A stretch of DNA of 64,000 nucleotides from Pontibacter sp. HSC-14F20 (GTDB lineage Bacteria; Bacteroidota; Bacteroidia; Cytophagales; Hymenobacteraceae), in the NCBI RefSeq assembly GCF_019599265.1, contig NZ_JAHZTC010000001.1:186001-250000 (forward strand). The letters are read 5' to 3'. Numbering within the stretch: position 1 is the stretch's first letter; the number at the start of each line of letters is the position of its first letter. Positions 1 to 64,000 of this stretch are shown piece after piece. Under the pieces are notes generated by a model that was not told the origin of the DNA, ran no database searches, and saw nothing but the letters and a program-made list of their open reading frames with translations. A program made the position numbers and the translations under genes.

Positions 1-97
1 GGGCCTCTTGCCTAGGTATAGGTATAGCACACATACTTATTTCATTGCTTCGCCTGTGCGGTGGGCACTCACTTTTTTCCTTGATGGGGGTAGGGGC

Positions 98-826
98 CAC
101 TACTGTTCGAAACCTTGTCAAGTTCGTATTATGTAACGGGCATACATGAAAGGAGGCTGATATGAAGGCAAAGGACTTATTGGCATTTATCCCTGAAGCG
201 GATCTTTCGCAGCTGGCGGCCCGGACGCGGGTGGACCACCAGGTCAAGAAGCTCAGCGGGCGGGTGATGTTCCAACTGCTGCTGCTCTCGCTGTTGGAGG
301 GGGGCAAAGCAAGCCTTCGGGTGATGGAGGAGCTGCTGGCCGTGGGGCAGCAGCCCGAGGGGACGACCCTCACCGTGCTGAGCGATGCCTGGGTGAGCTT
401 CCGGGAAAAGCCCGGAAGCTACCTCGAAAAGCCCCTGCGCCTGGTCAAGGCCACCCTGGAATCGGGGGAGCAGATCTGCTTTGTCACCAACATCGCCTGG
501 CTGGATGCCTACCAGGTAGCGGCTATCTACAGGGAGCGCTGGCAGATCGAGGTGCTCATCAAGTTCCTCAAGCAGCACCTGCAGCTCGAGCACCTGCTCA
601 CCCGGGACGTGAACGGCATCCAGGTCATGCGCTACATGACCCTGATCGTGGCCCTGCTGCTCATCGTCTACCGCAAGCTCAACAAGCTCGACAGCGACCG
701 CCGCGCCAGGCTGCGCTTTGCCCAGGAATTGGACGTGGAAATAGTCAGACAGATCGTGCTGCTCTGCGGAGGGGACCCTGCCAAAATGGAAAAATTCGTC
801 ACTTGACAAGGTTTCGAACAGTAGTG
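98..826 (+). mobile_element. Short IS4-family derivative with intact ends
   Basis: Positions 98-122 and 802-826 are perfect 25-bp inverted repeats, beginning CACTACTGTTCG. They are flanked by an exact 9-bp direct repeat, GGTAGGGGC (89-97 and 827-835), the expected target duplication. The element is only 729 bp, while autonomous IS4 members are about 1.3-1.6 kb, and its single gene lacks the middle of the transposase. Clean ends and target duplication suggest it moved in this short form, presumably mobilised in trans by a full-length relative. Confidence 0.85.
162..806 (+). CDS. Internally deleted IS4-family transposase
   Basis: This 214-residue protein keeps the N-terminal region and the C-terminal catalytic end of an IS4-family DDE transposase. 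The YREK signature is visible as YRERWQIEVLIKFLK (Y-x2-R-x3-E-x6-K). Family members are about 400 residues; the section carrying the first two catalytic aspartates appears to be missing after about residue 70, so the product should be inactive. The frame is still open. A perfect AGGAGG (151-156) lies 5 bases before the ATG, a strong Shine-Dalgarno that is unusual in Bacteroidota. Its codons are richer in GC-ending forms than the neighbours. It may be a repressor or simply a remnant. Confidence 0.75.
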   Translation: MKAKDLLAFIPEADLSQLAARTRVDHQVKKLSGRVMFQLLLLSLLEGGKASLRVMEELLAVGQQPEGTTLTVLSDAWVSFREKPGSYLEKPLRLVKATLESGEQICFVTNIAWLDAYQVAAIYRERWQIEVLIKFLKQHLQLEHLLTRDVNGIQVMRYMTLIVALLLIVYRKLNKLDSDRRARLRFAQELDVEIVRQIVLLCGGDPAKMEKFVT

Positions 827-1151
827 GGTAGGGGCCCTCGATAAAGAAAAAATAGAGGCCCCTACCCCCATCAAGGAAAAAAATCAAGACTCCCCAAATT
901 CGCTGACCGCTCTTGACAGGGGGTAGTCATAAGGGTGCACTTGGCTGATGTGATCTATTTCATAGCTTGAGGGGCAAGTTAATCTTGCTATCCCTGCTAG
1001 TGGGGCTGTGATACAAAGTTATACCTGTCAAAAGGCAACGGTAAGAAACTCCCCTTTGAAGGGGGCAGGTAGATGTTAATCATGCACGAGAATCCTGTTA
1101 ATTCTTTAATCCATGGGGGGTGGGGTCCTCTTTAATCCTGAAAATCTTAAT

Positions 1152-1778
1152 TCAGGCAACTTTCCGCACCACCCAAGTTGTCATTGCCCGATCCTGCTCT
1201 ACCAGCACCGTCTTCAGCGGCTCCAGTCGCTCGGCTCTTAATTCTCTCTCCATATCAATCACCAACTTTTCATCAGCCAAAAACCAGACCGGGCCGTGTG
1301 CCATCCGGTAAAAACGACCCTCCACCTGCTGCAGTTTTCCCTCCAGTCCAATGGTGGTGCTGAACCGGGCGAAAAGTATACTGCCCGGTTTGAGGGTACG
1401 CCAGAGTTCCCGCACGATGCCTTTGAAATGTTCCTCGCTTCGGGCAAAATGCAGTACGGCGCTGCAGAGCACCACGTCAAACTTTTCATCGGCAAAGGGC
1501 AGCGCATCCAGATCCGCGACTACAAAATTTTTGTTTGGCAGCGTAGGGGCTATTTCAGTTGCCAGATCCCGGACTTTTTCGATGGCCTCTGCTGAAATAT
1601 CAGCTCCGTATACCGGCACACCGGCTTGCATCAGGTAAGCTATATTTCGACCGGTGCCACAACCGGCATCGAGTAATTGCATACCTTTCTGAATGCGACC
1701 TTTCAGTAACTGGTCAAACAGGTAGATGTCGATATCGCCGAACTGGGCGCGGAGGGAAGCAAGCGGAATGTGAAACAT
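1152..1778 (-). CDS. Class I SAM-dependent methyltransferase
   Basis: This is a protein of about 208 residues with a Rossmann methyltransferase fold. Motif I is LLDAGCGTGRN near residue 38, followed by GADIS (motif II), VVADLDALPF and FDVVLCSAVLHF. It resembles the Methyltransf_11/25 group that methylates small molecules, with S-adenosylmethionine as donor; the substrate cannot be told. I chose the ATG at 1778 over a GTG two codons upstream. It converges on the repeat copy at its 3' side and is divergent from hutU. No membrane or signal segment is visible, so it is cytoplasmic. Confidence 0.8.
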   Translation of the reverse strand: MFHIPLASLRAQFGDIDIYLFDQLLKGRIQKGMQLLDAGCGTGRNIAYLMQAGVPVYGADISAEAIEKVRDLATEIAPTLPNKNFVVADLDALPFADEKFDVVLCSAVLHFARSEEHFKGIVRELWRTLKPGSILFARFSTTIGLEGKLQQVEGRFYRMAHGPVWFLADEKLVIDMERELRAERLEPLKTVLVEQDRAMTTWVVRKVA

Positions 1779-1899
1779 AAGCACTGTTGTTCAGACAATG
1801 ATGTAATAATGTGTATGAGGATGAAATTAAGCATGATTTCTCTATCCTTTGTCCTTTATTTTTAAGAATATTGAACAGAAATAATTGACCGTAGCCCCT

Positions 1900-3612
1900 A
1901 TGAATAACGTAACTGCAACCGAAACTGTGAAGCGCTCTGGCCTGTCTGTGAGCGGGTTTATCCAGAAATACGCCAACCATCCGACTTATATTCCGCCAAC
2001 CGGATCTGAACTGAACGCCAAAAACTGGCAGTGTGAAGCGGCCCTGCGCATGTTCCTCAACAACCTTACCGATGAAGTTGCCGAAGATCCTTCGCGTCTT
2101 GTTGTCTACGGTGGTATCGGGCAGGCAGCGCGCACTGTAAAAGATGCGCAGAAGATTATTGAAGTGTTGCTGAACCTGGAAGAAGACGAGAGTTTGCTCG
2201 TGCAATCGGGTAAGCCAGTGGGCAAGGTGCGCACGCATACCGAGGCGCCGCGTGTGCTCATCGCCAACTCCAACCTTGTGCCGCATTGGGCGACGTGGGA
2301 GCATTTCAACGAACTCCGTGCGCGTGGCCTGATGATGTATGGCCAAATGACGGCCGGTAGCTGGATTTACATCGGTACGCAGGGCATTCTGCAGGGTACT
2401 TACGAAACGTTTGCGGCCTGCGGCAGAATCCACTTCAACGATGATCTGCGCCACAAACTGCTCGTAACAGGCGGACTCGGCGGTATGGGCGGTGCACAAC
2501 CTTTGGCTGCTACAATTGCAGGTGCGACCTTCTTGGGCGTTGACATCGATCCGGAGCGCATCAAAAAACGCCTCGAAACCCGCTACATCGATAAAATGAC
2601 CTACGACTATGAGGAAGCGAAACGCTGGGCACTCGAAGCCAAAGAAAAAGGCGAGGCCATCTCCATTGGTTTGGTAGGCGACATAGGCGATGTGCTGGAG
2701 AAATTGATTCAGGACAATATCACCCCGGAAATTCTGACTGACCAGACTTCCGCCCACGACCCGATCAACGGGTATGTGCCATATGGAATGACTCTGCAGG
2801 AAGCATTGGCAGTGCGCGAAAGTGATCCGCAGGAGTACAAAGCCCGCTCGCTCAAGAGCATGGCCCGTCACGTTGGCTTTATGTTGGAGTTGCAGCGTCG
2901 TGGCAGCCGCACCTTTGACTATGGCAACAACCTGCGCGAGTTTGCGCAGCAGGGCGGTGAGCCGAATGCCTTTAACATACCGGGTTTTGTGCCGGAGTAC
3001 ATGCGTCCATTATTCTGTGAAGGTAAAGGACCTTTCCGCTGGGCCGCTCTTTCCGGCGATCCGGAAGATATCCGCGTGACCGACGAAGCACTGAAAGAAC
3101 TTTTCCCGGAGAATACGCACATGATCAAATGGCTGGACGAAGCCGAAGAAAAAGTAGCGTTTCAGGGATTACCGTGCCGCATTTGCTGGCTGGGTATGGG
3201 CGAGCGCGAAAAAGCCGGTCTCATGTTCAACCAACTTGTGCGCGATGGCAAAGTGAAAGCCCCGATTGTGATTGGTCGTGACCACCTCGACTGCGGCTCT
3301 GTAGCATCACCTTACCGCGAAACCGAAGGTATGCTGGACGGATCCGATGCCGTATCCGACTGGCCACTACTCAACCTTATGTCCAACACGGCGGGCGGTG
3401 CTACCTGGGTATCGTTTCACCACGGTGGCGGCGTAGGTATAGGCTATTCACAGCATGCAGGTATGGTGATTCTGGCAGACGGTACCGAACGTGCTGATCG
3501 TTGTCTGAGCCGTGTGCTGCACAACGACCCGGCCATGGGCATCTTCCGCCACGCCGACGCCGGGTACGAAACTGCGCAGGCTAATGCCGAGAAATTTGGC
3601 TTAAACTTATAA
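1900..3612 (+). CDS. hutU: Urocanate hydratase
   Basis: It converts urocanate to imidazolonepropionate, the second step of histidine degradation, using tightly bound NAD+. The length of about 570 residues fits the family. Visible marks are the glycine-rich NAD segment [13 protein letters not shown] and the active-site region [17 protein letters not shown] with the conserved cysteine. The ATG at 1900 is preferred over an in-frame TTG at 1885. hutI and hutG follow on the same strand at 172- and about 100-base spacings. A terminator-like hairpin follows the stop, so hutU may be partly its own transcript. hutH, which makes urocanate, is not in the window. Confidence 0.95.
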
Positions 3613-3616
3613 GGTT

Positions 3617-3655
3617 AAATTTGCCCTCTCTTGCATCATAGGGGAGGGCAAATTT
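3617..3655 (+). terminator. Hairpin after hutU
   Basis: Perfect 12-bp stem (AAATTTGCCCTC at 3617-3628 with 3644-3655) starting five bases after the hutU stop. The T-rich 3' arm makes it a plausible intrinsic terminator or attenuating hairpin between hutU and hutI. Confidence 0.6.
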
Positions 3656-3784
3656 TATATTCATTTCCTATACCTGAGAAGCAAGTTTTATTGATCCCTG
3701 ACCTTTGAAACTGTATCACTTTTGATTTTCAGATTCGTTTGAAATGAAGGTCAGCACAGGTATAACAGGCAACAGTTTAAAACT

Positions 3785-5029
3785 ATGAAACAGGATAACA
3801 ATCATACTTTAATCGGTCCATTCAAGCAGCTGGTAACGATGGCTGGTTTGCCGCAGGCGGGCCCAATTGTGGATGAAGAATTGGAGGTGCTTGAGAACGC
3901 CGGTGTACTGGTCTATGATGGTCATATCGTGCTATTGGGGAGGTATGATCAACTGTTGAATATTGCACAGGAGAAAGGCTATAGCTTGCAGAAAGTTGCT
4001 GAGCCCATGGTGCTCCTGCCCGGCCTGATCGATGCCCATACACACATCTGCTTTGCCGGATCCCGCGCCAACGACTATGCCATGCGCGTCGCCGGGAAAA
4101 CTTACCTGGAGATTGCCCGCAGTGGGGGCGGTATACTGGATAGCGTCCGCAAAACCCGCGAGGCCAGTCTGGTAGAGTTGGTAGAACTGCTCAGGAAGCG
4201 CTGCGACCGTCATCTGACAGAAGGTGTTACTACCTGCGAGGTAAAAAGCGGCTACGGACTTACGACTGAGGAGGAACTGAAAATGCTCGAGGCGATTCAA
4301 CTCGTCAACAATCACCATGCGCTGGAGCTTATACCTACCTGTCTGGCAGCACACATGCGTCCCCCGGAGCACACCGACTCGCGTCTATACCTACAGGAAG
4401 TTGTAACGCAGCTTTTACCTCAGATAAAGGAGCAGGGTCTTGCCAACCGGGTGGATATTTTCATCGAAGACACAGCTTTCAACGAAGAGGATTCGCTGGA
4501 GTACCTAAATGCGGCCAGGGAAATGGGCTTCGAGATAACGGTGCACGCCGACCAATTCAGCACAGGTGGCAGCCGCATTGCGGCCGAAGCCGGAGCTGTC
4601 AGCGCTGACCATCTGGAGGCCAGCGCTGCCGCAGAAATTGCTTTGATGCGGGAAGCCAGTGTGGTGGCTACAGTATTGCCGGGTGCGTCATTGGGTTTAG
4701 GTATGCACTACGCACCTGCCCGCAAAATGCTCGACGGCGGTCTATGCCTTGCCATTGCTACCGACTGGAATCCTGGCTCTGCGCCAATGGGTGATCTTTT
4801 AATGCAAGCCGCACTGTTGGGCGCAGCCGAAAAACTCACTAGCGCCGAAACACTTGCAGGTATAACTGTTCGTGCAGCAAAGGCACTGAATTTGTCCGAC
4901 CGGGGTACAATTGAGAAAGGAAGACTAGCCGATCTGATCGCTTTCCCAACCGACAACTATAGAGAAATCCTGTACCAGCAAGGCAAACTAAAGCCAACTA
5001 AGGTATGGAAGCGGGGCATAGAGGTATAG
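3785..5029 (+). CDS. hutI: Imidazolonepropionase
   Basis: It hydrolyses imidazolonepropionate to formiminoglutamate, the third step of histidine breakdown. It is a cytoplasmic metal-dependent enzyme of the amidohydrolase superfamily. The 414 residues match the usual length. The metal-binding HxH lies in LIDAHTHICFAGSR near residue 80; later metal and catalytic residues sit in VHADQF, SADHLEA and ATDWNPGSAP. The gene ends GAG-GTA-TAG, so its stop codon lies within a copy of the dispersed AGGTATAG motif. It is flanked by hutU and hutG. Confidence 0.95.
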   Translation: MKQDNNHTLIGPFKQLVTMAGLPQAGPIVDEELEVLENAGVLVYDGHIVLLGRYDQLLNIAQEKGYSLQKVAEPMVLLPGLIDAHTHICFAGSRANDYAMRVAGKTYLEIARSGGGILDSVRKTREASLVELVELLRKRCDRHLTEGVTTCEVKSGYGLTTEEELKMLEAIQLVNNHHALELIPTCLAAHMRPPEHTDSRLYLQEVVTQLLPQIKEQGLANRVDIFIEDTAFNEEDSLEYLNAAREMGFEITVHADQFSTGGSRIAAEAGAVSADHLEASAAAEIALMREASVVATVLPGASLGLGMHYAPARKMLDGGLCLAIATDWNPGSAPMGDLLMQAALLGAAEKLTSAETLAGITVRAAKALNLSDRGTIEKGRLADLIAFPTDNYREILYQQGKLKPTKVWKRGIEV

Positions 5030-5128
5030 CATCTGTTGCTGCCTGAGTTCCTTCTGTGTCCAAACTTAGGGTTTGTATAACGTTCCCCGATTAACAATTC
5101 AACCATCAACAATTCAACCAACAAATAA

Positions 5129-6103
5129 ATGTACAAACCCACAGCACCCGGCACCTGGAAAGGCAGAGTAGACGCTACTGATGGCGAGGATGGAAAGCGT
5201 TGGCACCAAGGTGTACAGTTGCTCAATTTGAGTGAGGCGACTGAACCGGCCGGGGCTGAACAGGCGATTGCTTTTCTAGGTTTCTGCTGCGATGAGGGAG
5301 TACAGCGGAATCAGGGAAGGGAAGGAGCGGTGCAGGGACCACCAGCGCTACGGCAGGCCATGGCTTCGTTTGCCTGGCACCTGGAAGAAGGCACTGCTTT
5401 GCTGGACGCCGGGGATGTGTACTGCACCAACCAGAACCTGGAAGAGGCCCAGAATCAACTCGGCAAGAAGGTACACGCGCTGTTGTCGAATACATACAAA
5501 ACGATCATCCTTGGAGGCGGACACGAAACAGCTTACGGACACTTTCTGGGGATAAAACAGGCGTTGCCAGCAGACAAACAACTCGGCATTATCAACTTCG
5601 ATGCCCATTTCGATCTGCGCAGCTACGAGAAACAGTCAAGTTCCGGCACGCCCTTTCTGCAAATGGCCGACGATTTGATAAACAGCAACTTGGAGTTCAA
5701 TTACTTATGCCTGGGTATACAGCAGTATGGCAACACGCAGAAACTCTTCAACACAGCCAGGGAATATGGCGCTGATTACGTGTTCGCACCCGCCATGCAG
5801 GTATACAATTATGAAACGCTGCGCGAGAAACTGCAGCAATTTATGGCGTTGGTGGATGTATTGTATGTGAGCATTGACCTGGATGTGTTTGCTGCGGCCT
5901 ATGCGCCCGGTGTGAGCGCCCCGGCTGCCCTGGGTATACATCCGGAAATTGCCCTGATCCTGCTACAGGAAATTATCAGCAGCGGCAAACTGCTCACCCT
6001 GGATGTGGTAGAACTTAACCCGACGCTCGACATAGATAATCGCACCGCCAAACTTGCGGCCTCGTTACTCTACCATGTGGTGCAGCAATGGAGTCAGGTA
6101 TAG
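5129..6103 (+). CDS. hutG: Formimidoylglutamase
   Basis: An arginase/agmatinase-fold hydrolase that splits formiminoglutamate to glutamate and formamide, finishing the pathway begun by hutU and hutI. Manganese ligands are visible in GGGHETAYG, NFDAHFDLR and SIDLDVFAAAYAPG, the three arginase-family signatures in order. At 324 residues it has family length. The neighbourhood favours formimidoylglutamase over agmatinase. The last codons are CAG-GTA-TAG, again an AGGTATAG copy, and a strong terminator follows. Confidence 0.92.
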   Translation: MYKPTAPGTWKGRVDATDGEDGKRWHQGVQLLNLSEATEPAGAEQAIAFLGFCCDEGVQRNQGREGAVQGPPALRQAMASFAWHLEEGTALLDAGDVYCTNQNLEEAQNQLGKKVHALLSNTYKTIILGGGHETAYGHFLGIKQALPADKQLGIINFDAHFDLRSYEKQSSSGTPFLQMADDLINSNLEFNYLCLGIQQYGNTQKLFNTAREYGADYVFAPAMQVYNYETLREKLQQFMALVDVLYVSIDLDVFAAAYAPGVSAPAALGIHPEIALILLQEIISSGKLLTLDVVELNPTLDIDNRTAKLAASLLYHVVQQWSQV

Positions 6104-6121
6104 TCTTTAAAGTGAAATAAT

Positions 6122-6163
6122 AAAAAACGCCCTTGTCTATACCTGTAGACAAGGGCGTTTTTT
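6122..6163. terminator. Bidirectional terminator with motif in loop
   Basis: An 18-bp perfect stem (6122-6139 with 6146-6163) has A and T runs at its outer ends, between convergent hutG and the gene at 6180. The loop and adjoining stem bases spell CTATACCTG, a copy of the dispersed motif. Confidence 0.9.
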
Positions 6164-6179
6164 GTAGCTGGAAGGAATA

Positions 6180-6581
6180 TTACTTTCCAACCTTAAACTT
6201 GGTCCAGTACGTAGTATCGGAGGTTTTAACTTCCACCAGGTACACATCAGGCCTTAGTTTGCCAAGATCAAATTTCCAGGCCTTTTGGTTTTTGGTGATG
6301 CTCACAGGCTTCTGGTAAACCATTTTGCCGGCCTTGTTTTTCACTTCCAGCCTGGCATCTTCATTCAGCTCCTGAGAAAAATCCAGCACAAAGGTGCCTT
6401 TTTTGGTCGGATTCAGGAATATACCTGACAGCGTCTCCATTCGGGTAATGGTATCCGGTTTGGCTTCTTCCAGCTGTTTTTGCTCCACAGGCGGAAGTTG
6501 GGTTGAGTTTTCCTGCGCCTTGGCGCTATAACCAGCCAGCAATAAGACGCCGGCCAGCAGGTATGTTTGTTTCATTTTCAT
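6180..6581 (-). CDS. Small secreted protein resembling a T9SS sorting domain
   Basis: A 133-residue protein with an N-terminal signal peptide (MKMKQTYLLAGVLLLAGYSA, then KAQ). The C-terminal about 85 residues look like the beta-sandwich tail that directs proteins to the type IX secretion system: FLNPTKKGTFVLDFSQ, LEVKNKAGKMVYQ, LRPDVYLVEV and a final FKVGK. In most proteins such a tail follows a large cargo domain; here almost nothing precedes it. I cannot assign a function. The likeness is by eye, so it may instead be an unrelated small beta-sandwich protein of the periplasm or surface. Confidence 0.6.
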   Translation of the reverse strand: MKMKQTYLLAGVLLLAGYSAKAQENSTQLPPVEQKQLEEAKPDTITRMETLSGIFLNPTKKGTFVLDFSQELNEDARLEVKNKAGKMVYQKPVSITKNQKAWKFDLGKLRPDVYLVEVKTSDTTYWTKFKVGK

Positions 6582-6678
6582 ATTTTATCTCCAGCACTTT
6601 AAGTATACCTGAGCTATACATATTTTGAGCCAGAGTTTGGGTTGTTCAGTAAATTACTGCGAAATCAGTGCAATTTTT

Positions 6679-7548
6679 TTAGAAGGTAACGCGGTATGCG
6701 ACCACGCGATTGTCCAGAAAGGTGGGAACATAAAGCATTCCCTGCTCTTCAGAATAGAAGATATCCGCTGCATTGATCTTTTTGTTCTTCGTATCCAGAA
6801 TTTTCCAGTTCCGGCCATTGATATCTACATAGTAAATCTCACCATTCCAGTTCGATACCAGCGTACCATCTGTACCAACCCGTGCAATTCCATCTGCCGA
6901 AGGAATCTTGTCAGTCCAGTCGGTGAAATCCTGCCGTTCAGTATCCAGAAAACGAACCTTGCCGGTGTTGAACGATGCCACGATCAGGCGATTATTGTCG
7001 TATAGTAAGCCATTTGGCCGCTCACGTTTGGTATCAAGCCAGTGACTGACACGTCCGTTTCGGAAAAGGTAAATGGCGCCACGCTGCGAATCAGACACGT
7101 ATACATTGCCTGCATTGTCAACGGTCACATCATTGAGCATTTGTGCTTTGTCGGCTTTGTGGCGGGCCAGTACGGCGCCTGTTTGGGTGGCAATAGCGAT
7201 AATCTCGTCCATATCGGCCACATAAAGTATGTTGTTGTGCAGGGCCATCCCTTTTGGGTCATTCAGGCCAGAAACCCAGTAGAGTTGATCAACGTCGCCA
7301 TTAGGGTTAAGTTTTGAGATAAAACCGTCGCCATCTTTGCGGTCTTTGCTTGTCTGGTTGATGTTGGAAACGTAAAGCACATTGCGTTCACGGTCGAACA
7401 CTACCGACTCCGGCGTGCGCAGGGTGTTGTCGGTAGCCCAGGCTTCGGTTAGCGTTACCGGGGCTTTTGAGGAAAAGAGTCCGCCACTGCAGCCTTGCAA
7501 GGAAAAGGCTGTGAGTAAAATCAGGCTAAGAAAGGATAATGATCGCAT
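6679..7548 (-). CDS. SMP-30/NHL-type beta-propeller lipoprotein
   Basis: A 289-residue protein with a lipoprotein signal ending SLQGC (Cys20), so it is probably anchored to the envelope. The rest is repeated propeller blades with phrases such as PESVVFDRERNVLYVSN, DPKGMALHNNILYVAD and NDVTVDNAGNVYVSD, typical of the SMP-30/gluconolactonase and NHL families. Such proteins bind or hydrolyse sugar lactones or simply bind ligands; no substrate can be inferred. It lies between the small secreted gene and menE on the same strand, without clear functional linkage. Confidence 0.75.
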   Translation of the reverse strand: MRSLSFLSLILLTAFSLQGCSGGLFSSKAPVTLTEAWATDNTLRTPESVVFDRERNVLYVSNINQTSKDRKDGDGFISKLNPNGDVDQLYWVSGLNDPKGMALHNNILYVADMDEIIAIATQTGAVLARHKADKAQMLNDVTVDNAGNVYVSDSQRGAIYLFRNGRVSHWLDTKRERPNGLLYDNNRLIVASFNTGKVRFLDTERQDFTDWTDKIPSADGIARVGTDGTLVSNWNGEIYYVDINGRNWKILDTKNKKINAADIFYSEEQGMLYVPTFLDNRVVAYRVTF

Positions 7549-7596
7549 AGTAAGGAGTTTTGTTTTACCCTACTACGCGATAGCGCTATACCTGTT

Positions 7597-8709
7597 TTAA
7601 TCTGTCTCGAGTCCGAGCTTCTGCATGGTGCGCAAACGGGACACTTTTCCGGTGGCAGTTTCAGAAAAAGCGGGACTGTAGTAAACATCTTTCGGCATTT
7701 CGAACTTCCGCAAAATACTGCGCATTTTGTCCATTACCTGCTGCTCTTCGTCTTCTGGCAGAGGTTTACCTTCCAGCACCAGAATCACTTTTTCGCCCAG
7801 CAGTTCGTCGGGCTGCGAAGCTACAAAGAAACGTGGTGCCTGCTCCAGATCAGCCAATGCCTCAGAAACAGCTACCTCTACTACTTCAGTCTGCACTTTC
7901 ACGCCGCCGGTATTGATGGTATTATCAGCACGGCCTACCCAGCGGAATCGGGTAGGGGTGAGAATTTCCACGATGTCGTTGGTTACCAGTGTTTCGTTTT
8001 CTGTGATATCAGCTTTAATCGTGAGGCACCCGCGGTTGTCCTGGCTAATGGTTACACCTTCCGTGGTTTCGTAATAATCGGCTGCGTCAGCGCCATTGAG
8101 CAGGCGCAGGGCAATGTGAGAGGCTGTTTCCGTCATGCCATAGGTATGGTATACCGGTGCCTGCAGCTGCTGCAGTTCACGCTGCAACGAGAAACTCACC
8201 GGAGCCCCGCCCACCAGAATTGCCTTCATGTTGCTCAGACGTTCCAAGGCACTGCCGTTCTCGTGCAGAATGGTTTGCAACTGCATTGGCACAAAAGAAG
8301 AAAAGTGATAGGTTTCGTCAGCGGGCGTAAGCGTGAGCGGATTTCCTACAGGTTCTACAATGGTCATCTGCATATCCGCCAGTAGTCCGCGAACAATCAT
8401 CATCATACCGGCAATATACTCTGTGTTGAGGCATACCAGCATGTGCTCATCTGCCTTCAGGCCGAGTAACTTGATGGTGCGGCGGGCACTGATTTCCATT
8501 TGCTTGCGCGTGAGCGTGATCAGCTTAGGTGTGCCGGTAGAGCCGGAGGTATGTATCGGGAATTCCTGCACTCCGTTGAGCCAGTCGCGGCAAAATTCGA
8601 GGGTCTTCGCTTCGTAGCCGTTGAGTGGCACGCTATTTCGGAAGGAATAGGCTGCTATTTCATCATAGTAGAGCTTCTTTCCGTTTAGGGTCAGGAACCT
8701 TTGCGTCAT
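7597..8709 (-). CDS. menE: O-succinylbenzoate-CoA ligase
   Basis: An adenylate-forming enzyme that activates o-succinylbenzoate with ATP and CoA in menaquinone synthesis, cytoplasmic. The protein is about 370 residues, short for the superfamily as in other Bacteroidota MenE. The phosphate-binding loop HTSGSTGTPK, the A5-like YHTYGMTETASH and the later WVGRADNTINTGGVKV and TATGKVSRL motifs are visible, with the catalytic lysine in the last. I place the start at the ATG at 8709 (MTQRFLTLNG); the longer open frame upstream to 8820 has no family resemblance. menD, menF and menI lie 1.5-5 kb away on the same strand. Confidence 0.85.
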   Translation of the reverse strand: MTQRFLTLNGKKLYYDEIAAYSFRNSVPLNGYEAKTLEFCRDWLNGVQEFPIHTSGSTGTPKLITLTRKQMEISARRTIKLLGLKADEHMLVCLNTEYIAGMMMIVRGLLADMQMTIVEPVGNPLTLTPADETYHFSSFVPMQLQTILHENGSALERLSNMKAILVGGAPVSFSLQRELQQLQAPVYHTYGMTETASHIALRLLNGADAADYYETTEGVTISQDNRGCLTIKADITENETLVTNDIVEILTPTRFRWVGRADNTINTGGVKVQTEVVEVAVSEALADLEQAPRFFVASQPDELLGEKVILVLEGKPLPEDEEQQVMDKMRSILRKFEMPKDVYYSPAFSETATGKVSRLRTMQKLGLETD

Positions 8710-9120
8710 GGAGTGTCTCAATATTTGAAGCAAAAGCAGTATGTATACTGCCTCGCTGCATGTACATTTTTTACTTTCCGGAGCCTGGCAGGTATAGCTT
8801 TCTGCTTCCGCAACCAGCATGGTGCCAGGCTATACCTTACGCGTTCTGCACAGGCATGGCTACCGTTAATTTTACTCAAAATTACGAGAATCGGGTTTAA
8901 GACCTAAATATGGGTAGGTATAATTTTAGCTGAAAGGGCTTTACAATTGCACCAGTTCTGTTTTCTCTGGTTTTGGGAAATAAAGTACACTCGCTTTCCA
9001 TTGCCAGGGTATAGAGAAACTTGTCGGAATTTGATTTTAGTCGTCCGTACTTTGCCCTACTTTCTCTCAGACTGGAGAAAGGTGGCAGGCCTCAGAAATT
9101 GGCAGATTTAATACCGGGTC
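8710..9120. other. Intergenic stretch, no gene seen
   Basis: About 410 bases between menE and the DoxX gene. It holds three AGGTATA/TATACCT copies near 8790, 8829 and 8911, and a loose inverted pair of CCTGGCAGGTATAGC-like sequence with TGCCAGGCTATACC (about 8784-8836). I see no convincing coding region; the short open frames here are poor. Confidence 0.6.
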
Positions 9121-9576
9121 CTAATAAAGCACATCTCTTTCTGGCCGGCTAATCAGGTTGTCGACAGAAAGACGGCCGGAGCCCAGGATCAAAAAGACTA
9201 CCAGCAGAATCAGGACAATGATAGAAGACCAGAGTTCTGTGTTTTCAGAGTAAAATCCCCGCTGCGGATTAATAAAAAACACGGCTCCCAGCAGAATCGG
9301 TAATTGAAACAGAATGGCGATGCGCGTAACCAGACCCATGGCAATCAGCAGTCCGCCTACCAGGTGCGCGAAAGCCACATAATGGGCCATCCCAAACGAA
9401 ACCCACTGAAACTGGCTGTTGTGCATGATGTTTTGCAAAGCCTCTGTATCCTGGATAAACATGACGCCTTTCACGAATAAAAAGATACCCAGCGCCATGC
9501 GTAGAAAGTCTACCCAAACCGGATGGTGTGTATCAGCCCAATGCTCGATCCGGTGCATGTCTTGCGTTAAGTTCAT
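9121..9576 (-). CDS. DoxX-family membrane protein
   Basis: A 151-residue protein with four hydrophobic segments (about residues 22-40, 62-82, 86-104 and 115-135), matching the DoxX family of small inner-membrane proteins. The segments include LRMALGIFLFVKGVMF, AHLVGGLLIAMGLVTR and SIIVLILLVVFLILG. Family members have been tied to quinone or terminal oxidase functions and to sulfur stress, but many have no known role. It stands between menE and menD on the same strand, which hints at a redox link without proving one. Confidence 0.75.
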   Translation of the reverse strand: MNLTQDMHRIEHWADTHHPVWVDFLRMALGIFLFVKGVMFIQDTEALQNIMHNSQFQWVSFGMAHYVAFAHLVGGLLIAMGLVTRIAILFQLPILLGAVFFINPQRGFYSENTELWSSIIVLILLVVFLILGSGRLSVDNLISRPERDVLY

Positions 9577-9821
9577 GGCTGTATGATTTTAGGTTTAACA
9601 AATTGATGTACAATTATTTAAACGAATCGTGCTGCCAAATGGATGATGAAATGAAGGATATATCGAGGGGGTGGGGTTTTTGTCTTAGCGACGGGTTTAG
9701 GTTGAGGTATTGTTACTGCTGTTGCAGGTATAGCGGTTATGTGAATTTGGTATAGGATGAAGCTGTTTTCTAGCTGGTGTAGTGGTGGCTTTTCAGGTAT
9801 AGCAGATGCTTTGTTTTGTAG

Positions 9822-10070
9822 CTTTGCCTGTGCGGCGGGCCCTCTATTTTTTCCTTGATGAAAAATAGAGGGCCCCTACCCCCAGTAGGCAAAAAAGTCA
9901 AGACTCCCCAAATCGAGGGCCCCCTACCCCCACTCGCTGAACGCTCTTGACAGGGGGACCCTTTCACCCCCAACAGTGGAGTGTCATTTAGGTGCACCTC
10001 TAGCACAGCGAGCTGTTTCATAGCTTTAGGGGCAAGTTCGTCTTGCTATACCTGTCAGTGCTGTTTTACA
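9822..10070. repeat. Dispersed intergenic repeat, copy 2
   Basis: This copy matches copy 3 (27512-27740) closely over long blocks: the CCCAGTAGGCAAAAAAGTCAAGAC box, the CGAGGGCCCCCTACCCCCACT box, CGCTGAACGCTCTTGACAGG, CACCCCCAACAGTGGAGTGT and the GGTGCACCT box. A 12-bp hairpin (9840-9851 with 9861-9872) is present. The following sequence to menD (10071-10231) is low-complexity and G-rich, with no gene. Confidence 0.8.
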
Positions 10071-10231
10071 GATGCTACGGAGTCTATATCTATGAGATAG
10101 CAGCAACAGGTTCCCCGCCTTAGATAAGGAGGGGTTAGGGGAAGGCCGGGATGGGGTAATCCAATCCTAAAATCTGTGGGGTAGGGACCCTTTGTAAATC
10201 CTGATTCTAACAAGCTATACCTGCCTATACC

Positions 10232-11929
10232 TTACAAAGCCTTCAACAGCGCCTGCTTATAAGCGGTAAACTCCGTAGCGTTTTGTTTGCTGTCAGTAAA
10301 GATCTCCAGTATACCTGCTCCGGCATCGGGTGCGAAAAAAGCAGGGAGCGCTTGCTCCAAATCCTCCAGCGACTGACAGGCAGTATAGCCCAGGCCAAAG
10401 TCAAGTGCTGTATTGCGGGCGTTAAGGTGCTGGTGTGTTTCGAAAAACTCTTCCAACTCCGGTTGGCGCTTTGGTCCATCAATTAGTCTGAAAATGCCGC
10501 CAGCGTGGTTGTTGATGATAACGATGCGCAGGTTAGCTGGTAGGTAATTGTGCCAGAGACCGTTGCGGTCGTAGAAAAAGGCCATGTCGCCTGTGAGTAG
10601 GGTGGTGATGCCCTGGCTGGTGAGGGCGCAACCAACTGTAGTGCTGGTGCTGCCATCGATGCCGCTGGTGCCGCGGTTGGCGTATACCTGCACGTTCTGT
10701 TCGGGTCGTAAGGCTAATATGTTAGCATAACGCACCGCCATGCTGTTGGCCAGGTGCAGATTGCTCTGCTGCGGCAGGTTATTGAGCACCCGACTGATGG
10801 CAGTCAATTCGCTGTAAGGAGCCGTTTTAATGAATTCTTTCAGGAAATTGCCTGCCCTGGCTTCTATACCTGTCCAGGACTTGATGTAACCAGCATCTTC
10901 GCGGGTACTGCCGGCCATGCTGCGGAAAAAGCTGTCAGGTGTGCAACGGATAATGCGGGTAAGCGACTGAAACGTATCGGCCACTTGTCCGGCCGGTTGT
11001 ATGTGCCAGTGCGCCCTTGGCTTGTATTGGCGCAGGTATAGCTTCAGACTTTTAGAGATAACCGATTTGCCAAAAGTGACCAGCAGGTCGGGCTGCAATG
11101 CCTGCATTTTCTCCGGATCAGGACACGCAAAAATTGCGTCCTGGTGGCGCAACACGCCAGCTAGTTGCTGCGTGTTGCTGATGATATCACCTACCACCAC
11201 AGCACCCGTCGATCCCATGAATGTGTGCAGGGCCTGCAACAATCTCGGGTCGTGATTTCCCTGCCCTGCTATAATCACTACGCGCTTAAAAAAGAGCATT
11301 TCCTGCTGCAGTTTTAGCGAGTGCATCGGGTTTAAATCAAAGGCATTGGCATCATCTTCGATAATTTTTACCTGATCATCAAACTGCAGGGCTTCGTCTT
11401 GGGTTGGGTAAAAAGGATCCCGCAACGGCACGTTGATGTGGACTGGCCCAGCAGGGAAGGCCACCGACTCGTTCAGTGCCTCCGACACCATGCGCTCGGT
11501 ATGCCACACGGCATCGGGGTGCTCAAGCACGACCGGGAAACTGAAGCTGCGTTTAATGTGCTGTCCGTATACCTGCTCCTGCCGGATCGTCTGCCCGTCA
11601 AGCTGGTCGATCCACTCCGGCGGGCGGTCGGCGGTGAGCACCAGCAAAGGCACCTGCGCAAAATAAGCTTCTGCCACGGCAGGAGCATAATTGAGTGCTG
11701 CCGTGCCCGAGGTACAAACCAGCACGGTCGGTTTACCTGTCGTCTGCGCCATGCCCAGGGCAATGAAAGCTGCCGCGCGTTCATCGCTCACTGTGCGCAC
11801 GGTCAGCATGGGGTGGCGGGCAAAGGCTATTGTCAGGGGTGCACAACGCGAGCCCGGCGACAATACTACATTTTCTACTCCCTTGCGGGCGCATATCTCG
11901 GCAATATTGACTACAGGCTGAAGGATCAT
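10232..11929 (-). CDS. menD: SEPHCHC synthase (menaquinone synthesis)
   Basis: A thiamine-diphosphate enzyme that joins isochorismate and 2-oxoglutarate to give SEPHCHC, the committed step of menaquinone synthesis. Its 565 residues fit the family. Visible marks are VENVVLSPGSRCAPLT near residue 20, the FIALGMAQTTGKPTVLVCTSGTA segment in which the cofactor-activating glutamate region lies, and the ThDP/Mg motif from TGDMAFFYDRNG to IINNHAGG near residues 440-475. It lies downstream of menF with a 186-base gap; the enzyme product would pass to MenH/MenC, which are not in the window. Confidence 0.93.
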   Translation of the reverse strand: MILQPVVNIAEICARKGVENVVLSPGSRCAPLTIAFARHPMLTVRTVSDERAAAFIALGMAQTTGKPTVLVCTSGTAALNYAPAVAEAYFAQVPLLVLTADRPPEWIDQLDGQTIRQEQVYGQHIKRSFSFPVVLEHPDAVWHTERMVSEALNESVAFPAGPVHINVPLRDPFYPTQDEALQFDDQVKIIEDDANAFDLNPMHSLKLQQEMLFFKRVVIIAGQGNHDPRLLQALHTFMGSTGAVVVGDIISNTQQLAGVLRHQDAIFACPDPEKMQALQPDLLVTFGKSVISKSLKLYLRQYKPRAHWHIQPAGQVADTFQSLTRIIRCTPDSFFRSMAGSTREDAGYIKSWTGIEARAGNFLKEFIKTAPYSELTAISRVLNNLPQQSNLHLANSMAVRYANILALRPEQNVQVYANRGTSGIDGSTSTTVGCALTSQGITTLLTGDMAFFYDRNGLWHNYLPANLRIVIINNHAGGIFRLIDGPKRQPELEEFFETHQHLNARNTALDFGLGYTACQSLEDLEQALPAFFAPDAGAGILEIFTDSKQNATEFTAYKQALLKAL

Positions 11930-12115
11930 GATTGAATTAGTGATTGAGTGAATGAGCGAATTGTTGAGTGGTTAAAGTGTTGATTTTTATCCTGTTTTAG
12001 CTAGGCTTCTGCTGGACTTTACATGAAACATGGTTGTAATGTTAATTAATTACTCATCCGCTAAATCTAATATAAAACAATTAGCCATTCACTCAATCAA
12101 AAACTCACTCATTGT

Positions 12116-13318
12116 TTAAAACTCCGCCAGTATTTTCCCCATTGTTTGGAGTTTGTGTTGCGTTTCCTGCCATTCTTTTTCTGAGGAGGAATCGCCCGTA
12201 ATGCCAGCTCCCGCGTACAGTACGGCTTCATGCTGCCATAGCTGCATGCAGCGCAGGTTAACAAAAAGGTGTGTGCCGACATTGCTGTTCACGGGGCCTA
12301 AAAAACCGCTGTAATAGCTTCGATCGTAGCCTTCGTGGTCCAGGATAAAGCGCAGAGCAGGTTCTTTGGGGAGTCCACAAACGGCGGAGGTAGGGTGCAA
12401 CAGGCGCAGCATGTCAGTACCGAGTGTGGGGAAGTCCACTTCCTTCAGGTCTACTTTAAAGTCGGTGCGCAGGTGCATCAGATTGCCAGCGGTTACGGTT
12501 CGCGGACCTACTTCAGTATACTCGCGCAGGCGCAGTTTTTTGAAACAGCTCAGCACATAGCGCTCCACCATACCTTGTTCTTCAATTTCCTTCTCCCGCC
12601 AGATGGCGTTGGCCGTAGAACCGTCTTCGCAGGCGGGTTGTGTGCCGGCCAGTGCTACCGTCTTGAATACCTGCTGCTGGTCCATGCTCACCAGAATCTC
12701 CGGCGAGGCGCCGAGCCAGGTACCCACGCCAGGTATAGCCACCAGCGAAACAAAGGCGTTGGGATAGGCGGACTGCATTTTTTCAAAGGCTTTGAGCAGA
12801 CTGAAACCCTCCGGTAGAGGCGTGGTATTAATCCGGGAGAGCACCACCTTTTCCATAGTTTCTGCCCGGATCACATCCACTGCCAGACTCACAGCCGCCT
12901 TGAAGGTCTCTTCGTTGCGGTCGGCGTGGCGGGCAGGTTTGGCAGGTATAGGCCATGCGGCAGGTTTCCCGGTTTCAATCTGTGTCAGAGTTTCTGTAAA
13001 TAAATCCACCTGCGTAGCGGGCGCATCTGGGGCGTAGCTGAGTTGGCGGGTTAGGGAGCTGTAGCGGATGTCGGCTTTCAGGAAAATATGGTCGTGCATC
13101 CCTTCCGTCACAAAAGGGCAGAAGAGAAAACCAGCCGGGCTTGACTCCAGTTCAGTTATAGCCGAAGTTAAATGCGGGGCAAAAGAAACGTAGGCCTGCA
13201 CTTCGGTTTGCAAAGGCAGTCGCCAGACGGCAATGGCCTGCTGCCCTTGCAGTGCCGCCGATAACACTTGCTCTAAGGTATAAGTGCGTTCTCCTCCTGT
13301 TCCAGCTGCCTGTTCCAT
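12116..13318 (-). CDS. menF: Isochorismate synthase
   Basis: It converts chorismate to isochorismate, the entry to menaquinone synthesis. The 400-residue protein has the chorismate-binding fold with the C-terminal conserved blocks: EKVVLSRI, WLGASPEIL, ALAGTQ, LHPTSAVCGLPKEPALRFI, YYSGFLGPV and YAGAGITGDSSSEKEW. The context makes menaquinone more likely than siderophore synthesis. It starts 3 bases after the stop of the thioesterase gene upstream, so the two are almost certainly cotranscribed. Confidence 0.92.
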   Translation of the reverse strand: MEQAAGTGGERTYTLEQVLSAALQGQQAIAVWRLPLQTEVQAYVSFAPHLTSAITELESSPAGFLFCPFVTEGMHDHIFLKADIRYSSLTRQLSYAPDAPATQVDLFTETLTQIETGKPAAWPIPAKPARHADRNEETFKAAVSLAVDVIRAETMEKVVLSRINTTPLPEGFSLLKAFEKMQSAYPNAFVSLVAIPGVGTWLGASPEILVSMDQQQVFKTVALAGTQPACEDGSTANAIWREKEIEEQGMVERYVLSCFKKLRLREYTEVGPRTVTAGNLMHLRTDFKVDLKEVDFPTLGTDMLRLLHPTSAVCGLPKEPALRFILDHEGYDRSYYSGFLGPVNSNVGTHLFVNLRCMQLWQHEAVLYAGAGITGDSSSEKEWQETQHKLQTMGKILAEF

Positions 13319-13321
13319 ACC

Positions 13322-13732
13322 TTATTTTTTATCGATTACGGCTACAGTCATGCGGCTCAGGCACACCAGATCGCCGGATTCAGAAGAAATTTTGATTTCC
13401 CATACCTGTGTGCTCCGGCCCTGGTGTAGGGCTTTGGCCTCGCCGTATACCCAGCCTTCGCGCACGCTCCGGATGTGGTTCGCGTTGATCTCAAGTCCTA
13501 CACAGGCTTTCTGACTTAGGTCTACGGATAGGGCGGCGCCAATGCTGCCAAGTGTTTCGGCCAGGGCCACAGAAGCCCCGCCATGCAGCAGGCCCATCGG
13601 CTGGTGGGTGCGTTTGTCAACCGGCATCTTAGCCGTTAAAATACCATCCTTAAATGAAGTCAATTCGATGCCGAGGTGCTCCACCATTGTGTTTTTACTC
13701 CAATCCTGCAGTTTTTCTAACGTAGAATCCAT
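13322..13732 (-). CDS. menI: DHNA-CoA thioesterase, hotdog fold
   Basis: A 136-residue hotdog-fold acyl-CoA thioesterase. The active-site helix GLLHGGASVALAE carries the glycine-rich HGG and the likely catalytic glutamate (about residue 59), as in the PaaI/YdiI type. Its tight coupling to menF supports a role in releasing 1,4-dihydroxy-2-naphthoate from its CoA ester, though promiscuous thioesterase activity is possible. A TACTTTTG box on the minus strand at 13783-13790 is placed as a promoter would be. Confidence 0.8.
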   Translation of the reverse strand: MDSTLEKLQDWSKNTMVEHLGIELTSFKDGILTAKMPVDKRTHQPMGLLHGGASVALAETLGSIGAALSVDLSQKACVGLEINANHIRSVREGWVYGEAKALHQGRSTQVWEIKISSESGDLVCLSRMTVAVIDKK

Positions 13733-13782
13733 GTTGTATAGGCTTTGAATGCTAACTTCGCATTCTCGTATTGGTAAAGGGG

Positions 13783-13790
13783 CAAAAGTA
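13783..13790 (-). promoter_or_regulatory. Possible promoter -7 box for menI-menF
   Basis: On the minus strand the sequence TACTTTTG fits the Bacteroidota consensus TAnnTTTG, about 50 bases before the menI start. I do not see a good TTG -33 box at the right distance, so this is tentative. Confidence 0.4.
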
Positions 13791-13798
13791 AATCAATT

Positions 13799-14425
13799 TT
13801 GAGTATTAAGAAAATATACCTGATCCGTCACGGACAAACCGATTTTAACCTGCAGGGCATTGTACAGGGCAGCGGTGTGGATGCGTCCCTCAACGACTTG
13901 GGGCGCAGACAGGCGGCCGCTTTTTTCGAAAAATACCAACACATTCCCTTCGACAAGGTATATACTTCTGTTTTACAGCGCAGCATCCAGTCGGTGCAGG
14001 GCTTTATCGACAAAGGGATAGCTCACGAGCGCCACGCCGGTCTGAATGAGATCAACTGGGGCACGAGAGAAGGCACGCGCATCACACCGGAAGAGGATGC
14101 TTACTACCACCGCATGCTGCAATCCTGGAACGAGGGCGAGACAGGTATATGCATAGAAGGAGGGGAGAGTCCTGAATTGGTAGCTGCCCGCCAGAAACCC
14201 GTGATAGAACTGATCATCAGCCGTCCGGAGGAGAAAAACGTTTTAATTTGCATGCACGGCCGCGCCATGCGCATATTGCTGAGTCAGCTGTTGTGCTATC
14301 CGCTGCGTTGCATGGACCAGTTTGAGCACCAGAATCTGTGCCTTTATCAACTCGATTTTACGGGAAGTATGTTTGCCGTGAAGAAGTACTGCGATGTGGC
14401 CCATTTGCAGGATGTGCAGGTATAA
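13799..14425 (+). CDS. Histidine phosphatase (phosphoglycerate mutase-like)
   Basis: A 208-residue member of the branch-1 histidine phosphatases. The phospho-accepting histidine is in YLIRHGQTDFN (residues 7-17), and the second catalytic histidine is in ICMHGRAMRIL near residue 150, with EINWGTREG between. Substrates of the family range from sugar phosphates to alpha-ribazole phosphate, and nothing here selects one. The start appears to be TTG (13799) just before SIKKIYLIRHG; no ATG fits. It is divergent from menI by 66 bases and ends CAG-GTA-TAA, within a copy of the dispersed motif. Confidence 0.82.
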   Translation: MSIKKIYLIRHGQTDFNLQGIVQGSGVDASLNDLGRRQAAAFFEKYQHIPFDKVYTSVLQRSIQSVQGFIDKGIAHERHAGLNEINWGTREGTRITPEEDAYYHRMLQSWNEGETGICIEGGESPELVAARQKPVIELIISRPEEKNVLICMHGRAMRILLSQLLCYPLRCMDQFEHQNLCLYQLDFTGSMFAVKKYCDVAHLQDVQV

Positions 14426-14457
14426 ATTCTCTGTCACAACAATTTAAGAGGTATAGT

Positions 14458-14487
14458 TTGAATAAAATATTTTTAGGTCTAATTTTG
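14458..14487 (+). promoter_or_regulatory. Bacteroidota-type promoter of the E2 gene
   Basis: TTG at 14458-14460, 19 bases, then TAATTTTG at 14480-14487 fits the TTG-N19/20-TAnnTTTG consensus, 47 bases before the E2 start codon. An AGGTATAG copy lies directly before the -33 box. Confidence 0.7.
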
Positions 14488-14534
14488 GGCTTTATTGATT
14501 AGACGAAACAGGCGAACAAACAAGACGATAAATT

Positions 14535-16244
14535 ATGGCTGAAGTGATACGAATGCCTAAGATGAGCGACACGATGACGGAGGGGGTGATTGCATCTTGG
14601 CTTAAGAAAGTAGGTGACAAGGTAAGCGCCGGCGATATTCTGGCAGAGGTGGAAACCGACAAGGCTACCATGGAACTGGAATCATACGAAGATGGTACTC
14701 TGTTGCACATTGGTCCGCAGAAAGGCGATTCTGTACCAGTTGATGCTGTAATAGCGATCATTGGCAAGGAAGGCGAAGACATTTCCGGCCTGTTGGGCGA
14801 GGCAGGCGGTAAAGCTGAGCCAGCTGCCAAAGAAGAACCAAAAGAGGAGAAAAAAGAAACTCCTAAGCAGGAAGAGAAGAAAGAAGCGGCTCCGGCCAAA
14901 GCTGATGCCCCTGCTGCCAAAACTTCTGTAGATACGTCCAGCATCAAGGCTAACGTGATCCGCATGCCGAAGATGAGCGATACCATGACCGAAGGTGTGC
15001 TGGTGTCGTGGCTGAAGAAAGTAGGCGACAAAGTGAGCTCAGGTGATGTACTGGCCGAAGTAGAAACTGACAAGGCCACTATGGAACTGGAGTCGTACGA
15101 AGATGGAACGCTGCTTTATACTGGCGTAAACGCTGGCGACTCTGTAGCCATTGACGCCGTTATCGCGATCATCGGCGAGAAAGGTGCTGACTACCAGGCC
15201 CTGCTCGATGCTGAAGGCGGTAAAGAAGAGCGTTCACGCGAAGAAAACGCGCAGTCTGACGAGAACATCGAAGCCCGTACCGAGGAAACGACTGAAGATA
15301 AAGTTCAGGATACGAAAGTGCCTGCCGGCGAAACAGAGCAAGCTGCCGCTGAATCAAATGGCCGCATCAAAGCTTCTCCGCTTGCTAAAAAAGTTGCAAA
15401 AGAAAAAGGCTTTAATCTGAGCCAGATCAAAGGATCGGGTGAGGGTGGACGCATTGTGCTGCGCGACGTGGAGAACTTCACACCATCTGCCGCGCCGCAG
15501 AAAGAAGCTGCCAAGGCTCCTGCTGCCGCTCCGACTGCACAGGCTATACCTGGTGCACCGGCCGATTCGTACGAAGAAGTGAACGTGTCGCAGATGCGCA
15601 AAGTGATCGCGCGTCGACTGGCCGAGAGCAAGTTCTCAGCTCCGCACTTCTACCTGACCATGGAAATCGACATGGACAAGGCGATGGAAGCACGTGTGTC
15701 TATCAACGAAGTGTCTCCGGTGAAGGTATCGTTTAACGACCTGGTGATCAAGGCGGCTGCTGCGGCGCTTCGTCAGCACCCTGCCGTGAACTCTTCGTGG
15801 TTGGGCGATAAGATTCGTTATAACAAGCACATCAACATCGGTGTGGCTGTGGCGGTAGAAGAAGGCCTGCTGGTACCGGTGGTACGCAACGCTGACTACA
15901 AGTCGCTTTCAACCATAGCTGCTGAAGTGAAAGACCTGGGCGGCAAAGCAAAGAGCAAAAAGCTGCAGCCATCAGATTGGGAGGGCAACACCTTCACGAT
16001 CTCTAACCTGGGTATGTTCGGTATCGAAGAATTTACTGCCATCATCAACCCGCCGGATGCCTGCATCATGGCTGTGGGTGGTATCAAGCAAACGCCGGTA
16101 GTGCGCGACGGACAGATCAGGATCGGCAACGTGATGAAGGTTACGCTGTCGTGCGACCACCGTGTGGTGGACGGTGCCGTTGGCTCCGCTTTCCTGCAGA
16201 CATTCAAGAATCTGCTCGAAAATCCGGTGAGAATACTGGTATAA
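14535..16244 (+). CDS. Pyruvate dehydrogenase E2, dihydrolipoamide acetyltransferase
   Basis: Core of the pyruvate dehydrogenase complex, passing the acetyl group from lipoate to CoA. The 569 residues show two lipoyl domains with lipoylated lysines at about 43 and 180, both in ETDKATMELES. An Ala/Pro/Glu-rich linker follows each lipoyl domain. A peripheral-subunit-binding domain spans about 278-315 (SPLAKKVAKEKG, GSGEGGRI), and the catalytic domain carries CDHRVVDG near 541-548. The two lipoyl domains are very alike in DNA, pointing to recent duplication or gene conversion. E1 and E3 are not in the window. A canonical promoter lies upstream and a hairpin terminator downstream. Confidence 0.95.
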   Translation: MAEVIRMPKMSDTMTEGVIASWLKKVGDKVSAGDILAEVETDKATMELESYEDGTLLHIGPQKGDSVPVDAVIAIIGKEGEDISGLLGEAGGKAEPAAKEEPKEEKKETPKQEEKKEAAPAKADAPAAKTSVDTSSIKANVIRMPKMSDTMTEGVLVSWLKKVGDKVSSGDVLAEVETDKATMELESYEDGTLLYTGVNAGDSVAIDAVIAIIGEKGADYQALLDAEGGKEERSREENAQSDENIEARTEETTEDKVQDTKVPAGETEQAAAESNGRIKASPLAKKVAKEKGFNLSQIKGSGEGGRIVLRDVENFTPSAAPQKEAAKAPAAAPTAQAIPGAPADSYEEVNVSQMRKVIARRLAESKFSAPHFYLTMEIDMDKAMEARVSINEVSPVKVSFNDLVIKAAAAALRQHPAVNSSWLGDKIRYNKHINIGVAVAVEEGLLVPVVRNADYKSLSTIAAEVKDLGGKAKSKKLQPSDWEGNTFTISNLGMFGIEEFTAIINPPDACIMAVGGIKQTPVVRDGQIRIGNVMKVTLSCDHRVVDGAVGSAFLQTFKNLLENPVRILV

Positions 16245-16301
16245 ATTCCTGATAAAGAATTTCCTGATAAAGGAAAAAGACCTTTGAAGGTAGAAATAAC
16301 A

Positions 16302-16333
16302 AAAGGGCCTCTTCGGAAACGGAGAGGCCCTTT
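16302..16333. terminator. Terminator between E2 gene and acetyltransferase gene
   Basis: An 11-bp perfect stem AAAGGGCCTCT (16302-16312) with 16323-16333 lies between convergent genes. It has A/T ends on both sides, so it could serve both strands. Confidence 0.75.
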
Positions 16334-16360
16334 GTGGTATAGGCATAGGTATAGGCGGCG

Positions 16361-16915
16361 TTAAAGTGTCCGGATTACCTGGCACGGATTGCCTGCTGCA
16401 AACACATCGGCGGGTATATCTTTCGTTACCACACTTCCTGCACCGATTACACTGCGGTTGCCGATGCTCACACCAGGACAGATGACAGCGCTACCACCAA
16501 TCCAGACGTCTTCGCCAATGCGGATGGATTTGGCGTACTCCACACCCGAGGCGCGTACCTGATGATCCATGGGGTGGGTGGCGGTGTATACCTGCACATT
16601 GGGCCCGAAAAGGGTGCGGCTGCCGATACGAACCTCCATTACATCAAGCACTACACAGTTGAAGTTAAAGAAAACCCTATCGCCCACGACCATATTGGAG
16701 CCGTAGTCACAGTAAAAAGGAGGCTGTAGCCAGAGTTCTTCCCCTGCGTTTGGAATCAGGGCTTTCAGGATGCGGCTGCGCTCTTCTACCTGGTCTTCGC
16801 GGCTGTCATTAAGTTCTTTCAGGAGCAGGCGCGTGCGTAGACGCTCGTCACTCAATTGCTTGTCCAGCGGGTCGTAGAGCTCTCCTGCCAGCATTTTTTC
16901 TTTCTCGGTTTGCAT
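16361..16915 (-). CDS. Maltose/galactoside-type sugar O-acetyltransferase
   Basis: A protein of about 184 residues with the left-handed beta-helix made of hexapeptide repeats (for example IRIGEDVWIGGSAVICPG and VSIGNRSVIGAGSVVTKDIP). It has the N-terminal helical segment KEKMLAGELYDPLDKQLSDE typical of Maa/LacA enzymes. It moves acetyl from acetyl-CoA to a sugar hydroxyl; the catalytic histidine lies in YTATHPMD. The ATG at 16915 (MQTEKEKM) is preferred to the longer frame starting at 16939. It follows the DUF1801 gene by about 30 bases, so the two may be cotranscribed. Confidence 0.88.
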   Translation of the reverse strand: MQTEKEKMLAGELYDPLDKQLSDERLRTRLLLKELNDSREDQVEERSRILKALIPNAGEELWLQPPFYCDYGSNMVVGDRVFFNFNCVVLDVMEVRIGSRTLFGPNVQVYTATHPMDHQVRASGVEYAKSIRIGEDVWIGGSAVICPGVSIGNRSVIGAGSVVTKDIPADVFAAGNPCQVIRTL

Positions 16916-16945
16916 AGGCAGGTATACGGCAACCAGCATGTTTAG

Positions 16946-17275
16946 CTATACCGCTGCCGCTTTAAACCAGTCGCTCAGAAGCTCCCGGTCAATGTCCTGC
17001 ACGTTTTTGATCTTGATGTGGCGCATATCTTTTCCGGTGCCTTCCAGTAAACCGTTTGGGTCGTTGAGTTTGTCGAAATGAAAGAAGCCGAGCGTGATGT
17101 ATGTTTTGGCTGTTTTGAGGTATGTAAAGTCTTTGCTGGAGCGAAAAACAGGCCGTCCCCACTTGAATTCTTCGGTTACGCCGGGTACCGTGTCGTGCAG
17201 GAGTTGGCGCAGCGCTTCAAGGGTTTCTTTGTGTTTCTCGGACGCGTTGATGTAATCAGTAACTTGTGGGTGCAT
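16946..17275 (-). CDS. DUF1801-family protein
   Basis: A 109-residue cytoplasmic protein of the DUF1801/YdhG type, with LRQLLHDTVPGVTEEFKWGRPVF, YLKTAKTYITLGFFH and GKDMRHIKI. The fold is related to frataxin-like or iron-binding proteins in some annotations, but the role is unknown. Spacing suggests one transcript with the sugar acetyltransferase gene downstream. AT-rich, gene-poor sequence begins immediately upstream. Confidence 0.7.
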   Translation of the reverse strand: MHPQVTDYINASEKHKETLEALRQLLHDTVPGVTEEFKWGRPVFRSSKDFTYLKTAKTYITLGFFHFDKLNDPNGLLEGTGKDMRHIKIKNVQDIDRELLSDWFKAAAV

Positions 17276-17515
17276 GGGTGACTTAGGTTAAACTTATAAT
17301 AGGCCAATATACTCAAATATGTTTTTAATGCATGTTCTCCACCTTATGCCGGCAACCGCGCCACACGCATACGATTGATATAGCGATGCATGACTTGTGG
17401 TATTATATTTTAGGTGAGATGTGGGAGGAAGTTGATTCGGACTTGAAAACCTGTTGTGTACTCGAACTATCTAATTTTAAATGGCAAGATGTTTAAAACA
17501 GTACTATAGTATGCA

Positions 17516-18060
17516 TCAAGCGTGTGCCTTATTACCTCCAGCGATCTTGACCCTTAATTCAAATTCGGTTAAGTCATTACAGATTATCTGTGCCCCATTT
17601 TCAAGAAGCATTTTCTGATTAGCGGTGCCAAATCCGATAAACTCCAGACCGAGGTTTTTAGCTGAAATAAAGTCCCATAAACCATCACCAACAGAAATAA
17701 CTTTTTCAAAATTGTGGACTTGATAATACATAGACGAGTTCATGATGGCTTGCGCTATAATTCTTTCCCTTTCGTGCAGTTTGTCCGAAGCGACTAGTTG
17801 CCATTCCTCAAATTTTATTCCGATTGACTTTAATTTATGTTCAGCCGGTCTTCTTAGCGAACCTGTTGCAAAGCAAAACCCATATTCAGAACAGCTGTCT
17901 AGCGACTTAAGAAGCTTTTTGGCACCTGCTATTTAATTAAACTTCAGTTTTTTATCTCCCACACCAAATTCGAACAATACTTCAGAGAATGCTTTCTGAT
18001 GTTGTTTAACACTGTCAGTTAAAGTACCATCAATGTCGAATACGATTAATTTGTTCTTTT
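17516..18060 (-). pseudogene. Broken HAD-superfamily hydrolase
   Basis: Reading the minus strand, motif I (KNKLIVFDIDGTLTDS) is clear near 18055 but has a stop in place of a start codon before it. The frame meets a TAA near 17936 after KKLKFN. It then resumes in the same frame with KKLLKSLDSCSEYGFCFATGS (motif II) and ends with motif III/IV (VISVGDGLWD). The cap region expected between motifs I and II is missing. So the gene has lost its start, a middle section and its continuity. The base composition is AT-rich, unlike the neighbours, which points to acquired DNA that has decayed. Confidence 0.75.
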
Positions 18061-18393
18061 ACAAAATGAATTATTGAATTTAGGGTAATGGTCTTGCATT
18101 GCCGAAGGGGAATTAGATGGGCTGAGGTTGAATGAAGCAAGTCCTCCCATTACGGCAATTCCAAGTTGCACTAAACCTTCGGTAGCTGGTTTTAAAAAGC
18201 AGCGGATAAGGGCTATCTTTTGGAATCACACGTAACCAGATAGCCCAAAGAAATAGTTCAGCGGCAAGCCTCTTCCGACTTAAAACCCATAATGCGTCGC
18301 CCGGTTAGGTGCAACCACGGCTTCATTGTGGGCACTCCGTACCCAACGAAGCCTTAGTTGTTAGCTTCAGGGTTTGTTTTCACTAATTATACC
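18061..18393. other. AT-rich spacer with hairpins
   Basis: There is no gene in these about 330 bases. They contain a 9-bp perfect inverted repeat (GGGCTATCT at 18210-18218 with 18238-18246) and the attC-like structure listed separately. Confidence 0.5.
18304..18366 (-). other. attC-like hairpin downstream of a small gene
   Basis: On the minus strand AGCTAAC (18366-18360) opens and GTTGCAC (18315-18309) closes an imperfect hairpin, each one base off the integron core sites RYYYAAC and GTTRRRY. The inner arms GGCTTCGTTGGG and CCCACAATGAAGCC pair with one mismatch and one unpaired base, as in attC sites. It lies just after the stop of the gene at 18394, where a cassette attC would be. No integron integrase is seen, and a plain structured 3' region is the alternative. 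Confidence 0.3.
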
Positions 18394-18786
18394 TTAATTT
18401 ATTGCTTCCTTATAAAGTCTTGGCAATTCACGCTTCCGCTTTTTGTATCGTTCTTGATGCTCTTCTACCGTTTCGAATTCAGCGATAATGTCATCTAATA
18501 AGATTAAATTAAATTTACAATTATTGGAAAGTTTGAATACTTCTGTCTCCATTCCAACGGCCCAAGCTTTTATTCTTTTTGTTTTATTAGGGACCGTGAG
18601 CACATAGTTTCCATCCTTATCTGCTCTTGCCGTAAACACCGAATCCAAAGTTTGTATCACTGCGTCTGCAAGTGGATTCATATGCTCGTCAACTATTCTA
18701 CCACTGATTGTTTTATTCTGTCCGAACGAGTTTATGCAGGAACAGAAGATAAGTACCAGTGTTACGATATAGAAATTTCTATTCAT
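18394..18786 (-). CDS. Small secreted CarboxypepD_reg-like protein
   Basis: A 130-residue protein with a signal peptide or lipoprotein-like leader (LVLIFCSCINSFGQ), followed by a domain of about 70 residues, NKTISGRIVDEHMNPLADAV to GNYVLTVPNKTK. This resembles the carboxypeptidase regulatory-like beta-sandwich found at the start of TonB-dependent receptors. The C-terminus is charged (ERYKKRKRELPRLYKE). No receptor follows, so this is a free-standing domain of unknown role. It has low GC and lies between the attC-like hairpin and an IS982 element, so it is probably acquired. Confidence 0.6.
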   Translation of the reverse strand: MNRNFYIVTLVLIFCSCINSFGQNKTISGRIVDEHMNPLADAVIQTLDSVFTARADKDGNYVLTVPNKTKRIKAWAVGMETEVFKLSNNCKFNLILLDDIIAEFETVEEHQERYKKRKRELPRLYKEAIN

Positions 18787-18900
18787 TTTACCTTCGCTTG
18801 AGATTACATGCTCTAATAATGAAAGTAATTGTGTATTTCTAATATGTATGAGAGTATAGGAAGCGTAATTTGTTCAGAAATTATAGTGTACAAGAGTTAA

Positions 18901-18951
18901 TTAAGCGTGTATAACCGGGTAAAACGGGTGTACACGTTTATACATGCTTAA
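18901..18951. repeat. Inverted repeat beside IS982
   Basis: TTAAGCGTGTATAA at 18901-18914 pairs with 18938-18951 with one mismatch, enclosing a 23-base loop. It lies between the small secreted gene and the IS982 element, upstream of the former, and could be an operator or a remnant of another element. Confidence 0.45.
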
Positions 18952-18970
18952 TATGCATGATTTATAAGTA

Positions 18971-19905
18971 ACTCAAGTTGCGAGCTAGTCAATGACCTGA
19001 GCTAGGGTATAGGCGAAGATAAAGAGGATGAGCTTTAGGATGAAACCTTCGGCTGTGACGGCATGGATTTTCTTAGGGAAGAAGCCGGTAATGCCTGAGA
19101 AAGTGGTTTCAATACGCTTTCGGTAGTAATCCTTGAGAAAGGTTATATGTGGTTCGTCCTTGCGCTTGCTGTTGGATTTGCGGCAGCAGCGGAGCTCAAT
19201 CTGCTCGCATTCCCCGAGCAGGTCCTCCACCTCATAGCAGGTGTAGGCGGCATCGGCATAAAGTTGGCTGTCCTGGGGCAGGTCCAGTTCCATGGCTTTG
19301 AAGGCGGTGATGTCGGCAAAAGAGCCGGCATGAATGTAGAACTGGACCGGCACCCCGTCCAAGGTGGTGATGACCTGGATGCGGAAACCATAGAAGTAGC
19401 GTCGCTTGCTGACGCACTTGCCCCTATAGGCCTCTGACTGGAGCAGGTGACAGCAGGGGATGCGGATGTTGTCGCACACAGCCACCGGGAAGGAGTCGAT
19501 CAGGTAAGCGCAGGTGGTGTTGAGCTCTTTCAGACTTTGCCCCAGGGCTGAGAAAAGGGCCAGCAACTGCTCCTTGAGGCCGTGCAGACGGCGGGTAAAG
19601 CCCGACTTGTCGATCTTTCTCACCCCGTGGTGGGCCTGCATGTAGCCGTAGGCCCACCACAGGTTGCCATGGAAGTAGCGGGCTGAGAGCAGAGCCGTGG
19701 TCAGGAGCTCGGCGTCATTTATTTTGCAATGCGCATCATCTTTTCTGCCAACGGCATGGAAGAAATCGTCGATGAAGCAGTATATTGTAATGGTCTGTTC
19801 TGTCATGGCTGTTACGGTTTAGGAGGTTCGCAAACTTTAAAACGTACAGCAGCCGCTGGCAGAACAGATTTTTTTATAACCCGTGAAGTATCACGCAACT
19901 TGAGT
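18971..19905 (-). mobile_element. IS982-family insertion sequence, intact
   Basis: A 935-bp element bounded by a perfect 12-bp inverted repeat (ACTCAAGTTGCG at 18971-18982, complement at 19894-19905). The 6-bp direct repeat TAAGTA (18965-18970 and 19906-19911) fits a target duplication. The length and the single transposase gene fit the IS982 family. It appears complete. Confidence 0.85.
18985..19806 (-). CDS. IS982-family transposase
   Basis: A 273-residue DDE transposase filling the element. The first catalytic aspartate is in YLIDSFPVAVCDN; conserved stretches include RGKCVSKRRYFYGFRIQVI, QLYADAAYTCYE (second acidic residue) and YRKRIETTFSGITGFFPKKI (glutamate). The frame is intact and the length normal, so it could be active. 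Its codons are more GC-rich than the AT-rich patch around it. Confidence 0.88.
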   Translation of the reverse strand: MTEQTITIYCFIDDFFHAVGRKDDAHCKINDAELLTTALLSARYFHGNLWWAYGYMQAHHGVRKIDKSGFTRRLHGLKEQLLALFSALGQSLKELNTTCAYLIDSFPVAVCDNIRIPCCHLLQSEAYRGKCVSKRRYFYGFRIQVITTLDGVPVQFYIHAGSFADITAFKAMELDLPQDSQLYADAAYTCYEVEDLLGECEQIELRCCRKSNSKRKDEPHITFLKDYYRKRIETTFSGITGFFPKKIHAVTAEGFILKLILFIFAYTLAQVID

Positions 19906-20003
19906 TAAGTAGTAAGTATTTGTAGGGTTTCAGTCTTTTAAATGTTCTTTTAATAAGGCTATAAATTGAATTTATCTGCAACCGCACTCCAGCAGAAAAC
20001 AAA

Positions 20004-20032
20004 AAAAGCCGCTCTTCAACAGAGCGGCTTTT
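20004..20032 (-). terminator. Terminator of menB
   Basis: A 12-bp stem AAAAGCCGCTCT (20004-20015) with 20021-20032. Read from menB, it is followed by a run of T. Confidence 0.85.
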
Positions 20033-20058
20033 ATATTACTATACCTTATGGCTATACC

Positions 20059-20901
20059 CTACGGAATCCACTTAATATCCGAAAAATCCGGCTTACGCTT
20101 CTCCAGGAAGGCGTTGCGTCCCTCTTTGGCTTCGTCGGTCATGTAAGCCAAGCGTGTGGCTTCGCCAGCGAACACTTGCTGACCCACCATGCCATCGTCT
20201 GTGAGGTTGAAGGCAAACTTAAGCATCTTGATCGAAGTAGGGGACTTGGCCAGAATTTCCTGTGCCCACTCGTAGGCCGTATCTTCCAGTTCGTCGTGCG
20301 GGATTACCGCATTCACCATACCCATGTCGTAAGCATCCTGTGCAGAGTAGTTGCGGCCCAGGAAGAAGATCTCACGGGCGCGTTTCTGGCCCACCATTTT
20401 GGCCAGATAAGCTGAACCGTAGCCACCGTCGAAGCTGGTGACATCGGCATCCGTTTGCTTGAAGATCGCGTGCTCTTTGCTGGCCAACGTGAGGTCGCAT
20501 ACCACGTGCAGCGAGTGCCCGCCACCAACGGCCCAACCCGGCACCACCGCAATCACCACCTTAGGCATAAAGCGGATCAGGCGCTGCACCTCCAGAATAT
20601 TCAGGCGCGGCATACCGGCATCGTCCACATAGCCCTGGTGACCGCGGGCATTCTGGTCGCCGCCGCTGCAGAAAGAGTAAACCCCGTCCTTGGTAGAAGG
20701 GCCTTCAGCCGAGAAAAGCACCACCCCAATGGAGGTGTCTTCACGGGCATCCAGGAAAGCCTCGAACAGTTCGCCCACAGTTTTCGGGCGGAAGGCGTTG
20801 CGCACATTTGGCCGGTTAAAGGCGATGCGGGCCACGCCATTGCATTTCTTGTAGGTAATGTCTTCGTATTCCTTAACTGTTACCCAGTTTGCTTTGCTCA
20901 T
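20059..20901 (-). CDS. menB: 1,4-dihydroxy-2-naphthoyl-CoA synthase
   Basis: A crotonase-fold enzyme that closes the naphthoquinone ring from o-succinylbenzoyl-CoA, the step after MenE. Its 280 residues fit the family. The oxyanion-hole and active-site segments are visible: YSFCSGGDQNARG, VPGWAVGGGHSLHVVCDLTLAS, and the MenB-typical DADVTSFDGGYGSAYLAKMVG with the C-terminal YMTDEAKEGRNAFLEKRKPDF. It sits apart from the other men genes, across the accessory patch. It has its own promoter-like sequence and terminator. Confidence 0.95.
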   Translation of the reverse strand: MSKANWVTVKEYEDITYKKCNGVARIAFNRPNVRNAFRPKTVGELFEAFLDAREDTSIGVVLFSAEGPSTKDGVYSFCSGGDQNARGHQGYVDDAGMPRLNILEVQRLIRFMPKVVIAVVPGWAVGGGHSLHVVCDLTLASKEHAIFKQTDADVTSFDGGYGSAYLAKMVGQKRAREIFFLGRNYSAQDAYDMGMVNAVIPHDELEDTAYEWAQEILAKSPTSIKMLKFAFNLTDDGMVGQQVFAGEATRLAYMTDEAKEGRNAFLEKRKPDFSDIKWIP

Positions 20902-20918
20902 ATCGTCGGTTTTTGATG

Positions 20919-20949
20919 TAAAATTATCGCATTTTCAGCTCTACAGCAA
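20919..20949 (-). promoter_or_regulatory. Bacteroidota-type promoter of menB
   Basis: On the minus strand TTG (20949-20947), 20 bases, then TAATTTTA (20926-20919) is one base off the TAnnTTTG box, 18 bases before the menB start codon. The spacing is typical. Confidence 0.55.
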
Positions 20950-20966
20950 ACTTTGCCGCCAGGTGC

Positions 20967-21845
20967 CTATTTGTGTGTGTTCAAAGACAGGCTTTTTCTG
21001 GTAAATTTAAGGACATGCGGAAAATTCAGGGTATACTGGTCGCTTGCGGGATCATGCCTATATGCTGTACCAAAAATGTTGAGCAGCCTGTTGTATTTCT
21101 GTTGCATTTCCTCACTGCTCGAATGCAGTTCCACCACGAGCTGCTGTATATCGTTCAACCGGCCCGATTCGCTCAAGTCGCTTAAAAGATTAAATTCTGC
21201 TCCTTCTATATCCACTTTCACAAAATCAATGACACTGTTTTCAGGCAATAGACCCGATAGTCTGTAGGCCGGCAGGCGCTGCTTTGTACCCTTGGCAATG
21301 AATGGATTCAGGGAACCGTTTAGTCCGGCGGTGGCGGCAGGTATATAAAAGTCTACTTCACCGTTGGTATCCGATAACACATAGTTAAACAAGCGCACAC
21401 CCTTCAGTTTATTCGCTGTTACATTTTGCTGCAGCAGGGCAAAGGCATCAGGATTTGCTTCATAAGCCCTTACCTCGCTGTCGGGGTATAGCTGCTTAAA
21501 ATACAGCACTGCCATACCTATGTTCGCACCGCAGTCTACAATAAATGGTTGAGTCGATGTACTCGCGAAACGGTATACCTGTTTGATGAAAATATCGGTG
21601 TAGAGTTCGGTCAGAGTTACGTAGTTATACCCGGTTACTGTAAAGCCTTCCAGTTGCAGTTGAATGGGACCATCTGTTTTTTTGCTGAACTTGGCCTGAG
21701 CGTAAATGCGCAGGAGCGTAAGAAAGGTGCGTAGACGACCTGCCAGAATCGTGTTCTGCCGGCTAAAGGCAAGCTTCCATAACCTGAAAAATGTCAGCAT
21801 ACGAAATGGATTAACAGAGCGACCGGCCACGGCTATACCTGACAC
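20967..21845 (-). CDS. FkbM-family methyltransferase
   Basis: A protein of up to 292 residues with the FkbM methyltransferase domain: FIVDCGANIGMAVLYFKQLYP (SAM-binding, about residues 100-120), VRAYEANPDAF and FVKVDIEGAEFNLL. Such enzymes O-methylate sugars or polyketide-like products, often in surface glycan loci; the substrate is unknown. The start may be the first ATG (21845) or MLTFF 15 codons later. It is not obviously part of an operon: menB lies downstream and hslV is divergent. Confidence 0.8.
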   Translation of the reverse strand: MSGIAVAGRSVNPFRMLTFFRLWKLAFSRQNTILAGRLRTFLTLLRIYAQAKFSKKTDGPIQLQLEGFTVTGYNYVTLTELYTDIFIKQVYRFASTSTQPFIVDCGANIGMAVLYFKQLYPDSEVRAYEANPDAFALLQQNVTANKLKGVRLFNYVLSDTNGEVDFYIPAATAGLNGSLNPFIAKGTKQRLPAYRLSGLLPENSVIDFVKVDIEGAEFNLLSDLSESGRLNDIQQLVVELHSSSEEMQQKYNRLLNIFGTAYRHDPASDQYTLNFPHVLKFTRKSLSLNTHK

Positions 21846-22023
21846 AAATGCTCCTGTTCTGCAAGGTACGGTTTCTTCTACAAATGTATTGCTTGCTAAA
21901 GCCGCAGCAAACCGACAATTTGTCGGCTGCTATACCTTTGGCTTTTTGTTTGCAGATGCCCTGGCTATAGCACAAGCATTTTAAGGTATAACCGTATACC
22001 TTCACATAAACCTAAACACAACC

Positions 22024-22566
22024 ATGGCAAAAATAAGATCGACTACAGTAGTAGGTATATACCACAACGGAGAAGTATGCGTAGGCGCCGACGGACAGGC
22101 TACCATGGACAAGCACATCGCCAAAAGCAATGTTAGAAAGATCCGCAAGCTGCTTGACGGCAAAATCGTGACAGGCTTCGCAGGCTCTACAGCCGATGCC
22201 TTCACGCTGCTCGAGCGATTTGAGGAAAAGCTGAACGCCTACCAGAGCAACATGAAACGTGCCGCCATTGAACTGGCTAAAGACTGGCGAAAAGACCAGT
22301 ACCTGCGTAAGCTAGAGGCCATGATGGTAGTGGCTAACAAAGAGGAGCTGCTCATCATTTCCGGTACCGGCGACGTGCTGGAGCCCGACAACCAGATCGC
22401 CGCGATCGGCTCGGGCAGCATGTTTGCCCACGCAGCTGCGCTGGCCCTCAAAAAGCACGCCCCGCACCTGACAGCAGAAGAAATGGTCCGCGAAAGTCTT
22501 AACATCGCTGCCGACATCTGCATCTACACCAATCACAACCTCATCATCGAGAAACCGGCCAAGTAA
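22024..22566 (+). CDS. hslV: HslV protease subunit
   Basis: Proteolytic subunit of the HslUV (ClpYQ) ATP-dependent protease. The 180 residues start MAKIRSTTVVGIYHNG. Processing before the first of the paired threonines would expose the N-terminal nucleophile, as in the family, and VGADGQATM follows. The partner ATPase gene hslU is not adjacent. The Crp-type regulator gene starts 17 bases after its stop, so they may share a transcript. Confidence 0.93.
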   Translation: MAKIRSTTVVGIYHNGEVCVGADGQATMDKHIAKSNVRKIRKLLDGKIVTGFAGSTADAFTLLERFEEKLNAYQSNMKRAAIELAKDWRKDQYLRKLEAMMVVANKEELLIISGTGDVLEPDNQIAAIGSGSMFAHAAALALKKHAPHLTAEEMVRESLNIAADICIYTNHNLIIEKPAK

Positions 22567-22583
22567 CCTCAGGTATAGCGCAC

Positions 22584-23153
22584 ATGGTGCAGACCATCGA
22601 ACAGGCCATCCGGCAATTATACCCCATTTCTGATAAAACCTTTGGACAGCTCACGGCGCTTATGCAGCGGCAGGAGTTGCCCAAAGGCCATATCCTTTTC
22701 CGGGAGGGGGAGGTGAGCCACAAGGTGTTCTTTATTGAACGGGGCATCGCGCGCGCCTTCTGCTACCGCAACGATCAAGAAGTGACCTTCTGGTTTGGTG
22801 CCGAAAGTGATCTTGTTTTCTCGTACTACAGCTATGTAGCCAACAAGCCCGGCTATGAAACCGTAGAGCTGCTCGAAAACGCGGTCGTACATGCCATTGA
22901 CCTGGCCCGCCTGCAGGACCTATACCTGACCAATATCGAACTGGCTAACTGGGGCCGCAAGTTGGCCGAATACGAACTTATCAAAACAGAAGAGCGTTTC
23001 ATGGTTTTTCAGTTCCAGTCAGCCACCGAGCGCTACACGGCTCTGCTCCAGCAGAATCCCGGCCTGATCCAGCGCGTGCCGCTTAACCAGATTGCCTCAT
23101 ACCTGGGCGTTACGCAGGTTACCCTTAGTCGCATTCGGGCAGAAGTCCGGTGA
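22584..23153 (+). CDS. Crp/Fnr-family transcription regulator
   Basis: A 189-residue protein with an N-terminal cyclic-nucleotide-binding-type beta-barrel (GHILFREGEVSHKVFFIERGIAR, about residues 35-60) and a short C-terminal winged helix (LNQIASYLGVTQVTLSRIRAEVR). No Fe-S cysteine set of Fnr is seen. The C-terminus ends right after the recognition helix, as in many Bacteroidota members. It lies between hslV and an SMR exporter gene 62 bases downstream, which it may control. Confidence 0.82.
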   Translation: MVQTIEQAIRQLYPISDKTFGQLTALMQRQELPKGHILFREGEVSHKVFFIERGIARAFCYRNDQEVTFWFGAESDLVFSYYSYVANKPGYETVELLENAVVHAIDLARLQDLYLTNIELANWGRKLAEYELIKTEERFMVFQFQSATERYTALLQQNPGLIQRVPLNQIASYLGVTQVTLSRIRAEVR

Positions 23154-23215
23154 TTTTTTAACATTTGTTAATTTTCTTCTGCCACTGAGTCCCGACCTTT
23201 GTCAAAAAAGGAAAA

Positions 23216-23533
23216 ATGGGCTGGTTGTACTTAATCATTGCGGGCATGTTTGAGATCGGGTTTACTACCTGCCTCAAGCTATCGAACAACTTTAGTGTGC
23301 TGAAGTGGTCAGTCGGCTTCTTCATCTGCATCTCTTTCAGCTTTTTCCTGCTTAACAAAGCCATCCAAACCATCCCCATGGGCACCGCCTACGCTGTCTG
23401 GACAGGTATAGGCGCGGTGGGTACGGTTATCGTCGGTATGATCCTCTACAAGGAGCCGGCCGATTTCTGGCGACTGTTCTTCATCTTCCTGCTCATTGGC
23501 TCCATTATCGGGCTAAAGTTGGTATCGGAGTAG
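23216..23533 (+). CDS. SMR-family exporter, probably guanidinium type
   Basis: A 105-residue protein with four transmembrane helices. The essential glutamate is at residue 13 (LIIAGMFEIGFTTCLK). The segments PMGTAYAVWTGIGAVGTV and YKEPADFWR are nearer to the SugE/Gdx branch, which exports guanidinium, than to the EmrE/QacE drug exporters. SMR proteins work as antiparallel dimers that exchange protons for a cation. It may be controlled by the adjacent Crp-type regulator. The guanidinium assignment is by motif only. Confidence 0.8.
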   Translation: MGWLYLIIAGMFEIGFTTCLKLSNNFSVLKWSVGFFICISFSFFLLNKAIQTIPMGTAYAVWTGIGAVGTVIVGMILYKEPADFWRLFFIFLLIGSIIGLKLVSE

Positions 23534-23561
23534 GGAGGGGCAGGGATGTCATTTTAAAGCT

Positions 23562-23569
23562 TATCTTTG
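23562..23569 (+). promoter_or_regulatory. Possible promoter -7 box before the DHS-like gene
   Basis: TATCTTTG matches TAnnTTTG, 79 bases before the start codon. No good TTG -33 box is seen. Confidence 0.4.
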
Positions 23570-23648
23570 CCGGAGTACATATTTTTTTAACTCATAGAGA
23601 GTTGCAGGAGTATAAACACGAATCAGTAAACAGCATAAACACAAGGAA

Positions 23649-24620
23649 ATGGAAGTATCTAATTTTTTAAAGAAGCACTACAAGCACTTCAACGCCGCTT
23701 CGCTCATCGACGCTGCCGAAGGATATAAGACGCACCTCAACAACGGGGGCAAAATGATGATCACGCTGGCAGGCGCCATGTCTACAGCTGAGCTGGGCAT
23801 CATCCTGGCTGAGATGATCCGTCAGGACAAAGTGCACGCGATCTCTTGTACCGGTGCCAACCTCGAGGAGGATATCTTCAACCTGGTAGCGCACGATTTT
23901 TATGAGCGCGTACCGCATTACCGTGAGCTGTCAGCTGCCGATGAGGAAGACCTGCTTAGCCGCCACATGAACCGCGTAACCGATACCTGTATACCTGAAG
24001 AGGAAGCAATGCGTCGTATCGAGCACACGGTGCTGAAGTTCTGGGAGAAAGCTGACCAGGAAGGCAAGTCTTATTTCCCGCACGAGTTCTTCTATCAGAT
24101 CCTGTTGTCAGGTGACCTGGAGCAGTACTACCAGATCGACCCGAAAAACAGCTGGATGCTGGAAGCTGCTAAAAAGAATCTTCCGATTATCTGCCCGGGC
24201 TGGGAAGACTCTACTTTGGGTAACATTTACGCCGGCCACGTGATCAGCGGCGACATCAAGAATGTGCATACAATGCGCACAGGTATACAGTACATGATGT
24301 TCCTGGCTGACTGGTATACCCAGAATGCGAAAGAGGAGTCCACAATAGGCTTCTTCCAGGTTGGCGGCGGTATAGCTGGTGACTTCCCGATCTGCGTGGT
24401 GCCGATGCTGCACCAGGATCTGCAGCGCACAGGTGTTCCGCTTTGGGGCTATTTTGCTCAGATCTCCGACTCTACGACCAGCTACGGCTCTTACTCAGGC
24501 GCTGTGCCAAATGAGAAGATTACCTGGGGCAAACTCGGCAAAGACACACCGAAGTATATGATCGAGTCAGACGCTACCATCGTAGCGCCGCTCATATTCG
24601 CAATTGTGCTGGATATGTAA
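23649..24620 (+). CDS. Deoxyhypusine synthase-family enzyme
   Basis: A 323-residue member of the deoxyhypusine synthase family, NAD-dependent enzymes that transfer aminobutyl from spermidine. The catalytic lysine appears conserved at about residue 295 in ITWGKLGKD, the site of the human enzyme's active lysine. NAD-region sequence ITLAGAMSTAELG and CTGANLEEDIF is also present. Bacteria lack the eukaryotic eIF5A target, and bacterial homologues are often homospermidine synthase-like, so the acceptor may be a diamine. A promoter-like box upstream and a terminator downstream suggest a single-gene unit. Confidence 0.85.
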   Translation: MEVSNFLKKHYKHFNAASLIDAAEGYKTHLNNGGKMMITLAGAMSTAELGIILAEMIRQDKVHAISCTGANLEEDIFNLVAHDFYERVPHYRELSAADEEDLLSRHMNRVTDTCIPEEEAMRRIEHTVLKFWEKADQEGKSYFPHEFFYQILLSGDLEQYYQIDPKNSWMLEAAKKNLPIICPGWEDSTLGNIYAGHVISGDIKNVHTMRTGIQYMMFLADWYTQNAKEESTIGFFQVGGGIAGDFPICVVPMLHQDLQRTGVPLWGYFAQISDSTTSYGSYSGAVPNEKITWGKLGKDTPKYMIESDATIVAPLIFAIVLDM

Positions 24621-24654
24621 GTTCTGAATTGAAGGAAGTCATTTCCTGTAATTG

Positions 24655-24684
24655 AAAAGCCCGCTGCGTTAGTAGCGGGCTTTT
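24655..24684 (+). terminator. Terminator of the DHS-like gene
   Basis: Stem AAAAGCCCGCT (24655-24665) with 24674-24684, followed by a T run. It lies 35 bases after the stop codon. Confidence 0.88.
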
Positions 24685-24790
24685 TGTTTTTCAATTGAAT
24701 GGCTGAATTCCTAAATGGTTGATTGTTTGGTGCACGATTCGGAAAGGTCGCAACCTATCCCTACGAGATACCGATAACTGTTTACTGTAC

Positions 24791-27385
24791 CTACTTTTTA
24801 CCGATAATTGAATTTGCCCGGTATACATGGTCGGCAGCCTGTAGAATCTTACCTTTCAGCTTAGGGTTGTAATCCGGGTGCTCAGCCAAAAACGTGCGAA
24901 TTGTTTCGGTGGCAGTCGGTGTCTGGTAATAGCCGAAAGTTGACTGCAGCCAGTTGGTTGGGAAGAAAATGTCGCCGGTCAGCTGAATTTCTTCTACCAG
25001 TTCCAGGCTCTCGCGCAGGTATTTTTCTGAAGAAGCAGCCCGCAGCGGATGGTGCAGGTATAAGAGCGCAGCGCCTACCCAGGCTTCCTTGTCGCGGTTA
25101 CTGCGGTCTTTGAGCGAGGCAAAAAAAGTATCGCGCACCTGTTCTTCACCCGACAGGGCCGGCATCAGGAACTGCAAACGCTTCTGCCGGTCCGGGTTTT
25201 TGATACGGGCCAGTTGCTTTTGCAGTATACCTGCGGCGTTTGGATAGTCCTGTACGGCCAGCGAGAGGGCTAGGGAGGTATAGTCGTCTTCATTCAGGTT
25301 CACGCTAGCAGGGGCTTTCTGGAATTCCCATACCTGGTGCAACCGATCCTGTGCCTCTCTGGTCAGAGCGATGCTTTGGTAAGCTTTGAAGAGCAGCTTT
25401 TTAGCATTGTCCGATTTCTGTTCCTCCATCGCCTCCCACAGTTTTTTCTCCAAGTCAGGTGCAATCACTGTGCGTCTTTCAGGAGTTGTAAATCTCCAGA
25501 AGGTATCGCTCAGATATCCCGTCAGCAGCTTCAGGTTCAATTCATCTGTTTCCATACCTGACTCTACCAACGTGATAGGCAGCAGGAGGTCAGGGGTAAC
25601 CTTTCTGTCATTGAGCATATTTTCGTAAAGGTTGATATACACGGCAGCACGCATCACCGGGTTAGCTATGCTCTGGCTAATGCCCGCTCGGTAACGCAGG
25701 TCCACCGGAAACACGCCATAACCCTGCCCCGAAGAATTGAACAGCACATTTAGTGGTATGCGTTTGCCGATCGCTTCTGTCAGTTCCACAGCTGCATCGT
25801 CCATATTCACGGTGAGCTCCTGCACGCTGTCTGCATACACCAGTGCGACCTCGAAGAGCTGTGGCCATAGGCGGTCCGAGCTGTCTTCGGCTTTCTGGGT
25901 GATCGTGAAGAAGCTGATCTTACCGTCTGTCACTTGCAAGTCGTAGTCAAATACCGGCCGCCCCGGTTCGTTCACCCATACCTGATTCCAGGCCTGTAAA
26001 TCCACGGACGTACGGGCGTCCAGTATTTCGATGAGTTGCGGCCAGGTGGCATTGCTGTTGGCGTAAGTTTTCAGGTATACCTGTAGCCCTTCCTGAAAAG
26101 CTTTTTCGCCCATCAATCGCTCCAGCTGCCGCATCATGATGGGAGCCTTGTGGTAGATGATATGCCCGTAAAGTGAGCCGGCATCCTGCAGGTTGGGCAG
26201 TTCCTGCCGGATCGGGTTGGCGCCGGCCGTGCGATCCACGCTGTAGGCGGCCGGGAAGTGGTCGATCAGAAACTTGAGGTCGTAATTGCTGTCTTTCACC
26301 GTCGTCCTGGAGATCTTATCGGCCATGAAGTTGGCAAACACTTCTTTCATCCACACGTCGTTGAACCAGCGCATGGTCACGAGGTCGCCAAACCACATGT
26401 GCGCTGTTTCGTGCGCGATCAGGTTAGAGCGTGCTACCAGTTGATCTTTTGTAGCACCTTCGTCCAAAAACAGGGTAGAAGCCTTGTAGTCGATTGCACC
26501 GACGTGCTCCATGCCGCCGTACTGGAAATCAGGTATAGCCACGAAATCGAACTTCTGGAAAGGGTAGGAGATCCGGGTATAATTCTCCATAAAGGCCAGC
26601 GCATCGCGGTGGATGCTGAAGATCGGGTCTACACTTTTAAGCTTGTCCTGATCGGTTTCGCGGTGGTAAAAATGCATGGTGCGGCCCCTGTCGCTGTTAC
26701 TCACTTTCCTGAAATCACCGGCCACAAAAGAAAAGAGATATGTCGGTATCGTATCGGAAGGCAGGTAGGTATAAGTCTTGGTTGCGCCCGTCAGCACCGA
26801 GTCCTGCAACGGTGCATTGGCCAGTGCTTTCCAGTTTTGTGGCAAGGTGAGCGTGAGCTTAAACACGGCTTTCAGATCAGGCTGATCTAAGCAGGGAAAC
26901 ACGGTGCGGGCGCGGTCCGGCACGAGCAAGGTATAGAGGAAGTTCTCGTTGCGGTTGAGCGAAAGATTACCTGCCGTGAAGTCGATCTCTACCTGATTCC
27001 GGCCCTCCTGCAGGTAGCGTGGCTGAATCACAATATGCTCGTTCTCGAATAGGGTCGGAATTTCCTTACCGTTCACTTTTACCAGCAAGACATTTTCCTG
27101 CTTCTCTTTAAAGTCGATCTGCAGTGGCTGACTCAAATTTGTTAGGTCAAACGAGATAATTTCTGTAGCAGGTAAAGGTGCCTCTTTCCCTTCCGGTATT
27201 TGCAGCTTAATATCATACTGCACATTGCGGAGTGTCTGGTTACGGTGCTCCGCTAACTTACGGGACACGCCGGTTTCTACCGGCAAGGTATAGGCGCTGC
27301 TGGCCGGGCCCTTGCTGCAGCCGCTCAGTAAGGTCAGTGACAGGGCCAGCGTTGCGGCTTTTAAGGTATAGCTGTGTTTTGACAT
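24791..27385 (-). CDS. M1-family aminopeptidase lipoprotein
   Basis: An 864-residue zinc aminopeptidase with a lipoprotein signal (LTLLSGC, Cys23), so it is an envelope enzyme trimming peptides from their N-terminus. The zinc motif HETAH (residues 325-329) is followed after 18 residues by the third ligand, Glu348, in KEVFANF. The exopeptidase motif reads GGMEH (about 290-294), where most family members have GAMEN or GGMEN. The C-terminal half is alpha-helical repeat-like, as in ERAP-type members. It stands alone, with repeat copy 3 upstream. Confidence 0.9.
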   Translation of the reverse strand: MSKHSYTLKAATLALSLTLLSGCSKGPASSAYTLPVETGVSRKLAEHRNQTLRNVQYDIKLQIPEGKEAPLPATEIISFDLTNLSQPLQIDFKEKQENVLLVKVNGKEIPTLFENEHIVIQPRYLQEGRNQVEIDFTAGNLSLNRNENFLYTLLVPDRARTVFPCLDQPDLKAVFKLTLTLPQNWKALANAPLQDSVLTGATKTYTYLPSDTIPTYLFSFVAGDFRKVSNSDRGRTMHFYHRETDQDKLKSVDPIFSIHRDALAFMENYTRISYPFQKFDFVAIPDFQYGGMEHVGAIDYKASTLFLDEGATKDQLVARSNLIAHETAHMWFGDLVTMRWFNDVWMKEVFANFMADKISRTTVKDSNYDLKFLIDHFPAAYSVDRTAGANPIRQELPNLQDAGSLYGHIIYHKAPIMMRQLERLMGEKAFQEGLQVYLKTYANSNATWPQLIEILDARTSVDLQAWNQVWVNEPGRPVFDYDLQVTDGKISFFTITQKAEDSSDRLWPQLFEVALVYADSVQELTVNMDDAAVELTEAIGKRIPLNVLFNSSGQGYGVFPVDLRYRAGISQSIANPVMRAAVYINLYENMLNDRKVTPDLLLPITLVESGMETDELNLKLLTGYLSDTFWRFTTPERRTVIAPDLEKKLWEAMEEQKSDNAKKLLFKAYQSIALTREAQDRLHQVWEFQKAPASVNLNEDDYTSLALSLAVQDYPNAAGILQKQLARIKNPDRQKRLQFLMPALSGEEQVRDTFFASLKDRSNRDKEAWVGAALLYLHHPLRAASSEKYLRESLELVEEIQLTGDIFFPTNWLQSTFGYYQTPTATETIRTFLAEHPDYNPKLKGKILQAADHVYRANSIIGKK

Positions 27386-27511
27386 CTTTTGTGTGAAGGG
27401 TGCTTGTAAAGATAATGGTTTTTGGAGTTGGTGTGGGTATGGTTATACCTATCCCTATCCCTACACTTAGCTTTGTTGCTACTGCTGTTGCAGGTATAGC
27501 GACCTGTGTTG

Positions 27512-27800
27512 CTTTGTAGCTTCGCCTGTGCGGCGGGCCCCTAGCCCCAGTAGGCAAAAAAGTCAAGACCCTCCAAATCGAGGGCCCCCTACCCCCACTC
27601 GCTGAACGCTCTTGACAGGGGGACCCCTTCACCCCCAACAGTGGAGTGTCAAAAGGTGCACCTGGTTGAGCTATACCTTCGTAGCTAGCGTGCAGGTTAG
27701 TCTTGTTATACCTGCCAGTGGTGTCTGCGACGAAGCTATACCTAACAACTGGCAGTTACGGAGATTCCCTCTTTGAAGGGGCAGGGGGATGTAAATGATG
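27512..27800. repeat. Dispersed intergenic repeat, copy 3
   Basis: Closely matches copy 2 from GCCTGTGCGGCGGGCCC through CACCCCCAACAGTGGAGTGT and the GGTGCACCT box. Further on it shares CTTTGAAGGGG and ATGTAAATGATGCAC-like sequence with copy 1 (1055-1086). The remaining spacer to the catalase gene (27801-28018) holds G-rich low-complexity sequence and TATACCT copies, but no gene. Confidence 0.8.
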
Positions 27801-27960
27801 CACACGAAATCTCAGCTACTAAGCTATACCTGATGAATTAAGAGCACCAGAAAGTTCCCCTCCTGTTTGGGGGTAAGAGTTCTCTACAAAAGGAAGGGCT
27901 AGGGTAGGTAATTCACTCCCTGAGTAAGGCCGGCATAACTGCTTCTCCTAAAAAAGCAAA

Positions 27961-27979
27961 AGCCGCGAAACTCGCGGCT
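27961..27979 (-). terminator. Terminator of the catalase gene
   Basis: Stem AGCCGCGA (27961-27968) with 27972-27979 and a short loop. Read from the catalase gene, a T-rich tract follows. Confidence 0.7.
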
Positions 27980-28018
27980 CTTGCCCAAACAAACAATCAA
28001 TAACAAACATTAAAATTC

Positions 28019-30214
28019 TTAAGCAGGTGTCATATGGCGTTCGCGGTCCCAATGGCGGTGTTTTTTGATCGCCTCAAGGAAATTTTTGGCAAATTCACCG
28101 GCATCGGCATCGCTGCCCGCTGTGACTACGCCGCTATGCGACACCACTTTGCCCGATTCCTTTTCGGCGAAGTTTACGCCCATCACAAAAGCTCTCTCCA
28201 GCAGATTTATACCGAAGCCTGAGGTGGCAATGGGTTTGCAGTGTTTGAACGCTTCGCTCACAAAGTGAAGCGCATCACCCAGGCCCATCATCTTGCGTAC
28301 ACTCTTCTCACCATCCGGAATATAAACGGCATCGAACATAATAGAACCTGTCGTTACATGGCTCTTGTCTACTTCCAGTTCCTGGCCGGTACTGGAGATG
28401 CGCTTGCCCTGAAGCTTCGACACAATTTTGGCATGTGCGCCGGCAGCTTCAATAGACTCCTTCACCTGCATCACCTCATTGTAATCAAAGCCGTCTTCTA
28501 TCAGGATGGCGACTCTTCTGGATTTGGCGGTTTCAACCTTGTTTTTCTCCATACTCACCGTCGGCGATTCCTGCACCGACTTGCCTTTGCTGATTTTCTG
28601 AGAAGCGGTATCTTCTACATAATTTCCTGTTGACTCCGCATCCTGGTCCACTGGCATTTCGATGCCTATACCTGCCGCCACCAGCGCAGCAAACTGCGGG
28701 TCTACTTTGTAAAAATTGGCTACCTGTCTTCTGCGGATTTCTTTGTTCTCTACCTTGCCTAATTCAAAGTGTGCAGCAGACACCAGGTGCTCTTTCTCAG
28801 GCTCTGTAAGGGAGTTCCAGAACAGAGTGGCCTGGCTGTAGTGGTCGTTAAAGCTTTCGCTACGCGCGCGGATTTTGTGTCCCTCCACTTTTTCCATGTA
28901 GTGCACGTAACCACCCATGTTTTCAGGGGCCATCATCGGGCAGCCATTGCCAATCGAGTTGGGCCAGTAGTTTGCCTTGCCTTTGCCAATCGTCATTTTC
29001 ATAAAGCCTGCTCCGTGGTGGTTGTGCACCGGCACAACCGGCCTGTTAATTGGCACCTCCGTGAAATTAACACTTGTAAAGCGGTTGAGTTGCGTATCGA
29101 GGTAAGAAAAAAGGCGTCCCTGCAGCAATGGGTCGTTGGTCACGTCTATACCAGGCACCAGGTTTCCGGGGTGAAAGGCCACCTGCTCTGTTTCAGCAAA
29201 GAAATTGTCGGGGTTGCGGTTGAGTACCATTTTACCCACCGGCCGGCGTGGCACCAGTTCTTCAGGTATAATTTTGGTCGCATCGAGCAGGTCGAAATCG
29301 TATTTGAATTCATCTTCTTCCGGCACCAGCTGCACCGACAGCTCAAACTCCGGATAATCACCCATTTCGATGGACTCCCACAGGTCGCGGCGCAGCCAAT
29401 CAGGATCTTTTCCGGCCAGTTTCTGAGCTTCGTCCCATACCAGTGAGTGGGCACCATAAGTAGGCCGCCAGTGAAATTTCACAAACGTACCCTTGCCCTG
29501 TTCGTTTACAAACCGGAAAGTATGCACACCAAAGCCGTCCATCATCCGGAAGCTACGCGGTATAGCCCTGTCCGACAGCACCCACATGAGCATGTGCGTC
29601 GTCTCCGGCATCAGCGAGGCAAAATCCCAGAAGGTGTCGTGCGCGGCCGAGGCCTGTGGCATTTCGTTGTCAGCCTCTGGCTTAATGGAATGCACCAGAT
29701 CCGGGAATTTGATGCCGTCCTGTATAAAGAAAACCGGAATGTTGTTGCCAACCAGGTCGTAATTGCCTTCTTCTGTGTAGAATTTTGTTGCAAAGCCGCG
29801 CACATCGCGCACTGTGTCAGCAGAGCCCCGGGAGCCTACTACAGTCGAAAACCGTACAAATACCGGCGTCTTAGTGTTCGGGTCAGTCAGAAACCTGGCT
29901 TTAGTGTACTGCTTGAGCGAACTGTCGTACGGCTGGAAGTACCCATGAGCCGCTGAGCCGCGTGCATGCACCACTCGCTCAGGTATAGACTCATGGTCGA
30001 GGTGGGTCATTTTTTCACGGAAGTGGAAGTCTTCCATCAAAGTCGGACCGCGCTGCCCGGCTTTAAGCGAGTCGTCGGTGTGGTTGATGCGTAAGCCCTG
30101 GTCAGTGGTCATATACTGGTCCTTGCCGTCTTCCCGGAAGTGTTCTAATTGTTTGTCTTTACTGTTTTCGTTTACGTGATTGGACTGAGGCTTATTCATA
30201 TCTTTCTCTTCCAT
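28019..30214 (-). CDS. katE: Large-subunit catalase with DJ-1/PfpI-type domain
   Basis: A heme catalase of about 731 residues that removes hydrogen peroxide. The catalytic histidine lies in PERVVHARGSAAHGYF (about residue 83). The heme tyrosine lies in RLFSYLDTQLNRF. After about residue 560 a class-I glutaminase-like (DJ-1/PfpI) domain follows (RRVAILIEDGFDYNEV), the mark of clade-2 large catalases. I start at MEEKDMNKPQ (30214); a second ATG follows at 30199. The longer frame to 30277 lacks likeness. It is a single-gene unit with its own terminator. The symbol follows the large catalase class. Confidence 0.92.
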   Translation of the reverse strand: MEEKDMNKPQSNHVNENSKDKQLEHFREDGKDQYMTTDQGLRINHTDDSLKAGQRGPTLMEDFHFREKMTHLDHESIPERVVHARGSAAHGYFQPYDSSLKQYTKARFLTDPNTKTPVFVRFSTVVGSRGSADTVRDVRGFATKFYTEEGNYDLVGNNIPVFFIQDGIKFPDLVHSIKPEADNEMPQASAAHDTFWDFASLMPETTHMLMWVLSDRAIPRSFRMMDGFGVHTFRFVNEQGKGTFVKFHWRPTYGAHSLVWDEAQKLAGKDPDWLRRDLWESIEMGDYPEFELSVQLVPEEDEFKYDFDLLDATKIIPEELVPRRPVGKMVLNRNPDNFFAETEQVAFHPGNLVPGIDVTNDPLLQGRLFSYLDTQLNRFTSVNFTEVPINRPVVPVHNHHGAGFMKMTIGKGKANYWPNSIGNGCPMMAPENMGGYVHYMEKVEGHKIRARSESFNDHYSQATLFWNSLTEPEKEHLVSAAHFELGKVENKEIRRRQVANFYKVDPQFAALVAAGIGIEMPVDQDAESTGNYVEDTASQKISKGKSVQESPTVSMEKNKVETAKSRRVAILIEDGFDYNEVMQVKESIEAAGAHAKIVSKLQGKRISSTGQELEVDKSHVTTGSIMFDAVYIPDGEKSVRKMMGLGDALHFVSEAFKHCKPIATSGFGINLLERAFVMGVNFAEKESGKVVSHSGVVTAGSDADAGEFAKNFLEAIKKHRHWDRERHMTPA

Positions 30215-30468
30215 GATTTTGTTTGTTTTTTGCAAGTAGATGAGGTAAAGCTTTAAAGAAATGTGTGCGGAATTCAATTCAACAATACGGTCCAGTATTT
30301 TAAGTGGTTAAGAAAAAATGAAATTATGCAAGATTAAAATTGGGTTAAAATAAGACTTTAGGGATAGGCTAAACAGGTATAGCTGTGCCAGGTATGAGTA
30401 GCACAGGTATAGCGCAAGCATGAATAGGAAAAATCAGAGAATAGGAGTACGTGATAATGCGACTATTT

Positions 30469-31020
30469 TTATAGGCTGAGCTCTTTGCGCCCGAAGCTGT
30501 ACTCGTCTTCTTTCAGGTAATAATCGCCGCATTTCTGCAGTATCGTCAGGTTATCGATCGTGATCTCCCAATTGAAGTTGTAGTTGAAAAGAAAGGTAAG
30601 GACCGGGCCAAGCACGTCGGTTGAGGTATCGCCGAGGGCCAGCGAAATGTGCGGCAGCCACATGTTTGGGTTATAGTAAATACCCATCTCGCTGCTCATC
30701 TCCGAAATGTCGCGGTGCAGGCGGTCGTGCAACTGATTGAGTTGATTGGTACGAAGCACCGGAATGTAGATAACCGGCTTCTCACCCGGAAAAATTCCCA
30801 GACCGGTGGTACGGATCGTAAAAGGCTCTGTCTCGCGGGTAGTTTCCACCAAATATTGCTGCAGCTCTTCCATATCCGGGATTTCCGCGGTGAGCAGTGT
30901 CAGGTGCGGGTAGGGTGTCATCTTTACCTCATTCAGGCCAAATTGGGTGTCGAGCAAACTGGTCAGTTCGGTTACACGTGCAGAATGGGAAGGGTCGAGC
31001 AGGGATGTAACTGCGATCAT
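30469..31020 (-). CDS. 2H phosphoesterase (2'-5' RNA ligase family)
   Basis: A 183-residue cytoplasmic protein with two HxT/S motifs, PHLTLL near residue 38 and PHISLAL near residue 125. These give the paired histidines of the 2H phosphoesterase fold. Members act on 2'-5' linkages or cyclic nucleotide phosphates, and many have unknown substrates. The ABC-F gene is divergent, about 220 bases away. Confidence 0.75.
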   Translation of the reverse strand: MIAVTSLLDPSHSARVTELTSLLDTQFGLNEVKMTPYPHLTLLTAEIPDMEELQQYLVETTRETEPFTIRTTGLGIFPGEKPVIYIPVLRTNQLNQLHDRLHRDISEMSSEMGIYYNPNMWLPHISLALGDTSTDVLGPVLTFLFNYNFNWEITIDNLTILQKCGDYYLKEDEYSFGRKELSL

Positions 31021-31210
31021 AAAAGGCTATATTTTATTGCTGTTTTCAACGTATCGCCTACACATTTTTCAAAAGCATAAAGCTATAGAACGGGGCATTT
31101 GTGATAATGTTTACCTGTGCAGTGCATTTTGCGCCCGCAATGTATATTTCTACGTAGCAGGCGACTTTTGGTCTGTAGGCCTTAGCGCTGGGGATGTTTC
31201 CCAAAATAAG

Positions 31211-31218
31211 TACCTTTG
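31211..31218 (+). promoter_or_regulatory. Possible promoter -7 box of the ABC-F gene
   Basis: TACCTTTG fits TAnnTTTG, 21 bases before the ATG at 31239. This supports that start over the upstream in-frame ATG at 31194, which would lie before the transcript start. The -33 box is weak. Confidence 0.5.
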
Positions 31219-31238
31219 TAGCTCAGCTTTCCGAATCT

Positions 31239-33170
31239 ATGATCTCTATCAATAACCTTAGCTTTCATTTTGGCAGCCGTCCCATGTACGACGAGGCCAA
31301 CCTGCATATCAAACCCAAAGACAAGATAGCTCTGATCGGGCTTAATGGTACAGGCAAATCTACGCTACTACGCATCATTGTGGGGGAGTACAAACCCGAC
31401 GGCGGGAGCATACAGATGAGCAAGGAAACTACCATTGGTTTCCTGAACCAGGACCTGCTCAGCTACGAAACGCACGAGAGCATTCTGTCAGTTGCCATGC
31501 AGGCTTTTGATGAGGCCATTTCACTGCAAAAGGAGATTGACCAAGTGCTGGTAGAGTTTGAGAATAACTTCCACGACAAGCTGGTTGATAAACTGGCAGC
31601 GCTCCAAGAGCGGTTTGAGGCGCTCGGCGGCTATACCATGCAGGCCGAAGCAGAGTCGATTCTGGAAGGCCTTGGCTTCACAACTGAGGAGCTGAAGCAG
31701 CCATTGGCCTCTTTCTCGGGTGGCTGGCGCATGCGTGTAATGCTGGCCAAGATTCTCCTGCAGAAACCCTCGCTGCTGCTGCTTGACGAACCGACTAACC
31801 ATCTCGACCTTCCTTCCATCAAGTGGCTTGAGTCATACCTGGATCGCTTTGAAGGTGCGGTCGTGATTGTGTCTCACGACCGGGAGTTTCTGGACAAAAC
31901 CACCAACATTACAGTGGAAGTGTCGGGTGCAAAGCTGAATCTATACCCTGGCAACTATAGCTTTTATGTAGAAGAGAAAGCCCTGCGTAACGAGATTCAG
32001 AAAGGCGCTTATGAGAATCAACAGGCTCAAATCCGGCAAACAGAGCGCTTTATTGAGCGCTTTAAGGCCAAGGCAACCAAAGCCAAGCAGGCCCAGAGCC
32101 GCATGAAGCAGTTGGAGCGCATGGAAAGAATCGAGGAGGTAGCAGGTGAGGCAGCAAAAGTAAACTTCAGCTTCCGCTTCAACGTGCAGCCGGGGCGCCA
32201 CATCCTGCGCCTGGAGCATATGAGCAAAAGCTTCGGCAGCAAACTAATATTCCGTGATACCAACGTGCATGTAGAGCGCGGCGACAAGATTGCACTCATC
32301 GGTGCCAATGGTAAAGGTAAGTCTACACTGCTGCGCATCATTGCCGGTACCGAGCCGATACAGGGCAAGCGGGAACTGGGGCATAATGTGATCATGTCGT
32401 TTTATGCGCAGCATCAGCTGGAGGCCCTGAACGTGGAGAATGAGGTCTTGCAGGAACTGCAGCAGGCTGGTTCCGGTAAATCGGAGGTTGAGTTGCGTAC
32501 GCTGCTGGGTTCCTTCCTCTTCACCGGCGACGATGCGTTTAAAAAGATAAAAGTGCTGTCAGGAGGGGAGAAGAGCCGTGTGGCGCTGGCCAAAACCCTG
32601 ATCTCGGAGGCAAACTTCCTGATGCTCGACGAACCGACCAACCACCTGGATATGCAGTCGGTCAACATCCTGATTCAGGCATTGGACCAGTATGAGGGTA
32701 CTTTTATTATCATTTCGCACGACCGCTATTTTGTAGAAAATGTGGCTACCAAAATCTGGTACATCGAAGACTACCAGCTTAAGGAATATCCCGGCACTTA
32801 CCACGAATTTGAAACTTTCCAGGAGAAGCGTGAAAAAGAAAGTAAACGTGAAGCCGCCTCAGCGCCAGCTGCTAAGAAAGAAGAACCGAAACCAAAGCGC
32901 GACAACAGCGAGTTTAATGCGCTGAACAACCAGCTGAAGCAGGTAAACCGTCAGATAAGTGAGATGGAGAAGCAGGTGCAGCAACTGGAACAGGAACTCG
33001 CCAAACACGAAACGGAACTGGCCGACCCGAAGGTATACAGTAACCCTAGCCTGTTGCAGGAAACATCCCAAAAGTTTGAAACTGTGCAGAAAGAACTGGA
33101 TGCTGTCAACCAAAAATGGGAAAACCTGATGCTGGATGCCGAGGAACTGGAAGAGCAGCTCAAAAGTTAA
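31239..33170 (+). CDS. ABC-F family ATPase
   Basis: A protein of about 643 residues with two ATP-binding cassettes and no membrane segment. Site 1 has Walker A GLNGTGKST (about 34-42), signature FSGGWRMRV and Walker B LLLDEPTNHLD. Site 2 has GANGKGKST, LSGGEKSRV and FLMLDEPTNHLD. A linker rich in charged residues joins them, and the C-terminal about 100 residues form a coiled coil (QLKQVNRQISEMEKQVQQLE), as in Uup-like members. ABC-F proteins act on the ribosome, easing stalling or antibiotic binding. It is followed by a terminator. Confidence 0.9.
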   Translation: MISINNLSFHFGSRPMYDEANLHIKPKDKIALIGLNGTGKSTLLRIIVGEYKPDGGSIQMSKETTIGFLNQDLLSYETHESILSVAMQAFDEAISLQKEIDQVLVEFENNFHDKLVDKLAALQERFEALGGYTMQAEAESILEGLGFTTEELKQPLASFSGGWRMRVMLAKILLQKPSLLLLDEPTNHLDLPSIKWLESYLDRFEGAVVIVSHDREFLDKTTNITVEVSGAKLNLYPGNYSFYVEEKALRNEIQKGAYENQQAQIRQTERFIERFKAKATKAKQAQSRMKQLERMERIEEVAGEAAKVNFSFRFNVQPGRHILRLEHMSKSFGSKLIFRDTNVHVERGDKIALIGANGKGKSTLLRIIAGTEPIQGKRELGHNVIMSFYAQHQLEALNVENEVLQELQQAGSGKSEVELRTLLGSFLFTGDDAFKKIKVLSGGEKSRVALAKTLISEANFLMLDEPTNHLDMQSVNILIQALDQYEGTFIIISHDRYFVENVATKIWYIEDYQLKEYPGTYHEFETFQEKREKESKREAASAPAAKKEEPKPKRDNSEFNALNNQLKQVNRQISEMEKQVQQLEQELAKHETELADPKVYSNPSLLQETSQKFETVQKELDAVNQKWENLMLDAEELEEQLKS

Positions 33171-33223
33171 CGTGGCAAAATAACTTACGTCTGATCATAC
33201 ACGATAGATGTGAATTTAATTTG

Positions 33224-33250
33224 AAGCAGCAAGCCTTGGGTTTGCTGCTT
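33224..33250 (+). terminator. Terminator after the ABC-F gene
   Basis: Stem AAGCAGCAA (33224-33232) with 33242-33250, followed by a T run, 54 bases after the stop codon. Confidence 0.8.
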
Positions 33251-33402
33251 TTTTGTGCCTTTGCTGGCTTAGTTGGCTGATTGGCAGAATAGAAGAGAAG
33301 TAATGAAGCTATGCTTTCATGCAATTGTATGCGTATGTTTAAATTGTACTTTGAGATAAGGTGCTCTTTTGCTATTTTGTTTCTCATACGCACCTTATAT
33401 CT

Positions 33403-33881
33403 ATGAAAACCTCCTTACTGTTGTTGCTGCTTAATTTTAGCAGTGTATTTAATGGCATCACTGCCCAGTATAGCGATGAGATTATTGTACAGAAAAAAGG
33501 CTTCGGATTTGCCTACTACCAGACTGGTAGCCAGCTCAGTAAAGAACAACTTTTGCACATTTTAGATCAACATCCGGAAGCACGAAAGGAGCTTCAGAAA
33601 GGCCATCGCAATTCACTGCCGGCTTCGATGCTGACCTACGCTGTTGGCCTTCTGATAACTTGTCCGATGAGCAGGCAGCTGGCAACCAACCTAACTGGCT
33701 GGTCTCAGGTGCGGGCGCAAGCTTGCTGACCTTCAGCATCCCCTTTGCCGGCGCTAAAATGAAACGGCAGCATCAGGCGATCCAGGTATTCAATAAAGGG
33801 TTGCGCTATGCCTGTATACCTAAGCCGGATCTTCGGGTTGGGTATGCTTACAACCGTGCTATCTTACTCTATACCTTCTGA
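33403..33881 (+). pseudogene. Frameshifted secreted protein
   Basis: Frame one starts at 33403 with a signal peptide (MKTSLLLLLLNFSSVFNGIT, then AQ). It continues through IIVQKKGFGFAYYQTG to about 33645. The second half reads on in a different frame from about 33645 (PSDNLSDEQAAGNQPNWLVS) through a hydrophobic stretch and a basic tail to 33881. Joined, they would give a protein of about 160 residues with a signal and one membrane-like segment. I do not recognise the family. A single frameshift fits decay, or a sequencing error could mimic it. Confidence 0.55.
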
Positions 33882-33901
33882 CAAGTGGTATTTTTGTTTC
33901 T

Positions 33902-34404
33902 TTAGGGTTCAGCAGTCTCCTTTCGCATGTCCAGGGTATAGAACAGCCAGCTAACCAGGGCATGGTTACTGGTGAAACTACCCGGAGTCGATGACTGTAC
34001 ATAGCGGTTCATGTACCCGGTCTGCAACATCAGGCCCCGGTAGCAGGCCGCTAATATCAGCGAAATGCGGTTCTGATCAAATGGAGCCGTGGCTTCTTCT
34101 CCCAGGTTCATCAGTGGTTCGTTGCTCAGGGCCAAGCTGGATTGTATACCTTTAAAATTCAGGGCCGGAAGATTGCGTCGCAGTACCGGGAAAGTGGGTA
34201 GTCAGGCAGGTGCGGATGATGCCAAAGCCTGCCGGAATGTAGTGGACGTTGTTCCAGATTAAAAAGCGCTTTGAAACCCGGCAAGTTGTCATATAACCGA
34301 ACCCGATCTGCTCATCCTGCGCTACGATCTTGTACTGTGCGATAGTTTCTGACAGCAAAAGCAACAGCAGCACCAGGCTGTAGACCAGCTGGTTTACTCC
34401 TCAT
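33902..34404 (-). pseudogene. Decayed relative of the neighbouring secreted protein
   Basis: Minus-strand pieces in shifted frames. An N-terminal piece from MRSKPAGLQ shifts into VLLLLLLSETIAQYKIVAQ and QIGFGYMTTC. A second piece (KGIQSSLALSNEPLMNLGEEA, IALACYRG-like) ends at 33902. The signal peptide followed by AQY and a GFG segment recalls the gene at 33403 on the other strand, so they may be old paralogues. At least two frame breaks make a functional product unlikely. No family is recognised. Confidence 0.35.
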
Positions 34405-34536
34405 ACCAGGTTTTTGGCAGAATTTTCACAATGCAGGAACGGCATAGACGAAGATAGTTGAAATTAAGTTGGATAGCGCCACAGTTAACATCCTGCCCGG
34501 CACCCCGTATCTACTACGGTGCAAACAGCCCTTAAC

Positions 34537-35616
34537 ATGAACCAATCAGACGTAATTCAGCAAATAGGACAGCAGAGTTCCAAAGTCTTATTTCAATATA
34601 ATCTGACGCAAAATAAATTTGACTTTCTATCGCCGGCTTTTTTTGACATCTGGGAGATTGAGGAATCGCAGTTGCAGGAAAACCCCCAACTGCTGTTTGA
34701 CTCCGTAATTGAAGATGACCGCCCCGCTGTGGAGCGCTGCTGGCAAAAGTTACTCAACGGAGATCATATTGACGAGATTGTACGCATAGAGCTGCAAGGG
34801 CAGAAACGCTATATCCGCTATATCGCTTACCCGATTTACGATAGTGATAAACAGGTGGCGAGCCTGGCAGGTATGGCTGAGAACGTAACCCAGCAGCAGA
34901 ATTTTATAAATTACCTGACTGAATTCGGACAACGTAAGAACAGTGCGCTCGAAATGGTATCGCATGATTTGCGTGGCCCGCTGGCTGTCGTCAAAAGTGT
35001 TGCTTCACTGCTTCGCAAAGAAATTCAGGAAGACGAACAGCAGGAGATTGCACACTATACTGAAATCATTGAAAAAGCCTGTGTGCAATGCACAGACCTG
35101 ATACAGGATTTACTCAGCGAAGAGCATCTCCAATCGATGGAGGTAAATGTGCACAAGACCCATGTAGATGTGAGCGAGCAGATCCGGAATGTGGCAGAGT
35201 TTTACCAGAAGGGCCAGATGGTGCAGCAGCAATTTATACTACAGCTGCCGGAAGAGCCGCTGATGCTGGAACTTGACCAGATAAAATTCTCACAGATACT
35301 GAATAACCTGATCTCTAACTCCATCAAATTCACGCCTTATACCGGCAAAATTACCATACGGGCTTACAAGGATGGGGAAGAGGCTGTGATAGAGCACAGC
35401 GATACCGGCATCGGCATACCGGAACATATGCTTCCTCAAATTTACGAACGGCGGAGTATCGCCTCCAGAAAAGGTTTGAAAGGAGAAGAATCGCGCGGGC
35501 TCGGACTCTCCATTGTGCATCAACTTGTAAAATTGCTGGGTGGCACGATCAGCGTACAGAGTCGGGAGCAGGAGGGAACAACCTTTATGCTCAGGTTACC
35601 CTTGTATGCCGCTTAG
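34537..35616 (+). CDS. PAS-domain sensor histidine kinase
   Basis: A cytoplasmic kinase of about 359 residues with no membrane segment. It has a PAS domain (about residues 15-125), a dimerisation H box MVSHDLRGPLAVVK with the phospho-accepting His143, and an ATPase domain with NNLISNSIKFTP (N box), DTGIGIPEHML (G1) and RGLGLSIVHQLV (G2). The ATG at 34537 is preferred over a GTG at 34519. Its 3' end overlaps the convergent receiver gene by four bases. Its partner is not certain, but the adjacent receiver protein is a candidate. Confidence 0.88.
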   Translation: MNQSDVIQQIGQQSSKVLFQYNLTQNKFDFLSPAFFDIWEIEESQLQENPQLLFDSVIEDDRPAVERCWQKLLNGDHIDEIVRIELQGQKRYIRYIAYPIYDSDKQVASLAGMAENVTQQQNFINYLTEFGQRKNSALEMVSHDLRGPLAVVKSVASLLRKEIQEDEQQEIAHYTEIIEKACVQCTDLIQDLLSEEHLQSMEVNVHKTHVDVSEQIRNVAEFYQKGQMVQQQFILQLPEEPLMLELDQIKFSQILNNLISNSIKFTPYTGKITIRAYKDGEEAVIEHSDTGIGIPEHMLPQIYERRSIASRKGLKGEESRGLGLSIVHQLVKLLGGTISVQSREQEGTTFMLRLPLYAA

Positions 35617-36011
35617 GCACGGCCGTTGCGTGCGCGGCTGATGTAAGCCAGGCTCTCTTCGTCGAGTGGTTTGTGTAGGAAACCGCGCACAAGCGGATAA
35701 GCCTGAGACTGATCTTTGTCGCTGACAGCGATGGAGGAGGTAAGGATAAACACATCCAGTTTTCCTTTGAGCGCTTCTTCATGGGGGCGCAGGGTGTCCA
35801 GAAAATCCCAGCCACTTTTAACAGGCATGTTCAGGTCGAGCAGGATAACGTCCGGCAGGGGAGCGTGAGCTGTCAATGGCAAATCAGCCAGTGCATCATC
35901 TGCTGAGGTATACGCACAGATCTCGTGGGCAAAACCTGCTTCTTCCAGCACCAGTGAGGTCAGGTAAATACTGATGTCATCATCATCAATTATGTATACC
36001 TTACTGACCAT
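35613..36011 (-). CDS. Single-domain response regulator
   Basis: A 132-residue receiver domain without an output domain. The acidic pocket DDDD is near residues 9-12, and the phospho-accepting Asp59 lies in VILLDLNMPVKSGWDF. A threonine/serine switch and a lysine follow in FILTSSIAVSDKDQ. It overlaps the end of the large sensor kinase gene upstream by 11 bases, indicating translational coupling. It probably takes phosphate from that kinase and passes it on or acts by protein contact. Confidence 0.9.
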   Translation of the reverse strand: MVSKVYIIDDDDISIYLTSLVLEEAGFAHEICAYTSADDALADLPLTAHAPLPDVILLDLNMPVKSGWDFLDTLRPHEEALKGKLDVFILTSSIAVSDKDQSQAYPLVRGFLHKPLDEESLAYISRARNGRA

Positions 36012-38223
36012 AGGCTGCGTGCTTAAAATATAAGGTAAAGGTTGTTCCTTGCTCCGGCTTACTTTCTACCTCAATTTCTCCCCCGATAGCGTTCATCTGC
36101 ATTTTCACCAGGTATAGCCCGATGCCTTTTCCGTCGGGTCCTGAATGAAATCGCTTATAGAGTTGGAAAAGATGCGGTTTCACCACCTCCAGGTCCATTC
36201 CACTGCCATTGTCTTTTATACTCAGCTGTAGACTGTTCTTTATCCTTACGCTATTTAATTCAATAAGTAAGTCGCAGTGCGCAGATTTATACTTGATCGC
36301 GTTTGAGACCAGGTTGTGCAGAATGCTATAGATATAGGCACGGTTAGCAAATAGCAGGTCATCTTCTTTCAGGTTCAGCACAACGCGGCCACCGGACAGG
36401 TTGAGTAGATGCTGCAGGCTATGTACCACTTCTATCGCTACTTCGCTTAGGCTGACCATTTCGTGTGCTGCCTGCAGGTTAGCGGACCGTACAGCCAGTA
36501 TTTTGTTCAGGTCACTGATCACATCGTCGAGCCGGCGGGCGCACGTCTCCAGGTTTTGCACACCTTGCATAAAGCGGGCGCTGTTGGGATCAAGTTTCTG
36601 CAGGACCGACGAAAGTCCTATCAGGTTGGCAACAGGTGCGCGCAGATTGTGCGATACGATGTAGTTGAATTGCTGCAAGTCCTGGTTCTGATGGTATAAG
36701 TGCTCAGTGGTTTTGAGCAACTGCTCCTGGTCAAGTTTGCGCTCGGTGATGTCGGTGTGAATATAAACGTGTTTCTCGATCTGGCCCTTATCATTTGCGA
36801 TAGGCGAAATGGTGACATCGGCCCAGATCATTTCTCCGTTTTTCTTGTGACTAAGCATTTCCTTCCGCATGGGAACTCCCATTGCCAGTTGCTCCCTTAC
36901 CCAGGCAAGCTCACGCGGGTCTATGTCAGAATTGGCCAGGAAATCACTAGGGCGCATACCAGCGACTTCTTCCAGGGTATAGCCGGTCACGTTACTGAAA
37001 GCCTCATTCACCCATTCAATCTCAAGTTGGTTGTTGGTGATGATCACGCCATTGGTGGTTTTGCTGGCAACCAGCGAGAGCTTGCGCAATTCCTCCTGCG
37101 CAGCCAGTTGTTCTGTTATATCCACAAACGATACCAGGATGCCATCAGCAAATGGACTGAGGGTCATGCGCAGTATCGTATTAATCTTAGGAAAATACTC
37201 GTCAAATTGGGAGGCTTTTTTGGTTTTGGCCACCTCAAAGCATTTCTGCTGAAACTGAGTATCAATCAGATAAGGATACTCTTCCCAGATATTGCGGTGC
37301 ATCAGATCGTCGAGAGAGCGGCCGAGAAAATTAGCGAAAACCGTGTTGCCAAAGCTGTAGCGCCATGCTCTGTCCAGGGCAAAAAAGCCTTCCATCATGC
37401 TCTCCAGTATGTTATGCAGTTTCTGTGCCTGCGCTTTCACAAGCAAACCGGCCTCTTTTTCGTTAGTGCTGTCTTTGGCAATACACTGAACAGCAAGCAC
37501 ACGACCCTCGAGCACTACAGGAACCAATGTGGCTGACAGGTGGCGCTTAGTACCATTGTGATGTCTGATGCAGGTTTCAAAAGTGCAGGATTGGCCAGCC
37601 AGTGCTTTATTAAAAGCTTCAAATGTCTCAACACGGTATTCGGGCAGCACAAAATCACCAAAATGGCTTTCGGGGAAATCCTCGCGGGTATAGCCAGCTA
37701 TGGCCACTACCGCATCGTTGCACGCTTCTACCTGTCCGTTTATGGTGAGGGTGAACACCAGGTCGGGGTTATTGAAAAATAGCGCTTTGTAATATGCCTG
37801 ACTTTCCCTTTTCTGCCGCAGCGCCTCCATCTTAGATGTAATATCACGGGAGTTAGTCACAATTCCCCGTACATGCGGGTTGTCCAGCATGCTGGTAGAC
37901 ACGCAGCTGAGCCAGTGCCACTTGCCGTTTTTAGCCTTATAGCGGAAAGGTGGAAGGCTGATTTGCTTTTCAGCACCATACAATAGCTTAAAAAGTTCTC
38001 CTCTGAGCGTTGGTCTATCTTCCGGGTGTACAAGATCGAGCACAGGAGTCCCCAGCAGATCTTCCGGCATATATCCCATTTCAGTGCTGATAGAGTCAGA
38101 TACGTACTTGTAGTTGCCTTCTCCATTAAGCACAGTGATGAGCTCGGATCCGTGGCGTACAATAGAACTATAGAAATCTGGCGTAAGCGTCAGCTCTTCA
38201 GAGGGTGTAAAATTTACCTTCAT
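36001..38223 (-). CDS. Multi-PAS sensor histidine kinase
   Basis: A soluble kinase of about 740 residues with four PAS repeats. Typical segments are IVRHGSELITVLNGEGNYKYV, ALFFNNPDLVFTLTINGQVEAC, MMEGFFALDRAWRYSFGN and TNGVIITNNQLEIEWVNEAF. A histidine kinase core follows with FNYIVSHNLRAPVANLIGLS (H box), LHNLVSNAIKYKS (N box) and GKGIGLYLVKMQM (G2). The ATG at 38223 is preferred; the longer frame begins with TTG. The 3' end overlaps the receiver gene, so the two form one unit. The sensed signal is unknown. Confidence 0.88.
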   Translation of the reverse strand: MKVNFTPSEELTLTPDFYSSIVRHGSELITVLNGEGNYKYVSDSISTEMGYMPEDLLGTPVLDLVHPEDRPTLRGELFKLLYGAEKQISLPPFRYKAKNGKWHWLSCVSTSMLDNPHVRGIVTNSRDITSKMEALRQKRESQAYYKALFFNNPDLVFTLTINGQVEACNDAVVAIAGYTREDFPESHFGDFVLPEYRVETFEAFNKALAGQSCTFETCIRHHNGTKRHLSATLVPVVLEGRVLAVQCIAKDSTNEKEAGLLVKAQAQKLHNILESMMEGFFALDRAWRYSFGNTVFANFLGRSLDDLMHRNIWEEYPYLIDTQFQQKCFEVAKTKKASQFDEYFPKINTILRMTLSPFADGILVSFVDITEQLAAQEELRKLSLVASKTTNGVIITNNQLEIEWVNEAFSNVTGYTLEEVAGMRPSDFLANSDIDPRELAWVREQLAMGVPMRKEMLSHKKNGEMIWADVTISPIANDKGQIEKHVYIHTDITERKLDQEQLLKTTEHLYHQNQDLQQFNYIVSHNLRAPVANLIGLSSVLQKLDPNSARFMQGVQNLETCARRLDDVISDLNKILAVRSANLQAAHEMVSLSEVAIEVVHSLQHLLNLSGGRVVLNLKEDDLLFANRAYIYSILHNLVSNAIKYKSAHCDLLIELNSVRIKNSLQLSIKDNGSGMDLEVVKPHLFQLYKRFHSGPDGKGIGLYLVKMQMNAIGGEIEVESKPEQGTTFTLYFKHAAYGQ

Positions 38224-38461
38224 AAAGGTGTATTGGGTGTTAACTTCTTGAATGTAATTGTAATCAGGCAATATGTGTTCAATTGTTTGATAAAATTTAT
38301 GAAATTGTTCTAAATGTCGAAAAATGGCTTTTTAATATCCTATTACTTGTAATGCACTCAATTGCCAGCTTTTAAGTGAGGCTGTATAAGAAGATATGTT
38401 TTGATTTTAAGTAGGATAATTAGGAGTGGTCACTAAGGAAAGAATTGCACTCTTTTAGAAC

Positions 38462-38501
38462 ATAAAAAGCCGGACTGTTTAAGAACAGTCCGGCTTTTTA
38501 T
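38462..38501 (-). terminator. Terminator downstream of the S8 peptidase remnant
   Basis: An 18-bp perfect stem (38462-38479 with 38484-38501) with A and T runs at the ends, just past the stop of the minus-strand gene at 38520. Confidence 0.9.
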
Positions 38502-38519
38502 GTTGGGAGTAGGTATAGC

Positions 38520-39546
38520 TTATTCTGTTACGGCACGCAAAGCGTTCACGCGGCCATAACCGAAGTATGGGTCGCGGCCCGGTTTGCCCAGGTCGTCGGA
38601 CGTGGCGCGTAGTTTGGCCAGTACATGCGACGGATCCATTTTGCCGCCATTTTTACCGATGAGGAGGGCAGCTACACCAGCCGCATGCGGGCCCGCCATA
38701 CTCGTGCCTACAGACCAGTAGTAACTGCCATTACCTGTGCTGAAAACGTAGTCGAATACATACACATACTGCCTTATGCCACCAATTACGGTTATTTCAT
38801 TGCCAGGGTACATATAGTCACCGCCTGGAGCAGCGAAATGTATGTCAGAGGTACCGAAGTTGGAGTAGGAGGCGAAGCCATCCAGTGAGGTAGTGGCAGG
38901 AGCGAGCGCCCAGCCACTTGGAGCAGTTGCCGAGATAGAAATTACTGGCTGCCATATCAATGTTTGGAGCCAGGTCTGGGTGGTCGAGGTCGAAACCGCT
39001 ATCCAGAACGGCTACACGCACACCGCTTCCGCGGTGGCCTGCGTTCTAGGCCTGTGGCGCTTTGATGGCAGCATGTCCCCATTGCAGGTCAAAGTAACTG
39101 TCGTTGTCTCCACTTGCAGGCGGTGTACCCACTTCGCCCAGTTCTACAATTTTCATGTCATCCGGATTATACCACTGCACCTCCAGGTCGCGCACCACAG
39201 AGCGCACACCATTTATCTTAGCGGCTTTAGAGGCAAAATTCGGGTCTTCTGAATACACAGTAGCAACCCCTGCTTCCTCCATCAAGCTGGTAATCTCGCC
39301 GTTAGCGGCTCTCAGGTTACTTGCTATACCTGCAGGCAGCTTTTCGCTGCTCGACAATACTACGTAGTGGTTTTTGCGCAGCTTCACATTAGAGCCCGGG
39401 TGGACGCCCTGTGCCATAAGCGAATCCTCTGCACTTAATTCGGCTCCGGGGTTCATGTCTTCCTCGGGGTTACAACCGGCCAGGCCAATAAAGGCAAAGG
39501 TCGCTGCCACACGCAGGCTGTTTCGGGTAGAAAATCTGTTAGTCAT
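38520..39546 (-). pseudogene. Broken S8 (subtilisin-like) peptidase
   Basis: Starts at 39546 with a lipoprotein signal (IGLAGC, Cys25) and an inhibitor-like prodomain. A TAG at 39046-39048, probably from TGG, stops the frame within the phrase APQA(W)NAGHRGSG. The same frame reads on to the catalytic Asp in VRVAVLDSGFDLDHPDLA. Around 38950 it shifts and jumps straight to PVISISATAPSG, missing the section with the catalytic histidine and oxyanion asparagine. The last part has the serine motif GTSMAGPHAAGVAAL. With a stop, a shift and a lost section, it should be inactive. Confidence 0.8.
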
Positions 39547-39870
39547 ATTAATGGTTTTATGGTTAGCAATAGGTAAAGCATTATCCGATGACCTGAGAAG
39601 ACAGACCCGCTGTGTATGGCTCTAAATTTCCCTATCCGGATCACTATTCGAGGTTTTAGGCTGGATTCCGGAGCGAAAGTTTTATAATGTCAATGATTTA
39701 TCAGTTGTTATGGTAATGAGAATATATCAATACGGGATGGGTTTAATTATTGTTATAGCAAATTAAAATATAACTATATTAATGAATTATTATATAGTTT
39801 AAGTTGAATCCTTTCGGGATTGGGGAAGACTTTATATATTAAACCGAATTCAGTGCCTTTAGTAGGAAAC
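39547..39870. other. AT-rich spacer, no gene seen
   Basis: There is no credible coding region. Long runs of A/T lie at 39760-39800. An open frame on the minus strand (39774-40082) crosses into the hairpin-rich stretch but has no recognisable likeness. Confidence 0.5.
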
Positions 39871-39878
39871 GATTGAGT

Positions 39879-40169
39879 AGGGAGACGTATGAAATAGCCG
39901 CACTTGGACCTCGAGCCGTGCACAGCTCCCGCGAACGTCTCCCCAAGAGCCGTAGCTATATCTGGTACCCGTTTGGCGAAAGCCGATCTGTCAGACACTC
40001 GCAGGTCTGAAAGAGTCTGCAAGGTCCGGGACCGTAGACCACACACCGGAAAATAAATTTTAAAAAGATAACAACATTTCAATATAGACGAGCGTATATA
40101 TAGGCAGCTTAGCGAAAGCTCATTTTGTATATTAGAAGTGGCCCCGGAGGTGAACGACCGGGGCCACTT
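39879..40169. ncRNA. Hairpin-rich intergenic stretch, possible structured RNA
   Basis: GC-rich island inside AT-rich flanks. GGGAGACGT (39880-39888) pairs perfectly with 39935-39943, enclosing a smaller GAGC/GCTC hairpin. GGCGAAAGCC (a GNRA-type loop) lies near 39974. TCAGAC (39991-39996) pairs with 40005-40010, and GGTCCGGGACC follows. A terminator at 40137-40169 ends the region on the plus strand. I do not recognise a known RNA such as RNase P, tmRNA, 6S or a group II intron. It could be a decayed element. Confidence 0.3.
40137..40169 (+). terminator. Strong terminator with no obvious gene upstream
   Basis: An 11-bp perfect stem AGTGGCCCCGG (40137-40147) with 40159-40169, followed by seven T's. 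The nearest plus-strand gene upstream is more than 4 kb away, so it ends an unseen transcript or acts on both strands. Confidence 0.85.
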
Positions 40170-40456
40170 TTTTTATGTCTATACCAACGCTGGGGATTGG
40201 CTGTTCAGAAATCAGAAAGGCGCGTGTGCTATGGAGTCGCATTAATATACAAACCATGCGCCGCGCTGCCAAGAAGATTTGAGTAAAATCACAAATTTAT
40301 ACTAAATGCGCCGATCCGTTTTGATTTTAAATATGGAAGCCCTTTCTTGCAAACCATTGTCGAAATAGCTGGGTTGGAGCACGCAGGTTGTTTAATTGTG
40401 GGAACCATGATATCGCTGATCGCCGCGCTTATACCTGCCCTACAGACTGAACTGCA

Positions 40457-40858
40457 ATGATAATATACAAAAAAGATTATATAAACATTGCCTATTACGA
40501 GGCTGAGAAACTGCTTGAGATTACCTGGCTGGCCTACGCCTCCAGCGCAGCGTACCGCGAGGCGATGCTACAATACATTGAGGCCCTCCAAAAGTATGAA
40601 ATCAAGCGCTGGTTAGCTGACTACCGTCAGGCCCGGGTGGTAAGGTTGTCAGATCAGGAGTGGACGAGAGAAGTGTGGTCTGCCTTATTTTTTCAACAAT
40701 CGCAGCAACTCGAAAAGGTGGCCCGCGTCAAGTCTTCTGACATTTCAGCCCGGATCAGCTTTGAGAACATGTTCAGGTATATCGACCAGAGTCAGCTCCC
40801 TTATGGCTTTATGGAGTTTGAGTTTTATGGCGAAGCCCGGAACTGGCTGCTGGCTTAA
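40457..40858 (+). CDS. Conserved hypothetical protein, paralogue of 48925-49356
   Basis: A 133-residue soluble protein without a signal. The pattern W-x-YR-x-A, LQKYEIKRWLADYRQAR and SDQEWT recurs in the protein at 48925 (EYRQALINI, LQKYNACGWLVDFSRMA, SDQNWT), so they are members of one family. The size and alternating strand/helix pattern recall SpoIIAA/STAS-like domains, which often bind partners in signalling, but this is a guess. The creatininase-family gene starts 48 bases downstream and may be cotranscribed. Confidence 0.6.
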   Translation: MIIYKKDYINIAYYEAEKLLEITWLAYASSAAYREAMLQYIEALQKYEIKRWLADYRQARVVRLSDQEWTREVWSALFFQQSQQLEKVARVKSSDISARISFENMFRYIDQSQLPYGFMEFEFYGEARNWLLA

Positions 40859-40906
40859 CGTTCTGCAAGCCCTACAGTTAACAAACTACCTTAAACCCAA
40901 CGCACT

Positions 40907-41674
40907 ATGCGCCCCTACATCCTCGCCGAATCGAACTGGAAAGATATTAAAGACCAACAGGTTGACGTAGCCATACTACCCTGGGGCGCCACCGAAGCAC
41001 ACAATTATCACCTGCCATACGGCACCGACGTTTACGAGGCCGAAGCAGTAGCTGCCGAAGCAGCCCGGCTGGCCTGGGAAGCAGGATCAAAGGTAACAGT
41101 GCTTCCGGTTATCCCTTTTGGCGTGAACACCGGCCAGGCAGACATCACACTGGACATTAACCTGAACCCCAGCACCCAACTGGCCATCCTGCGCGACATT
41201 GTGGAAGTGCTCAATAGGCAAGGGATCCATAAACTGCTGGTCCTCAACAGCCATGGTGGCAATGATTTTAAACCGATGTTGCGCGAACTCGGTCTGAAGT
41301 TTCCGGATATGTTTCTGCTCACCTGTAACTGGTTTCTGGCAGCCGATCGAAAGGCCTTCTTCAACAGCCCCGGTGACCACGCCGATGAAATGGAGACCAG
41401 CATAATGCAACACCTGCGCCCTGACCTGGTGCTGCCGCTGAGCGAGGCCGGTGAGGGCAGAGAGCACAAATCGAGGCTGACAGGTATACGTGAAGGCTGG
41501 GCCTGGTCAGAGCGCCTGTGGTCGCAGGTAAGCGACGACACCGGCATCGGCAATCCCGCTGCTGCGACGCCCGCCAAAGGCAAAGCCTTTTTTGAAGCAA
41601 CTACCCGCAACATCGCCCAACTCCTGCAGGAACTCGCCGCTGTTGACCCGAAAGACAGGTATAGGAGGGGGTAG
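40907..41674 (+). CDS. Creatininase-family amidohydrolase
   Basis: A 255-residue protein with the creatininase-family metal site: LPWGATEAHNYHLPYGTD (about residues 26-43) and LNSHGGND (about 116). Further conserved residues lie in GDHADEMETS. Family enzymes open cyclic amides such as creatinine or process cofactor precursors (MftE-like). Nothing here indicates the substrate. The metal ligands Glu, Asp and His are all in place, so the enzyme is probably active. Confidence 0.82.
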   Translation: MRPYILAESNWKDIKDQQVDVAILPWGATEAHNYHLPYGTDVYEAEAVAAEAARLAWEAGSKVTVLPVIPFGVNTGQADITLDINLNPSTQLAILRDIVEVLNRQGIHKLLVLNSHGGNDFKPMLRELGLKFPDMFLLTCNWFLAADRKAFFNSPGDHADEMETSIMQHLRPDLVLPLSEAGEGREHKSRLTGIREGWAWSERLWSQVSDDTGIGNPAAATPAKGKAFFEATTRNIAQLLQELAAVDPKDRYRRG

Positions 41675-42081
41675 GAGTTTGAGATTTTGAGAATGAAGCG
41701 ATGTTACACTGTAATGCCGTTCTTGCATTAGGGCTTTTCACTGGCTCTTCCGGACATCCGTATCTGGAAGCATTTCTGCCGCATACATTCTTGCCCCCAT
41801 ATACCTGCAACACTAGACTGGAACACTACGATGTGGACATCCCCAACAGTTTGTTTCGGGAATTGGATGTCCTAAAGTGCATTTAAAAGAGCCCTTCAAA
41901 TCGTGCCTATACCTGTAGGGACAGGTCGCGACCTGTCCGAATCGTACACGAGCTATGCCTGTCCTATTTGCGCACCGGCGTACTTGTCCAAGTCGCTCAA
42001 GATTATTCGCTAGGAGTAGGGGCTTTTGACAAAGGAGCAAGTTAATCGTTAGCCCAATATTTTAACCTTTCAACCAAAAAC
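41675..42081. other. Spacer with palindromes, no gene
   Basis: Contains a perfect 20-bp palindrome, GGACAGGTCGCGACCTGTCC (41919-41938), of the kind found in REP-like extragenic repeats. An 8-bp inverted pair lies at 41835-41842 with 41865-41872. The phrase GGAGCAAGTTAATCGTTAGC near 42031 echoes the dispersed repeat copies. The open frame at 41701 is poor and not called. Confidence 0.6.
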
Positions 42082-42131
42082 AAAAACCCATGCTGCACTG
42101 GCATATCCGCCAATGTACAGCATGGGTTTTT
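42082..42131. terminator. Bidirectional terminator before mscL
   Basis: A 14-bp perfect stem (42082-42095 with 42118-42131) with A and T runs at its ends, between the convergent creatininase-family and mscL genes. The mscL stop is 16 bases away. Confidence 0.88.
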
Positions 42132-42147
42132 TATGAAATAGATGCGC

Positions 42148-42582
42148 TTATTTCGCTGCGATGGTACGCAGGGCGTCGCGCATTTCGGTAAGGAGCACTT
42201 CTTCTTTGGTTGGAGCCGGTGGCACTGCAGGGGCAGCGGCTTTTTTGCGCATCAGGCGGTTCATACCTTTCACAATCATGAAAATAATGAAGGCCAGGAT
42301 AAGGAAATTAAGGACTACAGTCACAAAGTTACCCCAGGCAAATACGGCACCGAGCTTACGCGCTTCTTCCAGCGCCAGGCCAGAAGGAACCGCACTCGAA
42401 AGTGGTACATAGAGGTTTGAGAAGTCCATGTCGCCTACGGCTGTTCCTATCAGTGGCATGATCAGGTCGTTTACAACCGAATTAACCAGACCACTGAAGG
42501 CACCACCAATGATAATACCAATGGCCAGGTCCATTACGTTGCCACGCATGGCAAACTCTTTAAATTCTTTTATCATGCCCAT
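42148..42582 (-). CDS. mscL: Large-conductance mechanosensitive channel
   Basis: A 144-residue inner-membrane channel that opens under osmotic shock. Two transmembrane helices are visible: VMDLAIGIIIGGAFSGLVNS (about 16-36), the glycine-rich pore helix, and FVTVVLNFLILAFIIFMIVKG (about 86-106). The N-terminal FKEFAMRGNV and the C-terminal amphipathic helix (LLTEMRDALRTI) fit the family. Either of two ATGs, MGMI or MIKE, could be the start. The SulP gene lies upstream on the same strand, 125 bases away. Confidence 0.95.
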   Translation of the reverse strand: MGMIKEFKEFAMRGNVMDLAIGIIIGGAFSGLVNSVVNDLIMPLIGTAVGDMDFSNLYVPLSSAVPSGLALEEARKLGAVFAWGNFVTVVLNFLILAFIIFMIVKGMNRLMRKKAAAPAVPPAPTKEEVLLTEMRDALRTIAAK

Positions 42583-42707
42583 AAGCTCTGATTTTTGATA
42601 GTGAGTGAATTGAATGGTTTTTGATATGTAAATATATAGATTTGGAAGTATAAAGCAAGTGCTCTATACCTAAGTATTTAATGGGATTAACTGTATTGGT
42701 AGAAAAA

Positions 42708-44297
42708 CTAGACAAGTTTAGGCTGTGTATAGAACCTATCAAGCCCGATTGTTTCCATTTTGATATTCTTGTAGGCAGCGGTAGCCTTAAACTCTTCGAT
42801 GATCTCCAGCACGTCATCATCTATGTGCACGGAGTTGGAAGCATCAATCACAACGGTAGAGTTGGGGGCTACGTGGTTCAACGTCAGCATAATGCTTGCC
42901 TTGTTCAGGAAAGTTACTTCCTGTGCCAGCACCAGCTCAATGTGTTCGCCTTCGTAGTGTTCTCCGCCCTCCACAAAGAACGGTGTGCGGTAATTGTCGC
43001 GCAGAATCAAGAATACCGACACGGCGCCACCTATCATAATGCCCACAATCAGATCGGTAAGCATGACAGCTACAACCGTAACAAAAAACGGTACGAACTG
43101 GCGCTTGCCAGCCTTCCACATGCGGCGAAACAGCGAGATTGAAGTCAGTTTATAGCCCACCACAAAAAGCACCGCAGACAGCGAAGCCAACGGAATGAGG
43201 TTGAGCAGGCGCGGAATTGCCAGCACACAGACCAGCATGACGATGCCATGCGTGATGGTAGCGAGTGGTGTGCGGCCTCCGGAAGACACGTTAGCGGAAG
43301 TTCGCACAATAACCGCCGTTATTGGCAGACCACCGATCAAACCCGACACGATGTTGCCTACACCTTGAGCCTTCAGTTCGCGGTTGGTAGAAGATTTTCG
43401 CTTGTATGGGTCCAGCTTATCACCGGCCTCTGTGCTGAGCAGCGACTCTAGTGAGGCGATAAAAGTGATACTTAGTGCCACGCTCCAAAGCGCAGGATTG
43501 GTTATTTGTGAGAGATCGGGGAAAGTGAAGAAAGAGAAAAACTCACCCAGGCTTTCAGAAACAGGCAATCGCACCAGCCTTCCGTCCGCCAGAGCCAGTT
43601 CCGGCAGGTATGCCACAAAGAGCTGGTTGATGCCGATGCTGGCCAGTACCGCAATCAGGGCAGAGGGTACAAACTTAAAGAAGGTATAACGCTTCAGCGA
43701 AGGCCTGTCGAACAGGAAAATTATGGCCAGGGATATAATGGTGATCAGGGTCGCCCCCAGGCTGATGTAGTCAATGATGCCGGCAATTTCAGCAAAGATG
43801 CGGGTGCTGAAACCGCCCTCCATGCTACCAAAAAGCTCTTTGCCAGAATAACCGAAGGCTTGCGGAATCTGGTTGATGATAAGGATCAGGCCAATGGAGG
43901 CCAGGATACCCTTGATAATGGAGGAAGGGAAAAAATAAGCGATGGTGCCCGCCCTTAGGAATCCCAGGATAATTTGGAAAACACCCGCCAGGATCACGGC
44001 GCAAAGCACGATCTGGAAAGAACCAAACGATTCAATAGCCACATAAATAATGGGTGCCACACCGGCTGCCGGTCCGCTCACGTTTACCTTAGAGCCGCTC
44101 AGTATACCCACCACAATGCCGCCCACTATACCTGCAATAATGCCGGAGAACAAAGGGGAGCCCGAGGCAAGCGAAATACCCAGGCAGAGGGGCAGTGCGA
44201 TCAGGAAAACAACAAGGCCAGCCGACAGATCCGTCTTCACGTGCGAGAACAGGCTGTCCTGGATTTTTGGTTGAAAAGGCAAATTATCGGATTGCAT
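42708..44297 (-). CDS. SulP-family anion transporter with STAS domain
   Basis: A 529-residue inner-membrane transporter with about 10-12 hydrophobic segments, beginning DLSAGLVVFLIALPLCLGIS and including the SulP-type SGSPLFSGIIAGIVGGIVVG. A C-terminal cytoplasmic STAS domain follows (VVIDASNSVHIDDDVLEIIEEF, about 470-520). Family members carry sulfate, bicarbonate or other anions. Bicarbonate or sulfate is possible, and no neighbour such as a carbonic anhydrase is present to decide. Confidence 0.88.
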   Translation of the reverse strand: MQSDNLPFQPKIQDSLFSHVKTDLSAGLVVFLIALPLCLGISLASGSPLFSGIIAGIVGGIVVGILSGSKVNVSGPAAGVAPIIYVAIESFGSFQIVLCAVILAGVFQIILGFLRAGTIAYFFPSSIIKGILASIGLILIINQIPQAFGYSGKELFGSMEGGFSTRIFAEIAGIIDYISLGATLITIISLAIIFLFDRPSLKRYTFFKFVPSALIAVLASIGINQLFVAYLPELALADGRLVRLPVSESLGEFFSFFTFPDLSQITNPALWSVALSITFIASLESLLSTEAGDKLDPYKRKSSTNRELKAQGVGNIVSGLIGGLPITAVIVRTSANVSSGGRTPLATITHGIVMLVCVLAIPRLLNLIPLASLSAVLFVVGYKLTSISLFRRMWKAGKRQFVPFFVTVVAVMLTDLIVGIMIGGAVSVFLILRDNYRTPFFVEGGEHYEGEHIELVLAQEVTFLNKASIMLTLNHVAPNSTVVIDASNSVHIDDDVLEIIEEFKATAAYKNIKMETIGLDRFYTQPKLV

Positions 44298-44688
44298 GGA
44301 TGGTAACAGGGTATAACAGAGATTTTTTTAAATATTAAAAGGTAAGGTATAGAGTCGACCAATTCACACCTGTAAGGGTGAAGGAACAGGTATAGGTTAT
44401 AAAGAGTAGCTGATCAGAAAGTACAGACCTGATCCGGATAGGAAGGTATAGGCGCGCCTTTCCAGAAAATTGTCCGGTGGCCAACCCTCATGAAGGGGGA
44501 GTAGGGGTGCTATGAATAAAATGGCACTGCATGATGCGCTGCAAATTACGGCTTTTAAGTACCAATTCAAAAGCCAGGTATAGAACAGTACCTAAGTCCT
44601 TTTCTATACCTGGCTTGCAGGTAATATGCTACGTTTTGCGGCGCCTGGCAAATGCCCAATCGTGCTTACGTAGGTATAAGGTATAGCG
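44298..44688. other. Spacer rich in AGGTATA palindromes
   Basis: There is no gene in these about 390 bases. AGGTATA or TATACCT copies lie near 44346, 44389, 44443, 44577, 44606 and 44672. A perfect 15-bp inverted repeat (44571-44585 with 44602-44616) and an 18-bp palindrome (44679-44696) are built from the motif. Confidence 0.75.
44571..44616. repeat. Perfect 15-bp inverted pair of the dispersed motif
   Basis: AAGCCAGGTATAGAA (44571-44585) is the exact complement of 44602-44616. It could act as a hairpin or terminator of the phosphoesterase gene at 44689, which reads toward it. Confidence 0.8.
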
Positions 44689-44696
44689 CTATACCT
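44679..44696. repeat. Perfect palindrome AGGTATAGCGCTATACCT
   Basis: Two facing copies of the motif without spacer, overlapping the 3' end of the phosphoesterase gene. Confidence 0.85.
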
Positions 44697-45438
44697 CATA
44701 CAAAAAGAAAGGCTTTTCGTAACCCGACTTCTGCAGAACCGGCTTCGAGACATTGAATACTTTTACACCAGTGCTGGTTTCGCCCTCTAGTGTCCCTACG
44801 TGCGCATGCCCATGAAAAGCAGCTAGTACGTTGCGGCGATTAAGGGGCTCTTCGAGTCGGGAGCAGCCCAAGAAGGCGTGAATAGCTTCGGGTTCGCCCT
44901 CGATGGTAGCCTGGATAGGAGCGTAGTGCAGCAGTACGATTTTTTTCATTTCGCTGTGCTGGCTGTCAATCTGCGACAGGGCAGCATCCAGTTTCAGGGC
45001 TTCCGTTACGGTTTCTTGCACAAAATCTTTATTGAGTTGCTCGCCAAACATGCCCAGCATATACCTGTCGAAGCCGCCCCCAAAACCTTTCACACCGGCA
45101 AAGCCCACATGTCCGATCACTGTAAAGTCGCCGTCGAGCAGCTGCAGGTTAGTTTTGGCAAAAATCTTGCGCAGTTTCTTTACCTGGTTCTGGTCATAGT
45201 CATGGTTTCCGAGCACGGCCAGCACAGGTATAGAGCAGGCTCTGAGTTCCTCGGCCAGCACCTCGGCTTCACTTTCGCGACCGGTATCGGTCAGGTCGCC
45301 GCACAGCAGCAGTACATCTGCCTCTTCGGATACCTGCCTGAAAAAGTCGGTCCATTTGCCGGCATCCTGTTCATGCACATGTATATCGCCCACAGCTGCT
45401 ATGCGCAGCTTTTTATGTTCAGTATTTGCGTCTTGCAT
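44689..45438 (-). CDS. Metallophosphoesterase
   Basis: A 249-residue calcineurin-like phosphoesterase with all five metal-site blocks: AAVGDIHVHEQ, LLLCGDLTDTG, VLGNHDYD, VLLHYAPI and AFHGHAHVG. No signal peptide is seen, so it is cytoplasmic. Family members cleave phosphoesters of nucleotides, lipids or proteins, and the substrate is not inferable. It ends in an AGGTATAG palindrome. The outer-membrane barrel gene lies upstream on the same strand behind its own terminator. Confidence 0.88.
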   Translation of the reverse strand: MQDANTEHKKLRIAAVGDIHVHEQDAGKWTDFFRQVSEEADVLLLCGDLTDTGRESEAEVLAEELRACSIPVLAVLGNHDYDQNQVKKLRKIFAKTNLQLLDGDFTVIGHVGFAGVKGFGGGFDRYMLGMFGEQLNKDFVQETVTEALKLDAALSQIDSQHSEMKKIVLLHYAPIQATIEGEPEAIHAFLGCSRLEEPLNRRNVLAAFHGHAHVGTLEGETSTGVKVFNVSKPVLQKSGYEKPFFLYEV

Positions 45439-45523
45439 CGTGTTTCATTTTATTGAATGTAATACTACGTGCAGGGAACGCTTCAGGATAGGGTATAGTG
45501 CTATCCCTTGCCTTAAAAAGAAA

Positions 45524-45553
45524 CAGCCCCCATGCTCAATGGCGCGGGGGCTG
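45524..45553 (-). terminator. Terminator of the outer-membrane barrel gene
   Basis: Stem CAGCCCCC (45524-45531) with 45546-45553. On the minus strand a T-rich tract follows. Confidence 0.75.
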
Positions 45554-45577
45554 AGTAGGCTAACAAGTACTATTTAC

Positions 45578-48013
45578 CTAATTTCCGGTTCTGTTAATCT
45601 CATCGAGATTGATGTTACGCTTCTTCGCTTCAAAGTCCTTTCCTTTGGCGAAGTTGTAGCGCAGGTTAATACGAATGCTCTGCGTGCCCTGGTACTGGTC
45701 AATAGCGTTGAGGTTACCATCCTGCATAGTTTTCACTTTCAGCATGCGGGTTTGAAAAATGTCAGTTGCGTTAAGAGCCAGTGTCAGGCGGTCGTCCATA
45801 AAAGTGCGCTTCAGACCGGCATCAAGCCACCACTGGCTGTTTATCTCGTACAGGCCATACACAGCTGGTCCCTGGAATCCGGCATTCAGCTCCATGCGGA
45901 TATTTTTTGGCAGCTGAATATTCTGGTTAGACTGCACATAGAACAACACCTGGTCGTTGACAACATCCTGCGCATTCACTTCTTTGGTATAGCGCTGGTA
46001 GGCGAGGGTAGCCGTGTTGTTCATTTCCCATTTACCTGAAAGCTGCACAGGCGCTACCAACGTGGTATACAGGTTCTTGTAACTTTCAATGTTGCGCTGG
46101 CTGAACACAGTGGTGTTGTCTTCGCTGTTATAAGTCGGTACTTCGCCGATAAAGTCTGTGGTGACAGAGTAGCCGGCCATCAGGTTGTAGCGCTCCTTCA
46201 GGGTCTGCGTGATCTCAAACGAGTTGGTATACTGTGGCTTCAGGTTGGGGTAACCTTGCGACCAGGTATAAGGATCGAGGTAGAAAATGAACGGATTCAG
46301 CTGACCATAATATGGACGGTTGATGCGGCGGCTATACTTGTAGCTCACCTGGTAGTTGTCGCTCACTTTCTGCTGCAGGAACAGGCTTGGGAACAGATCC
46401 AGGTAATTTCGCTTGGTGATATCATTCAGCGTGATGGAGTTACCCTCAGAAGAAGTATGCTCAGCACGAAGACCGGCCATGATCTTCCAGGTATCGCTTA
46501 GTTTAGTAGAGTAGTTGGCGTAACCTGCAAAGATGTTCTCTGTGTACACAAAATGGCTGGTGCGGCGTGGGTCCAACACCTCTCTGCCGTCTGTTACTTC
46601 ATAAAAAAGCAGCTCGTTGTCTGATACCACATGGCTGGCTTTAGCGCCCAGCTCCATTTTACCTTTCTTGCCCAGTTTCTTGCCGAAGTCCAGTTTGCCA
46701 GCCAGGATGTCGTAGCCGGTCGGGTTAAAGCTGGTAAGGTACTCCTGGCTTACCAATTCGTTGGTACCCAGCACATACTGCCTGTTCTTGAATACAAAAT
46801 CTGTTTCGTCTATGATGCGGGCATAATCCACATCAGCCGAAAGGGTAGTGCCGAGCGTGTCGAGTTTGCCATTGTAGTGCAGGTTGAAAGTACCATTGCG
46901 GTAAGTGCTCTCGTGTTCGTTGGTGGCGGAAATCTGGCGGCTATCCGCTGCAACCGGGCGGCGCAGATCAGACTCTGTATTGAAGATGCCTTCGTTGGAG
47001 TTGTAGAACAGATTGCTCATAAAACCCACGCTGTGGCGCTCATTGATCTCGTAATCTGTGCCCAGGCGCAAAGTCGGGTTGATGCGCTCACGCTCCTCTA
47101 TACCTACCTGATCGAAGAAGCTGCGGCCGACCGGATCATTGAAGATACGCTCCATCTCCATGTCGCGAAAGTTTCTGCGGCGTGAAAAATCCAGGCCCGC
47201 CGTTGTGTTCCACTTTCCGCTTTTGTGGTTCAGGTCAAAACCAGAGTTGTAAGAGCTCATGCGGTTGTACTGGTAGCCAACGTATACATTGCCGTTCATG
47301 CCATAAGCCTCGTTCTTTTTCAGGTTGATATTGATGATGCCGGAAGCGCCCTCCGCATCGTAGCGGGCAGAAGGGTTAGTGATAATTTCCAGATCTTTCA
47401 GGTTTTCAGCTGACATACCCTGCAGCAGGTTCTGCAACTGCTTCCCGGAAAGGTATGACTGCTTGCCATTGATCATCACCTGCACGCCTGGCTTCCCATT
47501 CAAGGTAATGTTGCCATCCTGGTCAATCCAAACGCCCGGCGATTTCTCCAGTACTTCGTAGGCTGTGCTGCCTTGTGCCAGACCGGTGCCTTCCACGCTA
47601 ACCACCATCTTTTCAGCATCGTTGGTAATGGTAGGGCGCATGGTCTGGATCGTTACCTCCTTCAGGGTTTTTACATCTGGTTTTACCTGCAGTTTGCCAA
47701 AGTCGCGGCTGAATTCAGGTCCCGTTACTTCAAAGACTTCCGTGATCAATGGAAGGTAGCCCAGACCGCTCAATTTCAATTTGTAGCTTCCTTTTGCAGG
47801 TGTTTTGATGCGAAAAGAACCATCCATCTCGGCAATGGCACCTGTCACAACCGCATCAGAAGCCGATGAGAGCACAGCAACATTCACAAAGCCCAGGCCT
47901 TCACCTTTTTCATCCAGCACTTTACCAGTCAGCCAGGCTTCCTGCTGGGCTAAGGTGTTGTGAGACAGCGTAGTAAAGATTGTGAAAACAATTAAATAGA
48001 ATAACTTTTTCAT
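45578..48013 (-). CDS. Outer-membrane beta-barrel protein with CarboxypepD_reg domain
   Basis: An 811-residue outer-membrane protein. It has a signal peptide (MKKLFYLIVFTIFTTLSHNT, then LAQ) and a carboxypeptidase regulatory-like domain (WLTGKVLDEKGEGLGFVNVA, about 27-110). A plug-like region (PGVWIDQDGNITLNGKPGVQ and IITNPSARYDAEGASGIINI) is followed by a long beta-barrel of the OMP_b-brl_3 type. These are TonB-receptor relatives, probably for uptake or signalling; no SusD partner is adjacent and no substrate is known. A textbook Bacteroidota promoter lies directly upstream. Confidence 0.85.
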   Translation of the reverse strand: MKKLFYLIVFTIFTTLSHNTLAQQEAWLTGKVLDEKGEGLGFVNVAVLSSASDAVVTGAIAEMDGSFRIKTPAKGSYKLKLSGLGYLPLITEVFEVTGPEFSRDFGKLQVKPDVKTLKEVTIQTMRPTITNDAEKMVVSVEGTGLAQGSTAYEVLEKSPGVWIDQDGNITLNGKPGVQVMINGKQSYLSGKQLQNLLQGMSAENLKDLEIITNPSARYDAEGASGIININLKKNEAYGMNGNVYVGYQYNRMSSYNSGFDLNHKSGKWNTTAGLDFSRRRNFRDMEMERIFNDPVGRSFFDQVGIEERERINPTLRLGTDYEINERHSVGFMSNLFYNSNEGIFNTESDLRRPVAADSRQISATNEHESTYRNGTFNLHYNGKLDTLGTTLSADVDYARIIDETDFVFKNRQYVLGTNELVSQEYLTSFNPTGYDILAGKLDFGKKLGKKGKMELGAKASHVVSDNELLFYEVTDGREVLDPRRTSHFVYTENIFAGYANYSTKLSDTWKIMAGLRAEHTSSEGNSITLNDITKRNYLDLFPSLFLQQKVSDNYQVSYKYSRRINRPYYGQLNPFIFYLDPYTWSQGYPNLKPQYTNSFEITQTLKERYNLMAGYSVTTDFIGEVPTYNSEDNTTVFSQRNIESYKNLYTTLVAPVQLSGKWEMNNTATLAYQRYTKEVNAQDVVNDQVLFYVQSNQNIQLPKNIRMELNAGFQGPAVYGLYEINSQWWLDAGLKRTFMDDRLTLALNATDIFQTRMLKVKTMQDGNLNAIDQYQGTQSIRINLRYNFAKGKDFEAKKRNINLDEINRTGN

Positions 48014-48051
48014 AGTATTATTTTGTTAGCATGTAGTGTAATAGGATGATA

Positions 48052-48082
48052 CAAAGCTAGTGTATAGTACTTTGTTATGCAA
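48052..48082 (-). promoter_or_regulatory. Bacteroidota-type promoter of the outer-membrane barrel gene
   Basis: On the minus strand TTG (48082-48080), exactly 20 bases, then TAGCTTTG (48059-48052). This is a full TTG-N20-TAnnTTTG match, 38 bases before the start codon. Confidence 0.8.
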
Positions 48083-48282
48083 GGTACTGTTTACAATATT
48101 ATATGAATCGCCTTAAAATGTCCGTTAACAGCTTCTAAATTCCGACGAACGTAGCGCTGGATTCTGAAATTCCGATGAAAGTAGGGGGCGGGAGTCTCTG
48201 CTTCCAGAACTGCCATAGCTGATAGATGGCTGCTAGTAACCCAAGGTTGCTTTGGCTACTGTCTATTTTTGCAGAAGGGTAA
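48083..48282. other. Spacer, no gene seen
   Basis: About 200 bases between the promoter and the next terminator. It contains two near-copies of ATTCCGA(C/T)GAA(A/C)GTAG (about 48138 and 48169) and no credible open frame. Confidence 0.5.
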
Positions 48283-48290
48283 TAAAAAAA

Positions 48291-48324
48291 GCCTCCTGTC
48301 AGCCAGCGGAGGCAAACAGGAGGC
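48291..48324 (-). terminator. Terminator of the gene at 48364
   Basis: Stem GCCTCCTGT (48291-48299) with 48316-48324. Read on the minus strand, it is followed by seven T's. Confidence 0.8.
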
Positions 48325-48363
48325 GAATATGAAATAAGGACGTTATACCTTACTTGCTATACC

Positions 48364-48624
48364 TTAGTTGAGCTTTGGGCAGATACATTCGCATTGTTGC
48401 GGGTGTTTCCTTTTAATGAGGCGCAGCATATAGCGAAAAATAAAGTATCGTTCCCGCTTACGTTCCTCCCGACTCAGTGACTTGCGGTAATCCAATGTTT
48501 CAATAAAGCTGGCAGTATCCTGGTATAGAAGGTAACTGTATACCTTGAGGAAACATTTTTTAACGCTGCTTTCTTTCACCTCCGTGCCAGTCTCATCAAT
48601 CAGAGCATTTCTTAAATTTTCCAT
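48364..48624 (-). CDS. Small hypothetical protein with C-terminal cysteines
   Basis: An 86-residue soluble protein, not recognised. It is basic and alpha-helical in outlook (VKKCFLKVYSYLLYQDTASF, EERKRERYFIFRYMLRLIKR). It ends with QQCECICPKLN, three cysteines within five residues that could bind a metal. A clear terminator follows, and the frame starts with a good ATG, so I think it is real. It stands alone. Confidence 0.5.
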   Translation of the reverse strand: MENLRNALIDETGTEVKESSVKKCFLKVYSYLLYQDTASFIETLDYRKSLSREERKRERYFIFRYMLRLIKRKHPQQCECICPKLN

Positions 48625-48924
48625 TCCTTGCCGCCTATGTATTAAAACAATACTATTAATAACTACATGTTTTTCAGGATATAATCTTAAAGCTACCCTT
48701 TATACCTGATGTGTAAAATGATCCTTGTCACTTTTAACGTAAAGGTGCCCTGAATATTAGTGAGTATACAAATTGTAAGGTAAAACAAGGGTGGTAAGTT
48801 CCGTTAACATTGAAATACAGTTAGTTGGGATATAAAAATTATAAATTTCACTTAATACTGACAACAGCCTCCGTATTTATACGTTATATAACTATATCAT
48901 TAAATAATAGACTGTTACACAGAT
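48625..48924. other. AT-rich spacer, no gene seen
   Basis: Exactly 300 bases between divergent genes. I see no complete promoter consensus and no coding potential; one TATACCT copy lies near 48702. Confidence 0.5.
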
Positions 48925-49356
48925 ATGAAATCACCGCCCTATTTTCAGGTAAGCTACAATCGAGAACTTGGCCTACTATCGAGCCAATGGTTGCGGGTTG
49001 GAAACAGTACGGAGTATCGCCAGGCGCTTATCAATATCTGCAGACAGTTGCAGAAGTACAACGCATGTGGCTGGCTTGTGGATTTCAGTCGCATGGCAAC
49101 GCCGAACATGAGCGACCAGAACTGGACGATCGAACTACTAGGTCACAGCCTGCCACAGACCAGACTTCGTAAGCTAGCGCTGGTTTTACCCGACGATCTT
49201 TTTCTGGAGGTTGTTGTGGAGAAAGTAAGCAATAGTCTACTCAGCATGTCCGGTAACCAGGTGCAGATCGCTCAATTCGACGATCCAGACACCGCCCAGC
49301 AGTGGCTTATTTGTTGCAGTGATCCCAACGAGGGTTTATTCCGGGATGCTTCATAA
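48925..49356 (+). CDS. Conserved hypothetical protein, paralogue of 40457-40858
   Basis: A 143-residue soluble protein that shares with the protein at 40457 the pattern EYRQAL, LQKYNACGWLVDF and SDQNWT at matching positions. The second half differs (KLALVLPDDLFLEVVVEKVS). No signal or membrane segment is seen. A SpoIIAA/STAS-like fold is possible from the strand-helix alternation but unproven. It stands alone. Confidence 0.6.
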   Translation: MKSPPYFQVSYNRELGLLSSQWLRVGNSTEYRQALINICRQLQKYNACGWLVDFSRMATPNMSDQNWTIELLGHSLPQTRLRKLALVLPDDLFLEVVVEKVSNSLLSMSGNQVQIAQFDDPDTAQQWLICCSDPNEGLFRDAS

Positions 49357-49563
49357 GATATTCCGCCTGTCGCCTAATACGAAGGATAATACACTGGCTC
49401 TCGGAGTTTGAGGACTGCTTTGATTTATTGCAGCCGTTTTTAGCTATTTTATTAAATTATTTGAAAAAAATCAGGATAAACATGAAGAATCCCTGAACTT
49501 TTCTTTCATAGTTCATGTAATAAACTTGCTATTAATTTATAATTCTTTGCACAACACAAGACT

Positions 49564-49833
49564 ATGAAAGAACTTGAGAGAATTCAGCAGGCGCTTCGGC
49601 ACAGCAACACCCTTGTATTAAAAGATCGTGAGAAGACAGTTGAATGTTCTTTTATCCGGGAGGGCCTTGTCTACGAAAATTTTCAGCTTGAAAACAATGT
49701 GCTGGCCTCAGCACTGCAGGAAACAAGCGTGAACGGCATCGTGGAAGGTTTAAACTTTGAGCGGCTTAAAAACAGGTATGAGTGGTTTGCGCTGCGCGTT
49801 AAATCCAGAATGCTACTGGACACTTTAAAATAA
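49564..49833 (+). CDS. Small hypothetical protein
   Basis: An 89-residue acidic, soluble protein starting MKELERIQQALRHSN. I do not recognise it. The ATG, the open frame and a strong terminator 20 bases after the stop support expression. There is no signal or membrane segment and no clear partner. Confidence 0.55.
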   Translation: MKELERIQQALRHSNTLVLKDREKTVECSFIREGLVYENFQLENNVLASALQETSVNGIVEGLNFERLKNRYEWFALRVKSRMLLDTLK

Positions 49834-49852
49834 TCTATTCCCGTAGTTATAG

Positions 49853-49889
49853 AAAAAGCCCTTCGCTACTTGCAAGCGAAGGGCTTTTT
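49853..49889 (+). terminator. Terminator of the 89-residue gene
   Basis: A 15-bp perfect stem (49853-49867 with 49875-49889), followed by T's. Confidence 0.92.
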
Positions 49890-49940
49890 TATGTTCAGGA
49901 ATCTGGTAACCTATACCTGGCCGATGCAGTACGCTGCTCT

Positions 49941-50255
49941 ATGAATCTATCGCTTGCATTTGGCGTTCACATGCTCCTGCACATAGCAGTACCGCTTGCG
50001 GTAGCAGCTTTGTTTTACAGGGAGCAATTTACAAGGGCATCCTTGCTTATACTGGCAGGCCTAATTATCGATGCAGACCACTTGCTTGTGCGACCTATAC
50101 TTGATCCCATGCGCTGTAGCGTAGGTTTTCATTTATTGCATCAATACTGGCTTATACCTGTTTATGTCCTGCTCGCGCTTATACCTAAAACAAGACTGGT
50201 TGGCATCGGACTCGTCATCCATATCGCGCTCGACTGGATGCATTGTCATATTTAG
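49941..50255 (+). CDS. DUF6122-family membrane protein
   Basis: A 104-residue inner-membrane protein with about three hydrophobic helices. Conserved polar residues lie in LILAGLIIDADHLLV, PILDPMRCSVGFHLLHQYW and HIALDWMHCHI. These histidines and aspartates in the membrane recall metal-dependent membrane hydrolases of the YdjM type. The function is unknown. Its stop overlaps the end of the convergent DUF3347 gene by four bases. Confidence 0.6.
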   Translation: MNLSLAFGVHMLLHIAVPLAVAALFYREQFTRASLLILAGLIIDADHLLVRPILDPMRCSVGFHLLHQYWLIPVYVLLALIPKTRLVGIGLVIHIALDWMHCHI

Positions 50256-50893
50256 TTAAGCACTTCTTCGTTGCTGCCGCACTTCAGCATGCTGCTTCCG
50301 AAGTAAGGGTTGCGGATTTCTGAGTTGGTGCTTACCCAGTACGCGCCCTGGTTGTTGTTTACCATCGGGCAATGCTGGTAGTATACCTTCTGGTCGGTGG
50401 CGTCGAATGCTTTGGTCAGCGAGAACACAGCTTCTGACAGGTCTTCCAGTTGGTTGCGCTGCTCGCCCAGGTCGTTGGTGGCGGCGATGGCTGCAGCAGA
50501 CTGACGTACTTTTTCAACCTGCTCCTCGGCAAATGTCTTCTGCTCCGGTACCTGCAGGGTAGCTACAGGCATTGCGTTGGCAGAGTTGAGTACGGCACTG
50601 GCTGCTTCTTTCGCTGTTGCTGCGTCAGACTCTACCATGGCATCTTTCAAGGCGATGTACTCGTCCAGCAGCTGGGCCAGGTTACGTTTCATAGGCTCTG
50701 CTACCGAATCGAAGGAAGGTGTTTCTACTACCACGGTGCCGGCTGCCGGCATATTGTCGCCGTTTGCCATGTCGTCGTGATGTTCGTGGGCATGCTCTTC
50801 TGTGGCATCAGCATGCTGCTGTGTGTTGTCGGATGAGCAAGAAGCGAAGGCAAACATAGCCACCAGCGCTGCAAATAATGTTGTCTTTTTCAT
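50252..50893 (-). CDS. DUF3347 lipoprotein
   Basis: A 213-residue lipoprotein (signal ending FAFASC, Cys19) with a His/Asp-rich linker (HADATEEHAHEHHDDM). The DUF3347 domain ends in YYQHCPMVNNNQGAYWVS and EIRNPYFGSSMLKCG. The CPM and final cysteine resemble a heavy-metal site; the domain is often found with copper/zinc efflux proteins in Bacteroidota. The periplasmic linker could also bind metal. The role is inferred, not shown. Confidence 0.8.
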   Translation of the reverse strand: MKKTTLFAALVAMFAFASCSSDNTQQHADATEEHAHEHHDDMANGDNMPAAGTVVVETPSFDSVAEPMKRNLAQLLDEYIALKDAMVESDAATAKEAASAVLNSANAMPVATLQVPEQKTFAEEQVEKVRQSAAAIAATNDLGEQRNQLEDLSEAVFSLTKAFDATDQKVYYQHCPMVNNNQGAYWVSTNSEIRNPYFGSSMLKCGSNEEVLN

Positions 50894-51036
50894 AATGTTA
50901 TATCAGAAAATAGTGGGGTTGGTTTCAAACATTTAACTAATCGGATAGCCCTGTCGGGCATGTCTTTTTGCAAAGTTAAGCTTTTTGGTGAAACGACGGT
51001 AAAGCGGCCGCGCTCGCCTATTTTCTGCTTTTGCGT

Positions 51037-51044
51037 ATCTTTGA
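51037..51044 (+). promoter_or_regulatory. Possible promoter -7 box of arsC
   Basis: TATCTTTG matches TAnnTTTG, 18 bases before the ATG at 51063. No good -33 TTG is seen. Confidence 0.45.
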
Positions 51045-51062
51045 ACAAATCAAGTTTTTACT

Positions 51063-51404
51063 ATGGTCACGATCTATCATAACAACAGATGCAGCAAGAG
51101 CCGCCAGACACTGGAGTTGCTGCGTGAAAAAGGAGTGGAGTTGCAGGTAGTGGAGTACCTGAAAGACACCCCTTCTGCACAGGAATTACAAGCCGTGCTC
51201 CAGAAGCTGGGCTTAAAACCGGAGGAGCTTTTGCGCAAAGGCGAACAGGTATACAAGGAGAATTTTGCCGGCAAAAGCTATACCGACGAAGAGTGGTTGC
51301 AGATTATGGTCGAGCATCCAGTCCTGATCGAACGCCCGATTGTGGTCAAAGGCGACAAAGCGGCCATCGGTCGTCCTCCTGAAAAAGTGCTTGATATATT
51401 GTAA
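51063..51404 (+). CDS. arsC: Glutaredoxin-type arsenate reductase
   Basis: A 113-residue ArsC-family protein. The active cysteine is Cys10 in YHNNRCSKSRQT, and the family's C-terminal segment ERPIVVKGDKAAIGRPPEKV is present with its arginines. It reduces arsenate to arsenite with glutathione or glutaredoxin-like donors. No arsenite exporter or arsR is adjacent, so it may be a relative with another role, like many single ArsC-like genes. Confidence 0.85.
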   Translation: MVTIYHNNRCSKSRQTLELLREKGVELQVVEYLKDTPSAQELQAVLQKLGLKPEELLRKGEQVYKENFAGKSYTDEEWLQIMVEHPVLIERPIVVKGDKAAIGRPPEKVLDIL

Positions 51405-51414
51405 CTCAGGTATG

Positions 51415-51462
51415 AGCAGGTATAAGGTATAGACCGGTATAGCCGCTATACCTGTCTATACC
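51415..51462. repeat. Cluster of motif copies between convergent genes
   Basis: Within 48 bases lie two AGGTATA copies, a GGTATAG and two TATACCT copies. The two groups face each other, so the sequence can fold into a hairpin between the ends of arsC and the tamL-like gene. It may double as a terminator. Confidence 0.7.
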
Positions 51463-51466
51463 TGTT

Positions 51467-53839
51467 TTAGAATGGATAGCCGATGGCAATGTTGAGCACC
51501 ATACCTTGTTTACCCGGTTCAGGCTTGAACCTGAATTTAAAGTCGTCGAGGACGAAGCGGTCGCCTTCGGGCAGATAGGGTACGCGCACCGGTATACCTA
51601 AGTCGAAGCGAATCACGAAGAACTCAATATCTACCCGCAGGCCAAAGCCTGTACCTACTGCCAGTTCCTTAAACAGATTGCCTGCTTTAAACTTTGGCTT
51701 CTCCAATACTCCTGTGTCTGTGTAGGTCTCTTCGAGCAGCCAGATATTCCCGGCATCTACAAACAGCGCTCCTCTAAAAAACCCGAAAATAGGGAAACGA
51801 TACTCTACATTGCTTTCAAGCTTGATGTCGCCTGTCTGGTCAAAAAAGGAAAAGGCCAGATCTCCTGCGTCGTACGTGCCCGGCCCTATACTGCGTGCCC
51901 GGAAAGCCCTGATGCTGTTCGGGCCGCCAATTGAGAATTGCTTCACGTAAGGCAGGGTGCGTGAGTTCCCATAAGGGAAGCCCACTCCAGCGATCAAACG
52001 GGTTGCCAGCTGGCTCTTCTCTGAAAAATTAAGGTAGTATCGGAAGTCGTTATCAATGCGGGTGTATTGCGAGTACGGCTGGTTAAAAATGGTGCGCGGT
52101 GGCACAGGCGGTTCGGAAGCATCATCGCGTTTTTCGCTGCCCAGCAGCGACTGCACCGCACTCACCAGGTTGCCCGACACATCCAGGGTAGTAGCGTTAA
52201 AAAACTGATGGGTTTTATTCTCCAGCGCCAATGTGCTCAAGGTATGCTGATAAATAGAACCGATGATGAACTGTTCTTCAAAACTGCTACGTAAAAAAGG
52301 ATTTTCATCAAGTAGAGCGCTAAACTCTTCTGTCTGTTTTCCCAGGCGTACATATTGCAGGTTTATTGGTGTGAAGTCATGCGTAATCGTCTGCCTAGGT
52401 CGCCAGTTATACCCGTAGGAGGCATTAAAGGAGTTCATCTGAAAAAACTGTACCCGGTTCAGGAAATTATAGCCCAGCGCAATACGCGTTTTTGGCACAA
52501 AGGCAGACCGAAGATTGGGCAGGTTGAAAGGAGCCACCAGTCTTGGGAAGGTAAGGCTGGTCTGTACCCCAAGCTCGTAGGAGCTAAGCCCGACCGGGTT
52601 CTCATCGGGTGACTCGCCGCTGACGTTCCGCTGGCCCCCCACCTGATTTTCAAAGCGACCGGTCAGGTCCAGAGTAAACACCTCTGACCCTTTAAAAGCA
52701 TTGCGGTTTCGGAATGAGACAGTAATACCGGGCCCTGCCAGGTTATTGGATTTGCTCACCATCTGCGCTTCCGCCCGAAGCGATTTTTTTAAGTCGGGTG
52801 TCATGAAGATAAACGCATCCAGCCGGTCCTCTTTCAGGGTATCCCGCTCATACTGCAGGTTCACAAACTTATAGGCACTCAAACCAGACAACCTGCTGAC
52901 AGTGAGAAGGTGGTTGCGACGGCTATACACGCTGTCTTTCGCCACAAAAAGCCCCGGCACAATATGCTTCGCCCGTACATAGTTTTCGTTCGGAATGTAG
53001 TTGTAACCTTCAAAGCGCAGCGTATCACTCACGGACAAACTGTCGTTCAGCACATAGTTTGCGTTGATAAAGATGTCGTCGATTTTGTAAGGGCGCAGGG
53101 AATGGGCCGGCAAATCATGTTTCAGGCGAAGGAGTACATCCACTTCTCTATTGCCCACCGCAGTGTCGGCACTGAAAATAAGCATATTGGGCGCAAAAAA
53201 GAAGTAACCTCTGTTTTTGAGAACCTGGTCTATGCGGGCTCTCTCGGCAATCATTTTGTCCAGATCGTAAGGTTCTCCCTGCTTGAGCAGCGAGTTGGCT
53301 TGCGTCTGACTGATCTCGGTATGTATGGGCAGGGAGTCGCTGGCGGTATAGTTGATCTTGCGTATGCGGTAAGGCTCGTGCACAGTGGCAGTCCAATCGA
53401 TCGTGGCTTTCTTCTTTTTGATGGTAGTATCACTCTGCACAGTATTATAGAAATAGCCCCGGTTGTGCAGGCGCGATTGCATCACTTCGTTGATGCTGGC
53501 GGTGTCCACTTCAGACAAGAGCACAGGAGGCTCACCGAGCTTACTCTGTATCCAGTTTTTGAGGCCTTTCTCTTTCTCGGTATAAAATGTATTGTAGATC
53601 CAGAGCTTGGGGCGCATACCTAATATAGAGGCGTTGGGCTTGGGGCGCACCGTGTTGCTCAGTTCGGTTTCCAGCTCGGTGCCGCGCTTGCTGCTGTCCT
53701 TCTCGTCGTTTACTTTCACATTAAAACCTGCAAACAGGGCATCGCCTTCCGGAACGGTTTTCGTGCTGCTGCAACCGGGCAGTACCCAGCTCAGCGCCAG
53801 ACATAATACAAACAGGGAATAGCGTAACGCTGTGGTCAT
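51467..53839 (-). CDS. TamA-like outer-membrane protein of lipoprotein type (TamL)
   Basis: A 790-residue BamA/TamA-superfamily (Omp85) protein with a lipoprotein signal ending VLPGC (Cys23), the hallmark of the Bacteroidota TamL form. POTRA-like domains fill about residues 60-340. The 16-stranded barrel follows, with the family segment GVGFPYGNSRTLPYVKQFSI and QFSIGGPNSIRAFRARSIGP-type sequence near 640, and a C-terminal strand ending NIAIGYPF. It acts with TamB to move lipids or proteins to the outer membrane. The tamB stop lies 7 bases before its start, so they form one operon. Confidence 0.9.
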   Translation of the reverse strand: MTTALRYSLFVLCLALSWVLPGCSSTKTVPEGDALFAGFNVKVNDEKDSSKRGTELETELSNTVRPKPNASILGMRPKLWIYNTFYTEKEKGLKNWIQSKLGEPPVLLSEVDTASINEVMQSRLHNRGYFYNTVQSDTTIKKKKATIDWTATVHEPYRIRKINYTASDSLPIHTEISQTQANSLLKQGEPYDLDKMIAERARIDQVLKNRGYFFFAPNMLIFSADTAVGNREVDVLLRLKHDLPAHSLRPYKIDDIFINANYVLNDSLSVSDTLRFEGYNYIPNENYVRAKHIVPGLFVAKDSVYSRRNHLLTVSRLSGLSAYKFVNLQYERDTLKEDRLDAFIFMTPDLKKSLRAEAQMVSKSNNLAGPGITVSFRNRNAFKGSEVFTLDLTGRFENQVGGQRNVSGESPDENPVGLSSYELGVQTSLTFPRLVAPFNLPNLRSAFVPKTRIALGYNFLNRVQFFQMNSFNASYGYNWRPRQTITHDFTPINLQYVRLGKQTEEFSALLDENPFLRSSFEEQFIIGSIYQHTLSTLALENKTHQFFNATTLDVSGNLVSAVQSLLGSEKRDDASEPPVPPRTIFNQPYSQYTRIDNDFRYYLNFSEKSQLATRLIAGVGFPYGNSRTLPYVKQFSIGGPNSIRAFRARSIGPGTYDAGDLAFSFFDQTGDIKLESNVEYRFPIFGFFRGALFVDAGNIWLLEETYTDTGVLEKPKFKAGNLFKELAVGTGFGLRVDIEFFVIRFDLGIPVRVPYLPEGDRFVLDDFKFRFKPEPGKQGMVLNIAIGYPF

Positions 53840-53846
53840 AGGGGAC

Positions 53847-56800
53847 TTATTCTTGTTCTTCTTTTACGACTTCTTCTACTTTTTCTTCAGCTTCCTGCTC
53901 TTCCTTACGCTTTTCTTTCTGATTAAACTTGATGGCTTCCTCCAAGCGTCGCGCTTCTTTGCGGGCCTCCCGACTTTCCAGACTGCGGAACAGGTCAGAG
54001 AAATTGTCATAGTCGCGCACAAAAATCAGGGCAAGGCCGGTGGCCCGCACGTCACCTTCCAGGAAGCCCTCGTACTGGTTGCGCTGGAAGCCGCGCACAC
54101 GCAGTCTGCCGTCTTTTGTTAATGAGTACTCTACCGATACGTCTCCTCCAAAACCGCTCATGTTGCGCTGCTGTTCGTTCTGTCCTTCCAGCCCAATATC
54201 GGTACCGACACGCACGGTCAGGCGATCATCCAGAAACTGCTGGCGCATGGCCACGTTCAGGTCGGTGCGTCCTTGGGCTGAGCCGGAGGAGTAATCTTCA
54301 TAGGAACTCACGCCTAATTCCAGTCCGAGACCGCCGGCATAACGATTGGTCAGCTGATTAAGCTGGTCTGTCATCACCTGGCTTAAACTGTTGCGTGCCG
54401 TAGATCCCAGTCCGCCACCACCTGAGCTAGACAAAGGATCCTGTGCCAGAAAACGACCCAGTACCAGCAAAGAGAACACCTGCTTGTTGAGCTCGGAATC
54501 ATCTTGGCGCAGCGCAGCCAGGCGGCTCTCTACAGTGCCATCCAATGCGCCGCGACGTTGCTCTTCCAGCTGAATATCAAATCCGATCTCCGGCTTGAGC
54601 AATTCGCCATTCAGGTTCACAAACACCTCGAAAGGCAATTGGGTACGGTAGCGGTTCAGCGCAGCCTGTTCCATATCAACCTGGTCAACCACCAGTTCCA
54701 TAGGGGCTGCCTGAAGACTGTAAATAGCTGAAATCTGCATGTTGGCCTGCATCGGGTCGCCGGTCCAGTTGATGTAACTGCCTTTAGCGATGTCGAGTTG
54801 CCGTGACACCAGATCATAAAAGTCCATGCTATACCTGCCTTCCGTGATCACGTAGCGGCCACTCATGCTGATCTGTCCGCTTGGCGTGATGCCGATAAAA
54901 AGTGGCGAAGCACTACCGCGCACGACCAGGTTATCGCCCGTGGTCGGGTCTATCACAATAGTTACGGTGGTGGCATCGGTCACATTAATCTGCGCATCGA
55001 CATTAGCACCCACAAAACCAGCTGACGTGCTTTCCTCCACTACTCTTGCAAGTATGGCGTTGAGCGAATCGTTGAGCGTGACATATTCCACTACCCCATC
55101 TCGCTCAGCGGCTGCCACATTATCGGCAGGTATAACGGTGGTAAAGGTGGAACCGTCCAGCACTGTTACAAATACCTCGATATTCGGTTCCAGCATACTG
55201 CCCGTTATGTTGGCTTTCATGGCCATCTGCACGGTGCCGTAAAACAGGTCGTTGTCGTTGGCGGTTGAGTTCATGGCCAGGAAGCGTTCTGTTCGGGCGC
55301 GCAGGTCGAAGGTATAGTCGGTGTAGTTCTGGGTCAGGATGTTGCCGTTGATGTCGAGTGTATTGCCCAGCGAGTCGGTGAGTGTGAAGTCTCGCATGCT
55401 GATGCCCTGCTCCGTGAACTCCATGCGTTCGTTTTGCAAGGTATAGAGTGAGTTGAGCATTGTCAGGTTAAACTGCGCCTGGTTGAAATCCAGTCCACCC
55501 CGGATGGCGGGCTGTGCAAGAGTGCCCGTGATGCGCAGTTTGCCATTGGCGTTGCCAGCCAGGTCGTCTACCATGCCTTGGGTAAAGCCGCCAAACGAGG
55601 CCAGGTTCAGGTTGGCAATGTTGGCATCGAGGTTGAGCAGGCTCGTTTCAGCCTGCATTGCATACGTACCATTCACCAGCACTTCGTTGCCATTGCCGGT
55701 AAGCGCCAGGTTCAGGTTGTAACGGTTGGCGCCTGCTGTGTTTGCTTTCAGGGCGATGTCGCCAATCGGTATACCTGTGTAGGCAAAGTCTGATAAGGTG
55801 AGGTCGGCGGTAAAAGCCGGGTTACCTGCCAGCAGGTCCGTCAAAGTAGCCGTTCCGTTCAGCACTCCTGTCATCACGCTATCCTGCTGCTGAAATGACT
55901 CCATGATATAACCGATCTCAAAGTTGCCAAACTCCACTTGCAGCGGTGCATTCGGGCTCACAGGGCCGGTGCTGTTAAGAAGCAGGTAATTGCCGTTGCG
56001 CTCCAGCCGGATATTTTGTGCATAAAGCAGATTGGTGTCGAATTGCAGATAATTGTCCTGTGGTACCGACCAGGGCTCCCCGTTGATGACGAGTTGCTCC
56101 GGATTGAAAGCAAAGCGGTATCCAGGTCCCAGACTATTGAGCATACCACCTATCACAAACTGCTCCACGCTGTCAGTATCAGCCATAGCCAGTCGCAACG
56201 ACAAATCATTGTCGCGGGCTGCTCCGTTCATACTCACATTGTTGAGCAACAGGGAAGGAGAGCGAATCTCACGCACGCCCAGATTGTAAGCCATTTGCTC
56301 CCGGTTTCCGCGTACCTGCAGCGCCACATCCTGGATGTTATACTCAGTATAAGTCATCTTACCTATGTTTGCATCCATGGCAAACTCCTGCGTTTCGCCA
56401 TTGTAAGAAGCCGTGATCGGACCATTTACCTGCAGTTCTCCCAAATCCGGTACAAAAGAGGCGATGATATCCGGACGGCGCACCTGCATTGTCACATCAA
56501 AGTCACCCAGGTTGAGATTAGCCGGGAAAGGCGGATCGGGTTGCAGGTCGAAATAGGCGGAGAAGTGTTTGGCCAGCGCTGTTGGTAATTCTCCCAGGTC
56601 GTTGGCAAAACGCATATCGGCATCGAGTATGCTGGAGTTGAGTGCGATGGCTGTGCCGGGCATTTTCTGGGTCAGCGTAAGCTGCAGCGAGTCGATCGGG
56701 TAGGAGACGCCTTGCAGGCGCACCCGTACATCATCGCCTTCCAAAGTACCGCTGATATCACTGGCATCCTTACCGGCAAAACGACCGCGCAGCTGACCTC

Positions 56801-58988
56801 TCACTCCCAGGTCCTCTTCATAAAAATTGAGTGCTTTCAGATCTACGCCTTTCAGGTCCAGGTCAAACACATATTCACCCCGCTCGGCATTGCGCATGTT
56901 GAAGTCGCCTTTGAGGTCGAAGTTCAGGTTTTCGTCGCGGGCCTTGGCTGACACAAGGTATAAGTTGCGGTCGATGCGGGCGACTACGTCCACATTGTTG
57001 TAAGCGTAGTTGTTGTAATTGGCTTCCTTAATGCGGGCCTTTACATTTGCGCGCATGGTTTCGGGACTGAGGCCTGTGCCCTGGGCTGTTGCTTCAAAAG
57101 CGACCCGGCCTACGCCATAGTCTTCCGTAAAAAGCTGCTTCAGATCAAAGCCTGATGTTCTGACTATCGCCTTGAACGGCTCAGCGCCAGCTGGTCCCTC
57201 GTCCATGTCAACCACAGCGTTCAGTGTGCCAAAGGAGCTTTTGATCGCTGCATTCAGATCGAAGTTGGTGAGGGTGCCGCTATACTTGCCTGTCATGCTC
57301 AGGTTATTCGGGATCCTGATTTCCGGAGGTATAGTACCGGGAGGAGCCAGTGCCAGTATGTCGGTGCGGGTCGTAGCCACACGGTTGAGGTTGAGGTTCA
57401 TGGCCAAACGGTCAGGGTCCATGGCGTTGCGCACATTACCGCTCACGTTCACGGCAGTACCCTGCAAACCTGCCACCTGCAGCTGCAGTATATTAATGTT
57501 GTCGAGCCTACCCTGCGCACGCCCGTCGAGGCGAAGGGTGGAGTTAGCGATTTTCCGGAACGAAGGATTGTCAGCAAGGTCAGGTGCAAAATACAGAGCG
57601 TCCTTCATGCCAATGCGGCTGTTGTCGATGTCAAGGTCCAGCTGCACGGCGTCCAGGTTATCAGTCAAATCAGCCCAGGAGGTATAGCGCAGGGCCAGGT
57701 CTTTGCTGATGCGGCTGTTGCCCGTTTGCAGGTCGAGGTTGGCCAACCGGGCGTGCGTAGAGTCGAGTGTGATGTCAGATTGAAAATTGTTCACGCGGAA
57801 GCCGCTCTGCTCCTCAAGTTTGAGTTGGTTGAGTTGCATGCCCATCTGGTTCAGGCTATACCTCACATCTTCAGCATCCATCTCGATGTTGGTAAAGCGC
57901 AAGTGGTTGTAGTCCATTCCGCGAGCCTGTTGCGCCGCGTCGGCGTTGTCCATACCTGCTTCCAGTCCGCTGACGTTGAGCTTACCCAGGTTTACGACCC
58001 ACTTCACCGGCTGACCCTGTGTCTTTTCTACCGATTCGTCCAGCTTACGCACAGTTTCAGCCGGGTTCACAGCCAGCGAGTCGGTCGGTTTCATTTTCTC
58101 CTGCACATAGAGTACTTTGGAATTGTGCAGATCGAAGCTGCGCAGGTCGATGCGGGCATTCGGCAGGTCAATATCATCTACGATTAGTTCTGAGTTCCCC
58201 AGCTTCAACTCGATGCGTTGGTCTGCAGGTATACTGACGTAGTTCAGCGCAAAATTCTCTACTTCCACGCCACTCATCCCGAAGTCAAAAGTAACTGGCT
58301 CAGGCTCGGTTTCTGGTGGCAGTTTGGACTGCACATAGCTTATACCTGTATTGCGCAGCTTTATTTCATCCAGCCGGTAAATTTCCTCTTCCAGGTTCAG
58401 TTCTTCCATGGTGGTGGTCAGCTGTCCCACTCTTGCCCTGATGTGGTTGCCGCCCGCCTCGTCGTTGAAGTTGACAAACACGTTTTCGAGGTTGATCAAG
58501 CCCAGATCCAGCTGCATCGCTGCAGCTGTGTCGGCAGGTTGGGCTGTTGTGGTATCGGTCGCGAAGGCCTCCGTCAGAAAATCGAAGTTGGAGGTAGAGT
58601 CAGGGCGGATGTGCAGGTTGAGGGTAGCCTGCTGCAGGTCTATTTTGCTGATATTGATGCCGCCACTGAGGAGCGACCATATACTGAGGTCCAACCCGAG
58701 GCGCTGACTATACCAGAGCGTATCCTGCTGCTGGTCCTCCATGTATACATCTTCGAGTACAATGGCATTGCGCCAGTCCGTTTTAAACCGCCCGATCTCT
58801 ACCCGTGTATCGAGCATGCCGGCCAGGTATGAGGCTCCTTTCTGCGCAGCAAAATTTTGCACTTTCGGGATCTGCAGGGCTATGATAATGAGCAATAGCA
58901 GACCTACTACGATGGCAAGGAACCATAGTATTACCTTGGCAATGGTCTTTCCGATATGTTTAGCTGATGCGATAGGTGTCGTATTTAT
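53847..58988 (-). CDS. tamB: TamB-like translocation and assembly module protein
   Basis: A giant envelope protein of about 1,713 residues with a long beta-rich repeat region and a C-terminal TamB/DUF490 domain. The domain runs about 1,100-1,600 and includes GRYVITEGRYSMDFYDLVSR and QVFSLLVLGRFLAQDP. It bridges inner and outer membranes and partners TamL. The first standard start, a TTG at 58895, falls inside the N-terminal membrane helix. The frame stays open to an ATA at 58988, giving a full leader (INTTPIASAKHIGKTIAKVI). No ATG, GTG or TTG exists between. The start is thus uncertain. Confidence 0.85.
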   Translation of the reverse strand: MNTTPIASAKHIGKTIAKVILWFLAIVVGLLLLIIIALQIPKVQNFAAQKGASYLAGMLDTRVEIGRFKTDWRNAIVLEDVYMEDQQQDTLWYSQRLGLDLSIWSLLSGGINISKIDLQQATLNLHIRPDSTSNFDFLTEAFATDTTTAQPADTAAAMQLDLGLINLENVFVNFNDEAGGNHIRARVGQLTTTMEELNLEEEIYRLDEIKLRNTGISYVQSKLPPETEPEPVTFDFGMSGVEVENFALNYVSIPADQRIELKLGNSELIVDDIDLPNARIDLRSFDLHNSKVLYVQEKMKPTDSLAVNPAETVRKLDESVEKTQGQPVKWVVNLGKLNVSGLEAGMDNADAAQQARGMDYNHLRFTNIEMDAEDVRYSLNQMGMQLNQLKLEEQSGFRVNNFQSDITLDSTHARLANLDLQTGNSRISKDLALRYTSWADLTDNLDAVQLDLDIDNSRIGMKDALYFAPDLADNPSFRKIANSTLRLDGRAQGRLDNINILQLQVAGLQGTAVNVSGNVRNAMDPDRLAMNLNLNRVATTRTDILALAPPGTIPPEIRIPNNLSMTGKYSGTLTNFDLNAAIKSSFGTLNAVVDMDEGPAGAEPFKAIVRTSGFDLKQLFTEDYGVGRVAFEATAQGTGLSPETMRANVKARIKEANYNNYAYNNVDVVARIDRNLYLVSAKARDENLNFDLKGDFNMRNAERGEYVFDLDLKGVDLKALNFYEEDLGVRGQLRGRFAGKDASDISGTLEGDDVRVRLQGVSYPIDSLQLTLTQKMPGTAIALNSSILDADMRFANDLGELPTALAKHFSAYFDLQPDPPFPANLNLGDFDVTMQVRRPDIIASFVPDLGELQVNGPITASYNGETQEFAMDANIGKMTYTEYNIQDVALQVRGNREQMAYNLGVREIRSPSLLLNNVSMNGAARDNDLSLRLAMADTDSVEQFVIGGMLNSLGPGYRFAFNPEQLVINGEPWSVPQDNYLQFDTNLLYAQNIRLERNGNYLLLNSTGPVSPNAPLQVEFGNFEIGYIMESFQQQDSVMTGVLNGTATLTDLLAGNPAFTADLTLSDFAYTGIPIGDIALKANTAGANRYNLNLALTGNGNEVLVNGTYAMQAETSLLNLDANIANLNLASFGGFTQGMVDDLAGNANGKLRITGTLAQPAIRGGLDFNQAQFNLTMLNSLYTLQNERMEFTEQGISMRDFTLTDSLGNTLDINGNILTQNYTDYTFDLRARTERFLAMNSTANDNDLFYGTVQMAMKANITGSMLEPNIEVFVTVLDGSTFTTVIPADNVAAAERDGVVEYVTLNDSLNAILARVVEESTSAGFVGANVDAQINVTDATTVTIVIDPTTGDNLVVRGSASPLFIGITPSGQISMSGRYVITEGRYSMDFYDLVSRQLDIAKGSYINWTGDPMQANMQISAIYSLQAAPMELVVDQVDMEQAALNRYRTQLPFEVFVNLNGELLKPEIGFDIQLEEQRRGALDGTVESRLAALRQDDSELNKQVFSLLVLGRFLAQDPLSSSGGGGLGSTARNSLSQVMTDQLNQLTNRYAGGLGLELGVSSYEDYSSGSAQGRTDLNVAMRQQFLDDRLTVRVGTDIGLEGQNEQQRNMSGFGGDVSVEYSLTKDGRLRVRGFQRNQYEGFLEGDVRATGLALIFVRDYDNFSDLFRSLESREARKEARRLEEAIKFNQKEKRKEEQEAEEKVEEVVKEEQE

Positions 58989-59154
58989 TGTTTGACTTTA
59001 CGCAGGATTGCTAACAAGGATAGAATTTTTTACTATTGGAAATCGTATACCTGTTTGTTCACTGCCCTTGCTGAACTGCGCCACCCTTCTATTGTTAAGA
59101 ACCCATGCGCCCTGAAACTGCAATTATTTAGTGGAGGCTAAGGTGTAATTACTT

Positions 59155-59928
59155 GGTTGAGGTCTACAATGTATGATGTGGGAATAAGTATGGCAGCAAG
59201 GGTGTTTACAGGAAGTTATGTGCGAGATAACTATCCAAGTAAACTGCCCCTACTGCCACAGTGTGAAAGTAGTAAAAAATGGCGTAAAGCGCACGGGCAG
59301 GCAGAACTTCCTCTGCCGGGACTGCCGAAAGCAGTTCCAGCACACGTATCAGAAAGCGGGCTGCAGGCCCGAGGCAAAGCGCCTGGTGCTGCAAATGCTT
59401 GTCAGAAACGCAGGCATCCGCGACATTGAAGAGGTAACGGGCGTGCACCGGCAGACCGTGCTCCGGTGGCTCAACCAGAAGGCCGACAGCCTGCAGGTCA
59501 GTCCCCGGCAAGGGCACTACGACTCGGTACAGGTAGACGAGGTGTGGACCTTTGTCAAAAGACGGAAGAAGTGCAAAAGGTGGCTCTTCTACGCTTACGC
59601 GCCCGAAACAGACGAGGTGCTGGCCTGGAGCTGGGGCAATCGCAGCGAGCATACGGTCCGCAGGCTCTACCGGCAGCTGGAGCAGCTTAGAATAGGCCAT
59701 TTCTGCACCGACGACTGGCCTGCTTTCACCAAAGTGCTGCCTAAAGACAGGCACATGATAGGTAAAGCATACACCAAAAACATCGAGGGGGTCAACCTGT
59801 GCCTGAGAACAAGAAACAGAAGACTGAACAGAAAAACGGCCTGCTTCTCCAAAAAAGAGCAAAACCATGAAAATGCTATGAAACTAATATTCTATTACCG
59901 CAACCATCATACATTGTAGACCACGACC
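59155..59928 (+). mobile_element. IS1-family insertion sequence, intact
   Basis: A 774-bp element with 24-bp inverted ends (59155-59178 and 59905-59928, two mismatches, starting GGT as IS1 does). An exact 8-bp direct repeat AATTACTT (59147-59154 and 59929-59936) flanks it. The size and the single transposase gene fit IS1. It lies between tamB and the nitroreductase-like gene, upstream of both. Confidence 0.9.
59218..59919 (+). CDS. IS1-family transposase
   Basis: A 233-residue protein read in one frame, without the InsA/InsB frameshift of classical IS1. An N-terminal zinc ribbon (CPYC...CRDC, about 9-35) and a helix-turn-helix (IRDIEEVTGVHRQTVLRWL) precede the DDE core: QVDEVWTF, CTDDWPAF and KNIEGVNLCLRTRNRRLNRK. 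The frame is intact and reaches almost to the end of the element. Confidence 0.92.
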   Translation: MCEITIQVNCPYCHSVKVVKNGVKRTGRQNFLCRDCRKQFQHTYQKAGCRPEAKRLVLQMLVRNAGIRDIEEVTGVHRQTVLRWLNQKADSLQVSPRQGHYDSVQVDEVWTFVKRRKKCKRWLFYAYAPETDEVLAWSWGNRSEHTVRRLYRQLEQLRIGHFCTDDWPAFTKVLPKDRHMIGKAYTKNIEGVNLCLRTRNRRLNRKTACFSKKEQNHENAMKLIFYYRNHHTL

Positions 59929-59997
59929 AATTACTTAATAGCCAAACAACTAGTGTTGCGAGGAGTACTTAAGACAGTCTTTTATTATACTTTGATC

Positions 59998-61281
59998 ATG
60001 GCACAGGAAGCTATACCTAGGGGCTTTAAGGAAATGTTGGATTTCGGATTGGTAGAAGCTTTGTTGGGCCGACGGTCCCGCCGATTCTTCAGAGGAGCTG
60101 AGATACCGGATGGGGTTTTTGCCTACAAATCTGAACATGCCCCCATGCCCCTTTCTGAGCTGGAGAAGTTACTTGTCGTAACAGCTTGTGCCGGCAACAC
60201 GGGTTGGCACAACATGATCTACCGGGCGCAGCGGTATGTACCACACCTGTCTAATTATGCCGCCGCTGCAGGAGGGCGCACTTTCCCTTCTGCAGCAGGC
60301 TTCCATACCTCCATGACCTTTTTTACAGACGATACAGGCGTGTATGTGGTCAACAACCGCGATGCGCCCGCCTCTGCTGATCGCAAAGAAGATGGCTCAC
60401 TGGAGCTGGATGATGTGGTGCAGGCCATGCAGCAGCATATTACCAAATTGCAGGACGGCCGATTAAAGCTTCCCTCTGCAGTTCCATTTGTGGAGGCGCA
60501 CAATACCTGGGTAAGTAACAAGCCGGGCACACTGCTGGTGATTCCGGTGGCTGATCTGGCGCAGCACGTGCTGTTAGCGCTCTGTTATATGTTGCAGAAT
60601 GGCCTTGTGCTGTATGATGATATCAACAAACGCCCCATACCAGGTATAGCTCGTTTCAAGTCCCTGGTAGAGCCGGATAGTACCTGGCCGATCACTTATG
60701 TAGAGCAATTGTGCATGGCTGAGGTTACCGTGGAAATATCGACTTCCTGCTACGCGGGTTCGCTGATGTTGCAGGCTATGGGGCTAGGCGGGTGGTTATA
60801 CGATGGCATCGATCCGTTTAGTGTGCTGGGGGCGAGTGGGGTAGCAGGTGCAGAAGGACTGGGGTTTCGCTACGATACAGATGAGCGTTGGCCTTATCCC
60901 AACCCGACCGGACTGGCAGGGGTGATGGAAGCTTACTGTCCGCCGCATTATCCTGATATGCGTGCTGCTGTGGAAGCAGTGTGTGAAAGAAAGTTCGGTA
61001 AGGGAGGCCCCTTTCATCCGGCAACTCCCGGCCCCTGGAAAGATGCCGCTGATGTACGGAGCGCTGCCCAGGTACATGATGCAGACTTCAGGGAGTGTGT
61101 GGCACTGCAGGCACAATACGTGTACGATACTTTCGGTAAATTCCCCGGCACGGTGCCTTCGGTCTTCATTTGTCCTTACTTACAGGCTCACCACCTCGAT
61201 CTGGACTTTTATGATAAGTTTTATCAGCCGGGTGCCTATTTGTATACGCATGCCCACCATATGAAGCAGTGGCACCCGTAG
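59998..61281 (+). CDS. Nitroreductase-like hypothetical protein
   Basis: A soluble protein of about 427 residues. The N-terminal part has a nitroreductase-like opening: VEALLGRRSRRFFRGAEIPD, then MPLSELEKLLVVTACAGNTG, where FMN-binding arginines would lie in RRSRRF. The rest (for example WLYDGIDPFSVLGASGV) does not match a family I know. The length is about twice that of a typical nitroreductase, which may suggest two fused half-domains. The start at 59998 is preferred over an upstream ATG/TTG at 59953. The IS1 element sits just upstream and may have displaced its promoter. Confidence 0.5.
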   Translation: MAQEAIPRGFKEMLDFGLVEALLGRRSRRFFRGAEIPDGVFAYKSEHAPMPLSELEKLLVVTACAGNTGWHNMIYRAQRYVPHLSNYAAAAGGRTFPSAAGFHTSMTFFTDDTGVYVVNNRDAPASADRKEDGSLELDDVVQAMQQHITKLQDGRLKLPSAVPFVEAHNTWVSNKPGTLLVIPVADLAQHVLLALCYMLQNGLVLYDDINKRPIPGIARFKSLVEPDSTWPITYVEQLCMAEVTVEISTSCYAGSLMLQAMGLGGWLYDGIDPFSVLGASGVAGAEGLGFRYDTDERWPYPNPTGLAGVMEAYCPPHYPDMRAAVEAVCERKFGKGGPFHPATPGPWKDAADVRSAAQVHDADFRECVALQAQYVYDTFGKFPGTVPSVFICPYLQAHHLDLDFYDKFYQPGAYLYTHAHHMKQWHP

Positions 61282-61313
61282 CTTCTACAAAAAATTAGCT
61301 ATATAAGCTTTGA

Positions 61314-61784
61314 TCAGGCCATCATCACGTTGTAGCGGCTATACACGCCCATCAGTTCGCCCATTGCTAGCACATGCGGGCCCATTACGCGGAGCAAGGC
61401 CTGCCGGCCGGTACCCTCTTTTATATTGAGCATCACATCCAGCGCGTATACCCTGAAGTAATAATGATGCAAACCCTGGGGCGGGCAGGGGCCACCGTAA
61501 TGCAGTTTTCCAAAATCGTTGGTTCCCTGTATACCTGGCACAACGCCTTCATCGATCAGATTAGTGGGAGGGATGTTCCAGACCAGCCAGTGTGTCCAGA
61601 TGCCCCGCGGCGCATCCGGATCCTCTATGATCACCACCACACTTTCTGTATACTTAGGCAGGTTTCTGATTTCCAGCGGTGGACTGATGTTCTCGCCATC
61701 ACAGGTATAGCGGTTCGGAATCCGCTCACCCTGCGAAAAGGCGGGACTTGTAAGGTATAGCTTTCCTTGTGTTCTCGGCTGCAT
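61314..61784 (-). CDS. YbhB/YbcL-type PEBP protein
   Basis: A 156-residue member of the phosphatidylethanolamine-binding (Raf kinase inhibitor-like) family. The motifs are VVIIEDPDAPRGIWTHWLVW (DPDxP and THW) and YGGPCPPQGLHHYYFRVYAL (GPxPPxGxHxY), which form the ligand pocket. No signal peptide is seen, so it is cytoplasmic. The physiological ligand is unknown in bacteria. It converges on the nitroreductase-like gene. Confidence 0.88.
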   Translation of the reverse strand: MQPRTQGKLYLTSPAFSQGERIPNRYTCDGENISPPLEIRNLPKYTESVVVIIEDPDAPRGIWTHWLVWNIPPTNLIDEGVVPGIQGTNDFGKLHYGGPCPPQGLHHYYFRVYALDVMLNIKEGTGRQALLRVMGPHVLAMGELMGVYSRYNVMMA

Positions 61785-62091
61785 AACGTTTCAATTCCAG
61801 TGTAGTGTAAGTATGACTGTCATTCAGGTGGGTGGAAAGGAAAAAGGTAGCACAAATGTGGGTTTTATATTTATATAATAACTTTGTTTTTTTATAAAGG
61901 TTGAGTTTTTAAATAAATAAAAGTATATATTTACTAATAATCTTATTAATTGTAGATGTTTATACCGTAAAAGCCTCTTAAAACAATGTGAATAAATATT
62001 TTTTACATCTTTTTTCTATAAATAATTGATTATTAGCCGGAACCTATTAACTTTCGTATATAAGGCAATCCGGATAAAAAAGCATGAGGTT
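61785..62091. other. Very AT-rich spacer, no gene seen
   Basis: A/T-rich runs dominate 61860-62040. I see no complete promoter consensus; TTAACTTTCG near 62047 is a weak -7-like box for the small membrane protein downstream. Confidence 0.5.
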
Positions 62092-62226
62092 ATGGAGATA
62101 TTTATCATCTTAACAGTACTGTCGATTTATGCAGTAGGCTACCTGTTGTACTACATGTATGGCAAAGAGGAGCAGAAATACCGAAAGTACGACCGCTATC
62201 AAAAGTATGACCGCTATCAGGTATAG
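62092..62226 (+). CDS. Small membrane protein with YxxY repeat tail
   Basis: A 44-residue protein starting MEIFIILTVLSIYAVGYLLYYM, one transmembrane helix. A charged tail KYRKYDRYQKYDRYQV follows, with KYDRYQ twice. The ATG at 62092 is chosen over a longer frame starting at 62026, which has no likeness. The gene ends CAG-GTA-TAG, in a copy of the dispersed motif. A strong terminator follows, so it is likely expressed. No family is recognised. Confidence 0.5.
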   Translation: MEIFIILTVLSIYAVGYLLYYMYGKEEQKYRKYDRYQKYDRYQV

Positions 62227-62280
62227 GGTCAACCAATACTGTTTGTGTTTTCAGTTCGCGGGCGCTGACCGCGAACTGTT

Positions 62281-62331
62281 ACGCCATGAAAAAAGGTGCT
62301 GAACTATATTCAGCACCTTTTTTCATGGCGT
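62281..62331. terminator. Perfect 23-bp bidirectional terminator
   Basis: 62281-62303 is the exact complement of 62309-62331, with a 5-base loop and A6/T6 runs in the stem. It lies between the convergent small membrane protein and ACP-like genes. Confidence 0.95.
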
Positions 62332-62354
62332 AAATCAAATGGGAAATTTTGAGC

Positions 62355-62597
62355 TTATCTGGCAGTGCTCAACTGCAGGTAATTAACCAGGTCATCTATT
62401 GAGTAAACCGGTACTTCGTCCGGAATCACGACATTATACCTCTTCTCTACTGCCAGTATAATATCTACCACATCAACTATATCCAATCCATTTTCCCAAA
62501 GGCCTTTGGGACCGGAAAGTTTATGGGGGGCGATTGTTTTTAATCTGCTTACCAGATTAAGTACCTCACTGTACAAGGTAGTTCTAGGATCTGCCAT
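62355..62597 (-). CDS. Acyl-carrier-protein-like protein without the attachment serine
   Basis: An 80-residue helical protein aligned with acyl carrier proteins: LWENGLDIVDVVDIILAVEK, then RYNVVIPDEVPVYSIDDLVNYL. In true ACPs the start of helix 2 reads D-S-L; here it is GLD-I-V-D, with isoleucine (codon ATA) where the phosphopantetheine serine belongs. So it cannot be loaded in the usual way. It stands alone, without ligase or synthase genes. It may be a structural ACP mimic or a decayed ACP. The frame is intact. Confidence 0.7.
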   Translation of the reverse strand: MADPRTTLYSEVLNLVSRLKTIAPHKLSGPKGLWENGLDIVDVVDIILAVEKRYNVVIPDEVPVYSIDDLVNYLQLSTAR

Positions 62598-62628
62598 ATG
62601 CTTAAAATAAAAGGTAGTGTTTCCTGTT

Positions 62629-62659
62629 CTCCTCCTGCCTTTAGTTCTGGCAGGAGGAG
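62629..62659 (-). terminator. Hairpin after the RND gene
   Basis: An 11-bp perfect stem CTCCTCCTGCC (62629-62639) with 62649-62659, just past the stop of the RND gene. No strong T run follows. Confidence 0.6.
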
Positions 62660-62679
62660 AGAGGATTTTAAATTAGATC

Positions 62680-64000
62680 TTAGTGCGCATACTCGTGCGC
62701 CATTTTCCTTTCTTCGAGTGCTTTGGTTTCGTGCTCCAGTTCTTCCAATATTTTCTCTTCCAGCACGATCACAGTTTTCTTGTCCCAGCCGAACTTTGCC
62801 AGGATGCGGTCAAAACCGTAGTAGATGATCGGCACCACGATCAGAGTCAGGAACATAGATGAGCTCAGACCACCGATCAAAGCCCAGGCCAGACCGTTCT
62901 TGGTCGCGGCCACGGAGCCACCTGCCAGTGCGATCGGCAACATACCAATCACCATCGCAAGCGTCGTCATCAGGATCGGACGGAAACGGATACGAACTGC
63001 TTCGGTCAGGGCTGCTTTCACCTCCACGCCTTCATCTTTCAGCTTGTTGGTAAAGTCAACCACCATAATCGCGTTTTTCGCTACCAGACCAATCATCATA
63101 ATGATACCCAGGATCGAGAAGATACTCAGTGCCTGTTGTGCCAGCGCAAGTGCCAGTAAGGCACCAATGATCGCCAGCGGTATAGAGAACAGTACTACCA
63201 GTGGGTATACATAAGAGTCGTACAGGGCCACCATGATCAGGTATACAAAGATGATAGAGGCCAGCAAGGCGATACCCAGCGTACCAAAACCTTCGCTCTG
63301 GTTTTTCATGTCGCCACCAAACTCGTAGCTCACACCTTTTGGCGCTTCTACTGCCGCGAGTTTCTCCTGAATCTCTGCACCGATCGAACCAGACGGACGA
63401 CCGATTACCTGCGAGTTCACGTTCACGGAAGTTACACGGTTGTAGCGCTCCAGCTGCGAAGGACCTGTTGACTGACGGATATCAGCAAACTGACCCAGAC
63501 GCACCAGTTGGCCCGTATTGTTCACAAAAGACAGGTTAGCAATATCTGTCACGCTGCGGCGGTCAAACTCGTCGAGGCGGATGTTGATGTCATAGTCTTC
63601 AGTACCGGAGCGGAATGTCACGTCGGAGTTACCACTAAAGGCCAGCTGCATGCTTGCACCTACGTTCTCCAGCGACAGGCCTACGTTGGCCATCTTATCA
63701 CGGTCCACAACTACTTCAATTTCCGGGTTACCACCTTCCACTGACATCTCGACGTCGGCCGTACCAGACACACCTTCTACCACGCGCATTACCTGCTGCG
63801 AGAAATTCATCACACTGTCCAGGTTAGAACCTGAAATAATCAGCTGGATTGGCGCTTGTGAGTTACCAACCAGACCTACCGGCACCGGTGTCACTTCCAC
63901 GTTCGGAAGTTTGCTCTCGATGTCAGCTTTGGCCTGACGGCTAAACTGGTCGGTGCTGAACGTACGCTCCTTCACGTCAATCAACGTCACTGATACTTCC
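62680..64000 (-). CDS. RND efflux permease, C-terminal part (gene runs off the window)
   Basis: The visible 440 or so residues are the C-terminal half of an AcrB-type (HAE1) inner-membrane pump of about 1,000-1,100 residues, driven by protons. Seen here are the porter region (NVEVTPVPVGLVGN, SGTADVEMSVEGGNPEI) and the second membrane half (LGIALLASIIFVYLIMVALY, GLVAKNAIMVVDFTN, IRFRPILMTTLAMVIGMLP). GLVAKNAI fits the conserved region after helix 10. The start lies beyond 64000, and the fusion and outer-membrane partners would be upstream there. Confidence 0.92.
   Translation of the reverse strand, partial: EVSVTLIDVKERTFSTDQFSRQAKADIESKLPNVEVTPVPVGLVGNSQAPIQLIISGSNLDSVMNFSQQVMRVVEGVSGTADVEMSVEGGNPEIEVVVDRDKMANVGLSLENVGASMQLAFSGNSDVTFRSGTEDYDINIRLDEFDRRSVTDIANLSFVNNTGQLVRLGQFADIRQSTGPSQLERYNRVTSVNVNSQVIGRPSGSIGAEIQEKLAAVEAPKGVSYEFGGDMKNQSEGFGTLGIALLASIIFVYLIMVALYDSYVYPLVVLFSIPLAIIGALLALALAQQALSIFSILGIIMMIGLVAKNAIMVVDFTNKLKDEGVEVKAALTEAVRIRFRPILMTTLAMVIGMLPIALAGGSVAATKNGLAWALIGGLSSSMFLTLIVVPIIYYGFDRILAKFGWDKKTVIVLEEKILEELEHETKALEERKMAHEYAH

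Follow-up and report, generated by a model that had tools for sequence, protein, structure and literature searches.

A family of serine-less acyl carrier-like proteins linked to RND efflux pump genes in the Hymenobacteraceae

What use might a bacterium make of an acyl carrier protein (ACP) that cannot carry an acyl chain? The question is raised by a small gene in the window, a stretch of 64,000 nucleotides from a contig of Pontibacter sp. HSC-14F20. The source genus, Pontibacter, belongs to the family Hymenobacteraceae, in which named relatives are up to 95% identical to the gene product. This product, here designated pACP_A, resembles ACPs and has isoleucine at the position of the phosphopantetheine serine. 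Features of the locus, together with a second pseudo-ACP gene of the same genome, pACP_B, are collected in Table 1.

Table 1. Features of the locus; positions are those of the window unless a locus (L) is named
Feature	Position	Strand	Basis or remark
pACP_A, pseudo-ACP of 80 aa, Ile-40 for the phosphopantetheine serine	62355..62597	(-)	ORF check (80 aa plus stop, exactly this interval); profile and PDB matches; structure model
12-bp perfect hairpin	62628..62660	(-)	in the 82-nt gap from RND_A stop to pACP_A start
RND_A permease gene, 3' part (1059 aa; PF00873 ACR_tran, 864 bits)	62680..64000	(-)	family search
25-bp perfect inverted repeat	62279-62333 (arms 62279-62303, 62309-62333)		noted by eye; not flagged by scan
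IS1-like transposase ORF, 233 aa	59218-59919	(+)	identified by look
pACP_B	L031:10252-10506		passes PF00550; serine-less

An ACP-like protein with isoleucine for serine

Where the ordinary ACP of the genome has its own serine-site stretch, pACP_A reads ENGLDIVDVVDIILAVEKRYNVVIPDEVP, and its core, GLDIVDVVDIILAVEKRYNVVIPDEVP, aligns with ACPs such that Ile-40 falls on the phosphopantetheine serine. Likeness to ACPs, judged from sequence, appears weak but beyond chance. The NCBIfam models PRK07081.1 (E = 1.5e-5) and TIGR00517 (E = 5.5e-5; 23 bits against a cut-off of 70.45) match pACP_A under their curated cut-offs, and the only entry listed by Pfam is PF14573 (13.6 against a cut-off of 32). Because these scores lie below the curated thresholds, automatic annotation may well give the gene no name. 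A sequence match in the PDB (2ehs, E = 3.4e-5) likewise aligns the ACP serine to Ile-40, with pACP_A two residues shorter than the ACP after the IPDE motif. Thus pACP_A has in common with ordinary bacterial ACPs (TIGR00517, PF00550) the predicted fold, the acidic residues of helix II and the IPD motif, but differs from them in its shorter sequence after IPDE and in two marks of a functional ACP, having neither the serine at the start of helix II nor a score above a curated family cut-off.

A structure model (AF2, built with 22 relatives; pLDDT 83.5, pTM 0.69) predicts an ACP fold. The top Foldseek matches of the model are ACPs at TM scores of about 0.8, the best hit having E = 1.2e-3 and TM 0.79, with no match at E <= 0.001. 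Comparison by VIA-align gives Z-scores of up to 13.1 (1.4 Å over 76 residues), values that helical bundles may reach through their common arrangement; every row listed is an ACP or, as with complex I, an assembly known to contain ACP subunits. As modelled, pACP_A has the four-helix fold of an ACP. A lone sequencing error at Ile-40 was rejected, since DIVD also stands at this site in at least ten further Pontibacter genomes. The sequence-only reading, in which the gene was proposed to encode an ACP-like protein with isoleucine in place of serine, is borne out by the ORF, the 2ehs alignment and the predicted fold.

Searching the same genome with PF00550 (E <= 1) returned two proteins, an ordinary DSL ACP encoded directly before fabF and the serine-less pACP_B; pACP_A was not picked up at this threshold. 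A second ACP gene with serine, for which the earlier reading had proposed a search, is therefore present, and pACP_A was rejected as the working ACP of the genome because the ordinary ACP stands beside fabF. pACP_B is 41% identical to pACP_A over 75 positions. Since it passes the cut-off of PF00550, the "phosphopantetheine attachment site" family, without the serine (21.4 versus 20.8 bits), databases likely misname it.

Distribution of the serine-less clade and selection upon it

All 204 Hymenobacteraceae genomes searched contain a pACP match (196/196 of good quality; 6/6 genera), a count that pools pACP_A and pACP_B, with residues read in the fetched loci only. Among these loci the family profile matches 161 distinct sequences, 150 without the serine and 11 with it. 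Position 40 is variable in the serine-less sequences (1.8 bits), which carry 84 T, 42 I, 9 L, 4 P, 4 Q, 2 N, 2 V, 2 A and 1 M. E51 is present in 150 of them, D60 in 149, and D42, I58 and P59 in 148 each. Throughout the clade as read, the serine appears to be missing while the rest of the sequence is held. The serine-bearing sequences are the genome's own ACP (L071) and proteins from outside the family (L069, L070, L202-L208 and L273); five of the 11 lie beside fabF (L071, L203, L204, L207 and L208). Serine ACPs branch apart from the serine-less rows in both trees that included them, six ACPs in one (support 90) and three in the other (100/100), the 62 rows of the latter being hand-picked.

Ratios of nonsynonymous to synonymous substitution (dN/dS) range from 0.010 to 0.157 in 23 hand-picked pACP pairs, several with dS near or above 1, so that single values are rough. 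The absence of the serine from 150 of 161 profile matches, the identity of the remaining 11 as serine ACPs, and the low dN/dS together therefore mark pACP as a dedicated, non-acylatable pseudo-ACP under purifying selection. This accords with the earlier suggestion that selection holds the fold without the prosthetic group. That suggestion was to be checked by asking whether a non-serine residue is conserved in orthologues, as it proves to be among the profile matches; the contrary pattern of serine-bearing orthologues with relaxed selection was also looked for and was not seen.

Beyond the family, matches weaken, and the sequences that were read carry the serine. Forty of 59 close genomes match pACP_A; three of these lie outside the family and match only weakly (E 4.7e-4 to 6.8e-4), and two of the three were read and proved to be DSL ACPs. 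In the order sample, 323 of 341 genomes have some match at E <= 1e-3. The best out-of-family score there is 55.7 bits versus 67 to 131 bits among the family members listed; the most divergent serine-less paralogues, L046 and L050, reach only 43 and 48 bits. Serine is present in all seven out-of-family loci of the order that were fetched. A phylum-wide family was rejected, as only 5 of 395 genomes in the phylum sample pass E <= 1e-13, four of them of the Hymenobacteraceae (the genome itself and three others) and the fifth with a DSL match. As far as sampled, the serine-less clade appears confined to the Hymenobacteraceae. The best out-of-family match (L202:9639-9893, in G324 from another family of the order) is a serine ACP that adjoins neither fabF nor an RND gene; it has in common with the pseudo-ACPs a shorter loop after IPD (IPEETEINSVGE) and may be their nearest serine-bearing relative.

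Linkage to RND permease genes and departures from it

The gene for pACP_A lies behind that of the permease RND_A, which is preceded by genes for an adaptor (MFP), a TolC-type protein and a MarR-type regulator; these genes and the start of RND_A lie past the window end on the same contig (cluster seen in L051). In a separate TolC-MFP-RND operon of the same genome, pACP_B begins 3 nt after RND_B (1144 aa). Linkage to RND genes extends to the relatives: in 75 of 80 named loci the pACP gene is immediately preceded, in the same orientation, by the gene of a full-length RND permease. The 80 are the best-scoring of 190, lean toward this type, and share ancestry, so that the 75 are not independent events. 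By rough estimate, well under 1% of randomly chosen genes would be directly preceded by an RND permease. Gaps between permease end and pACP start run from -29 to 218 nt in the 75 loci, with starts set mechanically. RND_B is missing or a remnant in four of the five exceptions, L121, L127, L141 (Rufibacter) and L149 (Pontibacter silvestris), and the fifth, L157, is a short contig with a permease end that one ORF separates from the pACP. In group g26, which includes Rufibacter and may include other genera, pACP lies 103-366 nt behind RND_A on the same strand in 16/16 genomes.

RND_A and RND_B are only 25.6% identical over 1126 positions, the two pACPs are 41% identical, and the label "pACP next" changes at least five times at well-supported branches in a quick tree of 23 permeases (members hand-picked, with a long-branch warning). 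The link between pACP and pump is therefore not a simple co-duplication of one operon. The permease closest to the RND_A group in this tree lacks a pACP within the 1.5 kb examined. In one Hymenobacter-group locus (L194) the permease is of a third type, and a pACP stands behind its TolC gene. In the pACP tree, RND_A-linked sequences of Pontibacter lie among the RND_B-linked sequences of that genus, and those of g26 lie elsewhere. This suggests, as a lead from tree topology, two separate arrivals behind RND_A, one in Pontibacter and one in the Rufibacter group; an AU test does not reject a single arrival (p = 0.168 and 0.154). The single long frame followed up as a candidate permease-pACP fusion (425 aa reported for G079) was not borne out: in L263 the frame has 105 residues and begins some 100 nt after RND_B.

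The gap between RND_A and pACP_A contains a perfect hairpin followed by no T run. A hairpin is predicted in this gap in all 11 close Pontibacter loci folded, and the 11 aligned gaps keep the stem while its letters change in some (e.g., L090). Ten more distant loci likewise have a strong hairpin predicted somewhere in the 150 nt leading up to the approximate pACP start, where the end of the permease gene may fall as well. The gap hairpin could set the ratio of RND_A and pACP_A products. About 20 nt past the pACP_A stop lies a longer inverted repeat, possibly a two-way terminator.

Pairing with a pump is not strict. A search of 17 genomes (16 of g26 plus G033) found no RND_B permease in four of them, G033, G191, G193 and G202, and all four retain the pACP_B gene, so that pACP_B does not occur only together with its pump. 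By contig coordinates these four correspond to the named loci L149 (G033), L121 (G191), L127 (G193) and L141 (G202), and such matching is how genera were assigned to genomes with G numbers. Since it is kept without RND_B, and since dN/dS is 0.044 in a pair from two loci without RND_B (L121 and L127), pACP_B does not need its neighbour. Conversely, 8 of 12 RND_A orthologues (>=75% identity) have no pACP within the 1.5 kb examined, four of these eight genomes having been chosen for a single pACP match; in three of the eight a wider stretch contains no pACP either. Eleven loci of pACP paralogues have no adjoining RND gene, in the sense of no RND_A or RND_B query match in the stretch examined (L044, L046, L050, L190, L191, L193, L195, L196, L199, L200 and L201); in L195 an RND cluster lies about 4 kb from the pACP. 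Because pumps are lost with pACP kept, and RND_A occurs without pACP, pACP would act at least partly in trans or have a second role.

Some of these paralogues have recurrent neighbours of other kinds. Serine-less pACPs in two genus groups lie just upstream of a gene that, by look, encodes a phosphoesterase-like lipoprotein (L190:5556-6852, L191:5697-7057 and L193:8429-9564). The divergent paralogues of two Pontibacter genomes adjoin the same flavoprotein-like gene, also named by look (L046:7946-8866 and L050:8243-9165).

Precedents and candidate roles

Two known systems bear on the possible role of pACP. In mycobacteria the ACP AcpM is reported to be bound to MmpL5, a permease of the RND superfamily (PMC11633376, PMC12346298, PMC12501195). 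One group locates AcpM at the basic I-alpha-2 helix and C-terminus of MmpL5, with the Ser41 arm sandwiched between protomers (PMC12501195). In another article AcpM is first described as a fortuitous co-purifying protein, and its D40, V45, E46, E52, D53, Y55 and D61 are among the contacts to MmpL5 residues such as H382, R383, R390 and R948 (PMC11633376). By manual motif alignment anchored on S41 = I40, AcpM residues D40, V45, E46, E52, Y55 and D61 would correspond, at a constant offset of one, to D39, V44, D45, E51, Y54 and D60 of pACP_A; the contacts Q50 and D53 are not kept (A49 and K52). Because the contact letters kept in pACP are also kept in ordinary ACPs, the correspondence is compatible with docking on a pump rather than proof of it. 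AcpM is thus an ACP fold on the cytosolic face of an RND-superfamily permease, and pACP shares the fold, as predicted, and is tied to RND permeases by gene linkage. The two differ in that AcpM is an ordinary meromycolate ACP with a phosphopantetheine arm, whereas in pACP the arm cannot attach and the gene adjoins that of the pump. We know of no linkage of the AcpM gene to an RND permease gene.

The second precedent is the mitochondrial ACP of Plasmodium, which is reported to lack the conserved serine and to be an essential subunit of the Isd11-Nfs1 complex; the authors report serine-less ACPs outside the Apicomplexa from Vitrella only (PMC8547962). Like pACP, this protein is a serine-less ACP, and it has its place in a protein complex without reliance on fatty-acid synthesis. 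It is eukaryotic and partnered with Isd11-Nfs1, whereas pACP forms a bacterial family linked to efflux pumps. Among open-licence PMC papers, none was found that describes serine-less ACPs as a family in bacteria, or a Hymenobacter or Pontibacter ACP tied to RND or efflux. A serine-less ACP and an ACP on an RND permease are thus each known singly, and their combination was not found in those papers.

The two precedents combined lead us to propose, with a probability of roughly one half, that pACP is a prosthetic-group-free cytosolic accessory of RND pumps. It would dock as an apo-ACP-shaped subunit on the inner face of the permease, its acidic helix-II face (D39, D42, D45, E51 and D60) meeting the cytosolic TM6-TM7 linker, the C-terminal tail or both. 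Once docked it would stabilise or tune the pump, uncoupled from fatty-acid synthesis, and it probably serves more than one pump and so can act in trans. Because pACP genes are linked to RND efflux pumps, we take such a role as the leading version of the "regulatory or structural use" of an ACP shape at which the sequence-only reading had hinted. The broader statement, that the Hymenobacteraceae evolved pACP as a fourth, cytosolic part of tripartite RND systems, recruited next to two or more unrelated permeases and used by several pumps in trans, is tentative and has somewhat less than an even chance of being right. If true, RND permeases in general could use the ACP shape as a docking module in the cytosol, with no need of acyl transfer. 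In a strongly selected, serine-less bacterial ACP family behind RND genes, the adaptor role of ACP would be set apart from its role as an acyl carrier. Such a family would also offer a genetic system in which to test ACP-shaped proteins as real pump components, because pACP should not double as a needed acyl carrier.

Other roles would account for parts of the same evidence. pACP might mimic ACP as a regulator, binding the ACP-binding enzymes of fatty-acid, lipid A or phospholipid synthesis and adjusting lipid synthesis upon induction of the pump operon, in trans and with no binding to the pump. The acidic positions that pACP keeps are shared with ordinary ACPs, pACP_B stays under purifying selection after loss of RND_B, and some paralogues are not beside pumps, all of which would fit; this reading is nevertheless unlikely, as it leaves unexplained the position behind unrelated RND permeases in 75 of the 80 best of 190 loci. 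Somewhat more doubtful is a small adaptor unrelated to the pump, with some other envelope partner and an RND neighbourhood due to inherited position or shared regulation. The persistence of pACP_B without RND_B and the paralogues beside other genes, such as the phosphoesterase-like lipoprotein gene (by look) of L190, L191 and L193, point this way, but the association with two or more permease families that share only about 26% identity, and the constant place behind RND_A in g26 (16/16), argue against it. The core of the ACP bundle could instead hold an untethered fatty acid or another amphiphile by non-covalent binding, with pACP sensing such molecules for the pump or delivering them to it. 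RND pumps export amphiphiles, and hydrophobic letters of pACP are kept (e.g., V43, V44, I46, I47 and I58); ordinary ACP, however, sequesters chains tethered to the arm that pACP is without, and we give this role a slim chance. A functionless, decaying ACP duplicate, as loss of the key serine might suggest, was rejected as highly improbable given purifying selection in all 23 pairs, a match in every one of the 204 family genomes, and E51 in 150 and D42 in 148 of the 150 serine-less sequences.

Docking of pACP on RND permeases would place its contacts in the TM6-TM7 linker and C-terminal tail, the regions by which MmpL5 binds AcpM, and no docking signature was found in these two parts of the permeases, which show no pattern following the presence of pACP; the linker and tail of RND_A are alike with or without an adjoining pACP. 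An acidic C-terminal tail of about 50 residues (L051:9684-9836 (-)) is conserved in RND_A orthologues of both kinds. The TM6-TM7 linker of RND_B (L031:6814-10245) is some 45-75 residues longer than that of the other RND permeases compared and has an added hydrophobic stretch; its net charge is +7 to +13 in the Pontibacter, Rufibacter and Adhaeribacter rows and 0 to +5 in the Hymenobacter-group rows.
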